59,189 nucleotides of DNA, from assembly GCA_015056125.1 (NCBI GenBank), contig SVGW01000007.1, positions 1-59,189 on the forward strand, given 5' to 3'. Made by a program: the position numbers and the translations under genes. Shown piece by piece: positions 1 through 59,189 of the stretch (position 1 is its first letter; the number at the start of each line of letters is the position of its first letter). Below the pieces are notes generated by a model. It was not told where the DNA came from and searched no databases. It saw only the letters and a list, made by a program, of their open reading frames with translations. The DNA comes from Clostridiales bacterium (GTDB lineage: Bacteria > Bacillota > Clostridia > Christensenellales > Aristaeellaceae).

Positions 1-60
1 CTCTACGACCATCTGCTTGAACTCCCCAGCATATCGTTTATTCGGTACTCCCTTTGGCAT
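1..60 (-). CDS. IS3-family transposase OrfA, N-terminal 20 residues (runs off the window)
   Basis: The frame starts with ATG at complement 58-60 and reads MPKGVPNKRYAGEFKQMVVE, the typical N-terminus of an IS150-group OrfA. This is the small DNA-binding helix-turn-helix subunit that is normally fused to the OrfB DDE integrase by programmed frameshifting. Only 20 codons are present because the gene continues past base 1. It lies 67 bases inside the inferred IS terminus, the usual spacing. Whether the element is intact cannot be judged here. Confidence 0.75.
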   Translation of the reverse strand, partial: MPKGVPNKRYAGEFKQMVVE

Positions 61-127
61 AGAAAAACACCCCATTTCTTAGTACAAGTATTTTACCATA
101 CTTGTCTAACAAATGGGGTGCAGTTCA
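1..127 (-). mobile_element. IS3-family (IS150-like) insertion sequence, left end only
   Basis: The terminal inverted repeat read on the minus strand from 127 begins TGAACTGCACCCCATTTG, closely resembling the TGTACTGCACCCATTTT end of IS150. It is followed by a short hairpin (CAAGTATGGTAAAATACTTG) and then the transposase start at 60. The rest of the element lies outside the window. The right-hand boundary at 127 is placed by the TG...CA rule of IS3 elements and by the point where similarity to repeat family R1 begins (128). The insertion falls at the loop of the R1 central hairpin. Confidence 0.75.
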
Positions 128-300
128 GTGCTTTCTCTCTCGGCGTTTTCTCGTTTTATTGTGCCCGTGAAAATCGGTGCTCCGTTTCTAACGCTTCATG
201 CGCAATCACGGAACTTTGAAAAAATGCGTATGTCGCATACCGGAGTCCAGAGGAGGAACTCCTCTGGCGAGGGGTACAGGGGGCGAGAAGCCCCCTGCTA
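128..300. repeat. Repeat family R1, copy a (right half; left half cut off by the IS)
   Basis: The segment matches the right halves of 15511-15890 and 17191-17511. Starting at the IS junction it shows the right arm of the central hairpin (GCTTTCTC...GGCGTTTTCTCG), TGTGCCCGTG, TGTCGCATACCGGAGT, and two outer hairpins. These are CCAGAGGAG-GAA-CTCCTCTGG (248-268) and CAGGGGGC-GAGAA-GCCCCCTG (about 277-297). It ends about 25 bases from the stop codon of the DUF1846 gene. The left half would lie beyond the IS, outside the window. Confidence 0.8.
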
Positions 301-322
301 TGGGTGCAGGCCCCTGCTTCCG

Positions 323-1804
323 TCACTTATGATACAGCTTCTTGGTTTGATACTTGGGATCGCAGGTGAGGTTCACCTTCAGGCGCTTGAATACGTTATC
401 ATCTACCTGGGAGAGGATCACGGTAGAGTGAGCCTCGCAGCTTTGCAAAAGGGGCAATTGGCGCATGGCCCGGGCGGCGGATTCATCGGTGGCGGCGCAG
501 ATGGAAAGCGCCAGCAGGATTTCATCGGTGTGCAACCGGGGATTATGGTTACCAAGATAGGTGCATTTTAAGGATTGGATGGGCTCGATTACGTGGGGAG
601 AAATCAGATGGGCCTTCTTATCGATGCCGCCCAGGGCCTTGAGCACATTGAGCAAAAGCGCCGCAGAGGGGCCCAGCAGATTGGATGTTTTGCCGGTGAT
701 GATGCGGCCATCGGGCAATTGCATGGCCAGGGCGGGGGCGCCCGTTTCCTCAGCCCGCTGGCGTGCGGCGGCGATTACCGGGCGGTTATCATCGGATAGC
801 CCCATCTTCTGAAGCATCATCAGCAGCTTTTCCACTTCGGCCTCGGAGCCGTGGCCCTGGCGCAGGGTACACCGGGCGGCATAATAGCGGCGGATGATCT
901 CCTGCTTGGCCGCTTCCCGGCATACTTCGTCATCGATGATGCAGTTGCCCACCATATTGACCCCCATATCCGTGGGGGAAGCATAGGGGGATTTGCCGTA
1001 AATCTGCTCAAATACCGCGCTGAGCACGGGAAAAATTTCGATATCCCGGTTGTAGTTCACCGTGGTTTCTCCGTAGGCTTCCAGGTGGAAGGGGTCGATC
1101 ATGTTCATATCGTCCAGGTCCACCGTGGCGGCTTCATAGGCCACGTTTACCGGGTGCTTAAGCGGCAGATTCCAGATGGGGAAGGTTTCAAATTTGGCAT
1201 AGCCCGCCCGGATCCCCTTGCGGTGATCCTGATACAGTTGGCTCAGGCACACGGCCATTTTGCCGCTGCCGGGTCCGGGAGCCGTCACCAGTACCAGGGG
1301 CCGGGAGGTTTCGATGTATTCATCCTTGCCAAAGCCATCGTCGCTTACGATGTGCTTCACATTATAGGGATAGCCTTCAATGGGGAAATGGCGGTACACC
1401 CGCACCCCCAGGCTTTCCAGCCGCTGCTTGAAGCTGACGGCCGTGGTCTGCTCCCGCCAGCGAGTGAGCACCACGCTGCCCACATACATCCCAATGGCAC
1501 GGAAAGCATCAATCAGCCGGAGCACATCGGCGTCATAGGTGATGCCAAGATCGCCCCGCACCTTATTTTTTTCAATATCATCTGCGCTGATCACGATCAC
1601 CAGCTCAGCCTGCTCCTTCAGCGTGAGCAGCATGGACATTTTGCTGTCCGGCCGGAAGCCGGGAAGCACCCGGGAGGCATGGTTGTCGTCAAAGAGCTTG
1701 CCGCCCAATTCCAGATACAGCTTTCCGCCGAAAGCGTCGATACGCTGCCGGATACGCTCTGACTGCATGGCGGTGTACTTATCATGGTCAAATCCGATCT
1801 GCAT
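323..1804 (-). CDS. DUF1846 (UPF0371) family protein
   Basis: A 493-residue protein with the typical length and sequence of the DUF1846 family, which is common in Firmicutes. Recognisable segments are the N-terminal MQIGFDHDKYTAMQSERI, a glycine-rich TAPGPGSGKMAVCLSQ loop near residue 175 that could bind phosphate or nucleotide, and DPFHLEAYG. The biochemical role is unknown; structures of the family suggest a nucleotide-handling fold. Translation starts at ATG 1804, preceded by GGGAGGG at good spacing. A clear promoter lies at 1841-1869. The 3' end abuts repeat R1a, which may act as the end of the transcript. Nothing suggests truncation. Confidence 0.88.
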   Translation of the reverse strand: MQIGFDHDKYTAMQSERIRQRIDAFGGKLYLELGGKLFDDNHASRVLPGFRPDSKMSMLLTLKEQAELVIVISADDIEKNKVRGDLGITYDADVLRLIDAFRAIGMYVGSVVLTRWREQTTAVSFKQRLESLGVRVYRHFPIEGYPYNVKHIVSDDGFGKDEYIETSRPLVLVTAPGPGSGKMAVCLSQLYQDHRKGIRAGYAKFETFPIWNLPLKHPVNVAYEAATVDLDDMNMIDPFHLEAYGETTVNYNRDIEIFPVLSAVFEQIYGKSPYASPTDMGVNMVGNCIIDDEVCREAAKQEIIRRYYAARCTLRQGHGSEAEVEKLLMMLQKMGLSDDNRPVIAAARQRAEETGAPALAMQLPDGRIITGKTSNLLGPSAALLLNVLKALGGIDKKAHLISPHVIEPIQSLKCTYLGNHNPRLHTDEILLALSICAATDESAARAMRQLPLLQSCEAHSTVILSQVDDNVFKRLKVNLTCDPKYQTKKLYHK

Positions 1805-1840
1805 CTTCTGTTCCCTCCCTATTTTTGCCCATACTTCGGC

Positions 1841-1869
1841 ATTATACCACGCCCCCCGCCCGGAAACAA
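1841..1869 (-). promoter_or_regulatory. Sigma-A-type promoter of the DUF1846 gene
   Basis: On the minus strand, TTGTTT (1864-1869) and TATAAT (1841-1846) are separated by 17 bases. The start codon lies 36 bases downstream of the -10 box. Confidence 0.75.
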
Positions 1870-1897
1870 GGCACGAAATGGGAAAAATTTTCGAGAA

Positions 1898-1932
1898 ACA
1901 GCAAAGAAACAGGGCCTCCGGCGGAGGCCCTG
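1898..1932 (-). terminator. Rho-independent terminator of the alpha-mannosidase gene
   Basis: A palindrome CAGGGCCTCCGCCGGAGGCCCTG (1910-1932) is followed on the minus strand by TTTCTTTGCTGTTTC. It lies 28 bases past the mannosidase stop codon. Confidence 0.8.
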
Positions 1933-1960
1933 ATCCAGGAATTTACACTTTTTTACAAAA

Positions 1961-4789
1961 TCAGAAGATCAGCTTTGCTTGCACGATGGCATAGGGCTGC
2001 GCGGTGAAAGCGGCCTTGCCCTCTTTGATTTCGGCCTTGGCAAGAATATTTTCATCCAGATCGGTGAGATAGGCTTCCCGGATGGCGGTGGGCAATTGAA
2101 TTTGGATTTTATCCTCCTGCCCCTTGGCCTCATAGAGGCGGATGAGCAGCGCGCCGTCTTTCGCAATTTGCAGGGAAGTGACCACCGAATGATCACTCTT
2201 TACTTCCATGAGCGAGCATACGGGAGGCAGCTTGCCCGGGTGCGCTCCGGTGGGCACGCCGACCATGGGCCGGGTCAAGGCTTCGGCGGCCAGCTTCATT
2301 TGCCGGGCATCTTCCTGGGTGAGGGTTACAAAGAGCCGGATGGCATGAATGCCCCGCTCCGGATAGGGATCGGGATCACAGGCGGTGTTGATCAGGGAAA
2401 CGGAAAGCACCTGATCGGCAAGCCGGAAGCCGTATTTGCAATCGGTGATCAGACCGAGGCCGCTTCCCTTTGCCAGGGCGCCGGTGAGAGCGGGCACATC
2501 CAAATCCTTGCCGGTGCGTTCGGCACAGCCGGCAGGAACATCGCAAAGGAGGATATCAGAGGCGTTCTTTAAAGGCAGCCGATAGGAAAGAAGAGGGATG
2601 AAAGGCTGATTTCTGGCTGCTTCATGCCAATCCACTTCCAGCTTATAGGAAAGATTCCGGGCGCCTTTGTCCAAAGAAACTGCCATTTTCACGGTGGACT
2701 GCATGACCTTTTGCTCAAAAGTGACGCTGGAACGAAGCTCTCCCGGATTTGCAATGACTTTGACGGTTTCCGTGACGGATTCCATACCCAGATACCGGCC
2801 CACGTTCCAGGCGGTGGCGCCGCCGTTTTCTGTGTGCACCAGATGCAGCCCGGCGGGAGCCAGCAGCATTTCTTCCCCGTTTTCCTTATTAATCAGGGAG
2901 TGCAATTGGCCGTCACCGGCAAGGAATGTGGCCCGGAGGTATTCGTTTTCCAGCACGATGGGCCCCTTGGGCAGTTCCTCTCGATCCGGGTGCAGATAGG
3001 TAGGATAATCAGCTCTTTCTTTTTCCCGCAGGGCGTATACCGCGTAGCCAAGCGGAGGCACCTGGGCTTCAAACAGGATGCGCACGTAATAGTGGTCCCA
3101 GTAGCGCTGGGGCTGGTCGTCCAGCAGCTGGAAGGGAATGGCTTCTCCCTGATGGTTCATCATTTCAATTTCGGCCATGCTTCCGGCATAGTCCCATACC
3201 GTGATTTCCACCATTTCCTGCCGGAGCTGAGAGGAGGCGTTAAACACGGTATAAATTCTGGTTTTCCCGGCGCCCCGCTCCGGATTGGGCACTCCGGCAT
3301 AATTGGCGATGCCAAAACCCGCGCCTGCGCCTTCGGCCTGCAGGTGGGAGGCTTCCTCTGCCGGGAACATGGAGGTATCAATATTTTGAGAAAGCTGCTC
3401 ATAGGCTTTAGCCTGTTGGGTTTGAGCCGTGGCAATGGCCTGAGCCAATTGGCCCATGGCATGCTCCCGGCTCTCCTGCACGCAGGAGCCGGTGAGAATA
3501 TCATGGAAATGGCAGAATAATACCTTTTGCCAGGCGGATTCATATTGCTCTGCATGGAAGGGCGTGCCCAGAATGCAATGGGAAAGAGCACTCATCTTTT
3601 CCGAATCCAATAGAGCGGCCTCCGCCCGGCGATTGGCCAGCTTGATGCGGCTCTGGGTGGTATAGCAGCCGGTGAAAATGGCGTTGAGCTCATGATCCAC
3701 CACCGGCAGATCCTGCCGGACCTTTTCCGCCCGGGCGAAATATTCATGAAGGGTGCCAAAGGAGAGCCTGGGGAAGATGGGCCAATTCTGCATTTCCAGA
3801 ATGCGCTCAATATCCCGCCTGGTGGGGCCGCCCCCGTGATTGCCCACGCCGTATACGATCAGGGCGGTTTTGAGGCCTGCGCACCGGCGCTCGATTTCAA
3901 AAATACCCGTGCCGTTGTCCGGGTTCACCCCGCTGTTGTACCAGTAGGGCTCCTTATACATGAGCACTTCCTTGCCCGAGGGAGCCCGGTAGCGGTACAG
4001 GGTCACATCCTGCTTCAAGCCCCGGCAGTGATAATAATAGGGCACATTGCCAAAGGTGTTGATCTCCGGCACAAAGCGGCTGTGGCCGAAGGTATCCGGG
4101 GAAAAATCCACCTTGATGGAACCGGGGGCAATATCCCAGGTTTCATGCAGGTAATCCCGGGTATAGCGGATATGGCGGAGGAGGGATTCAGTGTCGGGCA
4201 TATTCTTATCCGTTTCCACCCAGGCGTTGGCGGTCACTTCCCAGCGTCCTTCCCGGATACGGGCCTTGATTTCCTCCATCATTTCGGGATCGTATTCTTC
4301 CACGATTTTATACACGGAGGCCTGGGACTGGGAGAAGGTGAAATCAGGGTATTCCTTCATCAGGTTCAGCATGGTGCGGAAGGTGGACAGGGTGATGCTC
4401 ACCGTTTCCTGGAATCCCCACATCCAGTTCATATCGATATGGGCATGGGAGGCATAGAGCACTTCATATTCTTTGGCGGCGCTCTGCATGGGCAAAAGCA
4501 GCTTTTCTGCCTCCAGGCAGCTGCGATTGCAAAGCGCGCCGTCTTCCTCAATGGCCTTTTCCAACAGAGAAAGGGCGGCGGAGATTTCTTCATTGAATCG
4601 CCCGTCCAGGCGCTTGGATAATTGCAGAGCAAAATGAACTTCCGAAAGGATGCGGCGAATCATGGGAGAGGGCGGGGTGATCCGGTTTTTATCCCACACC
4701 TCCATGCCCATGGTAGGCTCATATTTCTCTTTTTCCCAGTTGCCGCCCACCTGCTTTTTTAGGGCGGCGAAGCGTTCAAATAAATTCAT
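1961..4789 (-). CDS. Alpha-mannosidase, glycoside hydrolase family 38
   Basis: A 942-residue retaining alpha-mannosidase that removes alpha-mannosyl residues from oligosaccharides or glycans. The zinc-binding HAHIDMNWMWG motif is at residues 115-125 and the catalytic nucleophile is in VDFSPDTFGHS (D232). The alpha-mannosidase middle helical region and the C-terminal beta domains fill the remainder, and the length is normal for the family. No signal peptide is visible, so it is probably cytoplasmic and acts on imported sugars. An upstream in-frame ATG at 4828 is rejected because GGAGGG sits 7 bases before ATG 4789. The gene stands alone, with its own promoter (4827-4854) and terminator. Linkage specificity cannot be told from the sequence. 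Confidence 0.93.
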   Translation of the reverse strand: MNLFERFAALKKQVGGNWEKEKYEPTMGMEVWDKNRITPPSPMIRRILSEVHFALQLSKRLDGRFNEEISAALSLLEKAIEEDGALCNRSCLEAEKLLLPMQSAAKEYEVLYASHAHIDMNWMWGFQETVSITLSTFRTMLNLMKEYPDFTFSQSQASVYKIVEEYDPEMMEEIKARIREGRWEVTANAWVETDKNMPDTESLLRHIRYTRDYLHETWDIAPGSIKVDFSPDTFGHSRFVPEINTFGNVPYYYHCRGLKQDVTLYRYRAPSGKEVLMYKEPYWYNSGVNPDNGTGIFEIERRCAGLKTALIVYGVGNHGGGPTRRDIERILEMQNWPIFPRLSFGTLHEYFARAEKVRQDLPVVDHELNAIFTGCYTTQSRIKLANRRAEAALLDSEKMSALSHCILGTPFHAEQYESAWQKVLFCHFHDILTGSCVQESREHAMGQLAQAIATAQTQQAKAYEQLSQNIDTSMFPAEEASHLQAEGAGAGFGIANYAGVPNPERGAGKTRIYTVFNASSQLRQEMVEITVWDYAGSMAEIEMMNHQGEAIPFQLLDDQPQRYWDHYYVRILFEAQVPPLGYAVYALREKERADYPTYLHPDREELPKGPIVLENEYLRATFLAGDGQLHSLINKENGEEMLLAPAGLHLVHTENGGATAWNVGRYLGMESVTETVKVIANPGELRSSVTFEQKVMQSTVKMAVSLDKGARNLSYKLEVDWHEAARNQPFIPLLSYRLPLKNASDILLCDVPAGCAERTGKDLDVPALTGALAKGSGLGLITDCKYGFRLADQVLSVSLINTACDPDPYPERGIHAIRLFVTLTQEDARQMKLAAEALTRPMVGVPTGAHPGKLPPVCSLMEVKSDHSVVTSLQIAKDGALLIRLYEAKGQEDKIQIQLPTAIREAYLTDLDENILAKAEIKEGKAAFTAQPYAIVQAKLIF

Positions 4790-4826
4790 ATGGTTCCCTC
4801 CTTGGCGGGATTTTTTTGCTAAATTC

Positions 4827-4854
4827 ATTATAATTCATTTTTGACAAATTGCAA
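4827..4854 (-). promoter_or_regulatory. Promoter of the alpha-mannosidase gene
   Basis: On the minus strand, TTGCAA (4849-4854) and TATAAT (4827-4832) have a 16-base spacer. Confidence 0.65.
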
Positions 4855-4920
4855 GAAAAAGATAGGTCTACTTATAGAAGAAGATACGTGGCTTTTTTCT
4901 TGGGAAAAGCAGGGGAAAAC

Positions 4921-4949
4921 TTGAAAACAAAGCAGGGGTGCGGTATAAT
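4921..4949 (+). promoter_or_regulatory. Promoter of the ACT/DUF711 operon
   Basis: TTGAAA (4921-4926) and TATAAT (4944-4949) are spaced by 17 bases, 66 bases upstream of the ACT gene start. Confidence 0.8.
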
Positions 4950-5015
4950 ATGATTGGCGAATTGTGGGGCAATGCGCCGAAGCAAAAGGCATATCATCCG
5001 AAAGGAGTTTTTTCA

Positions 5016-5297
5016 ATGTCTGTTCAATCCAAAGCTGTGGTTTCCGTATTGGGGTTTGACCGCAAGGGCATCATTGCCAAGGTCAGCGCGGTTCTCTATG
5101 AAAGAGGCATCAATATCCTGGATATCTCCCAGACCATTCTGGACGGCTACTTCAACATGGTGATGATCGTGGATATTTCTGAGCCCACCTGCTCCTTCGC
5201 TGAGCTTCAGGACGGCCTCAAGCAGCTGGGCGCCGATCTGGGATTGCAGATTCGCATCCAGAAGAGCGAAATTTTTGAGGCAATGCATCAAATCTGA
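5016..5297 (+). CDS. ACT-domain protein (UPF0237 type)
   Basis: A 93-residue stand-alone ACT domain. It begins [20 protein letters not shown], with the family pattern of a first strand, then a D-x-K-G-I loop and a helix, and ends in [11 protein letters not shown] domains bind amino acids or other small ligands at dimer interfaces. This subgroup is nearly always encoded directly before a DUF711/PFL protein, as here (18 bases to the next start), and is related to GcvR-like regulators. ATG 5016 is chosen over an upstream in-frame ATG at 4938, because AAAGGAG precedes it and 4938 lies before the -10 box. Ligand and partner are not known. Confidence 0.88.
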
Positions 5298-5314
5298 CGC
5301 AGGAGGAAGGCCCG

Positions 5315-6667
5315 ATGATCCATACCAATGAAATTCTGGAAACCCTGCGCATGATCGATCAGGAAAAACTGGACGTGCGCACCATTACCATGGGCATTTC
5401 CCTGTTCAACTGCGTCTGCGACGACACCCACCGCCTGGCCAGCCGGGTATACAGCCGGATCGCCAAGCAGGCGGAAAATCTGGTGAAGGTGGGCGAGGAA
5501 ATCGAGCGGGAAATCGGTGTGCCCATTGTGAACAAGCGTATCTCCGTCACCCCCATTTCCCTGATTACCGGCGCAGTGAATGATCCCATCCCCGTGGCTT
5601 ATGCCCTGGATAAGGCGGCCAAGGAAACGGGCGTAGACTTTATCGGCGGCTATTCTGCCCTGGTGCAAAAGGGCATGACCGCGGCGGACCGGCGGCTCAT
5701 TCAGTCCATTCCCCAGGCCCTGGCGGAAACGGATGTGATGTGCTCCTCCGTAAACGTGGCCTCCACCAAGGCGGGCATCGATATGGACGCCGTGGTGCTC
5801 TGCGGAAAGGTGATTAAGGATCTGGCCGAACGCACCAAGGATCGGGACGGCTTTGGCTGCGCCAAGCTGGTGATTTTCTCCAATGCCGTGGAGGATAACC
5901 CCTTCATGGCGGGCGCTTTTTATGGTCCCGGCGAAGGCGACTGCGCGGTGAGCGTGGGCGTAAGCGGCCCGGGCGTGGTGAAGCGTGCGCTGGAAAGCGT
6001 GAAGGGCGCGCCCTTTGATGTGGTGGCCGAAACCATCAAGCGCACCGCTTTCCGCATCACCCGGGTGGGCCAATTGGTGGCTCAGGAAGCTTCCGCCCGG
6101 CTGAACGTGCCCTTTGGCATTGTGGATCTTTCCCTGGCCCCCACCCCTGCCATCGGCGACTCTGTGGCCCATATTTTGGAAGAAATGGGCCTGGAAAAGT
6201 GCGGCACTCATGGCACTACTGCGGCCCTGGCGCTGCTGAATGACGCCGTGAAAAAGGGTGGCGTAATGGCCACATCCCACGTGGGAGGCCTCTCCGGCGC
6301 CTTTATCCCCGTGAGCGAGGATATCGGCATGATCGAGGCTGCTGCCTGCGGCGCGCTTACCTTGGATAAGCTGGAAGCCATGACCTGCGTTTGCTCTGTG
6401 GGCCTGGATATGATCGCCGTACCCGGGGATACGTCCGCTTCCACCATCTCTGCCATTATTGCCGATGAAGCGGCCATTGGCATGATTAATACCAAAACCA
6501 CCGCCGTGCGTGTGATCCCTGCTCCCGGCAAGAAGGTGGGGGATTTTGTGGAATTTGGCGGGCTTTTGGGCCGTGCACCGGTAATCCCTGTGCATCCCTT
6601 CTCCTCCGAGCTTTTTGCCGCCCGGGGCGGCCGCATCCCTGCGCCTCTTAACAGCTTGAAGAATTAA
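5315..6667 (+). CDS. PFL family protein, DUF711 (UPF0210)
   Basis: A 450-residue protein of the DUF711 family, distantly related in fold to pyruvate formate-lyase and anaerobic ribonucleotide reductase but without an established reaction. Family features include the N-terminal [31 protein letters not shown], the glycine-rich [15 protein letters not shown] and a C-terminal [13 protein letters not shown]. An AGGAGG box precedes the ATG, and the gene follows the ACT gene in a two-gene operon, an arrangement conserved across Firmicutes, suggesting the ACT protein regulates or binds this one. Downstream the transcript runs into repeat R2a, whose first hairpin starts 15 bases after the stop. Length is complete for the family. 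Confidence 0.9.
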
Positions 6668-6682
6668 GGGAGAGGGGAAATG

Positions 6683-6898
6683 GCGGGAGGAGGCTTTTGA
6701 GCCAAAAGCCCCCTCCCGCACCCACCCGAAAACCAATTGGGAAAGATACAGATCGCTCTATGATCAGCAATGTCTTCCCGTATATTTTCATGGGGAAAGT
6801 ATAAAAATAGGATCAGCCAAGGAATATCCCATACTGCTTTCTTGGAAGGGGGTACAGGGGGAAACCGTTCTTTGGCTTCAAAGAATGGTTTCCCCCTG
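6683..6898. repeat. Repeat family R2, copy a
   Basis: The element is bounded by two hairpins: GCGGGAGG(A)GGCTTTTG with its complement at 6683-6719, and a second at 6855-6898 with 20-base arms starting CAGGGGGAAACC. Inside each hairpin, in inverted orientation, lies a related motif: ACCCACCCGAAAACCAATTG at the left, and ACCCCCTTCCAAGAAAGCAG (minus strand) at the right. The AT-rich centre contains no gene. It fills the 244-base gap between the DUF711 gene and hslO. Confidence 0.7.
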
Positions 6899-6911
6899 AC
6901 AATATAACTTC

Positions 6912-7814
6912 ATGAATGATAATTTTTCCGTACTGAATCTGCCGGATGAAATGCTGCATATCACGCTTTTTGGCGGGATGGCGCGGGTGCTGCTGTGCCG
7001 CACCACGGGCTTGGCCCGGAAGGCTGCTGAAATTCATCAGCCCTCCTCCACTGCTCTGGCCGCCATGAGCCGCACCATGACGGCCACCGCCATGCTGGGT
7101 GTGATGATGAAAAATGAGGAAGCCTCAGTAACCGTTACCGTGGCCGGCGATGGCCCCGGCGGCAAAATCACCTCTGTGGCCCATGGCGGCAAGGTGAAAA
7201 TCTCCATGCATCATCCCGAAGTGGAATTGCCCCTGAAAAAGGATGGGCATCTGGATGTGGGCGGTCTGGTGGGCCATGAGGGCCGCCTCACGGTGATCAA
7301 GGATCTGGGATTGAAGGAGCCCTATGTGGGCCAGAGTCCCCTGGTTTCCGGCGAATTGGGCGAAGATTTTGCCCAGTATTTCACCACCAGTGAACAGGTG
7401 CCCTCTCTGGTGGCTTTGGGCTGCCTGGTGCACGATGGCTTTTGTATGTCTGCGGGCGGCGCGCTGATGCAGGCCATGCCGGGATGCACTGAAGAAATGC
7501 TGGAGCAATTGGAAGTGCGCTCTTTATTTTTCACTTCCATCAGCCGGGAAGTGGCGGAAGATCCCCTGGAAGATCTGGCCAAGGGCTGGTTTGAAGGCAT
7601 GGATATGAAGGTCCTGTCCCGGGAAGCGCTTTCCTATCAGTGTGACTGCAGCCGGGAAAAGATGGAAAAGGCGCTGATTGCCCTGGGCCGGCAGGAGCTG
7701 ACCCAGCTGATTGAAGAAGATGGGCAGGCGGAGCTTACCTGCCATTTCTGTCGCACCACCCATCATTTTTCCAAGCAGGAATTGATTGATCTGATGGCGA
7801 GGGCAAGCCGATGA
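6912..7814 (+). CDS. hslO: Hsp33, redox-regulated holdase chaperone
   Basis: A 300-residue cytosolic chaperone that is activated by oxidative unfolding. The C-terminal zinc centre is visible as CDC at about residues 238-240 and CHFC near 277-280, the CxC...CxxC arrangement whose oxidation to disulfides switches the protein on. The N-terminal domain has the family segments MSRTMTATAMLGVMMK and GDGPGGKITSVAHGG. The start at 6912 has no good Shine-Dalgarno, since the preceding bases are the end hairpin of repeat R2a; translation may be weak or may begin at a nearby codon. Its stop overlaps the next gene by four bases (ATGA), so it heads an operon with the TPR, HEAT and zinc-ribbon genes. Confidence 0.92.
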   Translation: MNDNFSVLNLPDEMLHITLFGGMARVLLCRTTGLARKAAEIHQPSSTALAAMSRTMTATAMLGVMMKNEEASVTVTVAGDGPGGKITSVAHGGKVKISMHHPEVELPLKKDGHLDVGGLVGHEGRLTVIKDLGLKEPYVGQSPLVSGELGEDFAQYFTTSEQVPSLVALGCLVHDGFCMSAGGALMQAMPGCTEEMLEQLEVRSLFFTSISREVAEDPLEDLAKGWFEGMDMKVLSREALSYQCDCSREKMEKALIALGRQELTQLIEEDGQAELTCHFCRTTHHFSKQELIDLMARASR

Positions 7815-9130
7815 TCCAGGGCCGCAGGGTGGTGGTGCCCTTTGAGCGGCCGGCCTCCTATTGGGCTACCCGCGCCAGGCGCCATTATACGCCCGCCCGG
7901 ATGCCCGAGGCGGCCCGGCTTATGCGAAAGGCCTTGGAAAAAAGCGGCGATCCTGCTACAGCGCTGGAATTGGCCCGGATCTATACCGGGATGGGCTGCT
8001 ATACCGCGGCGGAAAAATGCCTTTCCCAGGCCATTGCCCGGGGCGGGCTTACGGGAAACGCCTGCTTTACTTTGGCGGAATGCGCTCTGGGCCGGGGCGA
8101 AGAGGCCCTGGCCGAGCATGCCCTGGAGGGCAGCCTGCGTCTGGATCCCCAGGGGGTATTTTCGCTCCAGGCCCAGTATATGCTGGAAAGCTATCCCTGG
8201 CAGTGGGAAGCGCCCCTTCCCCGGAGCGCCCGAGGCGAAGCGATTGCTAAAAAAGCTCAGCGGGCACTGCTGGCCGGGCGGATGGACGAGGCCAGGGATT
8301 ATGCCTGGCGGGCATGGGAAAAAAGCCATACCTGGCAAAACGCCATGCTCCTTGGCACGCTATTGCCCCCCGAAAAAGCGGGGCGCTATCTGCGCTTTGC
8401 GGCGGAAAAAAGGCCTGGGATGCCCATGCCAAGGCTTTTGCTGGCCAGAGCATGCTTCCTGGCAGGGAAAAAGGAGGATGCGGCCATTCATCTTTGCCTG
8501 GCGGCGCCTCTTTGCCAGAATCTTTCTCAGGTGGAAAGCTTCTGCATCATTGCCTGGGAAATGGAAAAGAGCGAAGAAGCATTGGCGCTTGCCAATCAGC
8601 AGCTTTCGCAATTCCCGGCGGGTACGGATTACCTGCGCTTAAAATATATTTCCCTCAAGCGGCTGGGAATGGATGAGGATGCCCATCGCGCTCTGGAAAC
8701 ACTGCTGGAAATTGATCCCTACGATGCGGCGGCCCAGTGGTATCGCCGCCATCCGGAGGAAAAGGAGCCGCAAATGGCCAGGCCTATGTTGCTCCAGGCC
8801 CTGGGCTATCAATTGAACGTCATTCCCCGGCGTTTGCGGGAAGGCCCCCTCAACCGGCTTTTGCATCTGATGGTGATGTCTCTGGCCGGGGAAATGGATG
8901 CTGAGCAAATTTATCATTTGGTGCCGCCGGTGTGGCGGAGGATGAGCCCCGCCCAGAAGAAAAGCTGCGATGAAAGACAGGAGCCTCATTATGCCGTCAG
9001 CTTTGCCCTCTATCTTCTCCTGGCCGCCGGCCGCGGAAAGAAGGCGGCGGAATTATTTCGGGCCGCCCCCGGGAAAAAGCGGCTGATGAGAACCTTGAAG
9101 CGAATTGCCCAATGGACTGAAAAGGAGTGA
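7811..9130 (+). CDS. TPR-repeat protein of unknown function
   Basis: A 439-residue, mostly helical protein with several tetratricopeptide-like helix pairs, for example ALELARIYTGMGCYTAAEKC (about residues 50-70), ACFTLAECALGRGEEALAE, and ALANQQLSQFPAGTDYLRLK. There is no signal peptide or membrane segment, so it is probably a cytosolic scaffold or regulator. It is translationally coupled to hslO by an ATGA overlap and followed 10 bases later by a HEAT-like protein. The function is not recognised; both TPR and HEAT folds mediate protein-protein contacts, so the operon may serve protein quality control or complex assembly. That is inference from context. Confidence 0.72.
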   Translation: MIQGRRVVVPFERPASYWATRARRHYTPARMPEAARLMRKALEKSGDPATALELARIYTGMGCYTAAEKCLSQAIARGGLTGNACFTLAECALGRGEEALAEHALEGSLRLDPQGVFSLQAQYMLESYPWQWEAPLPRSARGEAIAKKAQRALLAGRMDEARDYAWRAWEKSHTWQNAMLLGTLLPPEKAGRYLRFAAEKRPGMPMPRLLLARACFLAGKKEDAAIHLCLAAPLCQNLSQVESFCIIAWEMEKSEEALALANQQLSQFPAGTDYLRLKYISLKRLGMDEDAHRALETLLEIDPYDAAAQWYRRHPEEKEPQMARPMLLQALGYQLNVIPRRLREGPLNRLLHLMVMSLAGEMDAEQIYHLVPPVWRRMSPAQKKSCDERQEPHYAVSFALYLLLAAGRGKKAAELFRAAPGKKRLMRTLKRIAQWTEKE

Positions 9131-9140
9131 ACCGAGCCTT

Positions 9141-9971
9141 ATGCGCTGCATTGATTTTGATAAGGAATTTGAACGGTATATTACCGTATGGATGAAGGAG
9201 CATGCTAAGGAATACCGCAATTACGACGCCATGGAGGCGGCGATGCCCCAGGTATACGCCCAGTTTCTGGATACGCCGGTGAACTGGCTGGCCGGGGCCA
9301 AGCCGGGTGAATATTTCGGCCAGTTTGATAATCCCAAGCAGCTGGTGAACTGGATGGAGGATTATTTCAAGCAGCGGATTCCCGTGCCGGATATGCTGAT
9401 GAACAGGATCGGCGAACTGGGCCTTGCCGCCCAGGATGCGCTGATGAATTTGATGGGCAAGGAGCGGGCCACCCAGGAAATGAAGATGGCCGCTGTCACC
9501 TTGCTTCGGGAAATCGACAGCGATGCTCCTCTTTCTCTGTATGTGGAATGGCAGCAGAAGCGGAGCGATGAAGAGGATGAATTGGCAGATAACGCGCTGG
9601 AAAGCCTTTCTTCTTTGGGCGAGCGCGCCGTGGAAGAAATGCGGGCGGGCCTGAGCGGCGCTACCCCTGCCGGCCAGGAAGCGCTGCTGACCCTCCTTTG
9701 CAATTATCCCGGGGATGAAAAGGTATTTGAAACGGCCCTTCATCTTTTTGAAAGCCGCAAGGATCATGTGGCGGTGCTGGCGGATTGCCTGGGGCGGCTT
9801 GGGGATGAACGGGCGCTGCCGCTGCTGAAAAAAGTGGCCGCCAGCGAAGAAACCCCCTATCTGGATTATATTGAGCTGCGCAGCGCCATTGAGGCCCTGG
9901 GCGGCGATGCCCCCGAGCGGGAATTTGACGCGGAAGACCCTGCTTATGAAGCCATGCGGTCCATGCAGTAA
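9141..9971 (+). CDS. HEAT-repeat-like protein
   Basis: A 276-residue acidic helical protein. The C-terminal half carries HEAT/PBS-lyase-like repeats such as ALESLSSLGERAVEEMRAGL and LADCLGRLGDERALPLLKKV, with the usual aspartate and arginine at repeat turns. The start at 9141 is the first ATG after the upstream stop; GGAG lies about 14 bases before it, rather far, so initiation is probably helped by coupling. It sits between the TPR gene and the zinc-ribbon gene. The N-terminal region (1-90) is not recognised, and no enzymatic motif is seen. Confidence 0.72.
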   Translation: MRCIDFDKEFERYITVWMKEHAKEYRNYDAMEAAMPQVYAQFLDTPVNWLAGAKPGEYFGQFDNPKQLVNWMEDYFKQRIPVPDMLMNRIGELGLAAQDALMNLMGKERATQEMKMAAVTLLREIDSDAPLSLYVEWQQKRSDEEDELADNALESLSSLGERAVEEMRAGLSGATPAGQEALLTLLCNYPGDEKVFETALHLFESRKDHVAVLADCLGRLGDERALPLLKKVAASEETPYLDYIELRSAIEALGGDAPEREFDAEDPAYEAMRSMQ

Positions 9972-10009
9972 AGAAATGATTTTTACAGGCTCGAAAGGAG
10001 GCGACGAAG

Positions 10010-11863
10010 ATGGTATGCCCAAATTGCGGCAATTCCTTGGCTGATAACGCCGTGATGTGCGACGCCTGCGGCGCGGAGATCCGCTCTCCCCGCACGTCCT
10101 CTGGCACGGCGGCCCGGCGCCAGGGCAGGCCTGATAAGCCCCGCACAGAGCATATGGGCAGCGCCCGGGTGCATGAAGAAGCCCCCCTGATGCCCGATGC
10201 TGTGGTAACCGGCAAGCGCCGCCCCCGCAGCGAAGGCGCAGGAAAGCCCACGGAGCGGCGGGGTACCCCGCCGCCTCCTACCACCGGCAGCGAAATTAAG
10301 AGAAGCCGCCGGGATAAGCCCCGCCCCGTGAGAAAAATGATGGTAAATTGGGCGCTGCTGTGGACCGTGGTGATCGTGATGATCCTCATAGGCATTGGCG
10401 GCGGGCTGATTTTCCTGACTCAAAGCGACGCCGGCCAATTGATCATGGCCCGGATGGGCCGGGACGCCAACGCCAAGGCCCTGTGGAGCTATGGCCAGGA
10501 ATTGTTGGATCAGGGCTATATTGACCGCTCGATCGCCGCCTTTGAAAAGGCTTATGAGCAGGAGCCGGAAATTGAGGATCTTTACGATCGGCTGCAGCAG
10601 CTGGCCGATGCTTATGAGGCGGCGGATCGGGACAGCGATGCAGAGGCGATCTATACCAAGCTGTATACCGAAATGGAGCCCGAAAACCCTGTGGCCTATC
10701 AGGCTATTGTGCGCATGCTGGAAAGCCAGAACAGAAAGATGGAATTATCCTCTTTCCTTAAACTGGCGTATGAAAATACAGGGGAGGTATCCTTCCGCAG
10801 GCAGCGGGAGGAATTGATCCCCAAAACGCCTACGGCGTCCCTGAGCGCAGGGCGGCTCATGTCCGAAAAAGATGTGGAATTGCTCTCCGCTGAGGATTAT
10901 GATATCTACTACATTCTCGATGAAGAGGGCCTTTTGCCCGAGGATGGTACCCTCTATACCTCCGCGATTCACCTGGGAGAGGGCCAGCATACCCTGCGGG
11001 CGGTGGCAGTATCCAATGATCTGATCAGCGATGAATTGAGCCTGCAGTATACCATCAATCTGCCTGTGCCCATGGCGCCCTACGCTTCTTTGGCGCCCGG
11101 CGAATATGAGACCCGGCAGCGCATCTGGCTGCGCACGGTGATTCCGGATGAGGATAAAACGGCGGAGGATTCCGATAAGCGCACCGATCTTACCATCTAC
11201 TATACCATCGATGGCCAAACGCCCACCTCCAATTCCCCCATCTACACAGGCGAGCCCTTCTATCTGCCCGGGGGCAAAAAAGTGATCGTGAAGGCAGTGG
11301 CCGTGAATGGCTACGGCAAGGTGAGCAACGTGATGGAAAGGGAATATAAGATCAATATTTCCTTTAAGCGCTACTTTAACGAAGCGGACGAATTTACCGG
11401 CTTCTCCATTATGGAAACAAGCATGGATGCTTTCGTGAAAAAATACGGAAATCCCTTGGAGGAGACGCCCATTGAAGATACCCTGGTGAGCGGCACCAAG
11501 ATGAAGCTCACCTATTCCTGGGGTGAAGCGCGCTTTTCCATGACCGAAGCCGGCTATGTGATCTATTATCTGGATACGGTGAGCACATCCGCCGTTGGCC
11601 CCCGGAAAACCAAGATCGGCATGGCCGAAAAGGAAATAACTGAAAAATTCCGGGATATGGGCCAGACCTATGACCAAAATGGCGACCGAAGCATCTATTA
11701 TGATGAAGCGGAGGGCTTTGCCAAGCTCTATCACCTGGATGATACCCACGACCGGCTGGATTATTCCTACTACCGCACGGATAACGGCACGGTGAAAATC
11801 AGCTATCATTTGGAAAAGGGCAAAGTGGTGAGAATGACCATGAGCTGCTCCTACGAAAAATAA
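10010..11863 (+). CDS. Membrane protein with N-terminal zinc ribbon, TPR-like segment and CHB_HEX_C-type beta domains
   Basis: A 617-residue protein. Residues 1-25 form a zinc ribbon (CPNCG...CDACG); 26-110 are basic, proline-rich and disordered. One membrane helix follows at about 113-140 (WALLWTVVIVMILIGIGGG). After it, about 150-280 contain TPR-like helices (ALWSYGQELLDQGYIDRSIA). From about 285 there are beta domains like the chitobiase C-terminal fold: YTIDGQTPTSNSPIYTGEP and VIVKAVAVNGYGKVSN. The topology suggests a cytosolic zinc ribbon with the bulk outside. Start ATG 10010 has GGAGG 10 bases before it. A strong terminator follows, ending the hslO operon. The role is unknown, possibly sensing or cell-envelope related. 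Confidence 0.8.
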   Translation: MVCPNCGNSLADNAVMCDACGAEIRSPRTSSGTAARRQGRPDKPRTEHMGSARVHEEAPLMPDAVVTGKRRPRSEGAGKPTERRGTPPPPTTGSEIKRSRRDKPRPVRKMMVNWALLWTVVIVMILIGIGGGLIFLTQSDAGQLIMARMGRDANAKALWSYGQELLDQGYIDRSIAAFEKAYEQEPEIEDLYDRLQQLADAYEAADRDSDAEAIYTKLYTEMEPENPVAYQAIVRMLESQNRKMELSSFLKLAYENTGEVSFRRQREELIPKTPTASLSAGRLMSEKDVELLSAEDYDIYYILDEEGLLPEDGTLYTSAIHLGEGQHTLRAVAVSNDLISDELSLQYTINLPVPMAPYASLAPGEYETRQRIWLRTVIPDEDKTAEDSDKRTDLTIYYTIDGQTPTSNSPIYTGEPFYLPGGKKVIVKAVAVNGYGKVSNVMEREYKINISFKRYFNEADEFTGFSIMETSMDAFVKKYGNPLEETPIEDTLVSGTKMKLTYSWGEARFSMTEAGYVIYYLDTVSTSAVGPRKTKIGMAEKEITEKFRDMGQTYDQNGDRSIYYDEAEGFAKLYHLDDTHDRLDYSYYRTDNGTVKISYHLEKGKVVRMTMSCSYEK

Positions 11864-11867
11864 CCCG

Positions 11868-11903
11868 AAAGCTGCCGGGCCTTGCGCCCTTGGCAGCTTT
11901 TTT
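11868..11903 (+). terminator. Terminator of the hslO operon
   Basis: AAAGCTGCC pairs with GGCAGCTTT across a 15-base loop, followed by a run of T. Confidence 0.85.
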
Positions 11904-11933
11904 GCAGAAATGAATATTTCCCTCTTTTCCTTC

Positions 11934-11962
11934 TTTACATATTAATGGAAATATGGTATACT
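11934..11962 (+). promoter_or_regulatory. Promoter of cggR-pgk-tpiA
   Basis: TTTACA (11934-11939) and TATACT (11957-11962) have a 17-base spacer. The putative CggR operator starts 7 bases downstream. Confidence 0.8.
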
Positions 11963-11968
11963 ATTTAG

Positions 11969-12004
11969 CGGGTCACAATCTGCCCGCTGGGGCAATGTTT
12001 GTCC
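11969..12004 (+). promoter_or_regulatory. Putative CggR operator
   Basis: Two imperfect direct repeats lie between the -10 box and cggR: CGGGTCACAATCTGCC and TGGGGCAATGTTTGTC. They resemble the Bacillus subtilis CggR site, which is a tandem CGGGAC-N6-TGTC with a 4-base spacer. Here the spacer is 3 bases if the TGTC halves are aligned. In the known system the regulator blocks transcription and fructose-1,6-bisphosphate releases it. Binding here is inferred. Confidence 0.6.
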
Positions 12005-12026
12005 AACAAGAAAGGAGAGAGGGCGC

Positions 12027-13049
12027 ATGCAGGAAGACCTGAAGGTTCTAAGCCGGATTGCGCCTGATCTGATGTCGGATATCGGGCGACGAGCCCAGGT
12101 GCTGGCCAGCATTGAGACCATGCAGCCCGTGGGCCGGCGCGCCCTGGCAGCGCGGCTGAATCTGCCTGAGCGCGAGGTGCGGGCAGCGGCGTCGGCGCTG
12201 AAGGAGCAGGGGCTCATTTCCATGGACGCCGCCGGCATGCAATTGACCCCCCAGGCCATCGAAGTGATTTCCGGGGCCAGGGATTTGAGCCGAGCTATGT
12301 TTGGCCTGACCAAGCTTGAGCAGAATTTGAGCCATCTTTTGAATGTGCCCCATGTGGTGGTGGTGGCCGGTAATGCGGATCAGGATGCCCAGGTGCTCAG
12401 GGAAGTGGGAAGGGCGGCTGCGCATCGGGTGCATAAGCTGATGCAAAGCGGCATGACCATGGCCGTGGCCGGGGGAAGCACCATGATCGAAGTGGCCCGG
12501 GGAATGCAATCCGCCACGCCCATGAATGTGATGGTGGTGCCGGCCCGGGGCGGCATGGGCGCCACGGTGGAAACCCAGGCCAATGCAGTGGCGGCGGAGA
12601 TCGCCCGGCGCGTGGGCGGGCATCACAGGGTGATGCATCTGCCCGATTCTCTGGACGCTGCCGCGCTTCAGGAAATGATGAAGCTGGCGGAGGTAAGGGA
12701 AACTCTGGAGCTTTTGCAGCGCACCGATCTGGTGGTGCACGGCATCGGCCGGGCGGACGTGATGGCGCAAAAACGCCGGTTATCCGTTGAGAATATGGAT
12801 ATTTTGAAAAAGCGGCGGGCCGTGGGCGAAGCATTTGGCGATTTCTTTGATTTTTCCGGCAAAACCGTGCTGCAAACCAGCACCGTCAGCCTGGGGCTGG
12901 CCAAGCTTCATAAGGAAAGCCTGATGGTGGCCGTGGCGGCGGGAGAAAGAAAGGCGGAAGCCATTATCGCCTCCACTCGCCATGAAAAGCACGATTCCCT
13001 GATTACCGATGAAGCCGCAGCGAAAAAGATTTTGAGCCTGCTGCAATAA
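12027..13049 (+). CDS. cggR: Central glycolytic genes regulator (SorC/DeoR-like, sugar-binding)
   Basis: A 340-residue transcription regulator. An N-terminal winged helix (about 20-75, VGRRALAARLNLPEREVRAA) is followed by a SorC-type sugar-phosphate-binding domain (about 95-340) with GGSTMIEVA and VVPARGGMGATVETQAN, which bind phosphosugar in the family. It represses its own glycolytic operon and is relieved by fructose-1,6-bisphosphate in B. subtilis. It has its own promoter and an operator-like repeat in front. Unlike the classic cggR-gapA-pgk-tpiA-pgm-eno order, pgk follows directly, after 164 bases that contain an AT-rich repeat. The assignment as CggR, not another SorC member, rests on the neighbours and the operator. 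Confidence 0.88.
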   Translation: MQEDLKVLSRIAPDLMSDIGRRAQVLASIETMQPVGRRALAARLNLPEREVRAAASALKEQGLISMDAAGMQLTPQAIEVISGARDLSRAMFGLTKLEQNLSHLLNVPHVVVVAGNADQDAQVLREVGRAAAHRVHKLMQSGMTMAVAGGSTMIEVARGMQSATPMNVMVVPARGGMGATVETQANAVAAEIARRVGGHHRVMHLPDSLDAAALQEMMKLAEVRETLELLQRTDLVVHGIGRADVMAQKRRLSVENMDILKKRRAVGEAFGDFFDFSGKTVLQTSTVSLGLAKLHKESLMVAVAAGERKAEAIIASTRHEKHDSLITDEAAAKKILSLLQ

Positions 13050-13050
13050 A

Positions 13051-13138
13051 TTAAGAATTAAAAATTAAGAATGCAGAAATAATCGTCTTTCAATTTTTGA
13101 TTACAATTCTTAATTAATAAATTCTTAATTCTGAATTT
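13051..13138. repeat. AT-rich inverted repeat between cggR and pgk
   Basis: The segment reads TTAAGAATTAAAAATTAAGA at the left and AATTCTTAATTAATAAATTC at the right, so its ends are inverted copies of each other. A related string, CAGAATTAAAAGTTAAGAAT, occurs at 24001-24020. This is the type of short AT-rich repeat scattered in many Clostridia. It has no coding capacity. Terminator or mobile-remnant functions are both possible. Confidence 0.55.
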
Positions 13139-13213
13139 TTTCCGGTTCCTGGGGCGTTATCGCCCTTGGCATATAAAACCCTACAATAATAACAATAAAA
13201 AGGAGTGCCCATC

Positions 13214-14503
13214 ATGAACAAGAAGACCATTGAAGATGTTGTCGTAAAAGGCAAGCGCGTGTTGGTGCGTGTAGACTTTAACGTGCCCATGGACGGAACC
13301 CGGATTACCGATGAAAACCGCATCGTTGGCGCCCTGCCCACCATCAAGTACCTGATTGCCAATGGCGCCAAGGTCATCCTGTGCAGCCATATGGGCAAGC
13401 CCCACAATGTGTTCAACGATACTCTGAAGCTGAACAAGAAGGAAAAGGCCAAGATCGATGCCCTGCCCGCCGAAGAGCAGGAAGCCGCTACCGCTGCTGC
13501 CCTGGAAAAGGCCAAGGGCGATGTGACCAAGTTCTCCTTGGCGCCCGTGGCTGCCCGCCTGTCCGAGCACCTGAACCAGGAAGTGGCCATGGCCAAGGAT
13601 GTTGTGGGCCCCGATGCTCAGGAAAAAGTGGATGCCCTCAAGGAAGGCGGCGTGGTGCTGCTTGAAAACCTGCGCTTCCATGGCGAAGAAGAAAAGAATG
13701 ATCCCGCTTTCGCTGAAAAGCTGGCTTCCTATGCGGAACTGTATGTGAACGATGCTTTCGGCACCGCGCACCGCGCTCATGCCTCCACCGAAGGCGTGAC
13801 CCACTACTTGCCCGCCGTATGCGGCTACCTGATCGAAAAGGAACTGCGCATCATGGGCGGCGCTCTGGAAGCTCCCCAGCGTCCTTTCCTGGCTATCCTG
13901 GGCGGCGCCAAGGTATCCGATAAGATCGGCGTGATCAACAACCTGCTGGAAAAGGTGGACGTATTGGTGATCGGCGGCGGTATGAGCTACACCTTCCAGA
14001 AGGCCATGGGCGGCAAGATCGGCAACAGCCTGTGCGAAGATGATAAGCTGGATCTGGCTAAGGAACTGCTGGCCAAGGCCGCTTACAAGGGCAAGCGCAT
14101 CGTGCTGCCTGTGGATAATGAAGCCGGCGATGATTTCAAGGATGATTGCCTCCACATCACCGTGCATTCTCAGGAAATTCCCGAAGGCTTCGAAGGCCTG
14201 GATATCGGCCCGGTGACTCGGGAAATGTTCGTAAACGAAGTGAACCGTGCCCACACCATCATCTGGAACGGTCCCATGGGCGTGTCCGAATTCCCCACCT
14301 TCGCCGTTGGCACCAAGGCTGTGGCTGAAGCTGTGGCCAACAACCCCGGCATCACCATCATCGGCGGTGGCGACAGCGCGGCTGCGATCCAGCGCCTGGG
14401 CTACTCCGATAAGGTGACCCATGTGTCCACCGGCGGCGGCGCTTCCCTGGAATTCCTGGAAGGCAAGGAACTCCCCGGCGTGGCTGCTCTGAACGATAAG
14501 TAA
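13214..14503 (+). CDS. pgk: Phosphoglycerate kinase
   Basis: A 429-residue glycolytic enzyme that transfers the acyl phosphate of 1,3-bisphosphoglycerate to ADP. Signatures are [13 protein letters not shown] near residue 17, [19 protein letters not shown], the hinge and nucleotide region with [14 protein letters not shown], and the C-terminal GGGDSAAA with [14 protein letters not shown]. The length is somewhat above the usual 390-400 residues because of an insertion around residues 75-100 ([20 protein letters not shown]), as in other Clostridia. ATG 13214 is used, since AGGAG lies 8 bases upstream; a GTG three codons earlier overlaps that box. It is transcribed with cggR and tpiA. No gapA is found nearby. 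Confidence 0.97.
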
Positions 14504-14515
14504 TTGATGATTTAA

Positions 14516-14729
14516 GCGAGAGGACCTTTCTTTTCGAAAAAAGAAAGGCCCTCTCGCGCTCTCCCAAAGAAAACTGATACTGGCTTTTTTGATTGCTATC
14601 CTATCAACTATTTTCCCAGTGAAACACGGGGAAAGCACAAGCAAAAGCAAAATTTCCTTCATCCCGGATTGGTTTTCGGAAGGGGTGCAGGGGAAACCGC
14701 TTTTGCCTTCAAAAGCGGTTTCCCCTGCA
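14516..14729. repeat. Repeat family R2, copy b
   Basis: The left hairpin is at 14516-14557 (GCGAGAGG...CCTCTCGC). The right hairpin at 14686-14729 is a near-perfect palindrome with arm TGCAGGGGAAACCGCTTTTG. Read inward on the minus strand, the right end continues ACCCCTTCCGAAAACCAATC, matching the inward motif of copy a. It occupies the gap between pgk and tpiA, so it lies inside the glycolytic transcription unit. The final hairpin ends 11 bases before the tpiA ribosome binding site. Confidence 0.75.
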
Positions 14730-14753
14730 TAAATTATAAGGAGGTCTTCCCCT

Positions 14754-15506
14754 ATGCGTACTCCCATCATTGCCGGTAACTGGAAAATGAATAAAACTCC
14801 CGCCGAAGCCAAGGTGCTGGTGAATGAGCTTAAGCCCCTGGTGAAGGACGCCAATGCCACCGTTGTGATCTGCGTGCCCTATGTGGATCTTTGCACCGCG
14901 CTCAAGGAAACCGAAGGCACCAACATCCATGTGGGCGCTCAGAACGTGCACTTCATGGAATCCGGCGCCTACACCGGCGAAATCTCCGCCGCCATGCTCA
15001 AGGAAATGGGCGTGGAATATGTGATCATCGGCCATAGCGAACGCCGCCAGTATTTCGGCGAAACCGATGCTACCGTGAACCTGCGCACCCTGGCCGCCGT
15101 GAAGGCCGGCCTCACTCCCATTATCTGCGTGGGCGAGCGTAAGGAAGAGCGGGAAGCGGGCTACACCAATGCGCTGGTTGAATACCAGACCCTGATCGCC
15201 CTCAACGGCCTCACCGATGAGGAAATCAAGAATGTGGTCATCGCTTACGAGCCCGTGTGGGCCATTGGCACTGGCCTTACCGCCACTGATGAACAGGCCA
15301 ACGAAACCATCGGCGTGATCCGCGAAGCCATCCAGCGCAAGTATGGCAAGGAAGTGGCCGATACCGTGCGCATCCAGTATGGCGGCAGCATGAACCCCAA
15401 GAACGTGAAGGGCCTGATGGCGCAGCCTGAAATCGATGGCGGCCTCATCGGCGGCGCTTCCCTGAAGGCTCCCGATTTCTCCTTGGTTGTGAATTACGAT
15501 AAATAA
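14754..15506 (+). CDS. tpiA: Triosephosphate isomerase
   Basis: A 250-residue (beta/alpha)8 enzyme that interconverts dihydroxyacetone phosphate and glyceraldehyde-3-phosphate. Visible active-site elements are GNWKMN (residues 8-13), the electrophilic histidine in IIGHSERR (about 93-100), the catalytic glutamate in AYEPVWAIGTG (about 164-174), and the phosphate-binding YGGSM and GGASL loops. AAGGAGG precedes the ATG. It follows pgk across repeat R2b, and repeat R1b begins four bases after its stop. The enzyme is cytosolic and full length. Confidence 0.97.
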   Translation: MRTPIIAGNWKMNKTPAEAKVLVNELKPLVKDANATVVICVPYVDLCTALKETEGTNIHVGAQNVHFMESGAYTGEISAAMLKEMGVEYVIIGHSERRQYFGETDATVNLRTLAAVKAGLTPIICVGERKEEREAGYTNALVEYQTLIALNGLTDEEIKNVVIAYEPVWAIGTGLTATDEQANETIGVIREAIQRKYGKEVADTVRIQYGGSMNPKNVKGLMAQPEIDGGLIGGASLKAPDFSLVVNYDK

Positions 15507-15510
15507 GAAG

Positions 15511-15890
15511 GGAAGACGATGGGGGCTTCGCCCCACCCCACCAGGGACGGTCGTCCCTGGACCCTTCCTCCGGACATACAATCCACTTTTTCAAACAACG
15601 TGCCGGTGATGCTTGAAAGAAACCATATCAGCCACGGGCACGGCGGCCATAGTCGCCAGCCGGATGCTTTACATCCAGAAAAAACGAGAAAAAACGCCGG
15701 TTGGAGAAAGCAAGCTTTCTCCAACCGGCGTTTTCTCGTTTTTATTGTGCCCGTGTAAATCGTTCCTTCGTTCCCAAAGCTTCTTGCGCATTCACGCAGC
15801 TTAGAAAACATGCCTATGTCGCATACCGAAGTCCAGAGGCGAATCTCCTCTGGCGTGGGGGTACGGGGGCCGCGAAGGCCCCTGCTCCGG
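15511..15890. repeat. Repeat family R1, copy b (full length)
   Basis: The order of parts is: left end with GGGGGCTTCGCCCC and the perfect hairpin CCAGGGACG-GT-CGTCCCTGG, a TCCGG box, CACGGGCAC, a central hairpin with about 30-base arms (15679-15743, loop AA), GTGCCCGTG, TGTCGCATACCG, then outer hairpins CCAGAGG...CCTCTGG and GGGGCC-GCGAA-GGCCCC. The right end read in reverse resembles the left end, so the element is an imperfect long palindrome. It has no gene and starts four bases after the tpiA stop. Confidence 0.85.
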
Positions 15891-15898
15891 GCTCCAAG

Positions 15899-15927
15899 TT
15901 GCACGGAAAAGAAAAAATGGGTATAAT
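15899..15927 (+). promoter_or_regulatory. Promoter of the DUF2974 gene
   Basis: TTGCAC (15899-15904) and TATAAT (15922-15927) have a 17-base spacer. The promoter begins nine bases after the right edge of repeat R1b. Confidence 0.8.
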
Positions 15928-15950
15928 GAGTAATGAAAGGGGAGAAAAGC

Positions 15951-17189
15951 ATGGCAAACTTATATGATTATCTGGATTGGCGGGGGGATTTAACATTTGC
16001 CCAGTCCCCTTTGAATGAGGTGGACAGCCTGATTTTCACCTGGCTGGCCTATGTGGAATGGGATGGAGTGCTCAGCGGGCCCGGGGAAGGAGAAGCGCTT
16101 CCCCTTTGGAAAGCCGCGGAAAAGTATTTTGATCAGAATCCCCTTCCCGAAGAAAAAAATGCCGCCTATTCCATCTTTCCTAAAATTACATCGGCGGTGC
16201 TTTTGCATCGGCTGATGCAATTGGATAGGTATCGGGATATCCTTCTTTGCGCCTTTGTGAATGAATTGGATGAAGGAGAGCAGAAGCAATTTGCCGCCCT
16301 TACAATCCTTTGGGAGGATAGGGCCTATGTATCCTACCGGGGAACGGATACCAGCTTTGTGGGGTGGAAGGAGGATTGCTTTCTGGTATTTGATCAGGCC
16401 GTGCCGGCCCAGGTATCGGCATTGAAATATTTGGGGCAGGTTCCCCAGCTTTCGGGCCGCCGCCTGTATCTGGGCGGGCATTCCAAGGGCGGCAATCTGG
16501 CGGTATACGCCGGGGTGAAATGCGCTCCGGAAATAGGCAGCCGGATCGAACTGATTTTTAATAACGATGGCCCCGGCTTTCCTCTTTCTTTCATTCAGAG
16601 CATGGATTATTATCGCATGCTTCCCAGAATCCGCACCATCATTCCCCAATCCTCGGTGGTGGGATTATTGCTGGAGCATCGGGAAGCCCATAGCATCGTT
16701 AAAAGCGCCCAGGTGAGCGTGCTGCAGCATAATGCGGTGCACTGGGAGGTGAAGGGCACGGCCTTTGTGAGGGAAAAGGACGTGAGCAGCGTGAGCCTAT
16801 TGTTTGACCGCACGCTGAAGGATTGGGTGGCCAAGCTGGAGGAAGAGGAGCAGCGGTCCTTTATCGAAACGCTCTTTGGCCTTCTGGAGGCAACCGGCGC
16901 CAAATACATTGAAGAATTGGGCGAGGATGGCCTGGGGAAGCTGGTTCGGGCGCTGCAAGCCTTATCCGATTTGGAATGGGAAAAAAAGAGCATGATGCTC
17001 AGGGCCGTTTTATTGCTGGTGCAGGCGGGAAACAATCGATTGTATCAGGCCCTGGGCGCTCCCGGCCTGGAAATGATCCGCCAGGGGCAAAAGCATGCTC
17101 GCTCCATCAAGGAGTGGGTTTTGGAGGCGCTGAATAAAATCCTGGGCATGGATGAAGAGGGAGAGCAGCATATCCCCGAGGATGAGTAG
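15951..17189 (+). CDS. DUF2974 (Mbeg1-like) alpha/beta-hydrolase family protein
   Basis: A 412-residue protein with a lipase-like fold. Strand and elbow motifs are YVSYRGTDTSFVGWKED (about 125-142) and the nucleophile elbow LGGHSKGGNLAVYAG (about 177-191, G-H-S-K-G). Catalytic serine chemistry on an ester or lipid is expected but the substrate is unknown. ATG 15951 is chosen because AAAGGGGAG is 9 bases upstream and an earlier in-frame ATG lies before it. There is no signal peptide. It has its own promoter, and repeat R1c follows the stop immediately. Proteins of this type are widespread in Clostridia. Confidence 0.87.
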   Translation: MANLYDYLDWRGDLTFAQSPLNEVDSLIFTWLAYVEWDGVLSGPGEGEALPLWKAAEKYFDQNPLPEEKNAAYSIFPKITSAVLLHRLMQLDRYRDILLCAFVNELDEGEQKQFAALTILWEDRAYVSYRGTDTSFVGWKEDCFLVFDQAVPAQVSALKYLGQVPQLSGRRLYLGGHSKGGNLAVYAGVKCAPEIGSRIELIFNNDGPGFPLSFIQSMDYYRMLPRIRTIIPQSSVVGLLLEHREAHSIVKSAQVSVLQHNAVHWEVKGTAFVREKDVSSVSLLFDRTLKDWVAKLEEEEQRSFIETLFGLLEATGAKYIEELGEDGLGKLVRALQALSDLEWEKKSMMLRAVLLLVQAGNNRLYQALGAPGLEMIRQGQKHARSIKEWVLEALNKILGMDEEGEQHIPEDE

Positions 17190-17190
17190 A

Positions 17191-17511
17191 AGGGAACGAT
17201 GGGGGCTTCGCCCCTCCACCCCGCCAGGGACGGTCATCCCGGGATCCATCCTCCGGATATTACTTGGCTTTTTCTATCAAACAATGTGCCGGTGCAGCGC
17301 CGGGAAAACGAAAAAAATGCCGGTTGGAGAAAGCTTGCTTTCTCTTCCGGCATTTTCTCGTTTTTTATGTGCCCGTGAAATTGCTTTTTCGTTTCCTCAA
17401 GTCTCTTGCGGAAACCCCATCGTTTTGCCTGATTGTTCCGTCGCATACCGGAGTCCAGAGGACGATGTCCTCTGGCGAGGGGTACAGGGGGCGAGAAGCC
17501 CCCTGCTCCGG
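17191..17511. repeat. Repeat family R1, copy c (full length)
   Basis: It carries the same parts as copy b without the roughly 35-base left-arm insertion: GGGGGCTTCGCCCC, GGGACGGTCATCCC, TCCGGATA, a central hairpin at 17303-17366 (loop TT), GTGCCCGTG, TCGCATACCGGAGT, CCAGAGGAC-GAT-GTCCTCTGG and CAGGGGGC-GAGAA-GCCCCCTG. The left edge lies one base after the DUF2974 stop and the right edge three bases before the stop of the convergent small gene. It therefore fills exactly the space between two convergent genes. Confidence 0.85.
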
Positions 17512-17514
17512 TCG

Positions 17515-17718
17515 CTACTGTTCATCATTTCCGTCAATGAACCGCGGCTGAATGGGATGAATGCTTTCCAATTGGGAAATGTCCTCTCCCTGCTCCGCTG
17601 TTTCGATCTGAGCGGGCAGGATGCCGGTGCATTCGGTAAAGGATGCCACTTGGGTTACATCAAAGAGGGGATCCCGGGAAGGGTTGGTTCGAGGCGTTTC
17701 TTTTTTTCTCTGGCTCAT
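17515..17718 (-). CDS. Small conserved-looking hypothetical protein (67 aa)
   Basis: A 67-residue hydrophilic protein beginning MSQRKKETPRTNPSRDPLFD and continuing VTQVASFTECTGILPA. It has a single cysteine and an acidic C-terminus, with no membrane segment. Its start codon overlaps the stop of the upstream DUF1540 gene (ATGA), so the two are coupled. I believe similar RDPLFDVTQVA-ECTG small proteins occur in Clostridia, but I know no function. The stop lies three bases from the end of repeat R1c. Confidence 0.72.
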   Translation of the reverse strand: MSQRKKETPRTNPSRDPLFDVTQVASFTECTGILPAQIETAEQGEDISQLESIHPIQPRFIDGNDEQ

Positions 17719-17885
17719 TTGCAGTGATAGCTCTGGCACATGCTTTCATCCGCAGGATCGCCGGAATAGGCCATGGGTGTGGGGGCTACCTGAATGCTTT
17801 CCAGGGAGCAAATGCCCTGCTCGGGACGGAGATGGCGGCAGGATTCCACGCTGCAATGAATGCACTGGTTCTTCTTTTCATTCAT
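17715..17885 (-). CDS. DUF1540 domain protein (56 aa)
   Basis: A 56-residue cysteine-rich protein. Cysteines at 8, 11, 16, 26, 50 and 55 follow the DUF1540 pattern (CIHC-x4-C...C-x4-I-x-V...C), probably a small metal-binding fold. AAAGGAGCGGATCAATC precedes ATG 17885. It forms a two-gene operon with the 67-residue protein. A longer frame through this region, opening upstream at 18434, is not believed, because the ribosome binding site and domain start fit only the short version. The function of the family is unknown. Confidence 0.82.
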   Translation of the reverse strand: MNEKKNQCIHCSVESCRHLRPEQGICSLESIQVAPTPMAYSGDPADESMCQSYHCK

Positions 17886-18085
17886 GATTGATCCGCTCCT
17901 TTCAAATTGGGAGGACGCGGGGCTGCCGAATGCGCTGTCGGCTGCCCGGGCCTGCTCATTTTTTCTGCCCGTGTGACCCGGGGCCGCCGCACGCCTCCCT
18001 GAGGCGCGCCCGCAGCCCGGTGCTGCCGTGCAGCGAAAGATGAGCCTTGCCTGCGTCACAGCTATATCATGCTCGAAAAGTGCGC

Positions 18086-18114
18086 TTGTCATACCGGAAA
18101 AAGTATGGTATATT
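18086..18114 (+). promoter_or_regulatory. Promoter of the queT-like gene
   Basis: TTGTCA (18086-18091) and TATATT (18109-18114) have a 17-base spacer and predict a 5' leader of about 35 bases. The upstream segment 17930-18040 is very GC-rich, with a GCACGCCTC/GAGGCGCGC hairpin and no gene. Confidence 0.72.
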
Positions 18115-18156
18115 TTCTGCAGCCGACTGTTTTTCGACGGAAAGGAGAATTTTGAC

Positions 18157-18627
18157 ATGAAAAAATTTTTCACTGTCAAAAATCTGTGTCTCAGCGGAAT
18201 TATCGCAGCGCTGTATGCTGGCCTGACGGTTCTGCTGCAAGCCATCAGCTTTGGCGCGGTGCAGATTCGCGTATCCGAAGCGATGACTCTTCTGCCCTTA
18301 CTTACCCCTGCCGCTGTGCCGGGGCTGGCCATTGGCTGCTTTGTGGCAAATCTCCTCTGCTCCACCTGGCAGGATTGGGTGTTTGGCACATTAGCCACCC
18401 TGATTGCCGCGCTGCTTACCAGGCGCTTGCGCAAGAATCAATATCTTGCGGCGGCGATGCCAGTATTGGCCAATGCGCTGATCATTGGGCCCATATTGTA
18501 TTGGATGTACGGCGGCTCCTGGGCGCTAAATATGCTGAGCGTGGGATTTGGGGAAGCGGTGGCCTGCTATGCTCTGGGGATGCCCCTGGTGCGTTCCCTG
18601 GAGCGAATCCCTAAACTGTATCAGTAA
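18157..18627 (+). CDS. queT: QueT family transporter (queuosine precursor ECF S component-like)
   Basis: A 156-residue integral membrane protein with about five hydrophobic segments: LCLSGIIAALYAGLTVLLQA, LLTPAAVPGLAIGCFVANLL, FGTLATLIAALLT, AAAMPVLANALIIGPILYW and MLSVGFGEAVACYALGMPLV. The segment QIRVSEAMTLLPLLTPAAVPG is typical of QueT, the substrate-binding component thought to import a queuosine precursor such as preQ0 or preQ1 with the shared ECF energising module. AAAGGAG precedes ATG 18157. A preQ1 riboswitch would be expected upstream in many relatives, but the leader is too short and no consensus is seen. The SGNH gene follows 12 bases later. Confidence 0.82.
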   Translation: MKKFFTVKNLCLSGIIAALYAGLTVLLQAISFGAVQIRVSEAMTLLPLLTPAAVPGLAIGCFVANLLCSTWQDWVFGTLATLIAALLTRRLRKNQYLAAAMPVLANALIIGPILYWMYGGSWALNMLSVGFGEAVACYALGMPLVRSLERIPKLYQ

Positions 18628-18639
18628 GGAGAAAGCAAA

Positions 18640-19215
18640 ATGAAACGAATTTTTTTGATCGGCGATTCCATCCGTCAGGGCTATGATAGCTATGTGAAGG
18701 AAAACCTGATGGGCAAGGCCCAGCTGTATTGGGTGGAGGATAATGCCCGGTTCGTGCAGCATACCCTGCGCTATATCGGCGAATGGAGCAAAAAGGATTG
18801 CGATGCGGCGCTGATCGATATGGTGCATTGGAATAATGGGCTGTGGGATATTCTGCGCCAGTTTGGGGATGAACCCCTGGTTTCCCTGGCGGATTATGAA
18901 AAATATCTCCGGCGCATCATCAAGCGGCTGCGCCTGATTTTCCCCAACGCTAAAATCTGCTTTGCCCTCACCACCCAGGTGGTGGAAGACCGCTTTACCA
19001 ATCCTGATTTCAAGCGGCTGAACAAGGATATTGAAGCCTACAATGCCGCCGCCCTTCGGGTGATGGAGGAAGAAAATATCCCGGTGGACGATCTGTATAC
19101 CGTGTCCGCCCGGATGCCTGTGGATGATCATGCCCTGGACGGCACTCATTTTACCCCCGCAGGCTATGAGACCCTGGGCAAGGCGGTAGCCGATTTCCTG
19201 GAAGGGCAGATATAA
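18640..19215 (+). CDS. SGNH/GDSL hydrolase family protein
   Basis: A 191-residue esterase-like enzyme. The block I serine is in FLIGDSIRQGYD (S10) and the catalytic Asp-His pair in ALDGTHFTPAGYE (about 166-178), followed by a C-terminal helix. The block III asparagine may be in DMVHWNNGLWD. Such enzymes hydrolyse acyl or acetyl esters on sugars, lipids or peptidoglycan. It is downstream of queT in the same transcript and followed by a clear terminator. No signal peptide is present, so an intracellular substrate is likely. Confidence 0.87.
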   Translation: MKRIFLIGDSIRQGYDSYVKENLMGKAQLYWVEDNARFVQHTLRYIGEWSKKDCDAALIDMVHWNNGLWDILRQFGDEPLVSLADYEKYLRRIIKRLRLIFPNAKICFALTTQVVEDRFTNPDFKRLNKDIEAYNAAALRVMEEENIPVDDLYTVSARMPVDDHALDGTHFTPAGYETLGKAVADFLEGQI

Positions 19216-19228
19216 ATTGTTAGCACAC

Positions 19229-19263
19229 AAAGGGCTTTCAGCATATGCCGAAAGTCCTTTTTT
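19229..19263 (+). terminator. Terminator of queT-SGNH
   Basis: AAAGGGCTTTC and GAAAGTCCTTT form a stem around AGCATATGCC, followed by a T run. Confidence 0.85.
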
Positions 19264-19274
19264 GTACCTGATTT

Positions 19275-19466
19275 TTATTTTTCCTTGGTTGTTACGTTGG
19301 GCGGCTGTTTATCCTCGCATGGGAGGCAGCTCTCATATCTTTTGATGCATTGATTGATTACCACCAGTATTTGACGGTTCAGTGAGCGGCCCTCATAAGC
19401 GGCAATGCGTGATATTTTTTCAAGCATTTCTGAATCCAAGCGAATGGAAAAGCTTTTTTTCACCAT
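19275..19466 (-). CDS. Ribbon-helix-helix (Arc/CopG-type) DNA-binding protein
   Basis: A 63-residue protein. An N-terminal beta strand KKSFSIRLDSEML is followed by two helices, EKISRIAAYEGRSLNRQILV and VINQCIKRYE, the Arc/CopG plan in which paired strands contact operator DNA. GGAGG precedes ATG 19466; an upstream in-frame start at 19577 would cross the operator region and is rejected. The gene diverges from an XRE regulator, and the shared 130-base gap contains three copies of a palindrome-like site. It could be the antitoxin-like or repressor half of a regulatory pair, but no toxin gene is seen. Confidence 0.85.
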   Translation of the reverse strand: MVKKSFSIRLDSEMLEKISRIAAYEGRSLNRQILVVINQCIKRYESCLPCEDKQPPNVTTKEK

Positions 19467-19488
19467 ATCGATACCTCCGATCAAAACA

Positions 19489-19573
19489 TTAGCGATGCTA
19501 ATAATAACATGTTTTTTTGAAAAAGTAAATAGCAACGCTAATATAATTTTGACAAAATAATAGCGATGCTTAT
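19489..19573. promoter_or_regulatory. Divergent promoters with three operator-like repeats
   Basis: Three copies of a near-palindrome lie in the gap: ATTAGCGATGCTAAT (about 19489-19503), AATAGCAACGCTAAT (19528-19542) and AATAGCGATGCTTAT (19559-19573). Their cores are 40 and 31 bases apart, close to four and three helical turns. The rightmost copy lies between TTGACA (19549-19554) and TATACA of the XRE promoter. The leftmost lies just downstream of a minus-strand TTTACT-N17-TATTAT promoter for the RHH gene. This suits joint autoregulation. Confidence 0.72.
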
Positions 19574-19596
19574 ACAATGCGCAAGGGGTGAAGGAT

Positions 19597-19938
19597 ATGC
19601 TGAGCTTGAATATCAGAAACCTGCGTCAGAAATTACAAATGAGCCAAACTCAGTTTGCGCAAAAGCTTGGAGTTACCCAAGGAACGGTTAGCCAGTGGGA
19701 GAATGGGCGTGTTCAGCCGGAAATTGATATGCTGGTTTTTATGGCTTGTGAATTTGGCATATCTTTGGATGCTCTTTTAGATGTGCCGGGGGAGAAAGAA
19801 TCCACAAAAAAAGAAAAAGGGATTGTGATTAGCAAGCTCGATGCTTTAAGCCGAAGTATTGTGAGAGATATTTTGGAATTGCCATTTGAAAAAAAGCAAC
19901 GAGTACGGGCCTACTTGGATGGCATGAAAGAGAAATAA
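19597..19938 (+). CDS. XRE-family helix-turn-helix regulator
   Basis: A 113-residue regulator. The HTH (about 4-60) reads NLRQKLQMSQTQFAQKLGVT and then GTVSQWENGRVQPEIDML; the C-terminal 50 residues (EKKQRVRAYLDGMKEK) are helical and probably mediate dimerisation. ATG 19597 is preferred to a GTG three codons upstream, because AAGGGG lies 8 bases before it. The gene diverges from the RHH gene, with operators in the shared promoter region. Codon use is more AT-rich than in the surrounding housekeeping genes, which hints at acquisition with the RHH partner. The target beyond the promoter region itself is unknown. Confidence 0.83.
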   Translation: MLSLNIRNLRQKLQMSQTQFAQKLGVTQGTVSQWENGRVQPEIDMLVFMACEFGISLDALLDVPGEKESTKKEKGIVISKLDALSRSIVRDILELPFEKKQRVRAYLDGMKEK

Positions 19939-19943
19939 TTTCC

Positions 19944-19972
19944 TTGACTTTTTTTCCGGTTGATCGTATGAT
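19944..19972 (+). promoter_or_regulatory. Promoter of the metG leader
   Basis: TTGACT (19944-19949) and TATGAT (19967-19972) have a 17-base spacer, directly before the T-box. Confidence 0.78.
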
Positions 19973-19978
19973 AAAGAG

Positions 19979-20220
19979 TAGATGCCAGGAAAGGGAGAGT
20001 ACCCTGAGGGCGCGTCCAAAGAGAGCCGTGGATGGTGGAAAGCGGCGGCGCAGCGCAGGGGAACATGGCCCTGGAGCATGCGGGGGCAAGCACGTTCAGC
20101 CTTCGCCGGATGGCCCCGATACAGGCCCAATGAAGGCGCATGGGAAAGCCGTGCGCGAATCAGGGTGGTACCGCGTAAATTTACGCCCCTGCATCAACAT
20201 ATGATGCGGGGGCTTTTTTT
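19979..20220 (+). ncRNA. T-box riboswitch (methionine) upstream of metG
   Basis: The conserved T-box core AGGGTGGTACCGCG is at 20162-20175. Next comes a terminator, GCCCCTGCATCA paired with TGATGCGGGGGC and seven T (20184-20220). In stem I, AGAGAGCC and GGTGGAAAGC mark the distal region. The codon at the specifier position is read as ATG at 20065-20067 (GAACATGGCCCTGGAGC), matching the downstream methionyl-tRNA synthetase. Uncharged tRNA-Met would stabilise the antiterminator and raise expression. Confidence 0.93.
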
Positions 20221-20257
20221 GCCAGACGCATCCATCAAAAGAAGGAGAAATGCTTCT

Positions 20258-22276
20258 ATGTGTAATCAGTGCAACAAGAAAACCTACTACATCACCACGC
20301 CCATTTACTATCCCTCCGGCAATATGCATATTGGCCACACCTACACCACCGTGGCTGCCGATACCATGACCCGTTTTAAGCGGCTCACAGGCTACGATGC
20401 CTATTTCCTCACCGGCACGGACGAGCACGGCCAGAAGATTGAGCAAAAGGCCGCCGAGGCCGGCGTATCTCCCAAGGAATATGTGGATAAAATCGTGGCC
20501 AATACCAAGGATTTGTGGAAACTGATGAATATCGAATATGACGATTTCATCCGCACCACCGATGAGCGCCATGAAAAGATCGTGCAGAAGATCTTTAAGC
20601 AGTTCTTTGATCAGGGCGATATTTACAAGGCCTCCTACGAAGGCCAGTACTGCACTCCCTGTGAATCCTTCTGGACCGCTTCCCAGCTGGTGGAGAAGGA
20701 TGGGGTGAAGGTGTGCCCGGACTGCGGCCGCCCCACCCAGCTGGTGACTGAAGAAAGCTACTTCTTTAGGATGAGTAAATATCAGGATTGGTTGATCGAA
20801 TATATCGAATCCCATCCCGATTTCATCCAGCCTGCCTCCCGGGCCAATGAAATGATCAATAATTTCTTAAAGCCCGGCCTTCAGGATCTGTGCGTGAGCC
20901 GTACCAGCTTTAAGTGGGGCGTGCAGGTGGATTTTGATCCCAAGCATGTGGTGTATGTGTGGATTGACGCTCTCTCCAACTATATCACCGCCCTGGGCTA
21001 TGGCACCGATCACGATGAACTGATGCAGAAATATTGGCCTGCCAATGTGCATCTGGTGGGCAAGGAAATCGTGCGCTTCCACACCATCTATTGGCCCATT
21101 ATGCTCCATGCCCTGGGTCTGCCCCTGCCCAAGCAGGTATTCGCCCATGGCTGGCTGCTCTTTGGCAATGATAAGATGAGCAAATCCAAGGGCAATGTGG
21201 TGTATCCCCAGCCCATCGTTAATCGCTACGGCGCCGACGCCCTGCGCTATTATCTCCTGCGCGAAATGCCCTTTGGCGCGGATGGCAACTACACCAACGA
21301 GGCCTTCCTCACCCGCATGAACGCCGATCTGGCCAATGACCTGGGCAATCTGGTATCTCGCACGGTGGCCATGATCGAAAAGTATTTTGACGGCGTGATC
21401 CCCGCCTGGACGGACGCCGTGGACGATACTGTGGACGCCCCTCTTAAGGAGCACTGTGCCGCCCTGCCCAAGCTGGTGGAGGCGCAGATGGATAAGCTCC
21501 AGTATTCCCAGGCCCTGGCTGAAATCTGGAAGGTGATCGGGGAATGCAATAAGTATATCGATCTTACCCAGCCCTGGGTGCTGGGCAAGGATGAGAGCAA
21601 GAAGGATCGCCTGGCCAATGTGATGCTGATGCTGGCCGAGTGTGTGCGCTTTGCGGCAGTGCTCATTGCTCCCTTCATGCCCCATACTCCCGAACGCATT
21701 TTTGAGCAGCTGGGCGTGAACGATGAAGATCTCAAAACCTGGGAATCCCTGGCTTCCTTTGGTCAGCTGCCTGCGGGCACCAAGGTGAAAAAGGGCGAGG
21801 CCCTCTTCCCCCGCATTGATATCAAGAAGGAGCTGGAAGCCCTGGAAGGCCCCAAGGAAGAAAAGAAGCCCGAAAAGGCCGAGAAGAAACAGGAAAAGAA
21901 GCAGGAGAAAAAGGAAAAGAAGGTGGAAATCCCCGAGGGCTGCATTGCCTTTGGCGATTTTGAAAAGATCCAGCTGCGGGTAGCCAAGGTGTGCGCCTGC
22001 GAAAAGGTGGAAAAGAGCGATAAGCTGCTGAAATTTGATCTGGATCTGGGCACTGAGCATCGCACCGTGCTCTCCGGCATCGCCAAGTTCCATAATCCCG
22101 AGGAGCTGGTGGGCAAGAATCTGATCCTGCTGGCCAATCTGGCGCCCCGGAAGATCATGGGCATTGAAAGCCAGGGCATGCTGCTCTCTGCCGTAAAGGT
22201 GAATGAAGACGGCAGTGAAACATTGCGCCTGCTCACCGCCGATTCCATCATGCCCGCCGGAGCAGAAATTGGCTGA
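20258..22276 (+). CDS. metG: Methionyl-tRNA synthetase with C-terminal tRNA-binding domain
   Basis: A 672-residue class I synthetase that charges tRNA-Met. HIGH is at residues 24-27 and KMSKS at about 306-310 (DKMSKSKGN). A cysteine-rich zinc knuckle is formed by CTPC and CPDC near residues 130-155. An anticodon-binding helical domain follows, then a Lys/Glu-rich linker (about 535-560), and the last 105 residues are an EMAP/Trbp-type tRNA-binding domain (FEKIQLRVAKVCACEKVEKS). ATG 20258 is used, as GAAGGAG is 10 bases before it; the upstream extension is T-box RNA. A terminator follows. It is full length. Confidence 0.97.
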   Translation: MCNQCNKKTYYITTPIYYPSGNMHIGHTYTTVAADTMTRFKRLTGYDAYFLTGTDEHGQKIEQKAAEAGVSPKEYVDKIVANTKDLWKLMNIEYDDFIRTTDERHEKIVQKIFKQFFDQGDIYKASYEGQYCTPCESFWTASQLVEKDGVKVCPDCGRPTQLVTEESYFFRMSKYQDWLIEYIESHPDFIQPASRANEMINNFLKPGLQDLCVSRTSFKWGVQVDFDPKHVVYVWIDALSNYITALGYGTDHDELMQKYWPANVHLVGKEIVRFHTIYWPIMLHALGLPLPKQVFAHGWLLFGNDKMSKSKGNVVYPQPIVNRYGADALRYYLLREMPFGADGNYTNEAFLTRMNADLANDLGNLVSRTVAMIEKYFDGVIPAWTDAVDDTVDAPLKEHCAALPKLVEAQMDKLQYSQALAEIWKVIGECNKYIDLTQPWVLGKDESKKDRLANVMLMLAECVRFAAVLIAPFMPHTPERIFEQLGVNDEDLKTWESLASFGQLPAGTKVKKGEALFPRIDIKKELEALEGPKEEKKPEKAEKKQEKKQEKKEKKVEIPEGCIAFGDFEKIQLRVAKVCACEKVEKSDKLLKFDLDLGTEHRTVLSGIAKFHNPEELVGKNLILLANLAPRKIMGIESQGMLLSAVKVNEDGSETLRLLTADSIMPAGAEIG

Positions 22277-22292
22277 GCAAATATATCCATTT

Positions 22293-22323
22293 CGCCCGAA
22301 GCATACGGCTTCGGGCGTTTTTT
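22293..22323 (+). terminator. Terminator of metG
   Basis: CGCCCGAAGC-ATAC-GGCTTCGGGCG is followed by six T. Confidence 0.9.
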
Positions 22324-22449
22324 GATAAAAAACACGGATATTTGATGATTTTATGTTCGCAAAAATGCAAATTTATCCCTTTGTGCTATTTTGTTTCCGG
22401 CCTTTCTATAGTACAATGAAGTTACAAAATCCAAGAAAGGATGAAAGCC

Positions 22450-23226
22450 ATGAAATCTTCGTTTCTTACATTGCCCCAGCCCTTTGTGGCGGGAATGATT
22501 TCTCAGCCCACCATCGATAAATGCCTGATCGCCATGCGCACTGCCGAGCACAACGGCGCCGTGGCCTTTGCCGTCGGCCTGGCCCGCCAGGAAGAAGCTG
22601 CCTGGACTGTGGATGGCATGAAGCGCATCTTCCATTCCACCGGCCGCCCCTGCATGCCCTATATCTACCGCAATGGCAATCTCGCCGATAAGAGCGAGGA
22701 TTTCCGGGCCGAGCTTTTGCTCCGGGCGGCGGAAGCCGGCGCTGTTGGCTGCGATGTGATGGGCGATATCTTCAACCCCTCCCCCCGGGAGCTCACCTGG
22801 GATAAGGACGCCATGAAGCGTCAGCGGGAGATCATTGATATTTTGAAGAGCAAGGGCGTGGAGGTGCTCATGTCCTCCCATATGCCCGAAGCCCTCTCCG
22901 CCCAGGAGATCGTGGATCATCTCAAGGAGCAGGAAAACCGGGGCGCAGATATCGCCAAGATCGTTACCGTAGCCAATACGGAGGAAGAACTGCTGGAAGC
23001 CTGCCGGGCTACCGTGATGGCCAAGAAGGAATTGAAGGTGCCCTTCGTGCAGCTGTGCAACGGCAAGTTTGCCTATCTGCAGCGGTATTTCGGCCCGGCC
23101 CTTGGCAGCATGCTCACCTTCACCGTGCCTTACTATGATGAACTGAATATGGGCACCCAGCCCATCACCCATACCGCCAAGGAGATCTTTGAACGGATTC
23201 TGTGGCACCAGAACTACGAAGGATAA
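22450..23226 (+). CDS. Type I 3-dehydroquinate dehydratase-like protein
   Basis: A 258-residue TIM-barrel protein resembling AroD. Conserved positions include the catalytic-base histidine in VLMSSHMPEALSAQEIV, the Schiff-base lysine in GADIAKIVTVANTEEELL and the terminal GSMLTF. The usual DIEL segment with its glutamate is replaced by CDVMGDIF, so the normal dehydroquinate reaction is uncertain. The enzyme may act on a related substrate. ATG 22450 is chosen, since GAAAGG stands before it. It is followed 13 bases later by an SDR, making a dehydratase/dehydrogenase pair. No other shikimate genes are near, which points to a catabolic or quinate-like role, by inference. Confidence 0.78.
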   Translation: MKSSFLTLPQPFVAGMISQPTIDKCLIAMRTAEHNGAVAFAVGLARQEEAAWTVDGMKRIFHSTGRPCMPYIYRNGNLADKSEDFRAELLLRAAEAGAVGCDVMGDIFNPSPRELTWDKDAMKRQREIIDILKSKGVEVLMSSHMPEALSAQEIVDHLKEQENRGADIAKIVTVANTEEELLEACRATVMAKKELKVPFVQLCNGKFAYLQRYFGPALGSMLTFTVPYYDELNMGTQPITHTAKEIFERILWHQNYEG

Positions 23227-23239
23227 GGAGAAATAGAAC

Positions 23240-23986
23240 ATGAAGCGGTTTGAAAATAAAGTAGCCCTGGTCACCGGCGCGGCTTCCGGCATGGGCCTGC
23301 TTTCCTGCCAGATGCTGGCGGCAGAGGGCGCGCATGTGTTGATGCTGGATATCAACGAAGAGATCCTGGAAAAGGAAGCAGCGGAGATCCGCGCCCGGGG
23401 CGGCGACGCCATCGCCATGAAAACGGATGTGCGCCGGTATGAGGCCATCGAGGCGGCAGTGGAAAAGGCCATGGCACTTTACGGCCATGTGGATATCACC
23501 ATCAGCTTTGCCGGCGGCGCGCCTTCCCGGATGTGCAAGGTAGGCAAGCCCTTCCATCAGCTGCCCATCGAAGTATTGGATTGGGGCGTGGAGGTAAACT
23601 TCCGGGCGCCCATGTATATGGCCCGTGCCGCCATGCAGCATATGATGGACCAGGGCAGCGGCGTGATCATCAATATCGGCTCTACCTCCGGGGAAACGGG
23701 CACCCGCTCCGGCGCGGATTACAGCGCGGAAAAGAGCGGCATCGCCTATGGGCTCACCAAGTCCATCGCGGCGGCCGGTGCGCCCTATGGCGTGCGCTGC
23801 TGCGCGGTCAGCCCTGGCCCGGTGCTCACCCGGGCGGCCATGGCCAATATGAAAACGGCCCTGGGCAGAGCGGCAGAGCCCATCGAAGTGGTGAAGCTGG
23901 TATTGTATCTCTGCTCCCAGGACGCCGCCTTTATCACCGGCGTGAATTATGTGATCGACGGCGGTCGGGGCCTGCTGGTGCAGTAA
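23240..23986 (+). CDS. Short-chain dehydrogenase/reductase (SDR), FabG-like
   Basis: A 248-residue classical SDR. The Rossmann motif is VTGAASGMG (residues 11-19). The acidic residue after strand 2 (LDINEE) points to NAD rather than NADP. The catalytic serine is in NIGSTSG and the YxxxK pair in YSAEKSG (about 156-162). The C-terminus ends FITGVNYVIDGG. AAGGAG precedes the ATG. It is co-transcribed with the AroD-like gene; together they could oxidise and dehydrate a cyclic polyol acid. The exact substrate is unknown. A long stem-loop follows before the convergent recO. Confidence 0.88.
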   Translation: MKRFENKVALVTGAASGMGLLSCQMLAAEGAHVLMLDINEEILEKEAAEIRARGGDAIAMKTDVRRYEAIEAAVEKAMALYGHVDITISFAGGAPSRMCKVGKPFHQLPIEVLDWGVEVNFRAPMYMARAAMQHMMDQGSGVIINIGSTSGETGTRSGADYSAEKSGIAYGLTKSIAAAGAPYGVRCCAVSPGPVLTRAAMANMKTALGRAAEPIEVVKLVLYLCSQDAAFITGVNYVIDGGRGLLVQ

Positions 23987-24028
23987 GGGAATTCAGCATT
24001 CAGAATTAAAAGTTAAGAATAGTAAAAC

Positions 24029-24100
24029 AGGGAGCAATCTTGGCGCTCTGCAAGACGGGACTATGTGCCTCGTACTTGCAGAATGGACAAGTTGCTCCCT
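24029..24100. other. Extended 72-base stem-loop between convergent SDR and recO genes
   Basis: Outer stem: AGGGAGCAA with TTGCTCCCT. Inner stem: CTGCAAG with CTTGCAG. Apical stem: ACGGG with CTCGT. On the minus strand it is followed by TGTTTTACTATTC, so it may terminate recO transcription. It is longer and more compound than an ordinary terminator. Confidence 0.6.
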
Positions 24101-24131
24101 ATTTGCATTTGAAACTTTTCATTCTACATTT

Positions 24132-24857
24132 TTAAAGCCGCAGCCCTTTCTTTCCAATTCGCTTTTCCACGCGCATTTCGGCATATTTGGAAAGGAGGGC
24201 CGCCGGGGCGTCCTGGGGGGAGAGCTGGGATTTATCGATGCCCACCGCCAGAATTTCCCGCATCCAAGCAACCTGGGCGGGGGTCACTCTTTGCACGGTG
24301 CTCAAGGTTTCCGCGCATGCAGTGCACACCAATCCGCCCTCTTCCAAATCCATCAGGCGAATCTGCGCATCTTCCATCCGCTTGCCACAGTGCACGCAAT
24401 GGGAAAGCCGGGGGCGATAGCCACTGATGGAGGAAAAATGGAGGAGGAAGGCGGCGGTAATCGCTTCTGGGGCAAGATCACTATAACTCAGCCTGGAAAG
24501 GGACCGGGCCAGCAGGGTGAACATCTCCACCGCTCTTTCCCCGGGCTGGGCGGCAGTCTCGCACAGCGAGAGTATATAGGTGGCATACTTTAGCTTATCA
24601 TAATCCGTGCGCAGAGGATAGAAGGATTCGGTAAGATTGCAGGAGGTGACGGTCATGCGGCCCTTGCCTGCATACAGCACGTATTCCCCCAGGGCAAACC
24701 ATTCGCTGGCGGCAAGCAATGGGCTTTGAGGACGCTTGCAGCCCCGGCAAAGGGCCTCCACCCGGCCTAAATTGGGGGAGAGCAGGGTGAGCATCCGATC
24801 GTGCTCCCGGTAATCCGCGTGGCGAAGCACAATGCCCTGGGTGGTTACGGCTGGCAA
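24132..24857 (-). CDS. recO: DNA repair protein RecO
   Basis: A 241-residue recombination mediator that loads RecA in the RecFOR gap-repair pathway. An N-terminal OB fold (TTQGIVLRHADYREHDRMLT) is followed by a helical domain and a zinc site with CVHCGKRM and CTACA (about 150-185). Translation most likely begins at TTG 24857, since AGGGAG lies upstream and the protein then starts at the normal place; no in-frame ATG fits. The start is five bases past the stop of an ABC-2 permease gene, so recO is the last gene of the exporter operon, an unusual setting for it. Confidence 0.92.
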   Translation of the reverse strand: MPAVTTQGIVLRHADYREHDRMLTLLSPNLGRVEALCRGCKRPQSPLLAASEWFALGEYVLYAGKGRMTVTSCNLTESFYPLRTDYDKLKYATYILSLCETAAQPGERAVEMFTLLARSLSRLSYSDLAPEAITAAFLLHFSSISGYRPRLSHCVHCGKRMEDAQIRLMDLEEGGLVCTACAETLSTVQRVTPAQVAWMREILAVGIDKSQLSPQDAPAALLSKYAEMRVEKRIGKKGLRL

Positions 24858-24862
24858 TTGAA

Positions 24863-25663
24863 TCAACTCCCTGTGGAACGGTAATACCGCATGGCGCGGC
24901 GGAAGAAAAGATACATGATGAGGAAAATGACGCCTCCGGCCAGGGGGCAGAGGAAAGCCGACCAGGCAGGCCATCCGTAGAGGGGCTTGCCCAGGATATA
25001 CGCCCCCGGCACATGCATGGTGAGCCCGAATGGGGCCACCACGGTGAAAAGCATTTGCAGGGGCCTTGGATAAATATCCACCGGGTATTGGCAGCAGCTG
25101 CGGCCGCCGTAGGTAAGCGCATTCACCACTTCAACGGATTTCACCGAGAACATGCAAAAGATGGCTTCAATGAGAAAAAGCCCGGTAATCTGGAAATAGC
25201 CAAAGAAGATGGCTTCCAGGAGCAAAAGCACCTTGGGCAAGGTCCAGATCACTTGGGATTGGATGCTCCCCAGCGCCATGGCCAGGGCGCCGATGCCGAT
25301 GCAGATCAATCGCCTGGGATCCGCCGCATAGCAGATGACCTGAGTGAATACCCCCCGGGGGCGCACCAGAAAACCGTCCAACCGCCCTGTGCGCACCAGG
25401 CTTGGAAATGCGCCGGTCACGCCTCGGGCGAAGCACTCGGTGATGTAGAACACCACGTTCATCAGCCCAAAGAAGAAGAGCAAATCGCCCCCCGTCCATT
25501 GGTTCAGCGCTTCAAAGCGATCGATCACCAGCAGCACCGCCATCATTTCCCCGCCCGTCATCACCAATTGGGCCAGGCTTTGCAAAAGAAAGGAGACGGG
25601 GTACTGCATCTGACAGCGCAGCAGCATTTTCATGGATCGAAGATATAATTTGACAGTATCCAT
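24863..25663 (-). CDS. ABC-2 type permease (PF06182/ABC2_membrane_6 family)
   Basis: A 266-residue membrane protein with about six hydrophobic helices, e.g. LLFFFGLMNVVFYITECFA, LICIGIGALAMALGSIQSQV and LAGGVIFLIMYLFF. The motif RTGRLDGFLVRPRG in the cytoplasmic loop is typical of this family (compare QTGSIAYDLCRPLN in the neighbour). It forms a heterodimeric exporter with the permease upstream (25667-26458) and the ATPase (26455-27420). The substrate is unknown; relatives are annotated as uncharacterised or drug/lipid exporters. The intergenic gap to the preceding gene is three bases. Confidence 0.88.
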   Translation of the reverse strand: MDTVKLYLRSMKMLLRCQMQYPVSFLLQSLAQLVMTGGEMMAVLLVIDRFEALNQWTGGDLLFFFGLMNVVFYITECFARGVTGAFPSLVRTGRLDGFLVRPRGVFTQVICYAADPRRLICIGIGALAMALGSIQSQVIWTLPKVLLLLEAIFFGYFQITGLFLIEAIFCMFSVKSVEVVNALTYGGRSCCQYPVDIYPRPLQMLFTVVAPFGLTMHVPGAYILGKPLYGWPAWSAFLCPLAGGVIFLIMYLFFRRAMRYYRSTGS

Positions 25664-25666
25664 CCT

Positions 25667-26458
25667 TTATCCTCCCTGCACAATGATGCGTTTTTGATTT
25701 TGCTTCCAGATGATCAGCCCCAGGAAAGTGAGCAGCAGCGTCCAGATCATCTGGGTGATCAGCACCGAAGGCGCCTGAGAAAGGGCCCATTCTCCGGTGT
25801 AGAGGCGGATGGGGGCGTCCAGCAGTTGGGCGTAGGGAAGGAGTGTGATCACCCTTTGCCAGGAATCGGGGAAGAGGGTGAGGGGGAGGATATTGCCTGA
25901 AAAGGTCATCATCAGCAGGTTCAGCATGGCGCGCACGCCCCGGCTGTCCAGGGTGCGCATGGTGAGGCCCATGGTGATATTGGTCATGGCGCACACGCAA
26001 AGAAGCCCCAGAAAGACGGCCGCCAGGGCGCACAAAAGCGCCGGGACAGAGGCGGGAGCGGCAAGCCCCCAGCCGCCGGGCAGCAGCACGGCCACCAGAA
26101 TCATGGGCACGGAACGCATGATGCTGCCCAGGGCCTTTTGCGCCATGGAGCGCATGTAATAATAGCCGTAAAGATTCAGGGGGCGGCACAGGTCATAGGC
26201 AATGGAGCCGGTCTGGATTTTACTGAGCAAATCTTCGTCATCGGAAAGCAGCATCCGAAAGAAGGCCTGCTGAAGCCATACATAGGTGACGATGGCGGAA
26301 ACGGGCATGCTCTGGGGCTTGCCGGCATAGAGCGCCCGATAAAGGGCAATGAGGAAAAGCCCGAAAAACAGCTGGCAGAAAAGCCCGCCGAAGGCCGCGC
26401 CCCGGTATTGGGTCTCCATTTTCCAGCGCATGCGGAAGGTGGATGCGTATGCGTTCAT
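25667..26458 (-). CDS. ABC-2 type permease, partner subunit
   Basis: A 263-residue membrane protein with about six helices, including AAFGGLFCQLFFGLFLIALYRAL, GSIMRSVPMILVAVLLPGG and LLCALAAVFLGLLCVCAMTN. The loop motif KIQTGSIAYDLCRPLNLYGY identifies the same family as the downstream permease. Its start overlaps the end of the ATPase gene by four bases. The two permeases and the ATPase make one heteromeric exporter. The cargo cannot be deduced. Confidence 0.87.
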   Translation of the reverse strand: MNAYASTFRMRWKMETQYRGAAFGGLFCQLFFGLFLIALYRALYAGKPQSMPVSAIVTYVWLQQAFFRMLLSDDEDLLSKIQTGSIAYDLCRPLNLYGYYYMRSMAQKALGSIMRSVPMILVAVLLPGGWGLAAPASVPALLCALAAVFLGLLCVCAMTNITMGLTMRTLDSRGVRAMLNLLMMTFSGNILPLTLFPDSWQRVITLLPYAQLLDAPIRLYTGEWALSQAPSVLITQMIWTLLLTFLGLIIWKQNQKRIIVQGG

Positions 26459-27420
26459 AGATCCATCTCCTTATACATGGCGGCGATCATATGATCCACG
26501 TTCTGGGGCTGGGCCGTCAGCTCCCGGATCTCCCCGGCGCTTTGCAGGATGGAAAGCAATTGAGGCGTTTGCAATTGCTCGGGGGCGTAAATGATTTTGT
26601 AGCTGTCCCCTTCTTTGGTTACACTGCAGCCCTTCGGCAGCCGGGGCAAAAAGCAATCCCCGTTGTAGCGCACGTTCACCACCCGCTGGGTATCATACCG
26701 GGAGAGAAGATCGGGCAGCGCCCCGTCAAAGAGCTTTTTCCCGTGGCCCAGCACCAATACCCTTGGGCACAGGGCAGCGATATCCTCCATATCGTGGGTG
26801 GTGAGGAGGATGGTGGTGCCGTTTTTCTGATTTTCTTCTTTGAGAAAATCCCGAAGGGATAATTTGCTTACCGCATCCAGGCCGATGGTGGGCTCATCCA
26901 GGAAGAGAAGCTCGGGCCGGTGGAGCAGCGATCCGCAAAGCTCCGCCCGCATTTTTTGTCCCAGGCTCAAAAGCCGCAGCGGCGTGCGCAGGATATTGCC
27001 AAGGTCCAAAGCATCCGTCAGTTCCCGGAGGCGCTTTTGATAGTCGTTTTCCGGCACCCGGTAAATATCACGGAGCAGGTTGTAGCTATCAATGATGGGC
27101 ACATCCCACCATAATTGGCTGCGCTGGCCGAACACCACGCCAATGCGCTTCACATGTTTTTTCCGTTCCTTCCAGGGTACGATCCCGCCGATGCTGGCTT
27201 CGCCCCCATCGGGGGTGAGAATGCCGGAAAGGATTTTTACCGTGGTGGATTTGCCCGCGCCGTTGGGGCCGATGTAGCCGACGAGCTCGCCCTGATCAAT
27301 GGAGAAGGATACGTTTTTTAGGGCCTCCACGATTGTTTTTTCCCGCAGGAATTGTCCCTTTTCCCGTTTTTTGCGCACAGTAAAACGCTTGCACAGATCG
27401 TGCACTTCGATGTAGCTCAT
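26455..27420 (-). CDS. ABC transporter ATPase subunit
   Basis: A 321-residue nucleotide-binding protein. Walker A is GPNGAGKST (about 52-60), the signature is LSLGQKMRAEL (about 145-155), and Walker B is LLFLDEPTIGLD (about 166-177), followed by the switch histidine in TTHDMEDI. The N-terminus begins SYIEVHDLCKRFTVRKKREK. The C-terminal extension (240-321) is typical of exporters in this group. AGGAGG precedes the ATG. It is the first gene of a four-gene operon that ends with recO; the promoter is at 27565-27593, and a terminator-like hairpin lies in the leader. Confidence 0.93.
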   Translation of the reverse strand: MSYIEVHDLCKRFTVRKKREKGQFLREKTIVEALKNVSFSIDQGELVGYIGPNGAGKSTTVKILSGILTPDGGEASIGGIVPWKERKKHVKRIGVVFGQRSQLWWDVPIIDSYNLLRDIYRVPENDYQKRLRELTDALDLGNILRTPLRLLSLGQKMRAELCGSLLHRPELLFLDEPTIGLDAVSKLSLRDFLKEENQKNGTTILLTTHDMEDIAALCPRVLVLGHGKKLFDGALPDLLSRYDTQRVVNVRYNGDCFLPRLPKGCSVTKEGDSYKIIYAPEQLQTPQLLSILQSAGEIRELTAQPQNVDHMIAAMYKEMDL

Positions 27421-27487
27421 GGGTCCTCCTATTTGGTTGTGTCGGTCGGGTTAGGAAGAGAAGCTAAGGTCATTTAGGAAAGGCGCA

Positions 27488-27518
27488 CAAAAAAGAGTGG
27501 TACCTGGGTCGGGGTACC
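27488..27518 (-). promoter_or_regulatory. Terminator-like hairpin in the ABC/recO operon leader
   Basis: On the minus strand, GGTACC-CCGACCCA-GGTACC is followed by ACTCTTTTTTG, about 45-75 bases downstream of the -10 box and 70 bases before the ATPase start. The short six-pair stem makes attenuation possible but uncertain. Confidence 0.4.
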
Positions 27519-27564
27519 GTTGGTTGGGTTCAGAGTAACGTAACAAAAAACTGAGAGGAGCCAT

Positions 27565-27593
27565 AGAATACCACAGTTTCCCTGGCTTGTCAA
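27565..27593 (-). promoter_or_regulatory. Promoter of the ABC exporter-recO operon
   Basis: On the minus strand, TTGACA (27588-27593) and TATTCT (27565-27570) have a 17-base spacer. The 5' leader is about 140 bases. Confidence 0.82.
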
Positions 27594-27610
27594 GGGCGAA
27601 AACGAAAAAA

Positions 27611-27735
27611 AGCGGGAGGAGGCTTTGGGGAAAAATAATCCGAGGGAACCGCTTTTGCGTCAAAAGCGGTTCCCTCGGACTCCCTCCCAAAAACCAAATG
27701 GGAAGGATGGCTTTGAGTATATGTCAGCAGTGTGT
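27611..27735. repeat. Repeat family R2, copy c (partial or one-ended)
   Basis: The strong hairpin 27640-27678 (arm CCGAGGGAACCGCTTTTG) is followed by ACTCCCTCCCAAAAACCAAA and TGGGAAGGATGG, the inward motif of the R2 ends. Further right, ATGTCAGCAGTGTG matches ATGATCAGCAATGTC in copy a. Left of the hairpin, GCGGGAGGAGGCTTT repeats the left-hairpin arm of copy a. It abuts the 3' end of the acyl-CoA synthetase gene (stop at 27745). Confidence 0.65.
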
Positions 27736-27744
27736 CCGCGTGGC

Positions 27745-30009
27745 TTACAGGAGGTTGTGCTGGATCTTGCCGCTGATGGTCTTGGGCAGCTCATCTCTAA
27801 ACACCACAATGCGGGGATACTTGTAGGGTGCGGTGCGCTGCTTTACGTAGTTCTGGATTTCTTTCTTGAGCTCCTCAGTGCCTTCCTTGCCCTTCACCAA
27901 TACGACGCTGGCCTTTACCACCTGGCCACGCACGGGATCGGGGGCGGCAGATACGCCGCATTCCAGCACATAGGGCAATTCCATGATCACCGATTCGATT
28001 TCAAAAGGCCCGATGCGATAGCCAGAGGACTTGATCAGATCGTCCACCCGGCCCACATACCAGAAGTAGCCGTCCTCATCCCGCCAGGCAGTATCGCCGG
28101 TATGATAGAGGCCGTCGGGATGGGAATTATCCTGGCCGCAGTAGCCCAGATACAAGCCGCAGGGCGGGTCGTTTTCGCCCAGACGCACCACGATTTCGCC
28201 CGTTTCGCCGGTAGGAACGGAATTGCCATCCTTATCCACGATATCCACGTTGAACATGGGAGAGGGTCGGCCCATGGAGCCAACCTTCGGGGTCATGCCC
28301 ACCAGGTTTCCGATGGTGAGGGTGGTTTCGGTCTGGCCAAAGCCTTCCATGAGAGAGAGGCCCGTGGCCTTCTGGAACTGGTAGAATACTTCGGGGTTCA
28401 GCGCTTCGCCGGCCACGGTGGCATGGATGATGGAGGAAAGATCATATTTGCTCAAATCTTCCTTGATCAGCATGCGATACATGGTGGGGGGAGCGCAGAA
28501 GGTTTTGATATCATACTTGGCAAACATGGGCAGAATATCCGCCGCGTTGAAGCGCTCAAAGTCGTACACAAATACGGGGGATTCGCACAACCACTGGCCG
28601 TAGAGCTTGCCCCACAGGGCCTTGCCCCAGCCGGTATCGGAGATGGTGAGGTGCAATTTTCCGGGCACCACGCAGTGCCAGTAGCGGGCGGTGATATAGT
28701 GGCCCAGGGGATAGGTGTGGCTATGGGATACCAGCTTGGGATAGCCGGTGGTGCCGGAGGTAAAGAACATCACCATGGGGTCGTTGCCGCAGGCAGTATC
28801 TTCCGTGCGGGCAAATTTGGAAGAATACATGGAATATTCGCTGTCAAAATCATGCCATCCATCCTTGGCACCGCCGCATACCACCAATGTTTTCACCGTG
28901 GGACACTTGGGCAGGGCTTCCTCCACATGATCGGTGGCCTTACCAAAGGCAGTGCAGATAATGGCACTGGCTTCGGCCTTATTGAAGCGGTATTCATAGT
29001 CGTGAGCAAGAAGCTGATCGGTAGCGGGGATGGCCACAGCGCCAATCTTGCAAAGGGCCATCATGGTGAGCCAGAAATGATACTGGCGGCGGAGCACTAC
29101 CAGCACTCGATCCCCTTTTTTGATGCCCAGAGAGCGGAAATAATTGGCGGTGCGGGCGGATTGCTTTTTCATATCCAGGAAGGTGAAGCGGCGTTCATTC
29201 TGATCCTTATCCAAATGCACCATGGCCAGGGCATCGCCCTTGCGCTCCGCCAATTCATCCACGATATCAAAGGCAAAGTTGAAAGATTCCAGATGAGAAA
29301 AATCGATCTTCTTCAGGGCACCGTGCGCATCCTCCATGGTGTGCACAAATTTTTCGCACACCAGCTTTTCCATGGGCTGGCTGGCCTTGATGGTTTCCAT
29401 CACCTGCTGCTCTTCCGTTTCTTCCCCGGGGAGCACCACGGCCATGAATACGCAGTCCCCGCCTTCGGCAGCAATCATGCCATGGGGAGTGGCGGAATCG
29501 TAGTAGATGGAATCCCCTTCTCGAAGAAGCTCCACATGCTCACCGATCTGCACCTTCATGGCGCCGGAGAGAATATAGTCAAATTCTTGGCCGGAGTGGG
29601 TGGCCTGATGGATGGGCTTATTCTGGAGGGAGGGGTCGTAGGTATAGCGCACAAAATAGGGCTCGGCGATCTTTTTGCGGAAGCGGGGGGCCAGATTGCG
29701 GATATCAATGCCCTTTTCCTGGGCGGTCACTTCCCCGGCGCCCTTTCTTGTGATGGTGTAGGAAGAAAGCTGGGGAGAACGGCCCTCCATCAGATCGCTC
29801 ATTTCCACCTTGAAGGTGAGGGCGCATTTGTGCATAAATGTGAAGGGAAGATCCACCTGGGCGTTTTCATAAGCCAGGTATTGTTCCTCGGTCAGATCGG
29901 TCATCTGGGCCATTTTTTCCACGGAATAGCCGCTGATTTCTCTTAATTCCCGGATACGGGCGGCAACCTCGCGCATCTGATCAGGCATGCTGTGATTCAT
30001 GGCTTCCAT
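27745..30009 (-). CDS. HTH-cupin-acyl-CoA synthetase fusion (AMP-binding enzyme)
   Basis: A 754-residue protein with three parts. An XRE-like helix-turn-helix occupies about 12-70 (IRELREISGYSVEKMAQMTD), a cupin about 105-195 (HSGQEFDYILSGAMKVQIGE, HGMIAAEGGD), and an acyl-CoA synthetase of the medium-chain type about 225-754. The enzyme part has the P-loop FFTSGTTGYPK (about 410), EGFGQTETT, the YHTGDTAWRDEDGYFWYVGR block and the catalytic lysine in KTISGK near the end. It should activate a carboxylic acid to its CoA ester. ATG 30009 follows GGAGG; the frame extends further upstream only through the T-box terminator. The isoleucine-type T-box suggests a branched-chain acid substrate, by inference. 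Confidence 0.9.
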   Translation of the reverse strand: MEAMNHSMPDQMREVAARIRELREISGYSVEKMAQMTDLTEEQYLAYENAQVDLPFTFMHKCALTFKVEMSDLMEGRSPQLSSYTITRKGAGEVTAQEKGIDIRNLAPRFRKKIAEPYFVRYTYDPSLQNKPIHQATHSGQEFDYILSGAMKVQIGEHVELLREGDSIYYDSATPHGMIAAEGGDCVFMAVVLPGEETEEQQVMETIKASQPMEKLVCEKFVHTMEDAHGALKKIDFSHLESFNFAFDIVDELAERKGDALAMVHLDKDQNERRFTFLDMKKQSARTANYFRSLGIKKGDRVLVVLRRQYHFWLTMMALCKIGAVAIPATDQLLAHDYEYRFNKAEASAIICTAFGKATDHVEEALPKCPTVKTLVVCGGAKDGWHDFDSEYSMYSSKFARTEDTACGNDPMVMFFTSGTTGYPKLVSHSHTYPLGHYITARYWHCVVPGKLHLTISDTGWGKALWGKLYGQWLCESPVFVYDFERFNAADILPMFAKYDIKTFCAPPTMYRMLIKEDLSKYDLSSIIHATVAGEALNPEVFYQFQKATGLSLMEGFGQTETTLTIGNLVGMTPKVGSMGRPSPMFNVDIVDKDGNSVPTGETGEIVVRLGENDPPCGLYLGYCGQDNSHPDGLYHTGDTAWRDEDGYFWYVGRVDDLIKSSGYRIGPFEIESVIMELPYVLECGVSAAPDPVRGQVVKASVVLVKGKEGTEELKKEIQNYVKQRTAPYKYPRIVVFRDELPKTISGKIQHNLL

Positions 30010-30035
30010 CGAAAGTTTCCTCCATTTCCGGGGCG

Positions 30036-30320
30036 AAAAAAAGCTCGCCCCAAAGTTTTTGTCCTTTGAGACGAGCTGATGTATCAACCCGCGGTACCAC
30101 TCAAATTGCGCTGATTAGCGCCTCTCATCCGGCTCGTGTTCCAAGCCTTTAGCCCTGACGCGGCTTCACGGAAGACGTTTACTCCCCTTTCGGGTTTCAC
30201 CGCTTCAGCTCGGAAGGGATGGGCGTATGGAATTTGCCTGCTGCCGGTTCCCAGCAATACCGGCTCTCTGGAAGCTGCGTTTATTCCTGCCGTCTTCGTC
30301 ATCGCCTTTGATATGAAATT
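30036..30320 (-). ncRNA. T-box riboswitch, probably isoleucine-specific
   Basis: On the minus strand, the core GAGTGGTACCGCGGG (about 30089-30103) is followed by a terminator stem AGCTCG...CGAGCT and a T7 tract (30036-30077). Stem I has AGAGAGCCGGT and GGGAACCGGC, and the base stem GAAGACG/CGTCTTC. Aligning with the metG T-box (ATG-GCCCTGGAGC) places ATC at complement 30218-30220 (ATC-CCTTCCGAGC), an isoleucine codon. The class is certain; the codon rests on this two-sequence alignment. Confidence 0.92.
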
Positions 30321-30326
30321 GAATAT

Positions 30327-30355
30327 AGTTTAGCACCGGCGGATTTTCTTGTCAA
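30327..30355 (-). promoter_or_regulatory. Promoter of the T-box-regulated synthetase gene
   Basis: On the minus strand, TTGACA (30350-30355) and TAAACT (30327-30332) have a 17-base spacer. Transcription would start just at the T-box 5' end. Confidence 0.78.
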
Positions 30356-30402
30356 GGGGAATACAAGAGAAAAACAAAGAAGAATCTGCACAAGAGAATT
30401 GG

Positions 30403-30431
30403 TTGCACAAAGAAAATTATTGCTGTATAAT
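30403..30431 (+). promoter_or_regulatory. Promoter of the Gfo/Idh/MocA gene
   Basis: TTGCAC (30403-30408) and TATAAT (30426-30431) have a 17-base spacer. It diverges from the T-box promoter. Confidence 0.8.
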
Positions 30432-30463
30432 AGGAAAAAATCCCATACAGGAGGAAAGAAAAG

Positions 30464-31534
30464 ATGAATGCAGCAGACGGCATGAATTATGCGCCTCAGG
30501 GCAAGGCCCAGCCGGTGGTAAAGCCGGGCGAATTTGTTTTTTCCGTGATCGGGCTGGATCACGGGCATATTTATGGCATGTGCAACGGGCTTACCGAGGC
30601 CGGGGCCACCATGAAATACGTATATGATCCCGACCCCAAAAAGGTGGAAACATTCCTTCAAAAATTTCCCCGGGCGATTCCGGCCCGGTCGGAGGAGGAA
30701 ATTCTATCCGATCAGGAAACGAAATTGGTGGCTGCGGCCACGGTGCCCTGCCAGCGGGGGCCCCTTGGCATGCGGGTGATGGATGCGGGCAAGGATTATT
30801 TCACCGATAAGGGTCCCTTCACTTCTCTGGCTCAATTGGCCCTGGCCAAAGAAAAGGTGAAGGCCACCGGCAGAAAATATATGGTGTATTATTCTGAACG
30901 GCTGCATGTGGAAGCGGCCATGCTGGCGGGGAATATCATTGCGGCGGGGGAAATCGGCAAGGTGCTGCAGGTGGCGGGCTTTGGGCCCCATCGCCTGGGC
31001 GGCCCCCGGCCTGATTGGTTCTATCAAAAAGAAAAGTACGGCGGCATTCTATGCGATATTGGCAGCCATCAAATTGAGCAGTATCTGTTTTACAGCGGGG
31101 AAGAGGATGCGGAGGTTACCCTGAGCCGGGTGGCCAACTACAATCATCCCGAAACCCCCGAATTGGAGGACTTTGGCGATTGCGCCCTTACCGGCAAAAA
31201 CGGCACTACCAATTATTTTCGGGTGGACTGGTTTACTCCCGATGGCTTGCGCACCTGGGGCGATGGGCGCACCCTGATTTTGGGCACGGAAGGATACATT
31301 GAATTGCGCAAGTATATCAACGTGGCTGGGGAAACGGCCCGGGGCAATCATCTTTTCCTTGTGAACGGCAAGGGCGAACAGTATATTGACGCCAATAACA
31401 CCGTGGGCTTCCCCTACTTTGGCCAGTTGATTCTGGATTGCCTCAACCGCACGGAAAATGCCATGACCCAGGCCCATGCCTTTAAAGCGGCGGAGCTTTG
31501 CCTGATCGCTCAGGAAAAGGCCATCAAAATCTGA
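30464..31534 (+). CDS. Gfo/Idh/MocA-family oxidoreductase
   Basis: A 356-residue NAD(P)-dependent sugar or polyol dehydrogenase-like protein. The N-terminal Rossmann region begins FVFSVIGLDHGHIYGMCNGL at about residue 26; the nucleotide fold usually shows GxGxxG, here replaced by GLDHGH. The EKP motif is altered to TDKGP (about 109-113). The C-terminal domain has YGGILCDIGSHQIEQYLFYS, with the conserved DxxxH. The altered cofactor loop and EKP position suggest a divergent subfamily with unknown substrate. AGGAGG lies before ATG 30464. It stands alone between its promoter and a terminator. Confidence 0.87.
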   Translation: MNAADGMNYAPQGKAQPVVKPGEFVFSVIGLDHGHIYGMCNGLTEAGATMKYVYDPDPKKVETFLQKFPRAIPARSEEEILSDQETKLVAAATVPCQRGPLGMRVMDAGKDYFTDKGPFTSLAQLALAKEKVKATGRKYMVYYSERLHVEAAMLAGNIIAAGEIGKVLQVAGFGPHRLGGPRPDWFYQKEKYGGILCDIGSHQIEQYLFYSGEEDAEVTLSRVANYNHPETPELEDFGDCALTGKNGTTNYFRVDWFTPDGLRTWGDGRTLILGTEGYIELRKYINVAGETARGNHLFLVNGKGEQYIDANNTVGFPYFGQLILDCLNRTENAMTQAHAFKAAELCLIAQEKAIKI

Positions 31535-31553
31535 TTCAATGCATCAAAAAAAT

Positions 31554-31585
31554 GACGGCAGCAAAAGGCGGCCGTCCTTTTTATT
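31554..31585 (+). terminator. Terminator of the Gfo/Idh/MocA gene
   Basis: GACGGC...GCCGTC is followed by CTTTTTATTT. Confidence 0.7.
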
Positions 31586-31595
31586 TGGGTGAGGT

Positions 31596-32300
31596 TTAAG
31601 GCTGATTGTTTTTGCCCCAGCGATAGAGCACCCAAGCCAATGCAATGCCGGCAATCAGCGTGATTACGCCAAGAAAAATCACAAAACCGGAGATCATATC
31701 AAAGGGCGTGCTGACGGAAAAGGAGGCGGAAGCATTTTCCACAATGCCCATGCTTTCCATAAATTCATCTGCATAGGGCGGCGCTTCTATGATATTTCCC
31801 GCTTCGTCATACCAGGTGAGGCCCTGGGAGGAGCTGCCAAAGAAGGGATCGACCATGCCCATCATATCCATTTCATTGATGGTGGTGCGGGTGAGGGCGC
31901 GCATTAAAAAGCCGAATAAGGTCATAATCCCGCCGCTTATCGCCGTGCGAACGCCATAGAGCCATCCAAAGCGCTTCACTGCCCGGGAAATGAACCCTGG
32001 CAGATTTTCCACCCAATCCGGCCAGGAGGAGCTTTCCTGCTCGGGCTGCGGGATGGGTTCGGGCTCGGGTATGGGCTGGGGCGCAGGCTCTTCCTGGGGA
32101 ATGCCATCCTCGGAAAGCAGCCAATCTGCCGTAACGTGAAACGCTCTGGCCAGCAGGGGCAGCTTGGAAATTTCCGGGGATGCTTCCCCGGTTTCCCACT
32201 TGCTGATGCTCTGGCGGCTCACGCCAATGATCTCTGCCAAGGCCTCCTGGCTCAGCCCCGCCTTTTTACGGCACCAGTAGATTTTTTCATTCAGTTTCAT
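31596..32300 (-). CDS. XRE-family regulator with C-terminal membrane segments
   Basis: A 234-residue protein. A canonical XRE helix-turn-helix is at 1-60 ([36 protein letters not shown]). A Pro/Glu-rich linker follows (about 72-90, [18 protein letters not shown]). Two hydrophobic segments, at about 120-140 ([17 protein letters not shown]) and 205-230 ([20 protein letters not shown]), probably anchor it in the membrane. Between them lies an extracytoplasmic loop of about 60 residues. This architecture, a membrane-tethered XRE regulator, is common in Firmicutes but its signals are mostly unknown. AGGAGG precedes the ATG. Confidence 0.87.
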
Positions 32301-32402
32301 GCTTGATCATCCTCCTTGTGGAGAAAATATACCACGAAGAGCGGTTGCGGCGCCATCCATGCCCGGTGGCAATTGCGCAACGGATGGTTGCGATGGGGGG
32401 AT

Positions 32403-34607
32403 TCAGCGCAATTCCTCCTGCAGCCGCTGGCACAGGGTGGTATAGCGGGCGGCAATGTGGTTGTTGCGCACCATTTCGGCAATGCATTCTTCCTTCCCCA
32501 CCAGCACCACCAGCTTCCGGGCCCGGGTGAGGGCGGTGTAGAAAAGATTGCGGGTGAGCAATCTTGGCGGCCCTCCCAGCACGGGCATCACTACGCAGGG
32601 AAATTCACTACCCTGGCTCTTGTGAACGGAGAGGCAATAGGCCAGCTCCAATTCCTCCAATTGCTGATAATCATATTCCACGGTGCGCTCGTCATCGTAG
32701 CGCACGGTGAGGATGCGATCCTGGGTGTCCACTTGGGTCACAAAGCCCACGTCCCCGTTGAATACCCCTTCGCCTTCTTCCCCATGATCTCCCTTCCATG
32801 CCAATTGATAATTATTTTTAATGTGCATCACTTTATCGCCCAGGCGGAAAACGGTGCTGGCGTAGGTGATTTCGGGCTTTTGGGGAGCGGGGGGATTGAG
32901 GGCCGCCTGAAGCATTTCATTGAGGGTATACACTCCGGCTCCGGATTTTTTGATAGGTGAAAGCACCTGAATATCCCGGGCGGGGTCGTCGGTATGCAAA
33001 AAGGCGGGGAGGCGACGGGCGCAAAGGCCCACGATGGATTCGGCGGCATTTTCGGCAAAGGGCTTGCGCTCAAAGAAAAAATCGCTGTCCCGGCGGTTTA
33101 AGATGGGGGGTTCCCCGTGATTGATGCGGTGGGCGTTTAATACGATCAGGCTTTCCTCCGATTGACGGAAAATATCCGTTAATCGCACCGAGGGCACTAC
33201 GCCGCTGGCAAGGATATCCCCCAGCACATTGCCTGCGCCCACGGAGGGCAATTGATCGGCGTCTCCCACCAGAATCAGCCGGGTGCCGGGCTTTAAGGCG
33301 CGGAGCAGGCTGCGCATGAGAAACACATCCACCATGCTCATTTCATCCACAATCACGCAGGTGCAATCCAGGGGATTTTGCTCATCCCGCTGAAATTGCC
33401 CCTCTTCTCCTGCAAATTCCAAAAGCCGGTGGAGAGTTTTCGCCTCGTGGCCGGTGGCCTCGCTCATGCGCTTGGCGGCTCGCCCGGTGGGCGCGGCCAA
33501 AAGCACATCCTTGCCAAGGAGGGAAAGGATGCAGTTGATAATGGTGGTTTTGCCGGTGCCGGGGCCGCCGGTGATCACAAGCAGCCCACGCTTTACGGCT
33601 TCGGATACCGCCTTTCGCTGATTTTCGCTGAAATGAATGCGGTGATCCTTTTCAAAATCCCGGATCTGGTGCTCAATCACCGGGGCAGAGGCCGTTTGGG
33701 CTGCGCCCATCAAAAGCCGCAAGTACCGGGCAATTTCCTTTTCGGCGTAGAAATAGGGGGAGAGCATGAGGGCGTCCTGTCCCTGAACATCCATGGCGAT
33801 AATCTCCCGGGCAAAGAGCAGGGCGTCCAATTGGTGCATGAGCATTTCAAGATTCACCCGAAGCGCCCTCGCCGCCTTATCCAGCAGCATTTCCCGGGGC
33901 AGGAAAGTATGCCCTTCCCCCACGGCCGCTTCCTGGAGCACATATTTCAGCCCTGCCCGCAGACGAAATTCGCTGTCCATGGGAATACCAAGGGACAGGG
34001 CGATCCGGTCGGCGGTGAGAAAGCCCACGCCTTCAATATCGTCGATCAGCCGGTAGGGATTTTCCCGAATTTTCCGCTGGGCATCGGCTCCGTATACCCG
34101 GCTGATCTTCACCGCCAGGGATGGGGGCACGCCGTAGCTTTGCAAAAATACCATGGCCTCCCGGGCGGCATATTGCTCCTGGAAGGATTGGGCGATCTGA
34201 GCCGCCCGCTTCCGGCCGATGCCGGATACTTCGGTTAAGCGCTCGGGGTGCTCGGAAAGAATATCCAGGGTGCGGGCGCCAAATTCCTGCACAAGCAATT
34301 TGGCTGTGGCAGGGCCTACCCCGTGAATCAGCCCGGAGCCAAGATAGCGTTCGATCCCCAGAAGGGTGGTGGGCTTGCGGATTTCGCAGGAAGCGGCCTT
34401 CCACTGCTGGCCGTACTGGGGATGCTCCACCCATACGCCGGTTAATAAAATTTGTTCCCCGGCGGCCAGGGCGGGCAGGGTACCCACGGCGGTGATGCTC
34501 TCTCTTCCCACCCGCACCTGGATCACCGAGTAGCCGTTTTCATCATTGCGGAAGATGGTTTCCTCCATCACCGCTTCCAATTGGGTTTGCTGTGGGTCCA
34601 TTTTCAT
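32403..34607 (-). CDS. recD2: RecD2 (RecD-like) DNA helicase
   Basis: A 734-residue SF1 5'-3' helicase. An N-terminal OB-like part (SVIQVRVGRESITAVGTLPA) is followed by helix-hairpin-helix segments (SEHPERLTEVSGIGRKRAAQ). Walker A is GGPGTGKTT (about 345-353), Walker B VIVDEMSM, and the C-terminal UvrD-like motif AYCLSVHKSQGSEFPCVVMP. It contributes to replication-fork and mismatch repair without RecBC. ATG 34607 is used because GGGAGG is eight bases before it; an upstream GTG overlaps that box. The start lies 65 bases inside the ttcA-like gene in another frame. It is the last gene of the rsmE operon. Confidence 0.94.
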   Translation of the reverse strand: MKMDPQQTQLEAVMEETIFRNDENGYSVIQVRVGRESITAVGTLPALAAGEQILLTGVWVEHPQYGQQWKAASCEIRKPTTLLGIERYLGSGLIHGVGPATAKLLVQEFGARTLDILSEHPERLTEVSGIGRKRAAQIAQSFQEQYAAREAMVFLQSYGVPPSLAVKISRVYGADAQRKIRENPYRLIDDIEGVGFLTADRIALSLGIPMDSEFRLRAGLKYVLQEAAVGEGHTFLPREMLLDKAARALRVNLEMLMHQLDALLFAREIIAMDVQGQDALMLSPYFYAEKEIARYLRLLMGAAQTASAPVIEHQIRDFEKDHRIHFSENQRKAVSEAVKRGLLVITGGPGTGKTTIINCILSLLGKDVLLAAPTGRAAKRMSEATGHEAKTLHRLLEFAGEEGQFQRDEQNPLDCTCVIVDEMSMVDVFLMRSLLRALKPGTRLILVGDADQLPSVGAGNVLGDILASGVVPSVRLTDIFRQSEESLIVLNAHRINHGEPPILNRRDSDFFFERKPFAENAAESIVGLCARRLPAFLHTDDPARDIQVLSPIKKSGAGVYTLNEMLQAALNPPAPQKPEITYASTVFRLGDKVMHIKNNYQLAWKGDHGEEGEGVFNGDVGFVTQVDTQDRILTVRYDDERTVEYDYQQLEELELAYCLSVHKSQGSEFPCVVMPVLGGPPRLLTRNLFYTALTRARKLVVLVGKEECIAEMVRNNHIAARYTTLCQRLQEELR

Positions 34608-35301
34608 GAGCATCACCTCCCATTCTTTCCCGTTTTAAGGCGGCGGATAATTTTTCCTTTGCTCCGGGGAATCGCCCTTCCAGATCGGCTAACAAATCCT
34701 TTATTTCGGCGCGCCGGGTATGCCCGTCCACCGGACAGGGATTTTTGATGACAGGCAAATGATATCGGCGGCACAGATCGGCGATGGCCGCCTCTTTTAC
34801 ATCAATGAGCGGACGGATCACCTGAATGCCGGCCCGCTCCATCTGGGCCTTAGGCGCGAGATGATAAAACCTCCCCTCGGAAAGGGCGCTCATCAGCCAG
34901 GTTTCCACCGCGTCCTCCCGGTGATGCCCAAGGGCCAGGGCGGTGCAGCCAAGCTCCGCAGCGGCCCGATCCAAGGTGCCCCTGCGCAGGCGCGCACACA
35001 GGGAGCAGGGGTTCTTTTCCCGGCGCAGGGCGTCTATCAGATCCATTTCCTCCAGGTGAAAGGGCACCTCAAGCTGATCGCACAGGGATTGGATGGGCGC
35101 GGTATCAAAAGGATCGCCGATTTTTAAGGTGATGGCGCATAGGGAAAAAGGCCGGGGCGCAAAGCGACGGTAAGCAGAAAGCAACAGAAGCAGGGCCAGG
35201 GAGTCCTTGCCGCCGGATACCCCTACGGCAATTTTTTCCCCTGCCCCGATCAGCTTATATTCTTCATCCGCTTTGCGGATGGCGCCCAGTAGCCGCTTCA
35301 T
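34543..35301 (-). CDS. TtcA/TilS-type PP-loop ATPase, probable tRNA 2-thiolation enzyme
   Basis: A 252-residue N-type ATP pyrophosphatase. The PP-loop is VGVSGGKDSLALLL (about 27-40), a CxxC pair is in CSLCARLRRG (about 97-106), and LALGHHREDAVETWLM is the downstream conserved block. These match the TtcA group, which thiolates cytidine 32 of tRNA using an Fe-S cluster; relatives act on other positions. The C-terminal 20 residues are encoded in the overlap with recD2 and look low-complexity (PTANPIGSGDGGNHLPQ), so they may simply reflect that overlap. Position in an RNA-modification operon with mtaB and rsmE supports the role. Confidence 0.84.
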   Translation of the reverse strand: MKRLLGAIRKADEEYKLIGAGEKIAVGVSGGKDSLALLLLLSAYRRFAPRPFSLCAITLKIGDPFDTAPIQSLCDQLEVPFHLEEMDLIDALRREKNPCSLCARLRRGTLDRAAAELGCTALALGHHREDAVETWLMSALSEGRFYHLAPKAQMERAGIQVIRPLIDVKEAAIADLCRRYHLPVIKNPCPVDGHTRRAEIKDLLADLEGRFPGAKEKLSAALKRERMGGDAHENGPTANPIGSGDGGNHLPQ

Positions 35302-35307
35302 TTTCGA

Positions 35308-36579
35308 TCATTCTCCCAGCAGCACATCACCATTCACCCCGGTGACGGTGACTGCTCTCATTTCTCCGGGCTTTGCGCCCTTCACCTGGCAGGAAATATA
35401 TTCTGAGGTGTATCCGTGGCAAATGCCCTCCTCTTCCTCTTCAAAGAGCACCTGCACTTCCTGGCCCATAAAGCTTTCCATATATTTTTGCGCAAGGATG
35501 GCCCCTTCTCTGATCAGCATCCGTGCCCGCTCCTCCCGCATTGCCTTTGGCACCTGGCCACTCATCTGGGCGGCAGGGGTGCCCTGGCGAGCACTGTAGG
35601 GGAAGATATGCATCCGGGCAAAGCCGATTTCCTTGGAGAAGGCCACCGTTTCCTGATATTCCTCTTCCGTTTCCCCAGGGAAACCGCAGATCACATCGGT
35701 GGTGATGGCACAGTGAGGAAAAGCGCTGCGAAGCAGCGCGCAGGCGGCGCGAAATTCCTCCGTGGTATAGCGGCGGCGCATTCTGCGCAGCACCGTATCG
35801 CTTCCCGATTGCAGCGCCAGGTGAAATTGGGGGCACACCTTCTTTTCCTGCTTCAGGGCATTCACAAATTCTTCCGTCACGATCACGGGCTCCAGGGAAC
35901 CCAGGCGAATTCTTTTTACTCCCTCCACATCGCAGGCGCGGATGGCGTCCAGAAGGGATTCATTTTCCAAATCCCGGCCGTAGCTGGTCAAGTGGATACC
36001 GGTGAGCACCAATTCGGAAAAGCCGGCTTGAGAAAGCCGAATGGCTTCTTCCCGGATATCCTGGGGCCTTCTGGAACGAATACCGCCCCGCACATAGGGA
36101 ATAATACAGTAGGTGCAATACCGATCGCAGCCCTCCTGAATTTTCAGCACTGCCCGGGTATGCCCCTCATGGCGGGAAATGACAAGGGGCTCATAGGGCA
36201 CTCTGAGTACATCGGAAACGGCGGCGATTTGCTGGTTGGTTTCCATGGCTTCTTCTAAAAGGGATACCACTTCCCCCCGCCTTGCATTGCCGATTACCAG
36301 CCGCGCCCCGGTGGAAAGGAGCTTTTCCCCATCCCGCTGGGCCAGGCATCCTGCAATGACTACTTGGGCGGATGGATTTTGCCTGAGCACTCTTCGCACC
36401 GCCTGCAGGCTTTTTTTATCCCCGGTGCCGGTCACCGTGCAGGTGTTTACCACATATACGTCGGCGGTATCCGAAAAATCCCTTACTTCATAGCCCGCCT
36501 GCTCGAATTTTTCCAGCATGGCCTGGGAATCATATTGGTTCACCTTGCAGCCCAAGGTGTGGAAAGCAACGGTGCGCAT
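35308..36579 (-). CDS. mtaB: tRNA t6A37 methylthiotransferase MtaB
   Basis: A 423-residue radical-SAM enzyme that methylthiolates N6-threonylcarbamoyladenosine at position 37 of tRNA. The N-terminal UPF0004 domain has FHTLGCKVNQYDSQ (C11) and further cluster cysteines in VVNTCTVT and IAGCLAQ. The radical-SAM CxxxCxxC is in CDRYCTYCIIPYVRGG (about 152-167). A TRAM domain ends the protein (LFEEEEEGICHGYTSEYISC). AGAGGAAG precedes the ATG. It sits six bases before the ttcA-like gene and three bases after the 171-residue membrane protein, in one operon. Confidence 0.95.
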   Translation of the reverse strand: MRTVAFHTLGCKVNQYDSQAMLEKFEQAGYEVRDFSDTADVYVVNTCTVTGTGDKKSLQAVRRVLRQNPSAQVVIAGCLAQRDGEKLLSTGARLVIGNARRGEVVSLLEEAMETNQQIAAVSDVLRVPYEPLVISRHEGHTRAVLKIQEGCDRYCTYCIIPYVRGGIRSRRPQDIREEAIRLSQAGFSELVLTGIHLTSYGRDLENESLLDAIRACDVEGVKRIRLGSLEPVIVTEEFVNALKQEKKVCPQFHLALQSGSDTVLRRMRRRYTTEEFRAACALLRSAFPHCAITTDVICGFPGETEEEYQETVAFSKEIGFARMHIFPYSARQGTPAAQMSGQVPKAMREERARMLIREGAILAQKYMESFMGQEVQVLFEEEEEGICHGYTSEYISCQVKGAKPGEMRAVTVTGVNGDVLLGE

Positions 36580-36582
36580 GGA

Positions 36583-37098
36583 TTATTCTTCCTCTCCGTG
36601 ATGGGGATGTTTCATCAGCGATTGCATCTGATCGATTAAGCTATTCAGATGCTCACGCTGGGATTCATCCCAGATTCTATCAAAGCTTTGCAAAAGGGAA
36701 AGGGCATCCTGGCATTTGCCCGCTTCAAAGAGCAATACGCCCTTGGCGCAGGTGATGGTGTAGGCCATTTCCTTACGCTTCATGGCAGGCAGCGTTTTTT
36801 CCAGGCTGACGACAAAATGCAGGGCGTGGGGAACCAGGGCGCGGTTTTCCTCTCTTTTTTTCATCCAGCCTCTCAGGGCGCGGAGGGGGGCTTGGGCCAG
36901 CCACTGATAGATCAGCATAAGCGCAATGGCCAAGGCGATGGTGAGGTAAATGGATAAATCACCGGGGGAAAAGCGCAAAATGGCCAGGGCTCCTGCCATG
37001 GCGGCCAGGGCGCAGATCAGCCAGCACAGCCGCTGGTGCAGCGCCAGGGAGCAATCCAGGGAAAAGGCGCGTTCATTCAAGGCTTTTTCTTTTTTCAT
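36583..37098 (-). CDS. Hypothetical membrane protein (171 aa)
   Basis: A 171-residue protein with two adjoining hydrophobic helices at about 22-70 (LICALAAMAGALAILRF, IYLTIALAIALMLIYQWLAQ). A basic region and a soluble C-terminal helical part follow, with AKGVLLFEAGKCQDALSLLQ resembling a single TPR-like helix pair. The last residues are acidic and histidine-rich. Its ATG overlaps the stop of rsmE by four bases, and mtaB follows three bases after its own stop, so it is transcribed and coupled with the modification genes. The function is unrecognised. Confidence 0.78.
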   Translation of the reverse strand: MKKEKALNERAFSLDCSLALHQRLCWLICALAAMAGALAILRFSPGDLSIYLTIALAIALMLIYQWLAQAPLRALRGWMKKREENRALVPHALHFVVSLEKTLPAMKRKEMAYTITCAKGVLLFEAGKCQDALSLLQSFDRIWDESQREHLNSLIDQMQSLMKHPHHGEEE

Positions 37099-37811
37099 TC
37101 CATATCTCCTGATAAGGTGAGCAGTGAAATACCTGCGGCCAGCCCGGCCGTTTCTGTGCGGAAAATCCGGGGGCCCAAGGTAACAGGCACGGCTCCGGCA
37201 GCTTTGAGCAGCTGAATTTCTTCTGGGGATATACCGCCCTCCGGGCCAATCACGATGGCCACGTCCTTTTGCCCCGTCCAGTTTTTCTTTAGGCCATTGC
37301 CCTTTTGCTCTTCCCAGGGAACCAGGGAAAGATCATGGAGGGGCAAAGCAGCGCACAGGGCCTTCACGGAGAGGGGGGAAAGAATTTCGGGGGTAATGGC
37401 CCGGCCACACTGCTTGGCGGCTTCGGCAGCGATGCGCTGCCACCGGGGGAGCTTTTTATCATCGTCCTTTTTCTCCCATTTGGCCACGCACCGGGAAAAA
37501 AGCACCGGCACAATGCGATAAATGCCCGCTTCGGTGCATTTCTGGGCAATATAATCCATTTTATCTCCCTTGGGCAGGCCCTGATACAGCGTAATGCGCA
37601 CGGAGGGCTCGGGAGAGGGAAGCTGATCTTCCAACAGGAGAATAACTTCCGGCGATGTTTCTTCAATATGGGCGGCATATACCTGGCCCTCCATCAGCGC
37701 CTGGCAATCATCCCCGGCAGATAGCCTGAGCACTTTCAGGGCATGAGCCGCTTCATCGGGTAGCAGCGCAGCGTGAGTATCATCCAGCCTTTTAGCGAAA
37801 AAGCGATGCAT
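37095..37811 (-). CDS. rsmE: 16S rRNA m3U1498 methyltransferase RsmE
   Basis: A 238-residue SPOUT-class methyltransferase that methylates U1498 of 16S rRNA. The N-terminal PUA-like domain starts MHRFFAKRLDD; the knot region contains AIVIGPEGGISPEEIQLLKA and LGPRIFRTETAG, the SAM-binding loops of the family. ATG 37811 is used, since GGAGG lies nine bases upstream; an in-frame ATG 17 codons earlier has no such site. It is the first gene of rsmE-hyp-mtaB-ttcA-recD2. The promoter is at 37876-37905, divergent from the propeller protein. Confidence 0.94.
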   Translation of the reverse strand: MHRFFAKRLDDTHAALLPDEAAHALKVLRLSAGDDCQALMEGQVYAAHIEETSPEVILLLEDQLPSPEPSVRITLYQGLPKGDKMDYIAQKCTEAGIYRIVPVLFSRCVAKWEKKDDDKKLPRWQRIAAEAAKQCGRAITPEILSPLSVKALCAALPLHDLSLVPWEEQKGNGLKKNWTGQKDVAIVIGPEGGISPEEIQLLKAAGAVPVTLGPRIFRTETAGLAAGISLLTLSGDME

Positions 37812-37875
37812 GGTTTCTTCCTCCGGGAACTCTTCTTTAGCATGCAGCCTATCCATGGGCATGGGCAGCTATCCT

Positions 37876-37905
37876 ATTTTAGCATAGTAGGCCGCCTTCA
37901 TGCAA
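37876..37905 (-). promoter_or_regulatory. Promoter of the rsmE operon
   Basis: On the minus strand, TTGCAT (37900-37905) and TAAAAT (37876-37881) have an 18-base spacer. Confidence 0.6.
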
Positions 37906-37943
37906 TCAATTTGTAACAAAGAAGGATGATTGGATATTTGCGC

Positions 37944-37972
37944 TTGTGAAACAGGGGCTTTTCTGGTATACT
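37944..37972 (+). promoter_or_regulatory. Promoter of the propeller-protein gene
   Basis: TTGTGA (37944-37949) and TATACT (37967-37972) have a 17-base spacer. Confidence 0.75.
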
Positions 37973-38029
37973 ATATCAGGCGATCTGTGTGTTTCTCCAG
38001 ATGCTGCTAAGTAAAGGAGGTTTCGACCT

Positions 38030-40789
38030 TTGAGCGATTATAATGATCAGTATAACGAAAAATCCAGCCGGGTGGCTCAGCAGGCGGTAAAGCCTGCCGC
38101 TCCCGCAGAAGACCGGGCCAGCTATCCCGTCACGCCTGCGCCCTCCTCCGCCATGGTGCGCCATCGCCGCAGCGATCGCCATCATACCGGGGAGGAAGAA
38201 GCGGCGCCCGTTTCCCGCCGCCGGGATATGCCTGCTCAGGAAGCACCTGTTCAGGACGAAAATGAACAGCGGGAATGGGTGCGCCAGCAGCCCGCTCCCA
38301 TGGAGGATCCTACCGATTCCGCCTATCGTCAGTTCCCCCGCCAGGCTCCTGCTTATGAGGAGGATGGCTTTATGCGCCGCCAGGTGGGATTGGAAGATGC
38401 ATACGAGGATGAAGAGGAAGAGTACGGCCGCCCCTGGCTGAAGATTCTTTTGATCGTGGTATTGGTGCTTGCACTGCTGGCAGCGGCGCTGTATTTTGTG
38501 CCCAATGTGGGCCCCTTAAAGCCTTTGAAGGATGGGGTGGTGGGCGCTGTAAACAGCGTGCTCCATCTGGTGAGCCCGGAAGAAAAGGTGCCTGCGGAAG
38601 CCATCTCTTTCCAGACGGTGGCCAATAACGGCACCACCAATTCCCGCCTGCTGTTCCACCTGATCACCTCCAAATCGGTGGAAGCCGTGGGCATCCAGGA
38701 TCGGGAGGGCAATGAGATTCCCTGCTCCGTTTCTTTGGTAAACGGGGAAGAGGAAACCAATAAGATCTGGGCTATCACGGCCGTATTTGCCACGCCCTAT
38801 GACGGCGAAATTTTTGCCGCCATCAAGGAAAACGATGTATGGATCCGCACGGATAAATGGGTGCTTTTGATGATCAGCGATCCCACCCCCGTGCCCACTC
38901 AGGCCCCGGTGAGCACGCAGATTCCGGCGGCCACTTTGGTTCCCCCCACTGCCACTCCCACGGTGGAACCCAAGAGCACCGAGGTGATTCCCACCCAGGC
39001 CCCGGCTACCCAGGCGCCTGTGAATATTCAGTCCACCAATGTGCCCGTGGCAACCTGGGCGCCTACCCCGGCCCCGGCTACCCCGGCCCCCACGGCAGCT
39101 CCGACCGCCGTGCCCACCCCTGAACCCACCCCTGTGCCTACCCCTGAACCCACCCCTGTGCCTACGCCTGTGCCCACCCCTGAACCCACCGCCGTTCCCA
39201 CTCCGGAGCCCACGCCTTCTCCCCTGCCCCGGCTCACAGCGGAGGCGGATGCTTCCACCTCTACCACCAACGTAAAGGTGACGGATACGGTGTTTATCGG
39301 CGGCAGCAGCCAGCAGGATTTCAAACGGGAAAATGGTTATATTGCGCCCAACCCCGATAATTATAATCGCCTGGAAATTGGCGTGCTCACCTTCCGCGGC
39401 GACAACTTCCGCCGCAACGCTTCCTTTGGCACGGTGGAAGTAGAGCAGGAAGAAATGAGCGTAATCTGGAAGAGTGAAATCGGCAGCCTGCGCACCAAGG
39501 ATTCCGGCACTCTTTACGGCGTTGGCTGGAGCGGCCAGCCCGCCATTGTGAAGTGGCCTGTGGATGTGCGAAAAATGATGGATACCCTCTATGAGGATGC
39601 CCGGAATACATCCGCTCTGCGGGAAGTGATCTTTGGCGCGCAGGATGGCAAAATTTATTTCCTGAATCTTGAAAGCGGCGAAGCTACCCGGGATCCCATC
39701 AATGTGGGCTATCCCCTCAAGGGCAGCGTGGCCATCGATACCAGCGGGCGGCCCCTGCTTTCCGTGGGCCAGGGCGTATCGATTCTGCCCAGCAAAACCG
39801 GTGATATCGGCCTGCATGTGTTCAACCTGATCAACAATGAAAAGGAATTTTTCATCAACGGCCGTAAGTCCAACTCCCAGAAGCAGTATGGCTCCAACGG
39901 CGCCTTTGATGGAACCGCCCTCTTCCTGTGGCAGGACGACGCCATGGTGGTGGCCGGTGAAAACGGCCTGCTCTATACCGTCGATCTGAATTCCACCTTC
40001 ACCTTCCCCACCGCTGCCGAGCCTGATAAGGAGGCCGGCATGGAAACCCAGCAGAAGACCACCTATCTGCGCACCAAGGCCAATGCTTCCAAGGATACCA
40101 TGACGGCGGTGGAAAGCAGCGTGGCCATGTATGATAAGTATATCTATATGGCGGATGCCTATGGCCTGCTCCGCTGCGTGGACAGCGATACCATGAAAAC
40201 GGTGTGGGCCATGGATACTGGCGATAACACCGATGCGGCCATCGCCCTGGATATGGATAGCGCGGAGGCTGTGAGCCTGTATACCGGCAACACCGCTTAT
40301 TCCCGCCTGGGCAGCAAGAAGGATGTGTCCATCCGCAAGCTGAACGCCCTCACCGGCGAAGAAATCTGGAAATACGATATCAAGTGCGATTACGATAAGA
40401 ATCAGCAGTCCGGCTGCAAGGCCAGCCCCGTGATCGGCCAGAATGGCATTGATGATCTGGTGATCTTCACCGTGAATATGGTGGATGAGGGCGGCAGCGA
40501 TGTGATCGCCTTCAAAAAGGAAAGCGGCGATGTGGCCTGGCGCTATCGCCTGGATGCGGAAACCATTTCCTCTCCCGTGGCCGTGTATAACGAAGCCGGG
40601 GACGCCTGGATTATTCAGGCGGATGGCGAAGGCAAGCTGTATCTGCTGGAGGGCGATTCCGGAAAGCTGGGCAGCACGCTGGATTTGGGCGGCGATATCC
40701 AGGGTTCCCCTGCGGTATACCGCAATATCTTGGTGATTGGTACCTGCGATAAGGATAACGCTTATATGTATGGCATCCAGATCAAGTAA
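38030..40789 (+). CDS. Membrane-anchored PQQ-like beta-propeller protein with Pro/Thr linker
   Basis: A 919-residue protein read from TTG 38030, with AAAGGAGG nine bases before it. Residues 1-135 are hydrophilic, charged and probably cytosolic. One membrane helix lies at about 141-162 (WLKILLIVVLVLALLAAALY). A beta domain follows (190-285), then a Pro/Thr/Val-Pro spacer (about 290-400, repeated PTPEPTPVP). The large C-terminal part (about 430-919) has propeller-type repeats such as DGKIYFLNLESGEATRDPI, ENGLLYTVDLNS, YGLLRCVDSDTMKTVWAMD and GKLYLLEGDSGKLG. No enzymatic motif is visible. The design suggests a surface scaffold or sensor held across the cell wall. It forms a single-gene unit with a terminator. 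Confidence 0.87.
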   Translation: MSDYNDQYNEKSSRVAQQAVKPAAPAEDRASYPVTPAPSSAMVRHRRSDRHHTGEEEAAPVSRRRDMPAQEAPVQDENEQREWVRQQPAPMEDPTDSAYRQFPRQAPAYEEDGFMRRQVGLEDAYEDEEEEYGRPWLKILLIVVLVLALLAAALYFVPNVGPLKPLKDGVVGAVNSVLHLVSPEEKVPAEAISFQTVANNGTTNSRLLFHLITSKSVEAVGIQDREGNEIPCSVSLVNGEEETNKIWAITAVFATPYDGEIFAAIKENDVWIRTDKWVLLMISDPTPVPTQAPVSTQIPAATLVPPTATPTVEPKSTEVIPTQAPATQAPVNIQSTNVPVATWAPTPAPATPAPTAAPTAVPTPEPTPVPTPEPTPVPTPVPTPEPTAVPTPEPTPSPLPRLTAEADASTSTTNVKVTDTVFIGGSSQQDFKRENGYIAPNPDNYNRLEIGVLTFRGDNFRRNASFGTVEVEQEEMSVIWKSEIGSLRTKDSGTLYGVGWSGQPAIVKWPVDVRKMMDTLYEDARNTSALREVIFGAQDGKIYFLNLESGEATRDPINVGYPLKGSVAIDTSGRPLLSVGQGVSILPSKTGDIGLHVFNLINNEKEFFINGRKSNSQKQYGSNGAFDGTALFLWQDDAMVVAGENGLLYTVDLNSTFTFPTAAEPDKEAGMETQQKTTYLRTKANASKDTMTAVESSVAMYDKYIYMADAYGLLRCVDSDTMKTVWAMDTGDNTDAAIALDMDSAEAVSLYTGNTAYSRLGSKKDVSIRKLNALTGEEIWKYDIKCDYDKNQQSGCKASPVIGQNGIDDLVIFTVNMVDEGGSDVIAFKKESGDVAWRYRLDAETISSPVAVYNEAGDAWIIQADGEGKLYLLEGDSGKLGSTLDLGGDIQGSPAVYRNILVIGTCDKDNAYMYGIQIK
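39060..39225 (+). repeat. Coding tandem repeat for Pro-Thr-Val/Glu-Pro spacer
   Basis: Short degenerate units based on CCCACCCCTGAACCCACC and CCTGTGCCTACC are repeated in frame, giving PTPEPTPVPTPEP-like peptide. Unit number may vary between strains by slippage. Confidence 0.75.
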
Positions 40790-40802
40790 TATAAACAAGC
40801 AG

Positions 40803-40833
40803 GCCCTGTCCTATTCTGGGACAGGGCTTTTTT
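40803..40833 (+). terminator. Terminator of the propeller-protein gene
   Basis: GCCCTGTCC...GGGACAGGGC is followed by six T. Confidence 0.9.
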
Positions 40834-40858
40834 GCTGATCAAATTGTTTTTTTCAATC

Positions 40859-40887
40859 TTGTATTTTCGGGCGGGCTTTGCTATAGT
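40859..40887 (+). promoter_or_regulatory. Promoter of the first FAD oxidoreductase gene
   Basis: TTGTAT (40859-40864) and TATAGT (40882-40887) have a 17-base spacer. Confidence 0.65.
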
Positions 40888-40958
40888 AGAATACATAAAA
40901 CAGAACTCGAATCTGCAAAGTAAATTGGCGCAGCCGTGCTGCGTGGAAAGGAAAACAG

Positions 40959-42320
40959 ATGAAACGATTGGATTTTGATGTGGCCGTTATCGGCGGCGGC
41001 CCCACCGGCACCGTGGCGGCCATTGCCAGCGCCCGCTGCGGCATGAACACCATTCTCATTGAGCAGCATGGCTATTTGGGCGGAGCCCTTACGGCCTGCG
41101 GCACCGGCCCCCAGATGACCTTCCATGCAGGGGAGCGCCAGGTGGTTACCGGCATTCCCCAGGAAATGACGGAGGAAATGATCCGCCGGGGCTTTTCCAC
41201 CGGCCATGTGAAGGATGGCGTGGGCTTTTGCGATACCACCACTGCCTTTGATCCCGAGGGGATGAAGGTAGTATGGGAAGATATGGTGATGGAAAGCGGC
41301 GCCCAAATCCTCTATCATGCGGTATTTACCGGCTGCAAAGTGGAAAACGGCGTGATCAAAAGCGCCCAGATCTATACCAAGGGCGGCTTTTACGATCTAC
41401 GCGCCAAGGTGTTTATCGATGCTTCTGCCGATGCGGATGTGGCCAATGCAGCGGGCATCGGCAGCGTATTTGGCCGGGAATCGGACAACCTGGCCCAGCC
41501 GATGACCATGAATTTCCATGTGTATAATGTGGATCGGGAAAAGGTGTGCCAGTATATGGCTGAAAACCCGGATGATTTGTTCCACTGCGTGCCCAAGGAC
41601 GTGCGCAATCGGCAGCGCTTTGATATTTCCGGGGTGTACAGCCGCATGAAGGCGGCCAAGGAAGCCGGGGAATTCACCTATGACCGGGAGGCCGTGCTCT
41701 GCTTTGAAACCAGCACGGACGGGGAATATATCGTGAATATGACCCGCATCACCAAGCACAGCGCCGTGGATGCCTTTGAGCTCACCGAGGCCGAAATCCT
41801 GGGCCGCAAGCAGGTGCAGGAAACGCTGCATTTCCTGCGCAAATATGTGCCCGGCTTTGAAAATTGCCGCCTGGCTTTTTCCGGGCCCAATATCGGCATC
41901 CGGGAAAGCCGGAAAATTAATGGCGTGTATAAGCTCACCGTGGATGATTTAACCGGGAATGTGATGTTTCCCGATGCGGTGGCTATGGGCGGCTATCCCA
42001 TTGACGTGCATTCTCCCGATGGCGAAGGCACCCTGCATAAATTCTTAAAGCCCGGCAGCTGGTATTCCATCCCTTACCGCTGCCTGATCACCCATGAAGT
42101 GGAAAATATTATCGTGGCTGGCCGCTGCATCAGCGCCACCCAGGAGGCGTGCTCCTCCACCCGCCTCACGCCCATCGTGATGGCCCTTGGCCAGGCGGCG
42201 GGCACGGCGGCTGCTCAGAGCATCGCCACCGGCGTTCCTGCCAATCAAATTGATACGGATGTACTCCGGGATACTTTAAAGAAAAACGGCGTGTTCCTGG
42301 AGGAATACCGGCCAGAATAA
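40959..42320 (+). CDS. FAD-dependent oxidoreductase (FAD_oxidored, PF12831 type)
   Basis: A 453-residue flavoprotein. The dinucleotide-binding motif is AVIGGGPTGTVAAIASARCG (about 8-27), then IEQHGYLGGALTACGTG. A second conserved block is FIDASADADVANAAGI, and the C-terminus has VAGRCISATQEACSSTRLTP and MALGQAAGTAAAQS. The family couples FAD to oxidation of mostly unidentified substrates, often in carbohydrate loci. Two paralogues lie at 50152 and 53116 on the other strand. AAAGGAAAACAG precedes the ATG. It is monocistronic and is not in the LacI operon of its paralogues. Confidence 0.88.
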   Translation: MKRLDFDVAVIGGGPTGTVAAIASARCGMNTILIEQHGYLGGALTACGTGPQMTFHAGERQVVTGIPQEMTEEMIRRGFSTGHVKDGVGFCDTTTAFDPEGMKVVWEDMVMESGAQILYHAVFTGCKVENGVIKSAQIYTKGGFYDLRAKVFIDASADADVANAAGIGSVFGRESDNLAQPMTMNFHVYNVDREKVCQYMAENPDDLFHCVPKDVRNRQRFDISGVYSRMKAAKEAGEFTYDREAVLCFETSTDGEYIVNMTRITKHSAVDAFELTEAEILGRKQVQETLHFLRKYVPGFENCRLAFSGPNIGIRESRKINGVYKLTVDDLTGNVMFPDAVAMGGYPIDVHSPDGEGTLHKFLKPGSWYSIPYRCLITHEVENIIVAGRCISATQEACSSTRLTPIVMALGQAAGTAAAQSIATGVPANQIDTDVLRDTLKKNGVFLEEYRPE

Positions 42321-42359
42321 AAAAACAGCCCCCCGCCAGAGCGGCGGCAGAGCGCAAAC

Positions 42360-42419
42360 AAACCCCGCAAATGCAAAAATGACCGCATTCTTGCAGCCAT
42401 TGTTGCGATTGCGGGGTTT
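42360..42419. terminator. Long bidirectional stem-loop between convergent genes
   Basis: AACCCCGCAA (42361-42370) pairs with TTGCGGGGTT (42409-42418) around a 38-base inner region. It is placed between the FAD oxidoreductase and the convergent XRE-cupin gene. There is no long T run, so the terminator function is a placement-based call. Confidence 0.55.
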
Positions 42420-42465
42420 CTCAGTGGTATAAAACCAGTTATTTCTGTATCCTCCCTGCGATTTT

Positions 42466-43020
42466 TTAAAATGACGGAGGAGAAAGCGCAAAAATAACCT
42501 GCGCGACTTCATCAGTTGGGTTACGCCAACGATGGGGACAATCGGCAGGAATGCGCACGCTATCGCCGGGCTTCATGGAATAGATATTGCCCGCCATTTC
42601 CAACTCTACAACTTTTCCGGCATGGAAAAAAGCCGTTTCCTCTCCTTTGTGGCTTTGGGCCTGATTGTTGGAGGACGCACCTGGCGGAATGATCATCATG
42701 CAAAATTCAATGGTACCCTGGGTATCCGGAGTAAGCAGCTCATAGATTACATCCGGCTCTGTTTTGCGGCCAATGGTCATGCGGTTTTCCGGCGTAACGA
42801 TGGTATCCACCTGGGCCTCTTCCTGAAAAAAACTGTACAGCGGAATATCCATCACCTTGGCCAGGCTGCGCAGGGTTTGAATGGAGGGATTCACCTGCTC
42901 ATTTTCAATTTGGCTGAGCATGGAAGGGGTGATGCCGGCTGCCTGCGCCAACTTGCGGATGCTCAGGCTATGCGCCATTCGCTCAATGCGGATGCGCTGC
43001 CCTAAATTTAGTTCGCTCAT
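42466..43020 (-). CDS. XRE-cupin transcription regulator
   Basis: A 184-residue regulator. The XRE helix-turn-helix is at about 8-62 (LSIRKLAQAAGITPSMLSQI, ENEQVNPSIQTL). The C-terminal cupin is at about 105-180 (HKGEETAFFHAGKVVELEMA, MKPGDSVRIPADCPHRWRNP), with a PPGA segment before it. Such proteins sense small molecules such as amino acids through the cupin. AGGAGAG precedes the ATG. It diverges from the N-acyl-D-amino-acid deacylase and D-serine lyase genes and is their likely regulator. The palindrome GCGTTA-AA-TAACGC in front of that operon is a candidate site. Confidence 0.88.
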   Translation of the reverse strand: MSELNLGQRIRIERMAHSLSIRKLAQAAGITPSMLSQIENEQVNPSIQTLRSLAKVMDIPLYSFFQEEAQVDTIVTPENRMTIGRKTEPDVIYELLTPDTQGTIEFCMMIIPPGASSNNQAQSHKGEETAFFHAGKVVELEMAGNIYSMKPGDSVRIPADCPHRWRNPTDEVAQVIFALSPPSF

Positions 43021-43045
43021 GGGCTCTCTCCTCTTATATTTTATA

Positions 43046-43203
43046 ATGCTCGCCGCCTGCCCCTTCGGGAGTCGGCGAGACGGCCAACCGCCCTCCGGGC
43101 CGGTTGCCTCATTATTATGCCATCATGCTCGCCGCCTGCCCCTTCGGGAGTCGGCGAGACGGCCAACCGCCCTTCGGGCCGGTTGCCTCATTATTATGCC
43201 ATA
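43046..43203. repeat. Tandem duplication, two 79-base units
   Basis: The unit starting ATGCTCGCCGCCTGCCCCTT occurs at 43046 and again at 43125, almost identical (CCCTCCGGG against CCCTTCGGG). Each contains two hairpin-forming segments, CGCCG...CGGCG and CAACCGCCC...GGGCCGGTTG. It lies in the gap between the regulator and the deacylase gene. Confidence 0.9.
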
Positions 43204-43225
43204 GGAGACGAAAAAAAGCAATAAT

Positions 43226-43281
43226 GCGTTAAATAACGCTAAACGAGTTGACTTATAAAGCAATTTATGTTAATTTATAAT
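43226..43281 (+). promoter_or_regulatory. Promoter and putative operator of the D-amino-acid operon
   Basis: The palindrome GCGTTA-AA-TAACGC (43226-43239) lies nine bases before TTGACT (43248-43253). The -10 is TAATTT (43271-43276) at a 17-base spacing, or overlapping TATAAT (43276-43281) at 22. The palindrome is a candidate binding site for the divergent XRE-cupin protein. Confidence 0.55.
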
Positions 43282-43309
43282 AAACGTTTGGCGCAGGAGG
43301 AAATATGTA

Positions 43310-44896
43310 ATGCTGGATATTCTGATCACAAATGGAACACTCATTGATGGCAGCGGCGCAGCAGCGCAAAAAGGATGCATGGGCATCAAGGATGGAAAGC
43401 TTTTGCATACTGTGGGTACGGAAGAAGCAAAACGCATAATTGATGCAAAGGGGGCTGTTGTGTGCCCGGGCTTTATTGACGCCCATTCTCATGGAGATAA
43501 ATTGCTGGGCACGGGGGAAGGAAAGCTGTTTAAAACCCCTCAGGGGATTACCACGGAGCAGTGCGGAAACTGTGGACTATCCCAGGCCCCCGTTGCTTTG
43601 GAGCGCGCAGAGGATTTGCAGCGCACATTCAGCCCGGCCCTGCCCCTGGAGGACGTGCGTTCCTGGACGGATTATAATACCTATCTTCGTTATGCCGAAA
43701 AATGCCATAAGACTACCAATATGCGCTTTTATGTGGGCCATCGGATATTACGCCAGGGTGTGATGGGCATGGATAACCGCCCGCCTACGAAAAAGGAATT
43801 GGACAGAATGTGTGCCATGCTGCGGGAGGCCATGGAAGCGGGCGCGGCAGGATTATCCACGGGGCTCATTTATGTGCCTGTCTGTTATGCTCAGCCGGAT
43901 GAAATTATTTCCTTGGCCAGGGTGATTGCGCCCTTTGGGGGGATTTATGCCAGCCATATGCGCAGCGAATCCGAGGGATTGGTGGATGCGGTTCGCGAAA
44001 CAATTAACGTGGGCCGTCAGGCAGGAACGCGGGTATGTATTTCGCATCATAAGGTGCTTGGCCGACCCAATTGGGGGCTGCAGAAGGAAACATTGCCCAT
44101 GATTCAAAGGGCCAATGAAGAGGGGATTCCCGTCACCTGCGATCAATATCCCTATACCCGCAATATGACTTCTTTGTATGCCTGCATGCCTAATTGGCAT
44201 TTTTCTAAAGGCATGGCCCATGTGGCCGACAGACTGCGGGAGCCTGCGTTCCGCGTCAAGGTGCGTTCAGAGATGGAGGATCCTGCAGCACCCTATGATA
44301 ATTATTATCTCAATGCGGGAGGCTGGGAAGGCGTCTATATCACATCCATGCCACAGACAAGAGAAGCGGCGGGAATGTTTGTATCGGATTATGCAAAGAA
44401 AATTGGCAAGGATCCCTGGGACGCCTATTTTGATTTGATGATAGATAACGGCTGTGGCGGGACAGGTGTGTATTGCAGCATGTGCGATGAAGACGTGTGC
44501 GATATTATCCGTTCGCCCTATTGTGTGGTGGGCACCGATGGCATCAATACTTCCTGGGAAGTGCCGGGGCATCCCCGAGGCAGTTCCACTTTTCCTCATG
44601 CCATCAATTATTTTGTCAAGGAAAAGAAAATTTTTTCTTTGGAGCAGATGATTTATAAAATGACCGGGCTGACGGCTGATCGGCTGCGTTTTAAAGGTAA
44701 AGGGCTGCTGAAAGAAGGCTTTGATGCCGATGTGGTGATCTTTGATTATGATCGCCTGCATGATCCGGCAACCTATGATCATCCCAACCAATTGACGGAG
44801 GGGATGGATTATGTGATTGTCAATGGCCGGTGCGTTTATGAAAAGATGGCGCTGACGGGAGAAAATGCCGGGCGCATCCTACGCTTGAACGGCTGA
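43310..44896 (+). CDS. N-acyl-D-amino-acid deacylase (D-aminoacylase), amidohydrolase superfamily
   Basis: A 528-residue metal-dependent hydrolase that releases D-amino acids from N-acyl forms. Motifs are [13 protein letters not shown] (metal HxH, about 55-67), [10 protein letters not shown] (cysteine ligand region), [22 protein letters not shown] (metal histidines), VGTDG (catalytic aspartate) and [16 protein letters not shown], all in the order typical of D-aminoacylases. GGAGG precedes the ATG. It is followed 14 bases later by D-serine ammonia-lyase, so the pair could turn N-acyl-D-serine into D-serine and then pyruvate and ammonia. Specificity for D-serine is inferred from the neighbour only. 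Codon use is somewhat AT-rich. Confidence 0.9.
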
Positions 44897-44910
44897 AGGA
44901 GGAAAAAGAA

Positions 44911-46200
44911 ATGCTGCTGGATGATTTGCAGGCGTTAAAAGAAAGCTGCTGGCTAAATACAGAAAAATTGCCTTTTGAGGAGGCCATGCGTATATGCCCC
45001 CTGACCATGGAGGATATCATGGACGCATCGGCGCGCCTTGATCGCTTTGCGGCCTATTTTCGCGTGGCTTTTCCGGAAACATTGCCTCAAAACGGTATTG
45101 TGGAAAGCCCGCTGAGAGAAATTCCGGAGATGAAAAAAGCCCTGGAAGAAGATCAGCACTGTGTTTTTCCGGGGAAGCTACTTTTGAAAATGGATAGCCA
45201 TTTGCCTGTATCCGGCTCCGTCAAGGCCCGAGGCGGCGTATATGAAGTGCTTAAAACGGCAGAGGAAATCGCCCTTGCCAAAGGCATGCTGCATCTTGAG
45301 GATGATTACAGCATTTTGGATACGGCGCCCCTGCGGAAGCTGTTCAGCCGGTATTCCATTGCCGTTGGGTCTACCGGCAATCTGGGCTTGTCTATTGGTA
45401 TTATGAGTGCCCAATTAGGCTTTCGGGTAACGGTGCATATGTCTGCCGACGCCCGCCAGTGGAAAAAGGATCTGCTTCGATCCAAAGGCGTAACAGTGGT
45501 GGAATATGAAGGCAATTATTCGGAAGCCGTGAAGCAGGGGCGGGAGCTGGCCCAAGCCGATCCTTATTGTCACTTTGTGGATGATGAAAATTCCAAGACA
45601 CTGTTTCTGGGCTACGCCGTGGCGGCGCTGCGGCTCCGAAAGCAACTGCAGGAGATGGAAATAAAAGTGGGACCAGATCATCCTCTTTTGGTTTATCTGC
45701 CCTGCGGCGTGGGGGGAGCGCCAGGGGGAATTGCTTTTGGGCTGAAGCAGGTGTTTGGCGACAGCGTGCATTGTTTTTTTGCCGAGCCTGTACAGGCCTG
45801 CTGCATGATGCTTGGCATGGCCACAGGAAAGCACAATGAAATCAGCCTGGAGGATATGGGCATTGACAGCCATACTGCGGCAGATGGCCTGGCGGTGAGC
45901 CGCGCATCAGGGTTTGTGGGGCGGCTCATGGCGCCCTTTATCGCAGGCTGCTACACGCTTACGGATGAACGCATGTTCCGAATGCTGGCGCAGCTGAGCG
46001 ATACGGAAAAGATTGATCTGGAGCCCAGCGCACTGGCGGGCATGTACGGCCCGGTGCTGATGGAAACCAGCGATGCCTTCAGCGCCTTTCGGGAACTGGA
46101 AAATGCCACCCATTTGGTTTGGGCTACGGGAGGCAGCATGGTACCCATAGAGGAAATGAAAAAATATTATCAGACCGGTAAACGAATGCTGTGTGATTGA
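44911..46200 (+). CDS. dsdA: D-serine ammonia-lyase
   Basis: A 429-residue PLP enzyme that turns D-serine into pyruvate and ammonia. The PLP lysine is in [18 protein letters not shown] (about 98-115). [12 protein letters not shown] is the substrate/phosphate loop, [16 protein letters not shown] the glycine-rich PLP phosphate cradle, and [10 protein letters not shown] lies near the C-terminus. These match DsdA rather than threonine dehydratase. GGAGG precedes the ATG. It is the second gene of the D-amino-acid operon. The stem-loop just downstream has its T run on the opposite strand, so termination of this transcript is not clearly explained. Confidence 0.92.
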
Positions 46201-46239
46201 CAAAGGAAAATTGACAAAAAAGCTGAAAATGGATGAAAT

Positions 46240-46347
46240 GAAAAAGAGGTCCTCTCCGGCAGCGGAAGGACCTCTTAAAAAACCTAAATTTCAAACCGGG
46301 AATTTTTAGCATGCTCAATACAAAAGTTGATTTCTCTTGCTTTTGCC
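46240..46347 (-). ncRNA. Candidate small RNA, about 108 nt
   Basis: A minus-strand promoter (46354-46382) and a strong minus-strand intrinsic terminator (AAGAGGTCC...GGACCTCTTTTT, 46240-46276) bracket 108 bases with no credible coding frame. No ribosome binding site with a conserved-looking peptide is present. The terminator's T run faces only this strand. The region lies antisense-adjacent to the 3' end of dsdA. Detection of the transcript would be needed to accept it. Confidence 0.45.
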
Positions 46348-46353
46348 CGTCAA

Positions 46354-46382
46354 AGTATATCAGAAAATCATCATTTTCCCAA
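46354..46382 (-). promoter_or_regulatory. Minus-strand promoter upstream of the candidate small RNA
   Basis: On the minus strand, TTGGGA (46377-46382) and TATACT (46354-46359) have a 17-base spacer. Confidence 0.5.
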
Positions 46383-46505
46383 TGATTTGGCGTATTTTGC
46401 TGTCAACTTTCTTGCATCCGCTGAATCAATCCTTACGAACGATGTGGATTGCGCATTCTTTACTGTAAGAGTAAATACAGCCAACAAATTCATAAATACG
46501 ATATA

Positions 46506-46534
46506 TTGTCCTTTTTTCATATGACAGATAAAAT
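46506..46534 (+). promoter_or_regulatory. Promoter of the GH2 gene
   Basis: TTGTCC (46506-46511) and TAAAAT (46529-46534) have a 17-base spacer, giving a leader of about 165 bases. Apart from this and the small-RNA unit, the 506-base gap 46201-46706 shows nothing I can name. Confidence 0.55.
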
Positions 46535-46706
46535 ATAAGCGGCACAGGAAATCCATGATGGGAGCAAGCAGGCGTTTCGGTGCCGAATGACTAAATCAAG
46601 ATGGATTTTGTTCCCAGGCAGATGGATGTATTCCCCCTGCTCCGCATATTCAATTGGGGAAGAAGGACGCTGTGCAAGTATATTTTTTCTACGGAGGCAC
46701 TGTTCA

Positions 46707-49040
46707 ATGACGGAAAAAATGAAATGGAACGACAATTGGCTGTTTCATGACGGAGACATTGAAATCTTACCGCCGCCGGGCAAAGGCCAATCTGTTTGCC
46801 AGGCCAAAACGGTAAGAAGCCTTGCTGGCCCTTTTTCCGTGAATTTTCCGGATCACCCCAATCATCGGGTGGAGCCAAATGCCAAAAAGGAACTGGCCCT
46901 GGTTCCTTTTCAGCGGGTTCATCTGCCCCATGATTATATCATTGCTCAAACGCCGAAGGCGGCTTACAATGATGCCATCGGCGCCATGGATTATCATCCT
47001 GCCTGGTATCGAAAACATTACACCTTTTCTTCGGAGGATAGAGACAAAAGGATTGTTCTGTACTTTGAAGGAATCGCGGATCATGCCACGATTTATTTTA
47101 ACGGCGTCTATTTGCTGGATCATTTTGAGGCGCATACCCCTTTTGATATCGATATAACCGATTTTATCGACTATGATGAAGATAATGTGCTGGCTATCCG
47201 GGTGGAAAGCGGTACAGGCGAAGGCTGGTGGTATCAAGGGGGCGGCATTTACAGAAATGTGTGGCTGGAAAAGCGGGAAGCGGTTTCTGTCAACCGTTAC
47301 GGCGTTTATGTGCATCCTGAAAAGCGAAAAGAGGATTGGCTGGTGCCGGTGGAAACGGAAATCAGAAATGATTCTTTTGGCGAAGTAACCGTTACTGTGC
47401 AGACAAAGATTCTGGATGAAAACGATGCGATTCTTCTGGTGATGGAGGATGAAGTACCGGTTTCGGATCGGGAAATCAAGAAGCTGGTGCAGAAAGGGGC
47501 GGTAAAGAAACCGGCACTTTGGGATGTGGATAATCCGAAGCTTCACCGGGTACACACAAAAATTTCCGTAAACGGCGAAGTGACGGATGAAACGTATACA
47601 TCATTCGGCTTCAGAGAAATTGCTTTTTCCAGCGAACAGGGATTTTTCCTGAATGGAAGAAATGTAAAAATCAAAGGCGTCTGCGCCCACGGGGATTACG
47701 GATTGACAGGTATTGCCGTGGAGGAGAGCATCCTGCGCTATAAAGCACGGCTGATCAAAGAAATGGGGGCCAATGGGTTCAGGTGCTCTCATTATCCCCA
47801 TGGGGAAGCTTTTATGGATGAATTGGATCGGCTGGGGATTGTTTCCATGAATGAGGTGCGGTGGTTCAGCTCTGCGCCGCATGCCATGAAGGAACTGGAA
47901 ACATTGATCAAACGGGATCGGAATCATCCCGGCGTCATGATGTGGTCCGTAGGAAATGAAGAGCCGTTTTTCATGGAAGACCGGGGTAGCAGAATCGGGC
48001 GGGCGATGTACGCATTGATCAAGAAACTGGATCCGACACGGCCGGTCACAGCGGCAGTGGATCGCAGGCCCGCAGAAGCCACCGTATTTGATTGCTGCGA
48101 TATTGTGGGTGTGAATTACAATTTTGAAGCATATGACTCCCTGCGTCATCGCTTTCCGGAAAAGCCAATGATCGCCTCCGAGCATTCAGCAACCGGAACC
48201 AGCAGAAGCTGGTATGGGCCGAATGTGCCTGCCCTGGGCAGAATCTCCGGCTATGACCACGATACCGATAACTATTTCAGAAGCAGGGAATTTTACTGGC
48301 AGTTTATTGATGCGCGTCCCTGGATTATGGGGGGCATGCAGTGGATCGCTTTTGATTTTCGAGGCGCATCCGGATGGCCCAGGCTTTGCTCTGCTGCCGG
48401 AGCCATCGATATGTATCTGCAGAAAAAAGATGCATTCTATCAGAATCAGTCTTTCTGGAGCGGGCATCCGATGATCCATTTGCTGCCCCATTGGAATCAT
48501 TCGGGGGAAGAAGGGCAAACAATCAAGGTCTATGCTTATACAAATTGCGATGCGGCAGAATTATTCCTGAACGGTAAGTCTTTGGGGAAAAAGGATTTGA
48601 AGCCATGTCAGCACGCGGAATGGGATGTGGTGTATCAGCCCGGGAAGCTGGAGGCGGTGGGATATAAAAATCAGGAGATTGCGGCAAGGCATATGGAAGA
48701 AACAACAAAGGCTCCTTGCAGGTTGGTTCTTCAAGCGGAAAATGCCGATGATGCCGGCCCGGGTGAATTGGTTGCCCTGTCCTGCTATGCAGTTGATGAA
48801 GACGGAAAAGCAGTAAAAGATGCAGAGATTGAGCGAGTGCGCTTTTATGCAGAAGATGGCGCGTGCGTAGTGGCCACCGGTTCTGATAATACAGATTCAG
48901 TTCCGCCGCATATTACGGAGAGAAGAATGTATGGTGGCCGGATCTCGGTGCTGGTACGCCTTTCTGCAGAAGGAAAAGCCACTGTATATGCACAATCTTA
49001 TGGATTAAAAGGAGGAAAAATCAATGTTACTAACCCGTGA
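46707..49040 (+). CDS. Glycoside hydrolase family 2 (beta-galactosidase/beta-glucuronidase-like)
   Basis: A 777-residue retaining glycosidase. An N-terminal jelly-roll sugar-binding domain (about 1-180) contains RVHLPHDYIIAQTP and GIADHATIYFNGVYLLDHFE. An immunoglobulin-like domain follows, then a TIM barrel from about 290. The acid/base is in MWSVGNEEPFF (about 412-422), and the nucleophile is in PMIASEHSATGTS. C-terminal beta domains with VVYQPGKLEAVGYKNQEI complete the GH2 plan. ATG 46707 follows GGAGG; 40 residues of upstream in-frame sequence are not coding in style. There is no signal peptide. It overlaps the start of the next gene by 17 bases. The sugar specificity is open. Confidence 0.9.
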   Translation: MTEKMKWNDNWLFHDGDIEILPPPGKGQSVCQAKTVRSLAGPFSVNFPDHPNHRVEPNAKKELALVPFQRVHLPHDYIIAQTPKAAYNDAIGAMDYHPAWYRKHYTFSSEDRDKRIVLYFEGIADHATIYFNGVYLLDHFEAHTPFDIDITDFIDYDEDNVLAIRVESGTGEGWWYQGGGIYRNVWLEKREAVSVNRYGVYVHPEKRKEDWLVPVETEIRNDSFGEVTVTVQTKILDENDAILLVMEDEVPVSDREIKKLVQKGAVKKPALWDVDNPKLHRVHTKISVNGEVTDETYTSFGFREIAFSSEQGFFLNGRNVKIKGVCAHGDYGLTGIAVEESILRYKARLIKEMGANGFRCSHYPHGEAFMDELDRLGIVSMNEVRWFSSAPHAMKELETLIKRDRNHPGVMMWSVGNEEPFFMEDRGSRIGRAMYALIKKLDPTRPVTAAVDRRPAEATVFDCCDIVGVNYNFEAYDSLRHRFPEKPMIASEHSATGTSRSWYGPNVPALGRISGYDHDTDNYFRSREFYWQFIDARPWIMGGMQWIAFDFRGASGWPRLCSAAGAIDMYLQKKDAFYQNQSFWSGHPMIHLLPHWNHSGEEGQTIKVYAYTNCDAAELFLNGKSLGKKDLKPCQHAEWDVVYQPGKLEAVGYKNQEIAARHMEETTKAPCRLVLQAENADDAGPGELVALSCYAVDEDGKAVKDAEIERVRFYAEDGACVVATGSDNTDSVPPHITERRMYGGRISVLVRLSAEGKATVYAQSYGLKGGKINVTNP

Positions 49041-50097
49041 ACAGCACGAATTGGCGTTGAAAAATTCAGAATTCATTCTCCTTAAGCTTGCAGAAGCGAA
49101 GCCCGGCGATAACATTGTTATGCTTGGAGATACCAAATCCTATGAGTATTCTTATCTGTTTGCAGAGTGTGCAAGAAAGCTTGGCATGAACATCTGCATC
49201 ATCGATGTGGGTATTTACGGCGGAGATGAAAAATATACGAAACTGCCAATTATGGAGCCGGTGAAACGGGCGGTGCTGAGCGCTGATATTACTTTTATGG
49301 TGACCCCCCAGGTGCAGACCGGATTTGATTACTTCATTGGGTCAAAGAAAGAAGCGGATGCAGCGCTGGCCGGAAAAGGCAGCGGAAAGCGCTTTATTCT
49401 GGAAATTGACGGCCTGGATAAATGGCAGATCAATGAAGAGCAGGTCATGATGAACAGGCGCCGTGCCGTGGCACTCTACAACTGGTTAAAGAGGGCGGAT
49501 GAAGTGCACGTCACCACAGAAAAAGGCACGGATCTATATGTAAAAGTAGGTTCTGCGCCGGACGGCATGTATCCGGTCATGGGCATTATTCCATTCTATT
49601 CCGAAGTGGCCATTGTGCCCAGTTTCCACAGTGTTCACGGCGTGGTTGTAGCCGATGGCGCCACAGAACGGGCGTACAATCAGCATGGCTTCCCGATCCG
49701 GCCCAATCTTCCCGGTCAGTGTGAATTGTGGATGGAGCCGCTTCGTATGGAATATGAGGATAGCTTCCTGGTACGTTATTCCGGAAACCCGATTCAGGTG
49801 GCCCGCCTGGATCAGCTTATGAAGGATATCGATCCCAAGCCCGAGCTTTGCGATGAACTCGGTATTGTGACGACCGATTCTCTGGAGAACGGCATATATG
49901 GCTGGAAAGAAGATCAGAGCCATTCCATCGGCTGCGTGCATGTTGCCATTGGAAACAATCATCAGCGCGGTGAAATTATTCATTCAACCGAACACATTGA
50001 TTTTGATATCAATCATCCGGTCGTTTCTGTGGATGGTCATGTCATTATACACGACGGTGTTTTCGAGGATGAACTGATCCTGAAGATGGGAGAATAA
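49024..50097 (+). CDS. M29 aminopeptidase/NicX-like family protein
   Basis: A 357-residue protein resembling aminopeptidase T (M29) and the related 2,5-dihydroxypyridine dioxygenase group. Family-like parts are GDNIVMLGDTKSYEYSYLFA near the N-terminus, DEVHVTTEKGTDLYVKVG in the middle, and a C-terminal metal-site region CVHVAIGNNHQRGEIIHSTE with HIDFDINHPVVSVDG. Several histidines and acids could bind metal. AAAGGAGG precedes the ATG, and the first codons overlap the end of the GH2 gene, so the two are coupled. What links a glycosidase to this enzyme is unclear; it may act on a glycoconjugate or ring compound released by GH2. Confidence 0.75.
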   Translation: MLLTREQHELALKNSEFILLKLAEAKPGDNIVMLGDTKSYEYSYLFAECARKLGMNICIIDVGIYGGDEKYTKLPIMEPVKRAVLSADITFMVTPQVQTGFDYFIGSKKEADAALAGKGSGKRFILEIDGLDKWQINEEQVMMNRRRAVALYNWLKRADEVHVTTEKGTDLYVKVGSAPDGMYPVMGIIPFYSEVAIVPSFHSVHGVVVADGATERAYNQHGFPIRPNLPGQCELWMEPLRMEYEDSFLVRYSGNPIQVARLDQLMKDIDPKPELCDELGIVTTDSLENGIYGWKEDQSHSIGCVHVAIGNNHQRGEIIHSTEHIDFDINHPVVSVDGHVIIHDGVFEDELILKMGE

Positions 50098-50118
50098 GCA
50101 GATGTAAAGATGCAAAAT

Positions 50119-50153
50119 CAAAAAAGAGCAGGCTTGAATGCCCGCTCTTTTTT
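50119..50153. terminator. Bidirectional terminator
   Basis: AAAAAGAGC(A)GGC-TTGAAT-GCC(C)GCTCTTTTTT has A runs on one side and T runs on the other, serving the plus-strand M29-like gene and the convergent FAD oxidoreductase (stop at 50152). Confidence 0.85.
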
Positions 50154-51486
50154 ATCGCTTGGATGATTCGGAGTGGATCCGATCCGGTAAGGGGCAGGAT
50201 TGCTCCAGGCGCTTTTGCAATTGAACGGCGTCAATTTCCTGCACAGGCGTGCCCTGCTCCCGGCACATGGCCGCCATCACCCCGGCTGCTTCTCCAACGG
50301 CCATCAAGGTCGCCTGTACGCGCAGGGAAGCAAAGGCAGCCTGATCGGCGCAGATGCAACGCCCTGCCGCCAGGAGATTTTGGATGTTCTTTGGGATCAG
50401 TGCCGTGTGGGGCACGAAGCCGGGCGCATCCAGCCGGATCAGCGATTGGGCGGCGCTGCCCGCCCTATGCATATCCATGGGATGAGCGCACAGGGCCACG
50501 GGGCATTCGGGCCTTTGGGTGAAGGAATCGCCCCTGGCCATGCCCATTCCGTCTATGCGCCCCGTTTCCCGCACCCCGGCATTCACGCCGGATGCTACGA
50601 TGCTGCAGGCTTTGAATTCGGGATATTTTTCCCGGAGCAATTCCACAATGGCAAACATATCCTCCCGCAGCTGCATTTCGGCCCGGGTGTAATCCGCCCG
50701 GTCCGCCGCGTTTGCTGCGATCCTGGTGATATTCACGGTGAGGGCGCGGCCCTTTACCATGGTATTGAACCAGGGCCCGCCAAACTGCCGCAGCTTCCCT
50801 TGTTCCATGCATTCGGTGAGGTAATCATGGATTTCCGGCTGGCAGGAGCCGTGGCCGTTTTTGCCGTCATGATGGATATAATCCTTCAAAAGCGGTGTGG
50901 ATACATCCACGCCTTCCAGTACAAAGCACAGGGAAATGGGCTGTAGATCTTCCTGCGGGGGCATCATGGGCACGCCCGTGCGGCGGCATACGTCCCCTTC
51001 GCCGGTGGCATCGATCACCAGGGCTACAGCCAGGGCTTCGGTGCCATTCTTGCATTCAATGATCAGGTGCGTGATGCGCCCGTCCTCTTTTACGCAATCG
51101 GAAAGATAGGTATTGGTATACAGCGTTACGCCGCTTTCCAGGAGCATTTCCTGCATCACCAGCTTGAAATCCTCTCCATGGATGGACACATGCCCCTTGG
51201 GCAATTCCACCAGCGCGGCGCCGCGCTTTTCAAGGTGTTCCACCATTTCCCATGCAATGCCCCCCACCACACGCTTTCCCTTATGGAAAAATCCACTGAC
51301 GGGGTTCACATATCCCAGCGTGGCCGTGCCTCCAAAACAGCCCTGGCGCTCTACCAGCGCCGTTTTCATCCCGGCCCGGGCAGCAGAAACCGCCGCAGCC
51401 ACTCCGGCCACCCCGCCGCCGCATACAACCACATCATAAGCACCTACTACCGGCACTGTTTTTTGCAAAGCAACGGTGGGGAGCAT
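50152..51486 (-). CDS. FAD-dependent oxidoreductase (FAD_oxidored, PF12831 type)
   Basis: A 444-residue flavoprotein. The dinucleotide motif is VVVCGGGVAGVAAAVSAARA (about 19-38), then LVERQGCFGGTATLGYVNPV, the internal VIDATGEGDVCRRTGVPMMP and C-terminal LAAGRCICADQAAFASLRVQ. It is paralogous to the proteins at 53116 and 40959. It is the last gene of the lacI operon; its start overlaps the stop of the SGNH/propeller gene by one base (TAATG), so translation is coupled. No signal peptide. The substrate is unknown, and a sugar or sugar acid is plausible because of the kinase and LacI neighbours. Confidence 0.87.
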   Translation of the reverse strand: MLPTVALQKTVPVVGAYDVVVCGGGVAGVAAAVSAARAGMKTALVERQGCFGGTATLGYVNPVSGFFHKGKRVVGGIAWEMVEHLEKRGAALVELPKGHVSIHGEDFKLVMQEMLLESGVTLYTNTYLSDCVKEDGRITHLIIECKNGTEALAVALVIDATGEGDVCRRTGVPMMPPQEDLQPISLCFVLEGVDVSTPLLKDYIHHDGKNGHGSCQPEIHDYLTECMEQGKLRQFGGPWFNTMVKGRALTVNITRIAANAADRADYTRAEMQLREDMFAIVELLREKYPEFKACSIVASGVNAGVRETGRIDGMGMARGDSFTQRPECPVALCAHPMDMHRAGSAAQSLIRLDAPGFVPHTALIPKNIQNLLAAGRCICADQAAFASLRVQATLMAVGEAAGVMAAMCREQGTPVQEIDAVQLQKRLEQSCPLPDRIHSESSKR

Positions 51487-53114
51487 TATTCATTTCCTTC
51501 TTTCATGGGAGCAACGTGGATTTCATAGATGCCGCCCTTGCTGGTGTTGCACAGCAGCTTGCCCCGGTAGGGCGCGCAGCACTCGATTTCTTCCTGGCAG
51601 AAGGCTTCATCCATGTCGCCGATTTCGTGGAGCAGCTTCTTTTCCTTCAGGTCAAACACCATGATCTGATCGGGATAGCGGCGGGGGCAGCCGAAGGTGT
51701 AGATCAGCTTCCCATCTGCAATGGTGCCGCCCTGGGTGAACATGACTCCTGATTTCACCGTGAACTGATCCAGAATATCTTCGGGAGTCAAGCGTACCAT
51801 ACTGCCTTCGGACAGCTTGGGCAGGCGGAATTTGGTGATGATATAGGTGTTCTGCAGATCCTCGGGCAGGCATTCCCGCTTGGTGCGGTACTGGGCGGAG
51901 AAAATATACAGGCATTCTTCGTCCGGGTCCATGAGGAAGGCAGGGCATCCCCAGCAGGGCTGCATCCATTTGCGCCCCGTCATATCCCCGGGCATATAGG
52001 TGATTACCTGGAGGGTTTCGGCATGGAAATGCTCCTTGCCGTCCTCTCCCAGAGAACTGGTCAGATTTTCCACTGCGCAGCGGTAGAAATAACCGTCCTC
52101 ATCCGCGCCGATGCCGGTGCCGATGGTCACGTACAGCAGCGGAATAGGGTTTCCCTGATAATGGTGCTTGGAAAACATGCAGGAATTGGCGTGGTTGAGA
52201 TAATCCTTGGTGGGGGTGCCATCGTTAAAGGAGCCCAGGGGGAAATAATCAATGGGCTCGTAATCCTGGCGCAAAAGATCATGCACGGCGCACATGCCTG
52301 TATTGTAGAGGATATAGGCCCGATCCTCATAAATACCCATGCCCTGAGCAGCGGGGGGCATCCTGTGGAAGCGCATATAGGTGCGGGTCTGGGCGCCGCT
52401 GAGCAAAAGGGGCAGCTCCTTCTTTTCCGGCACAAAGATCGCGTTTTTCACCAGCTGGGCCAGGGCTTTCCCCAGCTTCTGATGGGATACGGCGTCCAGA
52501 TGCACGCCGTCCGCTCCCCCGGGCTGGGCCACTTCCTGGGCGTTAAAATACCAGCAGCCCTTTTCTTCGGCCACTCTCCGGTATACTTCTGGAAATTTCA
52601 GGCTCAGCTCCCGGCCGATCTCGCAGCGGAATTTTTCATAGACGTGGGTTCTTCCCCCCGGGGCGGAGGGCCGAATTTCGGGGGGCGCCACGATCAGCAG
52701 CCGGGGCGCTTTTTCATCCCGTCCGTGGCGGCTGGAAAGCACTCGGTCAGCCAGGTGGGAAATGCCCAGGGGCAGCTCCTCTTCCGTGATGGTTTTATGG
52801 ACCTGCAGATCATTAGTGCCCAGCATGATGATCACCAGGTCCACAGGATGGGCGGTGCTCAGGGCCGCCACCAGCCCCACCTCGCCGTTTTGCCACGGCG
52901 TTTCTTCCCGGGCATAAATGCTTGCGCGGCCGCCAAGGCCCATTTCGATCACATCATAATCATCGCCCAGCGTTTCCTGCAGCACCCCCGTCCAGCGGGT
53001 GTGGCAGTCATAGCGGTCGCTCAGATGATCATCTTCCACCCATTTGCCCACTGTACCCCAGGTGTTGGAATCCCCGTAACAGAGAATGCGGATCTTGTCA
53101 TCAGTCAGCAGCAT
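51486..53114 (-). CDS. SGNH hydrolase fused to a C-terminal beta-propeller-like domain
   Basis: A 542-residue two-domain protein. Residues 1-225 are an SGNH esterase: block I CYGDSNTWGTVGKW (S about 14), the glycine of block II in EMGLGGRASIYA, block III IIMLGTNDLQ, and the Asp-His pair in GGADGVHLDAVSH. Residues about 235-542 form repeated beta segments (GIYEDRAYILYNTGMCAVHD, ECLYIFSAQYRTKRECLPED, DGKLIYTFGCPRRYPDQIMV, YRGKLLCNTSKGGIYEIHV), which look like a propeller. The start is set at ATG 53114, nine bases from GGAGG. It lies between two FAD oxidoreductases in the lacI operon. A deacetylase or deacylase of a sugar substrate is a reasonable guess. Confidence 0.82.
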   Translation of the reverse strand: MLLTDDKIRILCYGDSNTWGTVGKWVEDDHLSDRYDCHTRWTGVLQETLGDDYDVIEMGLGGRASIYAREETPWQNGEVGLVAALSTAHPVDLVIIMLGTNDLQVHKTITEEELPLGISHLADRVLSSRHGRDEKAPRLLIVAPPEIRPSAPGGRTHVYEKFRCEIGRELSLKFPEVYRRVAEEKGCWYFNAQEVAQPGGADGVHLDAVSHQKLGKALAQLVKNAIFVPEKKELPLLLSGAQTRTYMRFHRMPPAAQGMGIYEDRAYILYNTGMCAVHDLLRQDYEPIDYFPLGSFNDGTPTKDYLNHANSCMFSKHHYQGNPIPLLYVTIGTGIGADEDGYFYRCAVENLTSSLGEDGKEHFHAETLQVITYMPGDMTGRKWMQPCWGCPAFLMDPDEECLYIFSAQYRTKRECLPEDLQNTYIITKFRLPKLSEGSMVRLTPEDILDQFTVKSGVMFTQGGTIADGKLIYTFGCPRRYPDQIMVFDLKEKKLLHEIGDMDEAFCQEEIECCAPYRGKLLCNTSKGGIYEIHVAPMKEGNE

Positions 53115-53115
53115 T

Positions 53116-54435
53116 TCATTCATCCTCCTTAAAAAGCATGGCGCCGTAATCCATCAGCGCGGATTGTACCTTGTGTGCATCCAGTTCCCTGGGGGTGCAG
53201 CCCTCCTTAGCGCACAACGCTGCTGCCGTTCCGGCTGCCTGACCGGTGGGCATGGCAACGCCCATAACGCGATAGGATGCATGGGCCCGGTGGGTGCCAG
53301 AAATATTGCGGCCCGACAAAAGCAGCCCTTCAATTCCCTTGGGCAGCAGGCTGCGGTAGGGAATATCGTAGGGGGTAGCGGGCTGGGAATGCTTTTCCGC
53401 CTGGCCGCCCCCGGCAGGATTATGGATATCGATCAGGAACCAGGCCTTGTGCACCACCACATCCTCATGGCGAGCGCCCTTTTCCACGTCCTCGTCGGAG
53501 ATTACATAATCCCCTACGAACCGGCGGGATTCCCGCACGCCCAGGGTGGTAGCGGTGGATTTTACCCGGCAGTTTTCAAAGCCAGGCGCCACTTTTCTTA
53601 AAAAATCCACGATCACAGGGATCTGCTCCCGCAAAAGATATTCCGCTTCCACATTGCCCTCCACCGTCAGGGTGTTGCGGCCATTAACCTGGGTGGCGTT
53701 GATGGTCCTTTCTCCGGGATTGGGGGTGTAATGGATGCGCACGATGCTCACATTTTCCGGCAATTCGCCCTTTTTGCAGGCTTCTTTGCATACCTCACTG
53801 TATCGCCGCCCATCGGGCAGGGTATGGGGGCAGGTGCCGCCCCAGCAGGAAAAATCAAAGGTTTCATCCACGTTTTCAACGGTGAATTCAAGCGTGACGG
53901 GCTGGCATTTGCCGTCCGAATCCCGGCCTACCTGATAGGGCGCGCCCGCCTGGGCGGCCACAAAGCCATCGCCGGTGGCGTCCACCACGGCATGGGCGCT
54001 TAGATCCATCAGTCCTTCCGGGGTACACACCGTTACGCCCGTTACCCGATTTTCCTCCTTCAGCACCGCCACCACCGGCGTCTGCAAGTAGACATATACG
54101 CCGTTTTCCAGGCACAATTTCAGCAGGCGATGCTTGGCTTCTTCAATATCGATGGCAATTTCCCGTCCGTTTCGGGTGGTGTGCTCCCGCTGGCCGGGAT
54201 GCCCTTCTTCCAGCAGCTCCACGATTTCATGATACATGGTGCGGCCTTCCGCACGGCCCAGGATGGGCTGCACATGGCCGGAGGTGAGCATGCCGCCCAG
54301 GATGCCATAGCGCTCGATCAGCGCCGTTTTGGCCCCCAGCCGCGCAGCGGATACCGCCGCTGCCACCCCTGCGGGCCCGCCCCCCGCCACGATTACATCA
54401 TAGGCCTTGGGGTATCCTCTTTGAAATTGTTCCAT
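53116..54435 (-). CDS. FAD-dependent oxidoreductase (FAD_oxidored, PF12831 type)
   Basis: A 439-residue flavoprotein. The dinucleotide motif is VIVAGGGPAGVAAAVSAARL (about 14-33), then LIERYGILGGMLTSGHVQPI, VVDATGDGFVAAQAGAPYQV, and C-terminal LLLSGRNISGTHRAHASYRV with GVAMPTGQAAGTAAALC. It closely resembles 50152-51486 and 40959-42320. ATG 54435 is preferred to the ATG two codons earlier because GGGAGG is seven bases before it. It starts just past the kinase stop, and its own stop lies at the SGNH gene start. Substrate unknown. Confidence 0.87.
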   Translation of the reverse strand: MEQFQRGYPKAYDVIVAGGGPAGVAAAVSAARLGAKTALIERYGILGGMLTSGHVQPILGRAEGRTMYHEIVELLEEGHPGQREHTTRNGREIAIDIEEAKHRLLKLCLENGVYVYLQTPVVAVLKEENRVTGVTVCTPEGLMDLSAHAVVDATGDGFVAAQAGAPYQVGRDSDGKCQPVTLEFTVENVDETFDFSCWGGTCPHTLPDGRRYSEVCKEACKKGELPENVSIVRIHYTPNPGERTINATQVNGRNTLTVEGNVEAEYLLREQIPVIVDFLRKVAPGFENCRVKSTATTLGVRESRRFVGDYVISDEDVEKGARHEDVVVHKAWFLIDIHNPAGGGQAEKHSQPATPYDIPYRSLLPKGIEGLLLSGRNISGTHRAHASYRVMGVAMPTGQAAGTAAALCAKEGCTPRELDAHKVQSALMDYGAMLFKEDE

Positions 54436-54437
54436 GC

Positions 54438-56111
54438 TCATTCCTCCCGGTTTTTTAAGGCATACAGCTTTTCCATCACGGGGTTTTTCCCCCGGCCGAA
54501 ATAATCGTGGAGCAGCGCATATTCCTGATAAAGCGCTTCATATTTTGCCTGATTTTCCTTGCTGGGATAATATATGATGTTGTCCTGGCCGCTCATTTTT
54601 TCCACGGCAGCAAAGATGCTTTCGTGGGCATTGGCGGCGGCTGCGGCATAAATGGCCATGCCCAAGGCCGGCGCCTGCGTGAGGCGGCTTACATGCAGGG
54701 GCACCCCCAATACATCGGCATAGATCTGCATCATCAGGGGATTTTTTCCCGCGATGCCGCCGCATGCGTGAATTTCCTCCACCGTTACCCCGGCCTTCCG
54801 AAAGGCCTCCACCACGATCCGTGCGCCAAAGGCTGTGGCTTCCAGGAGCGCCCGGTAAAGGTGCTCCGGTCGCGTGGTGAGGCTGATACCGATAAATGCG
54901 CCGGATAAGCGGCTGTTTCCCAGCACTGATTTGTTGCCGTTGATCCAGTCCAGCGCCATCACCCCGGATTCGCCGATGCCAAGCTTTTCCGCCTTTTCAG
55001 TGAGCAGCTGCTGAATATGCAGCCCCCGTTCCTTGGCTTCCTGCTGATACTGGGCAGATACGCAGTTTTCCGAAAACCATTGGAAGCCATCGCCCACGCT
55101 GGCCTGGCCGGCGCTGTAGCCCCAGAAGCCCGGATAATAGGTTTCGGGCAGGCAAGTGGTGACCCCTTCCACGGCTTTGGGCTCCCGGCTAAGCAGCATA
55201 ATGCCCGTGGAGGTGCCCATCACCATCATAAGCTTTCCTTCTTTTGCAATCCCCAGCCCCAGCATGGGGGTGTAGGCGTCCATCTGGGCGGCGGATACGC
55301 AAGTGCCCGGGCACAGCCCCAGCTTTTCTGCCATTTCCTCGCACAGCCCGCCCACGCATTCCCCGGGCCGGGCCACCGTGCGATCGGGATAATGCTCCAT
55401 CAGTTTTTTCGGCAAATCACGCAGCTCCGGCCGGAGGGCGGCATAAAATTCCCCATCGGCATAGCCCTCTTTGATCCCCCAGAATGCCTTGGCAGAGGCC
55501 ATGGAGGTGCTGAAGGCGGGCTTTCCCACCAGCAAAGAGGTAAGGTAATCCGCCATTTCCATAAAGGCGGCAGCGGCGTCAAAAACCGGGCGGTCCTCAT
55601 CCAATACCTGCATCACCTTGGCCAACATGCATTCGGAATTGATCCTTCCGCCGTACCAATCCAGGTATTTTTTTGCTCGTTCATGGCATACCCGGTTGAT
55701 ATCCTCCGCCTGGGATGCCGCGCCGTGATGCTTCCACATTTTCACCCATGCATGGGGATGGGAGGCCCATTTGGGATCCAGGCACAAGGGCCTGAAATGC
55801 TCATCCACAGGCAGGGGAGTGCACACCGTGCAATCCACGCCGATGCCTGTCACCTGCTCTTTTTTGACGCCGCTTTTCTTTATCAGCTCCCGCACCACTG
55901 TTTCCAGGGCAAGCGTGTAATCCTCCGGGTGCTGCAGGCACCATTCCCCCTGGAGGGGCGTTCCGTCAGGAAGCGCATGGTCCATCACCCCATGGGGATA
56001 GGCCATCATGGCTTCCTCCATCACTTTTCCGTCAGCGATATTCACCAATACGCCCCGGCAGGATAAAGATCCATAATCCAGGCCGATGGTATAACGGGCA
56101 TGATTTTGCAT
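54438..56111 (-). CDS. FGGY-family carbohydrate kinase, ribulokinase-like
   Basis: A 557-residue sugar kinase. The N-terminal ATPase motif IGLDYGSLSCRGVLVNIADG is followed by CLQHPEDYTLALETVV and GIGVDCTVCTPLPV, typical of ribulokinases; the length matches AraB (about 560). The C-terminal half has MVMGTSTGIMLLS, ALDWINGNKSVLGNSRLSGA and ACGGIAGKNPLMMQIYADVL. It should phosphorylate L-ribulose or a related ketopentose. No arabinose isomerase or epimerase is near, so the natural sugar may differ. GGGAG precedes the ATG. It follows lacI by 18 bases. The protein is cytosolic. Confidence 0.88.
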   Translation of the reverse strand: MQNHARYTIGLDYGSLSCRGVLVNIADGKVMEEAMMAYPHGVMDHALPDGTPLQGEWCLQHPEDYTLALETVVRELIKKSGVKKEQVTGIGVDCTVCTPLPVDEHFRPLCLDPKWASHPHAWVKMWKHHGAASQAEDINRVCHERAKKYLDWYGGRINSECMLAKVMQVLDEDRPVFDAAAAFMEMADYLTSLLVGKPAFSTSMASAKAFWGIKEGYADGEFYAALRPELRDLPKKLMEHYPDRTVARPGECVGGLCEEMAEKLGLCPGTCVSAAQMDAYTPMLGLGIAKEGKLMMVMGTSTGIMLLSREPKAVEGVTTCLPETYYPGFWGYSAGQASVGDGFQWFSENCVSAQYQQEAKERGLHIQQLLTEKAEKLGIGESGVMALDWINGNKSVLGNSRLSGAFIGISLTTRPEHLYRALLEATAFGARIVVEAFRKAGVTVEEIHACGGIAGKNPLMMQIYADVLGVPLHVSRLTQAPALGMAIYAAAAANAHESIFAAVEKMSGQDNIIYYPSKENQAKYEALYQEYALLHDYFGRGKNPVMEKLYALKNREE

Positions 56112-56129
56112 ATATTTTTTCTCCCTGTT

Positions 56130-57173
56130 TCAGCGCTGCTTTACACTGTTTCTTCTCACCAGGAAAGGCTGAAGCGCGATATTTTCTGTTTCTTTATCAG
56201 GATGGAGAATCCGCTCCGTAAGGCATCGGGCGGCCCGGGCCCCCAGCTCCTCCTTGCGGATATTCACTGCTGTAAGGGCCGGGGTGGCATAGCCGCACAC
56301 GGAGGAATCCTCATAGGCGATAATGGAGATATCATCCGGGATCCTGATGCCCTGCTCATACAGATAGGCCATGGCCCCGGAAGCCGCTTGCACGTTGGCC
56401 GCCACGATGGCGTCCGGGCGGTTGCCCGCTTCCCAGAATGCCCGGAAGGCTTCATAGGCAGTGCTTCCGTTGTTTTTGGCAGGCTGCAGGTTCCAATCCT
56501 CCCGGAAGGGCAGGCCGTGGGCTTCCAGCTCCCTTTGGTATCCCTCCAGGCGCATGCGATAGGTGACTAGCCGGGAGGGACAGTTGATCAGGCAGATCTT
56601 TCTGTGCCCCGTATCGATCAGTTCCCGGACGGCCAGGCACGTTCCCTGGCCCGGGTCCGCATAGATGGAATCGATATCCTTTTCAAAGCTTCCCACGCCC
56701 ACCATCACAAAAGGCAGGCCTGTCGCTTTCAGATTTTCAATAAATTGCCTGCTGTATGGATTGCCCACCACGAAGAGGCCGTCCACTCGCTTTTCCCTCA
56801 CCACCCGGGGAAGGGCGTCCGGCTCTGCAAAGGAGCAGAAGCGCTCTGTGATCACGCCGTAATCCGTGCCCGCCAGGCCATCCATGATACCGTTGCTGAT
56901 GTTGAAGGAGCATAGGCCGATGTGCTGATCGTTATCATAGGAAACCTGGGTGGCCCCAGGCAGAAAATCCTGCATGAATACCACGCCCAGGGTATTGGTC
57001 ACCCTGGCGCTCAGGCCCCGGGCATTGCTGTTGGGCACATAATTGATTTCCCCGATCACCTGCTCCACAAGCTTCCGGGTCTCATCCTTTACCAGGGGGC
57101 TTTTGTTGATCACCAGCGAAACCGTGCTTCTGGATACCCCCGCACGCTTCGCCACATCCATAATCGTAGGCAT
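56130..57173 (-). CDS. LacI-family transcription regulator
   Basis: A 347-residue repressor. The helix-turn-helix is at residues 1-50 (TIMDVAKRAGVSRSTVSLVI), with the hinge helix NSNARGLSARVTNTLGVVF, and a periplasmic-binding-like domain fills the rest (VDGLFVVGNPYSRQF, GHRKICLINCPSRL, RPDAIVAANVQAASG). ATG 57173 is used, as AAAGGAG is six bases before it; an upstream in-frame ATG would start before the promoter. It is the first gene of an operon with the kinase, two FAD oxidoreductases and the SGNH protein. A near-perfect palindrome overlaps its leader, implying autoregulation. Confidence 0.93.
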   Translation of the reverse strand: MPTIMDVAKRAGVSRSTVSLVINKSPLVKDETRKLVEQVIGEINYVPNSNARGLSARVTNTLGVVFMQDFLPGATQVSYDNDQHIGLCSFNISNGIMDGLAGTDYGVITERFCSFAEPDALPRVVREKRVDGLFVVGNPYSRQFIENLKATGLPFVMVGVGSFEKDIDSIYADPGQGTCLAVRELIDTGHRKICLINCPSRLVTYRMRLEGYQRELEAHGLPFREDWNLQPAKNNGSTAYEAFRAFWEAGNRPDAIVAANVQAASGAMAYLYEQGIRIPDDISIIAYEDSSVCGYATPALTAVNIRKEELGARAARCLTERILHPDKETENIALQPFLVRRNSVKQR

Positions 57174-57183
57174 GCGTTTCTCC

Positions 57184-57201
57184 TTTTGGAGCGCTCTAAA
57201 A
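57184..57201 (-). promoter_or_regulatory. LacI-type operator in the leader of the lacI operon
   Basis: TTTTGGAGCGCTCTAAAA is an 18-base palindrome with one mismatched pair and a central CG, the shape of LacI-family operators. It lies between the promoter and the lacI ribosome binding site. A second inverted repeat, GAATCG-N10-CGATTC, lies at 57209-57230. Confidence 0.7.
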
Positions 57202-57243
57202 ATTGAATGAATCGCACTCTCGTACGATTCGATCATTTTTTGT

Positions 57244-57272
57244 ATTATACGCCGGGGATGCGCAAAATGCAA
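57244..57272 (-). promoter_or_regulatory. Promoter of the lacI-kinase-FAD-SGNH-FAD operon
   Basis: On the minus strand, TTGCAT (57267-57272) and TATAAT (57244-57249) have a 17-base spacer. Confidence 0.82.
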
Positions 57273-57435
57273 GAGGGGCCGGGAGGAGAAATTATTTTGA
57301 TGAACAAGCAGCTTGAAACAGCCGTTTCTGACAGACGAAAGGCTGGTTTTTTTCATGAAACGCTTGGGGCTAAAGAGGAATTCTGGGAAAAAAGCAGAAT
57401 GGAATATGAGATCAAACGAGTGAAAGGATGATCGT

Positions 57436-59004
57436 ATGCTGAGCGATGAATTGAAAATAAAAATTGGCAGGTTGTTTATGGTGGGTGTTCCGGGAACGAA
57501 GGTATCGGAGGATTTTTCCGATTTTTGCCTGCAGCATCATGTGGGCAATTTCTGCCTCAGTGCTATGAACGCTTATTCCACCCAGGGGCTTTGCGCCATG
57601 ACCCATGATCTGCGAAAGATCGCGCTGCAGGCCACGGGGGAATATCCTTTTTTAGCCATTGATCAGGAGGGCGGCTGGGTGACCCGCTTTTATGAGGGCG
57701 CGGCGCAGATCCCCGGCGCCATGGCTTATTCAGCTATGGGGAAGGATGCCAAAGGAATGCATGCAGTGGGCTATCGGCTGGGAAAGATCCTGCGCGCCGC
57801 GGGCTGCAATATCAATGATGCCCCCGTTTTGGATGTGAATATGGATCCCCGTAATCCCATTATCGGCACCCGCTCTTATTCCGATCGTCCCGAAGAAGTG
57901 CTGAAGCGCGGCAAGGCTTTTTCTGCCGGGCTTCAGGAAGCGGGGGTGATCACGGCTGTGAAGCATTTTCCGGGCCATGGTAATGTCTCATCCGATACCC
58001 ATTTGGCTACGGCGGTGAATCAGGTGGATGGAGAAACCCTGCGAAAGACAGAATTCATGCCGTTTCAAAAGGTGTTTGAGGCGGGGGCGGGTGCGCTGAT
58101 GACCGCCCACGTCACTTTTTCGGCGCTGGAGGATTCACCGGCTACGCTTTCCCGGAAAATTATGACGGATCTTCTGCGCAAGGAAATGAAATTTGACGGC
58201 GTTGCCATCACGGACGCCCTGGGCATGAGTGCCATCGCGAAAGCTTTCCCGCACGGCGAAGCGGCTGTGCGCGCCATCGAAGCGGGATGCGATCAGCTGT
58301 TGTATTATTCTTTCAAGCCGGAAGTGGTGGAGGAAGCCTTTAAGGCCGTTTACGCCGCGGTGGAAAGCGGAAGGCTGACGGAGGAAAGGATCAATGAATC
58401 CTGCTGCCGGATCACCCGGCAGAAAGAACGCTTTGCCATTGCCGATGCCGAGCCCAATCTTGAATTGGCCAATCGGCTGATTTATGATGAAGAAGCTATC
58501 CGGGAAAATCAAAAGGATATGCGAAGCGCCATCACCAGGATCTGGGATAACGGCATTTTATCCCGGCTGGATGGGAAAAAGATCCTGTGCGTGTCCCCTG
58601 TCTGCGATGCCGTCCGGGGCGTAGAGGAATCCCTGCGGCAGACGCTGAGCTTTGCCGATATTTTTAAGGATGAATTTGAAAACTGCATCGCCTGCGTTTC
58701 TTCTTTGGACGGCATGACGGAAGAGGTGGAGCGGGCTATGCAGGAAGAATTTGACTTGGCGGTGGTGGGCATTTTTGATGTCAATGCCAAGCCGCAGCAA
58801 TTGGAAGTTCTCAGGGCGATGGAGAAAAAGGGAAAGCCTATTGTGGCTGTTCTGCTCAAATCTCCCTACGAGGCCCGGGAGGTTTCCGGCTGCAATGCGG
58901 CGATTACCGGTTACGGATATACCACTTTGGCGGTTCAGGCCATTGTTTCTGCCATGAAGGCGAATGATTACCAAGGAGTGCTGCCGGTTCAGCTCCCTGT
59001 CTGA
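57436..59004 (+). CDS. Beta-N-acetylhexosaminidase, glycoside hydrolase family 3 (NagZ-like)
   Basis: A 522-residue GH3 enzyme. IDQEGGWVTRFYEG (about 75-88) and DVNMDPRNPIIGTRSYSD lie in the barrel. KHFPGHGNVSSDTHLA (about 175-190) carries the His/Asp-containing flexible loop of NagZ-type enzymes, and the nucleophile aspartate is in VAITDALGMSAIA (about 256-268). The extra C-terminal domain (about 370-522, KKILCVSPVCDAV) is typical of longer Gram-positive forms. It removes beta-N-acetylglucosamine from muropeptides or glycans. AAAGGATG precedes ATG 57436. No signal peptide is visible, suggesting cytosolic recycling. It diverges from the lacI operon and has its own terminator. Confidence 0.93.
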   Translation: MLSDELKIKIGRLFMVGVPGTKVSEDFSDFCLQHHVGNFCLSAMNAYSTQGLCAMTHDLRKIALQATGEYPFLAIDQEGGWVTRFYEGAAQIPGAMAYSAMGKDAKGMHAVGYRLGKILRAAGCNINDAPVLDVNMDPRNPIIGTRSYSDRPEEVLKRGKAFSAGLQEAGVITAVKHFPGHGNVSSDTHLATAVNQVDGETLRKTEFMPFQKVFEAGAGALMTAHVTFSALEDSPATLSRKIMTDLLRKEMKFDGVAITDALGMSAIAKAFPHGEAAVRAIEAGCDQLLYYSFKPEVVEEAFKAVYAAVESGRLTEERINESCCRITRQKERFAIADAEPNLELANRLIYDEEAIRENQKDMRSAITRIWDNGILSRLDGKKILCVSPVCDAVRGVEESLRQTLSFADIFKDEFENCIACVSSLDGMTEEVERAMQEEFDLAVVGIFDVNAKPQQLEVLRAMEKKGKPIVAVLLKSPYEAREVSGCNAAITGYGYTTLAVQAIVSAMKANDYQGVLPVQLPV

Positions 59005-59034
59005 TCGGCGTGCACCAGGCACAAAACAGCTAAC

Positions 59035-59065
59035 AAAGCTCTCTGCCATGATGGCAGAGAGCTTT
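59035..59065 (+). terminator. Terminator-like hairpin after the GH3 gene
   Basis: AAAGCTCTCTGCCAT-GATGGCAGAGAGCTTT is a perfect stem; the following bases (CAGACTGTCAAAAAAC) have no T run, so it may terminate poorly on the plus strand. Confidence 0.7.
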
Positions 59066-59092
59066 CAGACTGTCAAAAAACCCCTGGGATGC

Positions 59093-59116
59093 GTCGAAGG
59101 GCCGCTGCCCTTCGAC
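59093..59116. other. Perfect hairpin in the gene-free right edge
   Basis: GTCGAAGGGC-CGCT-GCCCTTCGAC has 10-base arms. The 124 bases from 59066 to the window end also contain GGAAGC-ATTCC-GCTTCC. No coding sequence or known RNA was recognised; it may be the edge of another repeat or mobile element. Confidence 0.5.
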
Positions 59117-59189
59117 TGTAATCCGCAGCCGGCGACATGTGCGGCGGCGAGGAGCGGAAGCATTCCGCTTCCTATATCAATTTACGACC

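Follow-up and report, generated by a model that had tools for sequence, protein, structure and literature searches.

Introduction

REP-like repeats have been known for decades, and both their spread and their function are still debated. REPs are placed between convergent genes, often less than 20 bp from a 3' end (PMC3733652), and IS elements are already known to insert into their palindromes (PMC1525189). The names Firmicutes and Clostridia do not occur in the text of the former paper.

Here we analyse a stretch of 59,189 nucleotides from a Clostridiales genome (G000), called the window. It carries copies of R1, a many-hairpin element of about 370 bases in which two inverted-repeat arms, each with two hairpins, surround an inner four-way junction. 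R1 has many copies, a structure with covariation, no strand bias, a place between convergent genes, and contents that differ between species at orthologous sites. We regard R1 as probably a genus-specific, non-autonomous, REP/BIME-like foldback that serves as a two-way terminator and has spread as a replaceable cassette at gene 3' ends.

R1 copies in the window

A first-pass annotation of the window had placed R1 at 15511-15890, 17191-17511 and 128-300, and profile matches locate all three copies there (Table 1). The profile has 377 positions and was built from 24 loci, copy 1 included, plus copy 2. The first two had been described as full copies, which is accurate for copy 1; profile positions 116-169, with hairpins A and B and the 5' strand of the stem P1, are missing from copy 2. 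When copies 1 and 2 were folded and compared with shuffled sequences, the z-scores were -7.7 and -4.2, and none of 100 shuffles reached either value. The compensatory changes previously noticed between copies are real: where copy 2 has CCAGAGGAC/GTCCTCTGG the half copy has CCAGAGGAG/CTCCTCTGG, and copy 1 has GGGGCC/GGCCCC where copies 2 and 3 have GGGGGC/GCCCCC.

Copy 2 sits between the stop codon of the Mbeg1-like gene and that of a 74-aa open reading frame on the reverse strand (17515-17739), which has no Pfam match. Copy 3 owes its half length to a second mobile element, whose end is fused to it at the apex of hairpin C; the half copy faces the 3' end of a DUF1846 gene (323-1804, reverse strand). 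The reading frame in that mobile element starts with MPKGVPNKRYAGEFKQMVVE, which we take to be an IS3-type OrfA.

Table 1. Positions of the R1 copies, their parts and their neighbours in the window.
Feature	Position	Strand	Basis or remark
R1 copy 1	15511..15890	+	full-length; profile match 15514-15885; starts 4 nt after tpiA stop
Copy 1, left arm, outer hairpin GGGGGC..GCCCC	15521..15534	+	aligned copies
Copy 1, left arm, inner hairpin CCAGGGAC..GTCCCTGG	15541..15560	+	aligned copies
Copy 1, inner cassette (P1 closing hairpins A, B, C)	15633..15755	+	covariance-model match
Copy 1, stem P1	5' strand from 15633; 3' strand 15747-15755	+	
Copy 1, hairpin A, GGCGGC..GTCGCC	15642..15657	+	cassette alignment
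Copy 1, hairpin B, CCGGATGC..ACATCCAG	15660..15678	+	consensus of 59 cassettes is CCGGATGC..GCATCCGG
Copy 1, hairpin C, long central, T-rich tails on both strands	15680..15744	.	cassette alignment
Copy 1, right arm, inner hairpin CCAGAGG..CCTCTGG	15833..15853	+	aligned copies
Copy 1, right arm, outer hairpin GGGGCC..GGCCCC	15866..15882	+	aligned copies
R1 copy 2	17191..17511	+	profile matches 17192-17307 and 17300-17506
R1 copy 3, right half only, from hairpin C apex	128..298	+	profile match 129-298
End of other mobile element, fused to R1 half copy	1..127	-	
tpiA, upstream neighbour of copy 1	14754..15506	+	Pfam TIM
Mbeg1-like protein gene, between copies 1 and 2	15933..17189	+	Pfam PF11187

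Copy number and taxonomic range

R1 occurs about 40 times, part-copies included, in the genome G000 (2.86 Mb in 122 contigs, 82% complete): the 40 candidates scored, out of 83, fell at 40 distinct places. We write "about 40" because some half copies may be the two sides of one interrupted element. Three further part-copies adjoin the end of another element. Identity to copy 1 is 73-83% among the full-length copies. A covariance model of the inner cassette matched 28 of the 29 genomes of the genus (G028 gave no match and G016 a single weak one); under filters that drop weak matches, it matched none of seven genomes from other genera of the family and none of 24 from the same order. This search took at most 60 candidates per genome and used stricter filters than the count in G000. 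DNA similarity alone matched R1 in 23 of the 29 genomes, plus one weak match in the order. Copy numbers per genome are rough, since a palindromic copy matched on both strands can count twice, and every genome compared is a draft assembly. The annotation had named the lack of further copies and of covariation as what would speak against its reading of R1; the search returned the roughly 40 copies in this genome and matches in 27 further genomes of the genus, and the covariation exceeds that of the controls (see below).

Collections of phages and plasmids contained no match to R1, and one hairpin A/B pattern had no exact match in viral contigs. The annotation had recognised no named family, and Rfam 15 holds none that matches R1 at or above its gathering score; four hits below that score fall in 15400-17600. 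The window's sole Rfam hit is a T-box leader at 19978-20193, which overlaps the mechanical start of the open reading frame 19982-22276. We found nothing in one open-access literature library on the R1 family or on the exchange of insides at shared sites.

Architecture, covariation and strand symmetry

The left end of R1 consists, in order, of a short GGGGAACGATG, the outer hairpin GGGGGC..GCCCC, CCCC, the inner hairpin CCAGGG..CCCTGG, and TCCGGATATTGC; in the aligned copies the right arm is the inverted repeat of the left. In the inner part a single stem, P1, encloses the three hairpins A, B and C. The consensus core is CACGGGC..GCCCGTG for P1, GGCGGC..GCCGCC for A, CCGGATGC..GCATCCGG for B, and a long C with ..GAGAAAGCNNGCTTTCTC.. 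in it. Parts are lost, reordered or repeated: besides copy 2, two more copies lack about profile positions 68-154; within the arms G009 and G019 have the order C-B-A, whereas G000 has A-B-C, as does a single copy of G012 (the last by eye); and some copies of G001, G021 and G024 have tandem-repeated arms (by eye).

Covariation was studied in 59 cassettes from G000 and its relatives (of 60 found, we excluded one whose hairpin C carries a long insertion). The cassette L044 of G023 has an additional inserted stretch in hairpin C near the apex. Across the 59 cassettes 93.1% of the cells are paired, an excess that is partly built in because the structure, named from the consensus, was taken from the same sequences. 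Stronger evidence comes from two-sided changes, present in 33 of 49 pairs versus 16.8 (sd 1.8) in shuffles, although these shuffle tests too are inflated by the kinship of the sequences. The stem P1, for example, occurs as CACGGGC/GCCCGTG, TTCTGGCCC/GGGCCAGAA, CTTGGGTAC/GTACCCAAG and CCAGGGCAC/GTGCCCTGG. The earlier suggestion that the structure is under selection agrees with a covariation score of 0.242; shuffles gave 0.107 and slid controls 0.05-0.09. None of 500 shuffles equalled the real alignment on any of five measures. The stem mismatches comprise 83 G-T and 66 A-C (P 0.19). Hence, with no bias to G-T over A-C, neither strand is favoured.

Placement between convergent genes

The genes flanking R1 are convergent for 27 of the 31 copies with both neighbours called (three lie in a + + and one in a - - arrangement), versus six of 42 neighbouring gene pairs in the window (Fisher P 3e-10). 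Copy 1 is among the four exceptions. Neighbours were taken from a custom codon-usage caller of open reading frames and not from annotation, and the 41 elements tabulated exclude copies 2 and 3 of the window. Most copies lie within about 10-15 nt of the neighbouring stop codons. Where the left end is complete (n=26), the left gene points inward in 25 cases, at a median stop distance of 7 nt; where the right end is complete (n=36), the right gene does so in 32, at 9.5 nt. A few neighbours lie farther off, by hundreds of bases, and at three loci the left stop codon falls within the first bases of R1. A convergent spacer of the window at 23987-24131 carries another imperfect inverted repeat, GGGAGCAA..TTGCTCCC, which is not R1.

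Differing contents at orthologous sites

R1-type elements of G009 and G019 lie inside a 16-bp inverted-repeat shell, GGGYRCTTTAAWTCAC. With at most one mismatch, the shell repeat matches 84 times in G009 and 50 times in G019, against 0 and 1 for the reversed pattern. It also surrounds foldbacks unrelated to R1, i.e., type 2 (with ends CCTTCCCCT..AGGGGAAGG) and type 3 (CAGAGTACAGAG), labels that were assigned by eye and from short motifs. Type 2 elements have nested hairpins of their own (L159, L161, L181, L226, L229 and L245 in G019, L393 in G013) and occupy the same shell and the same kind of place as R1. The R1 halves L081 and L082 of G000 adjoin an end similar to type 2. Type 3 elements, with repeats like CAGAGTACAGAG and in some cases TGTCATTCTGAGCG, lie shortly past stop codons or within the shell (L228 and L246 in G019, L392 in G003, L321 in G020).

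We compared the flanks outside 72 shell ends of G009 with those outside 49 of G019 and matched eight sites. One pair, L265/L228, was left out of the count (flank identity 72%, with the alignment 50 and 93 bases short). Of the seven clear sites, four have unrelated insides in the two species: L230/L159 and L220+L256/L181, where both flanks were compared, and L218/L238 and L178/L155, matched on one flank. The other three, also matched on one flank, have R1 with differing arms in both species (L182/L248, L264/L177) or the same cassette in both (L275/L239). The flanks of the shell sites are 83-89% identical over 300 bp and the insides of the four unrelated pairs 38-48%; random 60-mers give a mean of 44%, with 95% of them below 51%. 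From one species to another, R1 thus seems to be swapped in place for hairpin elements of a quite different kind.

Between G000 and G021, for which 30 R1 loci were fetched, two sites are common among the fetched loci: R1 has the same orientation at L078/L187 and appears inverted at L081/L196. The locus L216 of G009 was followed in further species. For its left gene, seven of 12 orthologous stretches were read; G019, G020 and G004 have hairpin terminators there, G013 has type 2, G003 type 3, G023 a shell-like sequence with type 3, and G006 neither type. R1 is absent from the seven stretches read of eight for the right gene, and none of the 20 stretches of the two genes together gave a match to the cassette model. 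The genes that flank L216 match separate contigs of G019 (C47 and C63), as if a rearrangement ended at the R1 element.

Terminators at the sites of R1

Between convergent genes R1 is most likely a two-way intrinsic terminator, a prediction made from its sequence: hairpin C, GC-rich in its stem and followed by a T-rich tail on either strand, would end both transcripts that face it. A terminator-like pattern is found on both strands at 15691-15734, in hairpin C of copy 1, and the same pattern search made no call in hairpin C of copy 2. The interval 15400-17600 contains nine such patterns versus 3.4 expected. The T tails of R1 are interrupted (TTTTCTCGTTTT).

The 3' side of tpiA illustrates how R1 might stand in for a terminator. 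By a simple rule (a stem of at least 5 within 90 nt, then 5 T out of 10), 22 of 25 relatives have a plain terminator there, and in G005, G025 and G019 the stem is followed by fewer T. The 90 nt past the tpiA stop in G000 contain no simple terminator by this rule, and R1 alone is present. Such a replacement is not universal, since tpiA of G018 retains its native terminator, followed by an R1-like element, and the left gene at L216 in G009 retains its own ahead of the shell and R1. The cassette is matched 3' of the stop of mfd at five of the 26 loci read (G000, G007, G011, G017, G024); the others have plain hairpins or none, and G013, G020 and in part G006 have another type of foldback (by eye). 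What lies 3' of mfd, and of the left gene at L216, thus depends on the species: R1, type 2, type 3 or a simple terminator, with the types assigned by eye. The gene next to L020, presumably pflA-like, has a close match (73%) in only two relatives, and the cassette is matched at neither locus. In the window, the hairpin past pgk (14515-14574, GCGAGAGGACCTTTCTTTT..) resembles stretches near R1 loci in G021 and the hairpin that follows mfd in G021. Plain terminators may form a repeat family as well.

Mobile elements and transposases

Six of the seven junctions of the elements IS-A and IS-B with R1 fall at profile positions 203-209, where the apex of hairpin C is 205-208; the seventh (contig C60) is in the outer hairpin of the right arm. 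The element found at the start of the window has seven contig ends in the genome, of which four are at the apex of hairpin C, one is in an arm hairpin of R1, and two are elsewhere. The repeat ends ..TTTTTCGACAAACTG and ..TTTTTTGACAGTCTGA (L018, L025, L078; L028, L076) adjoin R1 close to hairpin C (profile positions 177-195 and 217-228) and could be the two ends of one element.

R1 is palindromic, intergenic, present in many copies and mostly located at gene 3' ends. It has terminal inverted repeats (TIR), namely the arms in G000 and the 16-bp shell in G009 and G019. The Y1 transposase domain of REP and REPIN systems (PF01797) scored above the cut-off in six of the 22 genus genomes searched (a set without G022-G028), including G000, where it matched with 31.8 bits over model positions 38-120 of 121. 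It was absent from the R1-rich genomes G007, G009, G015, G019 and G021. We found no transposase tied to R1 and no enzyme for the exchange. Target-site duplications are not above chance: flanking repeats gave 1.52 in 25 shell elements versus 1.51 when permuted, and 17 copies of G000 also gave no excess over permutation. Old copies may have lost them. With neither a target-site duplication nor a tied transposase, the mobility of R1 rests on its copy number and differing sites.

Discussion

We propose that a copy of R1 takes over the place of a terminator or of another foldback between two stop codons, and that hairpin C then ends transcription from both sides; both the two-way ending and the replacement as a process are our inference. 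The foldback or REP-like reading of the annotation fits well with the many copies, the mosaic of hairpin arms, the convergent 3' ends, the lack of a tied transposase and the strong covariation. The constancy of the 16-bp shell around changing insides in two species suggests that the shell anchors recombination or gap repair, perhaps by excision followed by repair from another copy. More broadly, and at somewhat less than even odds, gene 3' ends in this genus may act as sockets for exchangeable foldback cassettes (R1, type 2, type 3 and simple terminators), mutually unrelated elements that would displace each other within conserved boundaries, in some species inside the 16-bp shell, and be served by dedicated recombination or by excision and gap repair. 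If so, they would form a cassette system for transcription ends, with a logic like that of integron cassettes for genes.

The differing insides in G009 and G019 might instead result from independent insertions, in which different elements sharing one TIR reached the same spot once in each lineage. In its favour, different elements with a common TIR are commonly the product of one transposase. Yet, measured from the aligned flanks, the shell of both species starts at an identical place, no common target motif is evident, and the flanking repeats of the 25 shell elements match their permuted value. We therefore consider independent insertion rather unlikely, and favour an exchange anchored on the shell.

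R1 could also be a purely selfish MITE- or REP-like element with no role for the host. Its convergent placement would then be the position of least harm, and its hairpins would be retained for recognition by a transposase. The inverted-repeat arms and the many copies fit this, as do the mere two R1 sites shared by the fetched loci of G000 and the 30 of G021, and R1 itself receives other mobile elements. However, the 90 nt past tpiA in G000 offer no simple terminator other than the hairpins that R1 itself brings, and the inner junction, distant from the ends, covaries strongly. Target-site duplications are not above chance, and a search by eye in two genomes with broken contigs found no two TIRs at a spacing of 0.6-5 kb, which would leave room for a transposase. 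A wholly selfish R1 is in our view unlikely.

Misassembly at repeats could in principle produce differing insides: the drafts are fragmented throughout, many contigs end in or near R1-type repeats, and L230 contains a run of N. Nonetheless, L230/L159 and L220+L256/L181 match on both flanks, the inner ends are contiguous with the flanks, and a 16-bp shell is presumably too short to mislead the usual assembler, making this explanation improbable. Finally, the annotation's other suggestion of a structured RNA, here a non-coding RNA made from one strand and spread as a gene family, has the covarying four-way junction and the conserved letters of hairpins B and C in its favour but is very improbable, given the unbiased mismatches (no preference for G-T over A-C), the lack of any promoter-like site in 15400-17600 (1.7 expected by chance), the tight contact with the stop codons of both neighbours, the duplicated arms and missing parts of copies, and the lack of any Rfam match at the gathering score.

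This genus, with 29 genomes, offers a conserved four-way junction, a habit of lying between convergent genes, and orthologous sites with a fixed boundary and differing content. With the junction, the placement and the orthologous site pairs at hand, two-way termination and the agent of the inside swap are now testable questions.

Comparison with known systems

REP, BIME and REPIN elements resemble R1 in their palindromic units, which occur singly, inverted or in tandem, in their sites between convergent genes and in being targets of IS elements (PMC3733652, PMC1525189). R1 differs in its two-hairpin arms around a conserved four-way junction and in the rarity of the REP tags: within 14 nt of either end, GTAG occurs in one and CGTC in none of 25 aligned copies of G000. 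MITEs such as ERIC, RUP and Chunjie are also short and intergenic, with TIRs and dozens of copies (PMC10969869). In contrast, R1 has no target-site duplication above chance, no matching autonomous element was seen among the TIR hits read by eye in two genomes, and at some orthologous sites it keeps the shell and changes the inside; this comparison with MITEs is by description and not by sequence.

The pneumococcal SPRITE is a repeat resembling a Rho-independent terminator and is bunched with repeats that insert into each other (PMC10969869). R1 is set apart from it, by description and not by size or sequence, through its larger plan, its conserved junction and its convergent-gene habit. Insertions of the IS1397, ISKpn1 and IS621 type into REP palindromes have their counterpart in the IS-like ends that join R1 within hairpins, with a different host and target sequence and with the joining transposases not recovered. 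R1 behaves like a REP/BIME and also like a MITE. Since its copies almost all lack the REP tags and show no MITE-like duplication above chance, we class R1 as neither REP nor MITE and as a new variant of interspersed palindromic elements.
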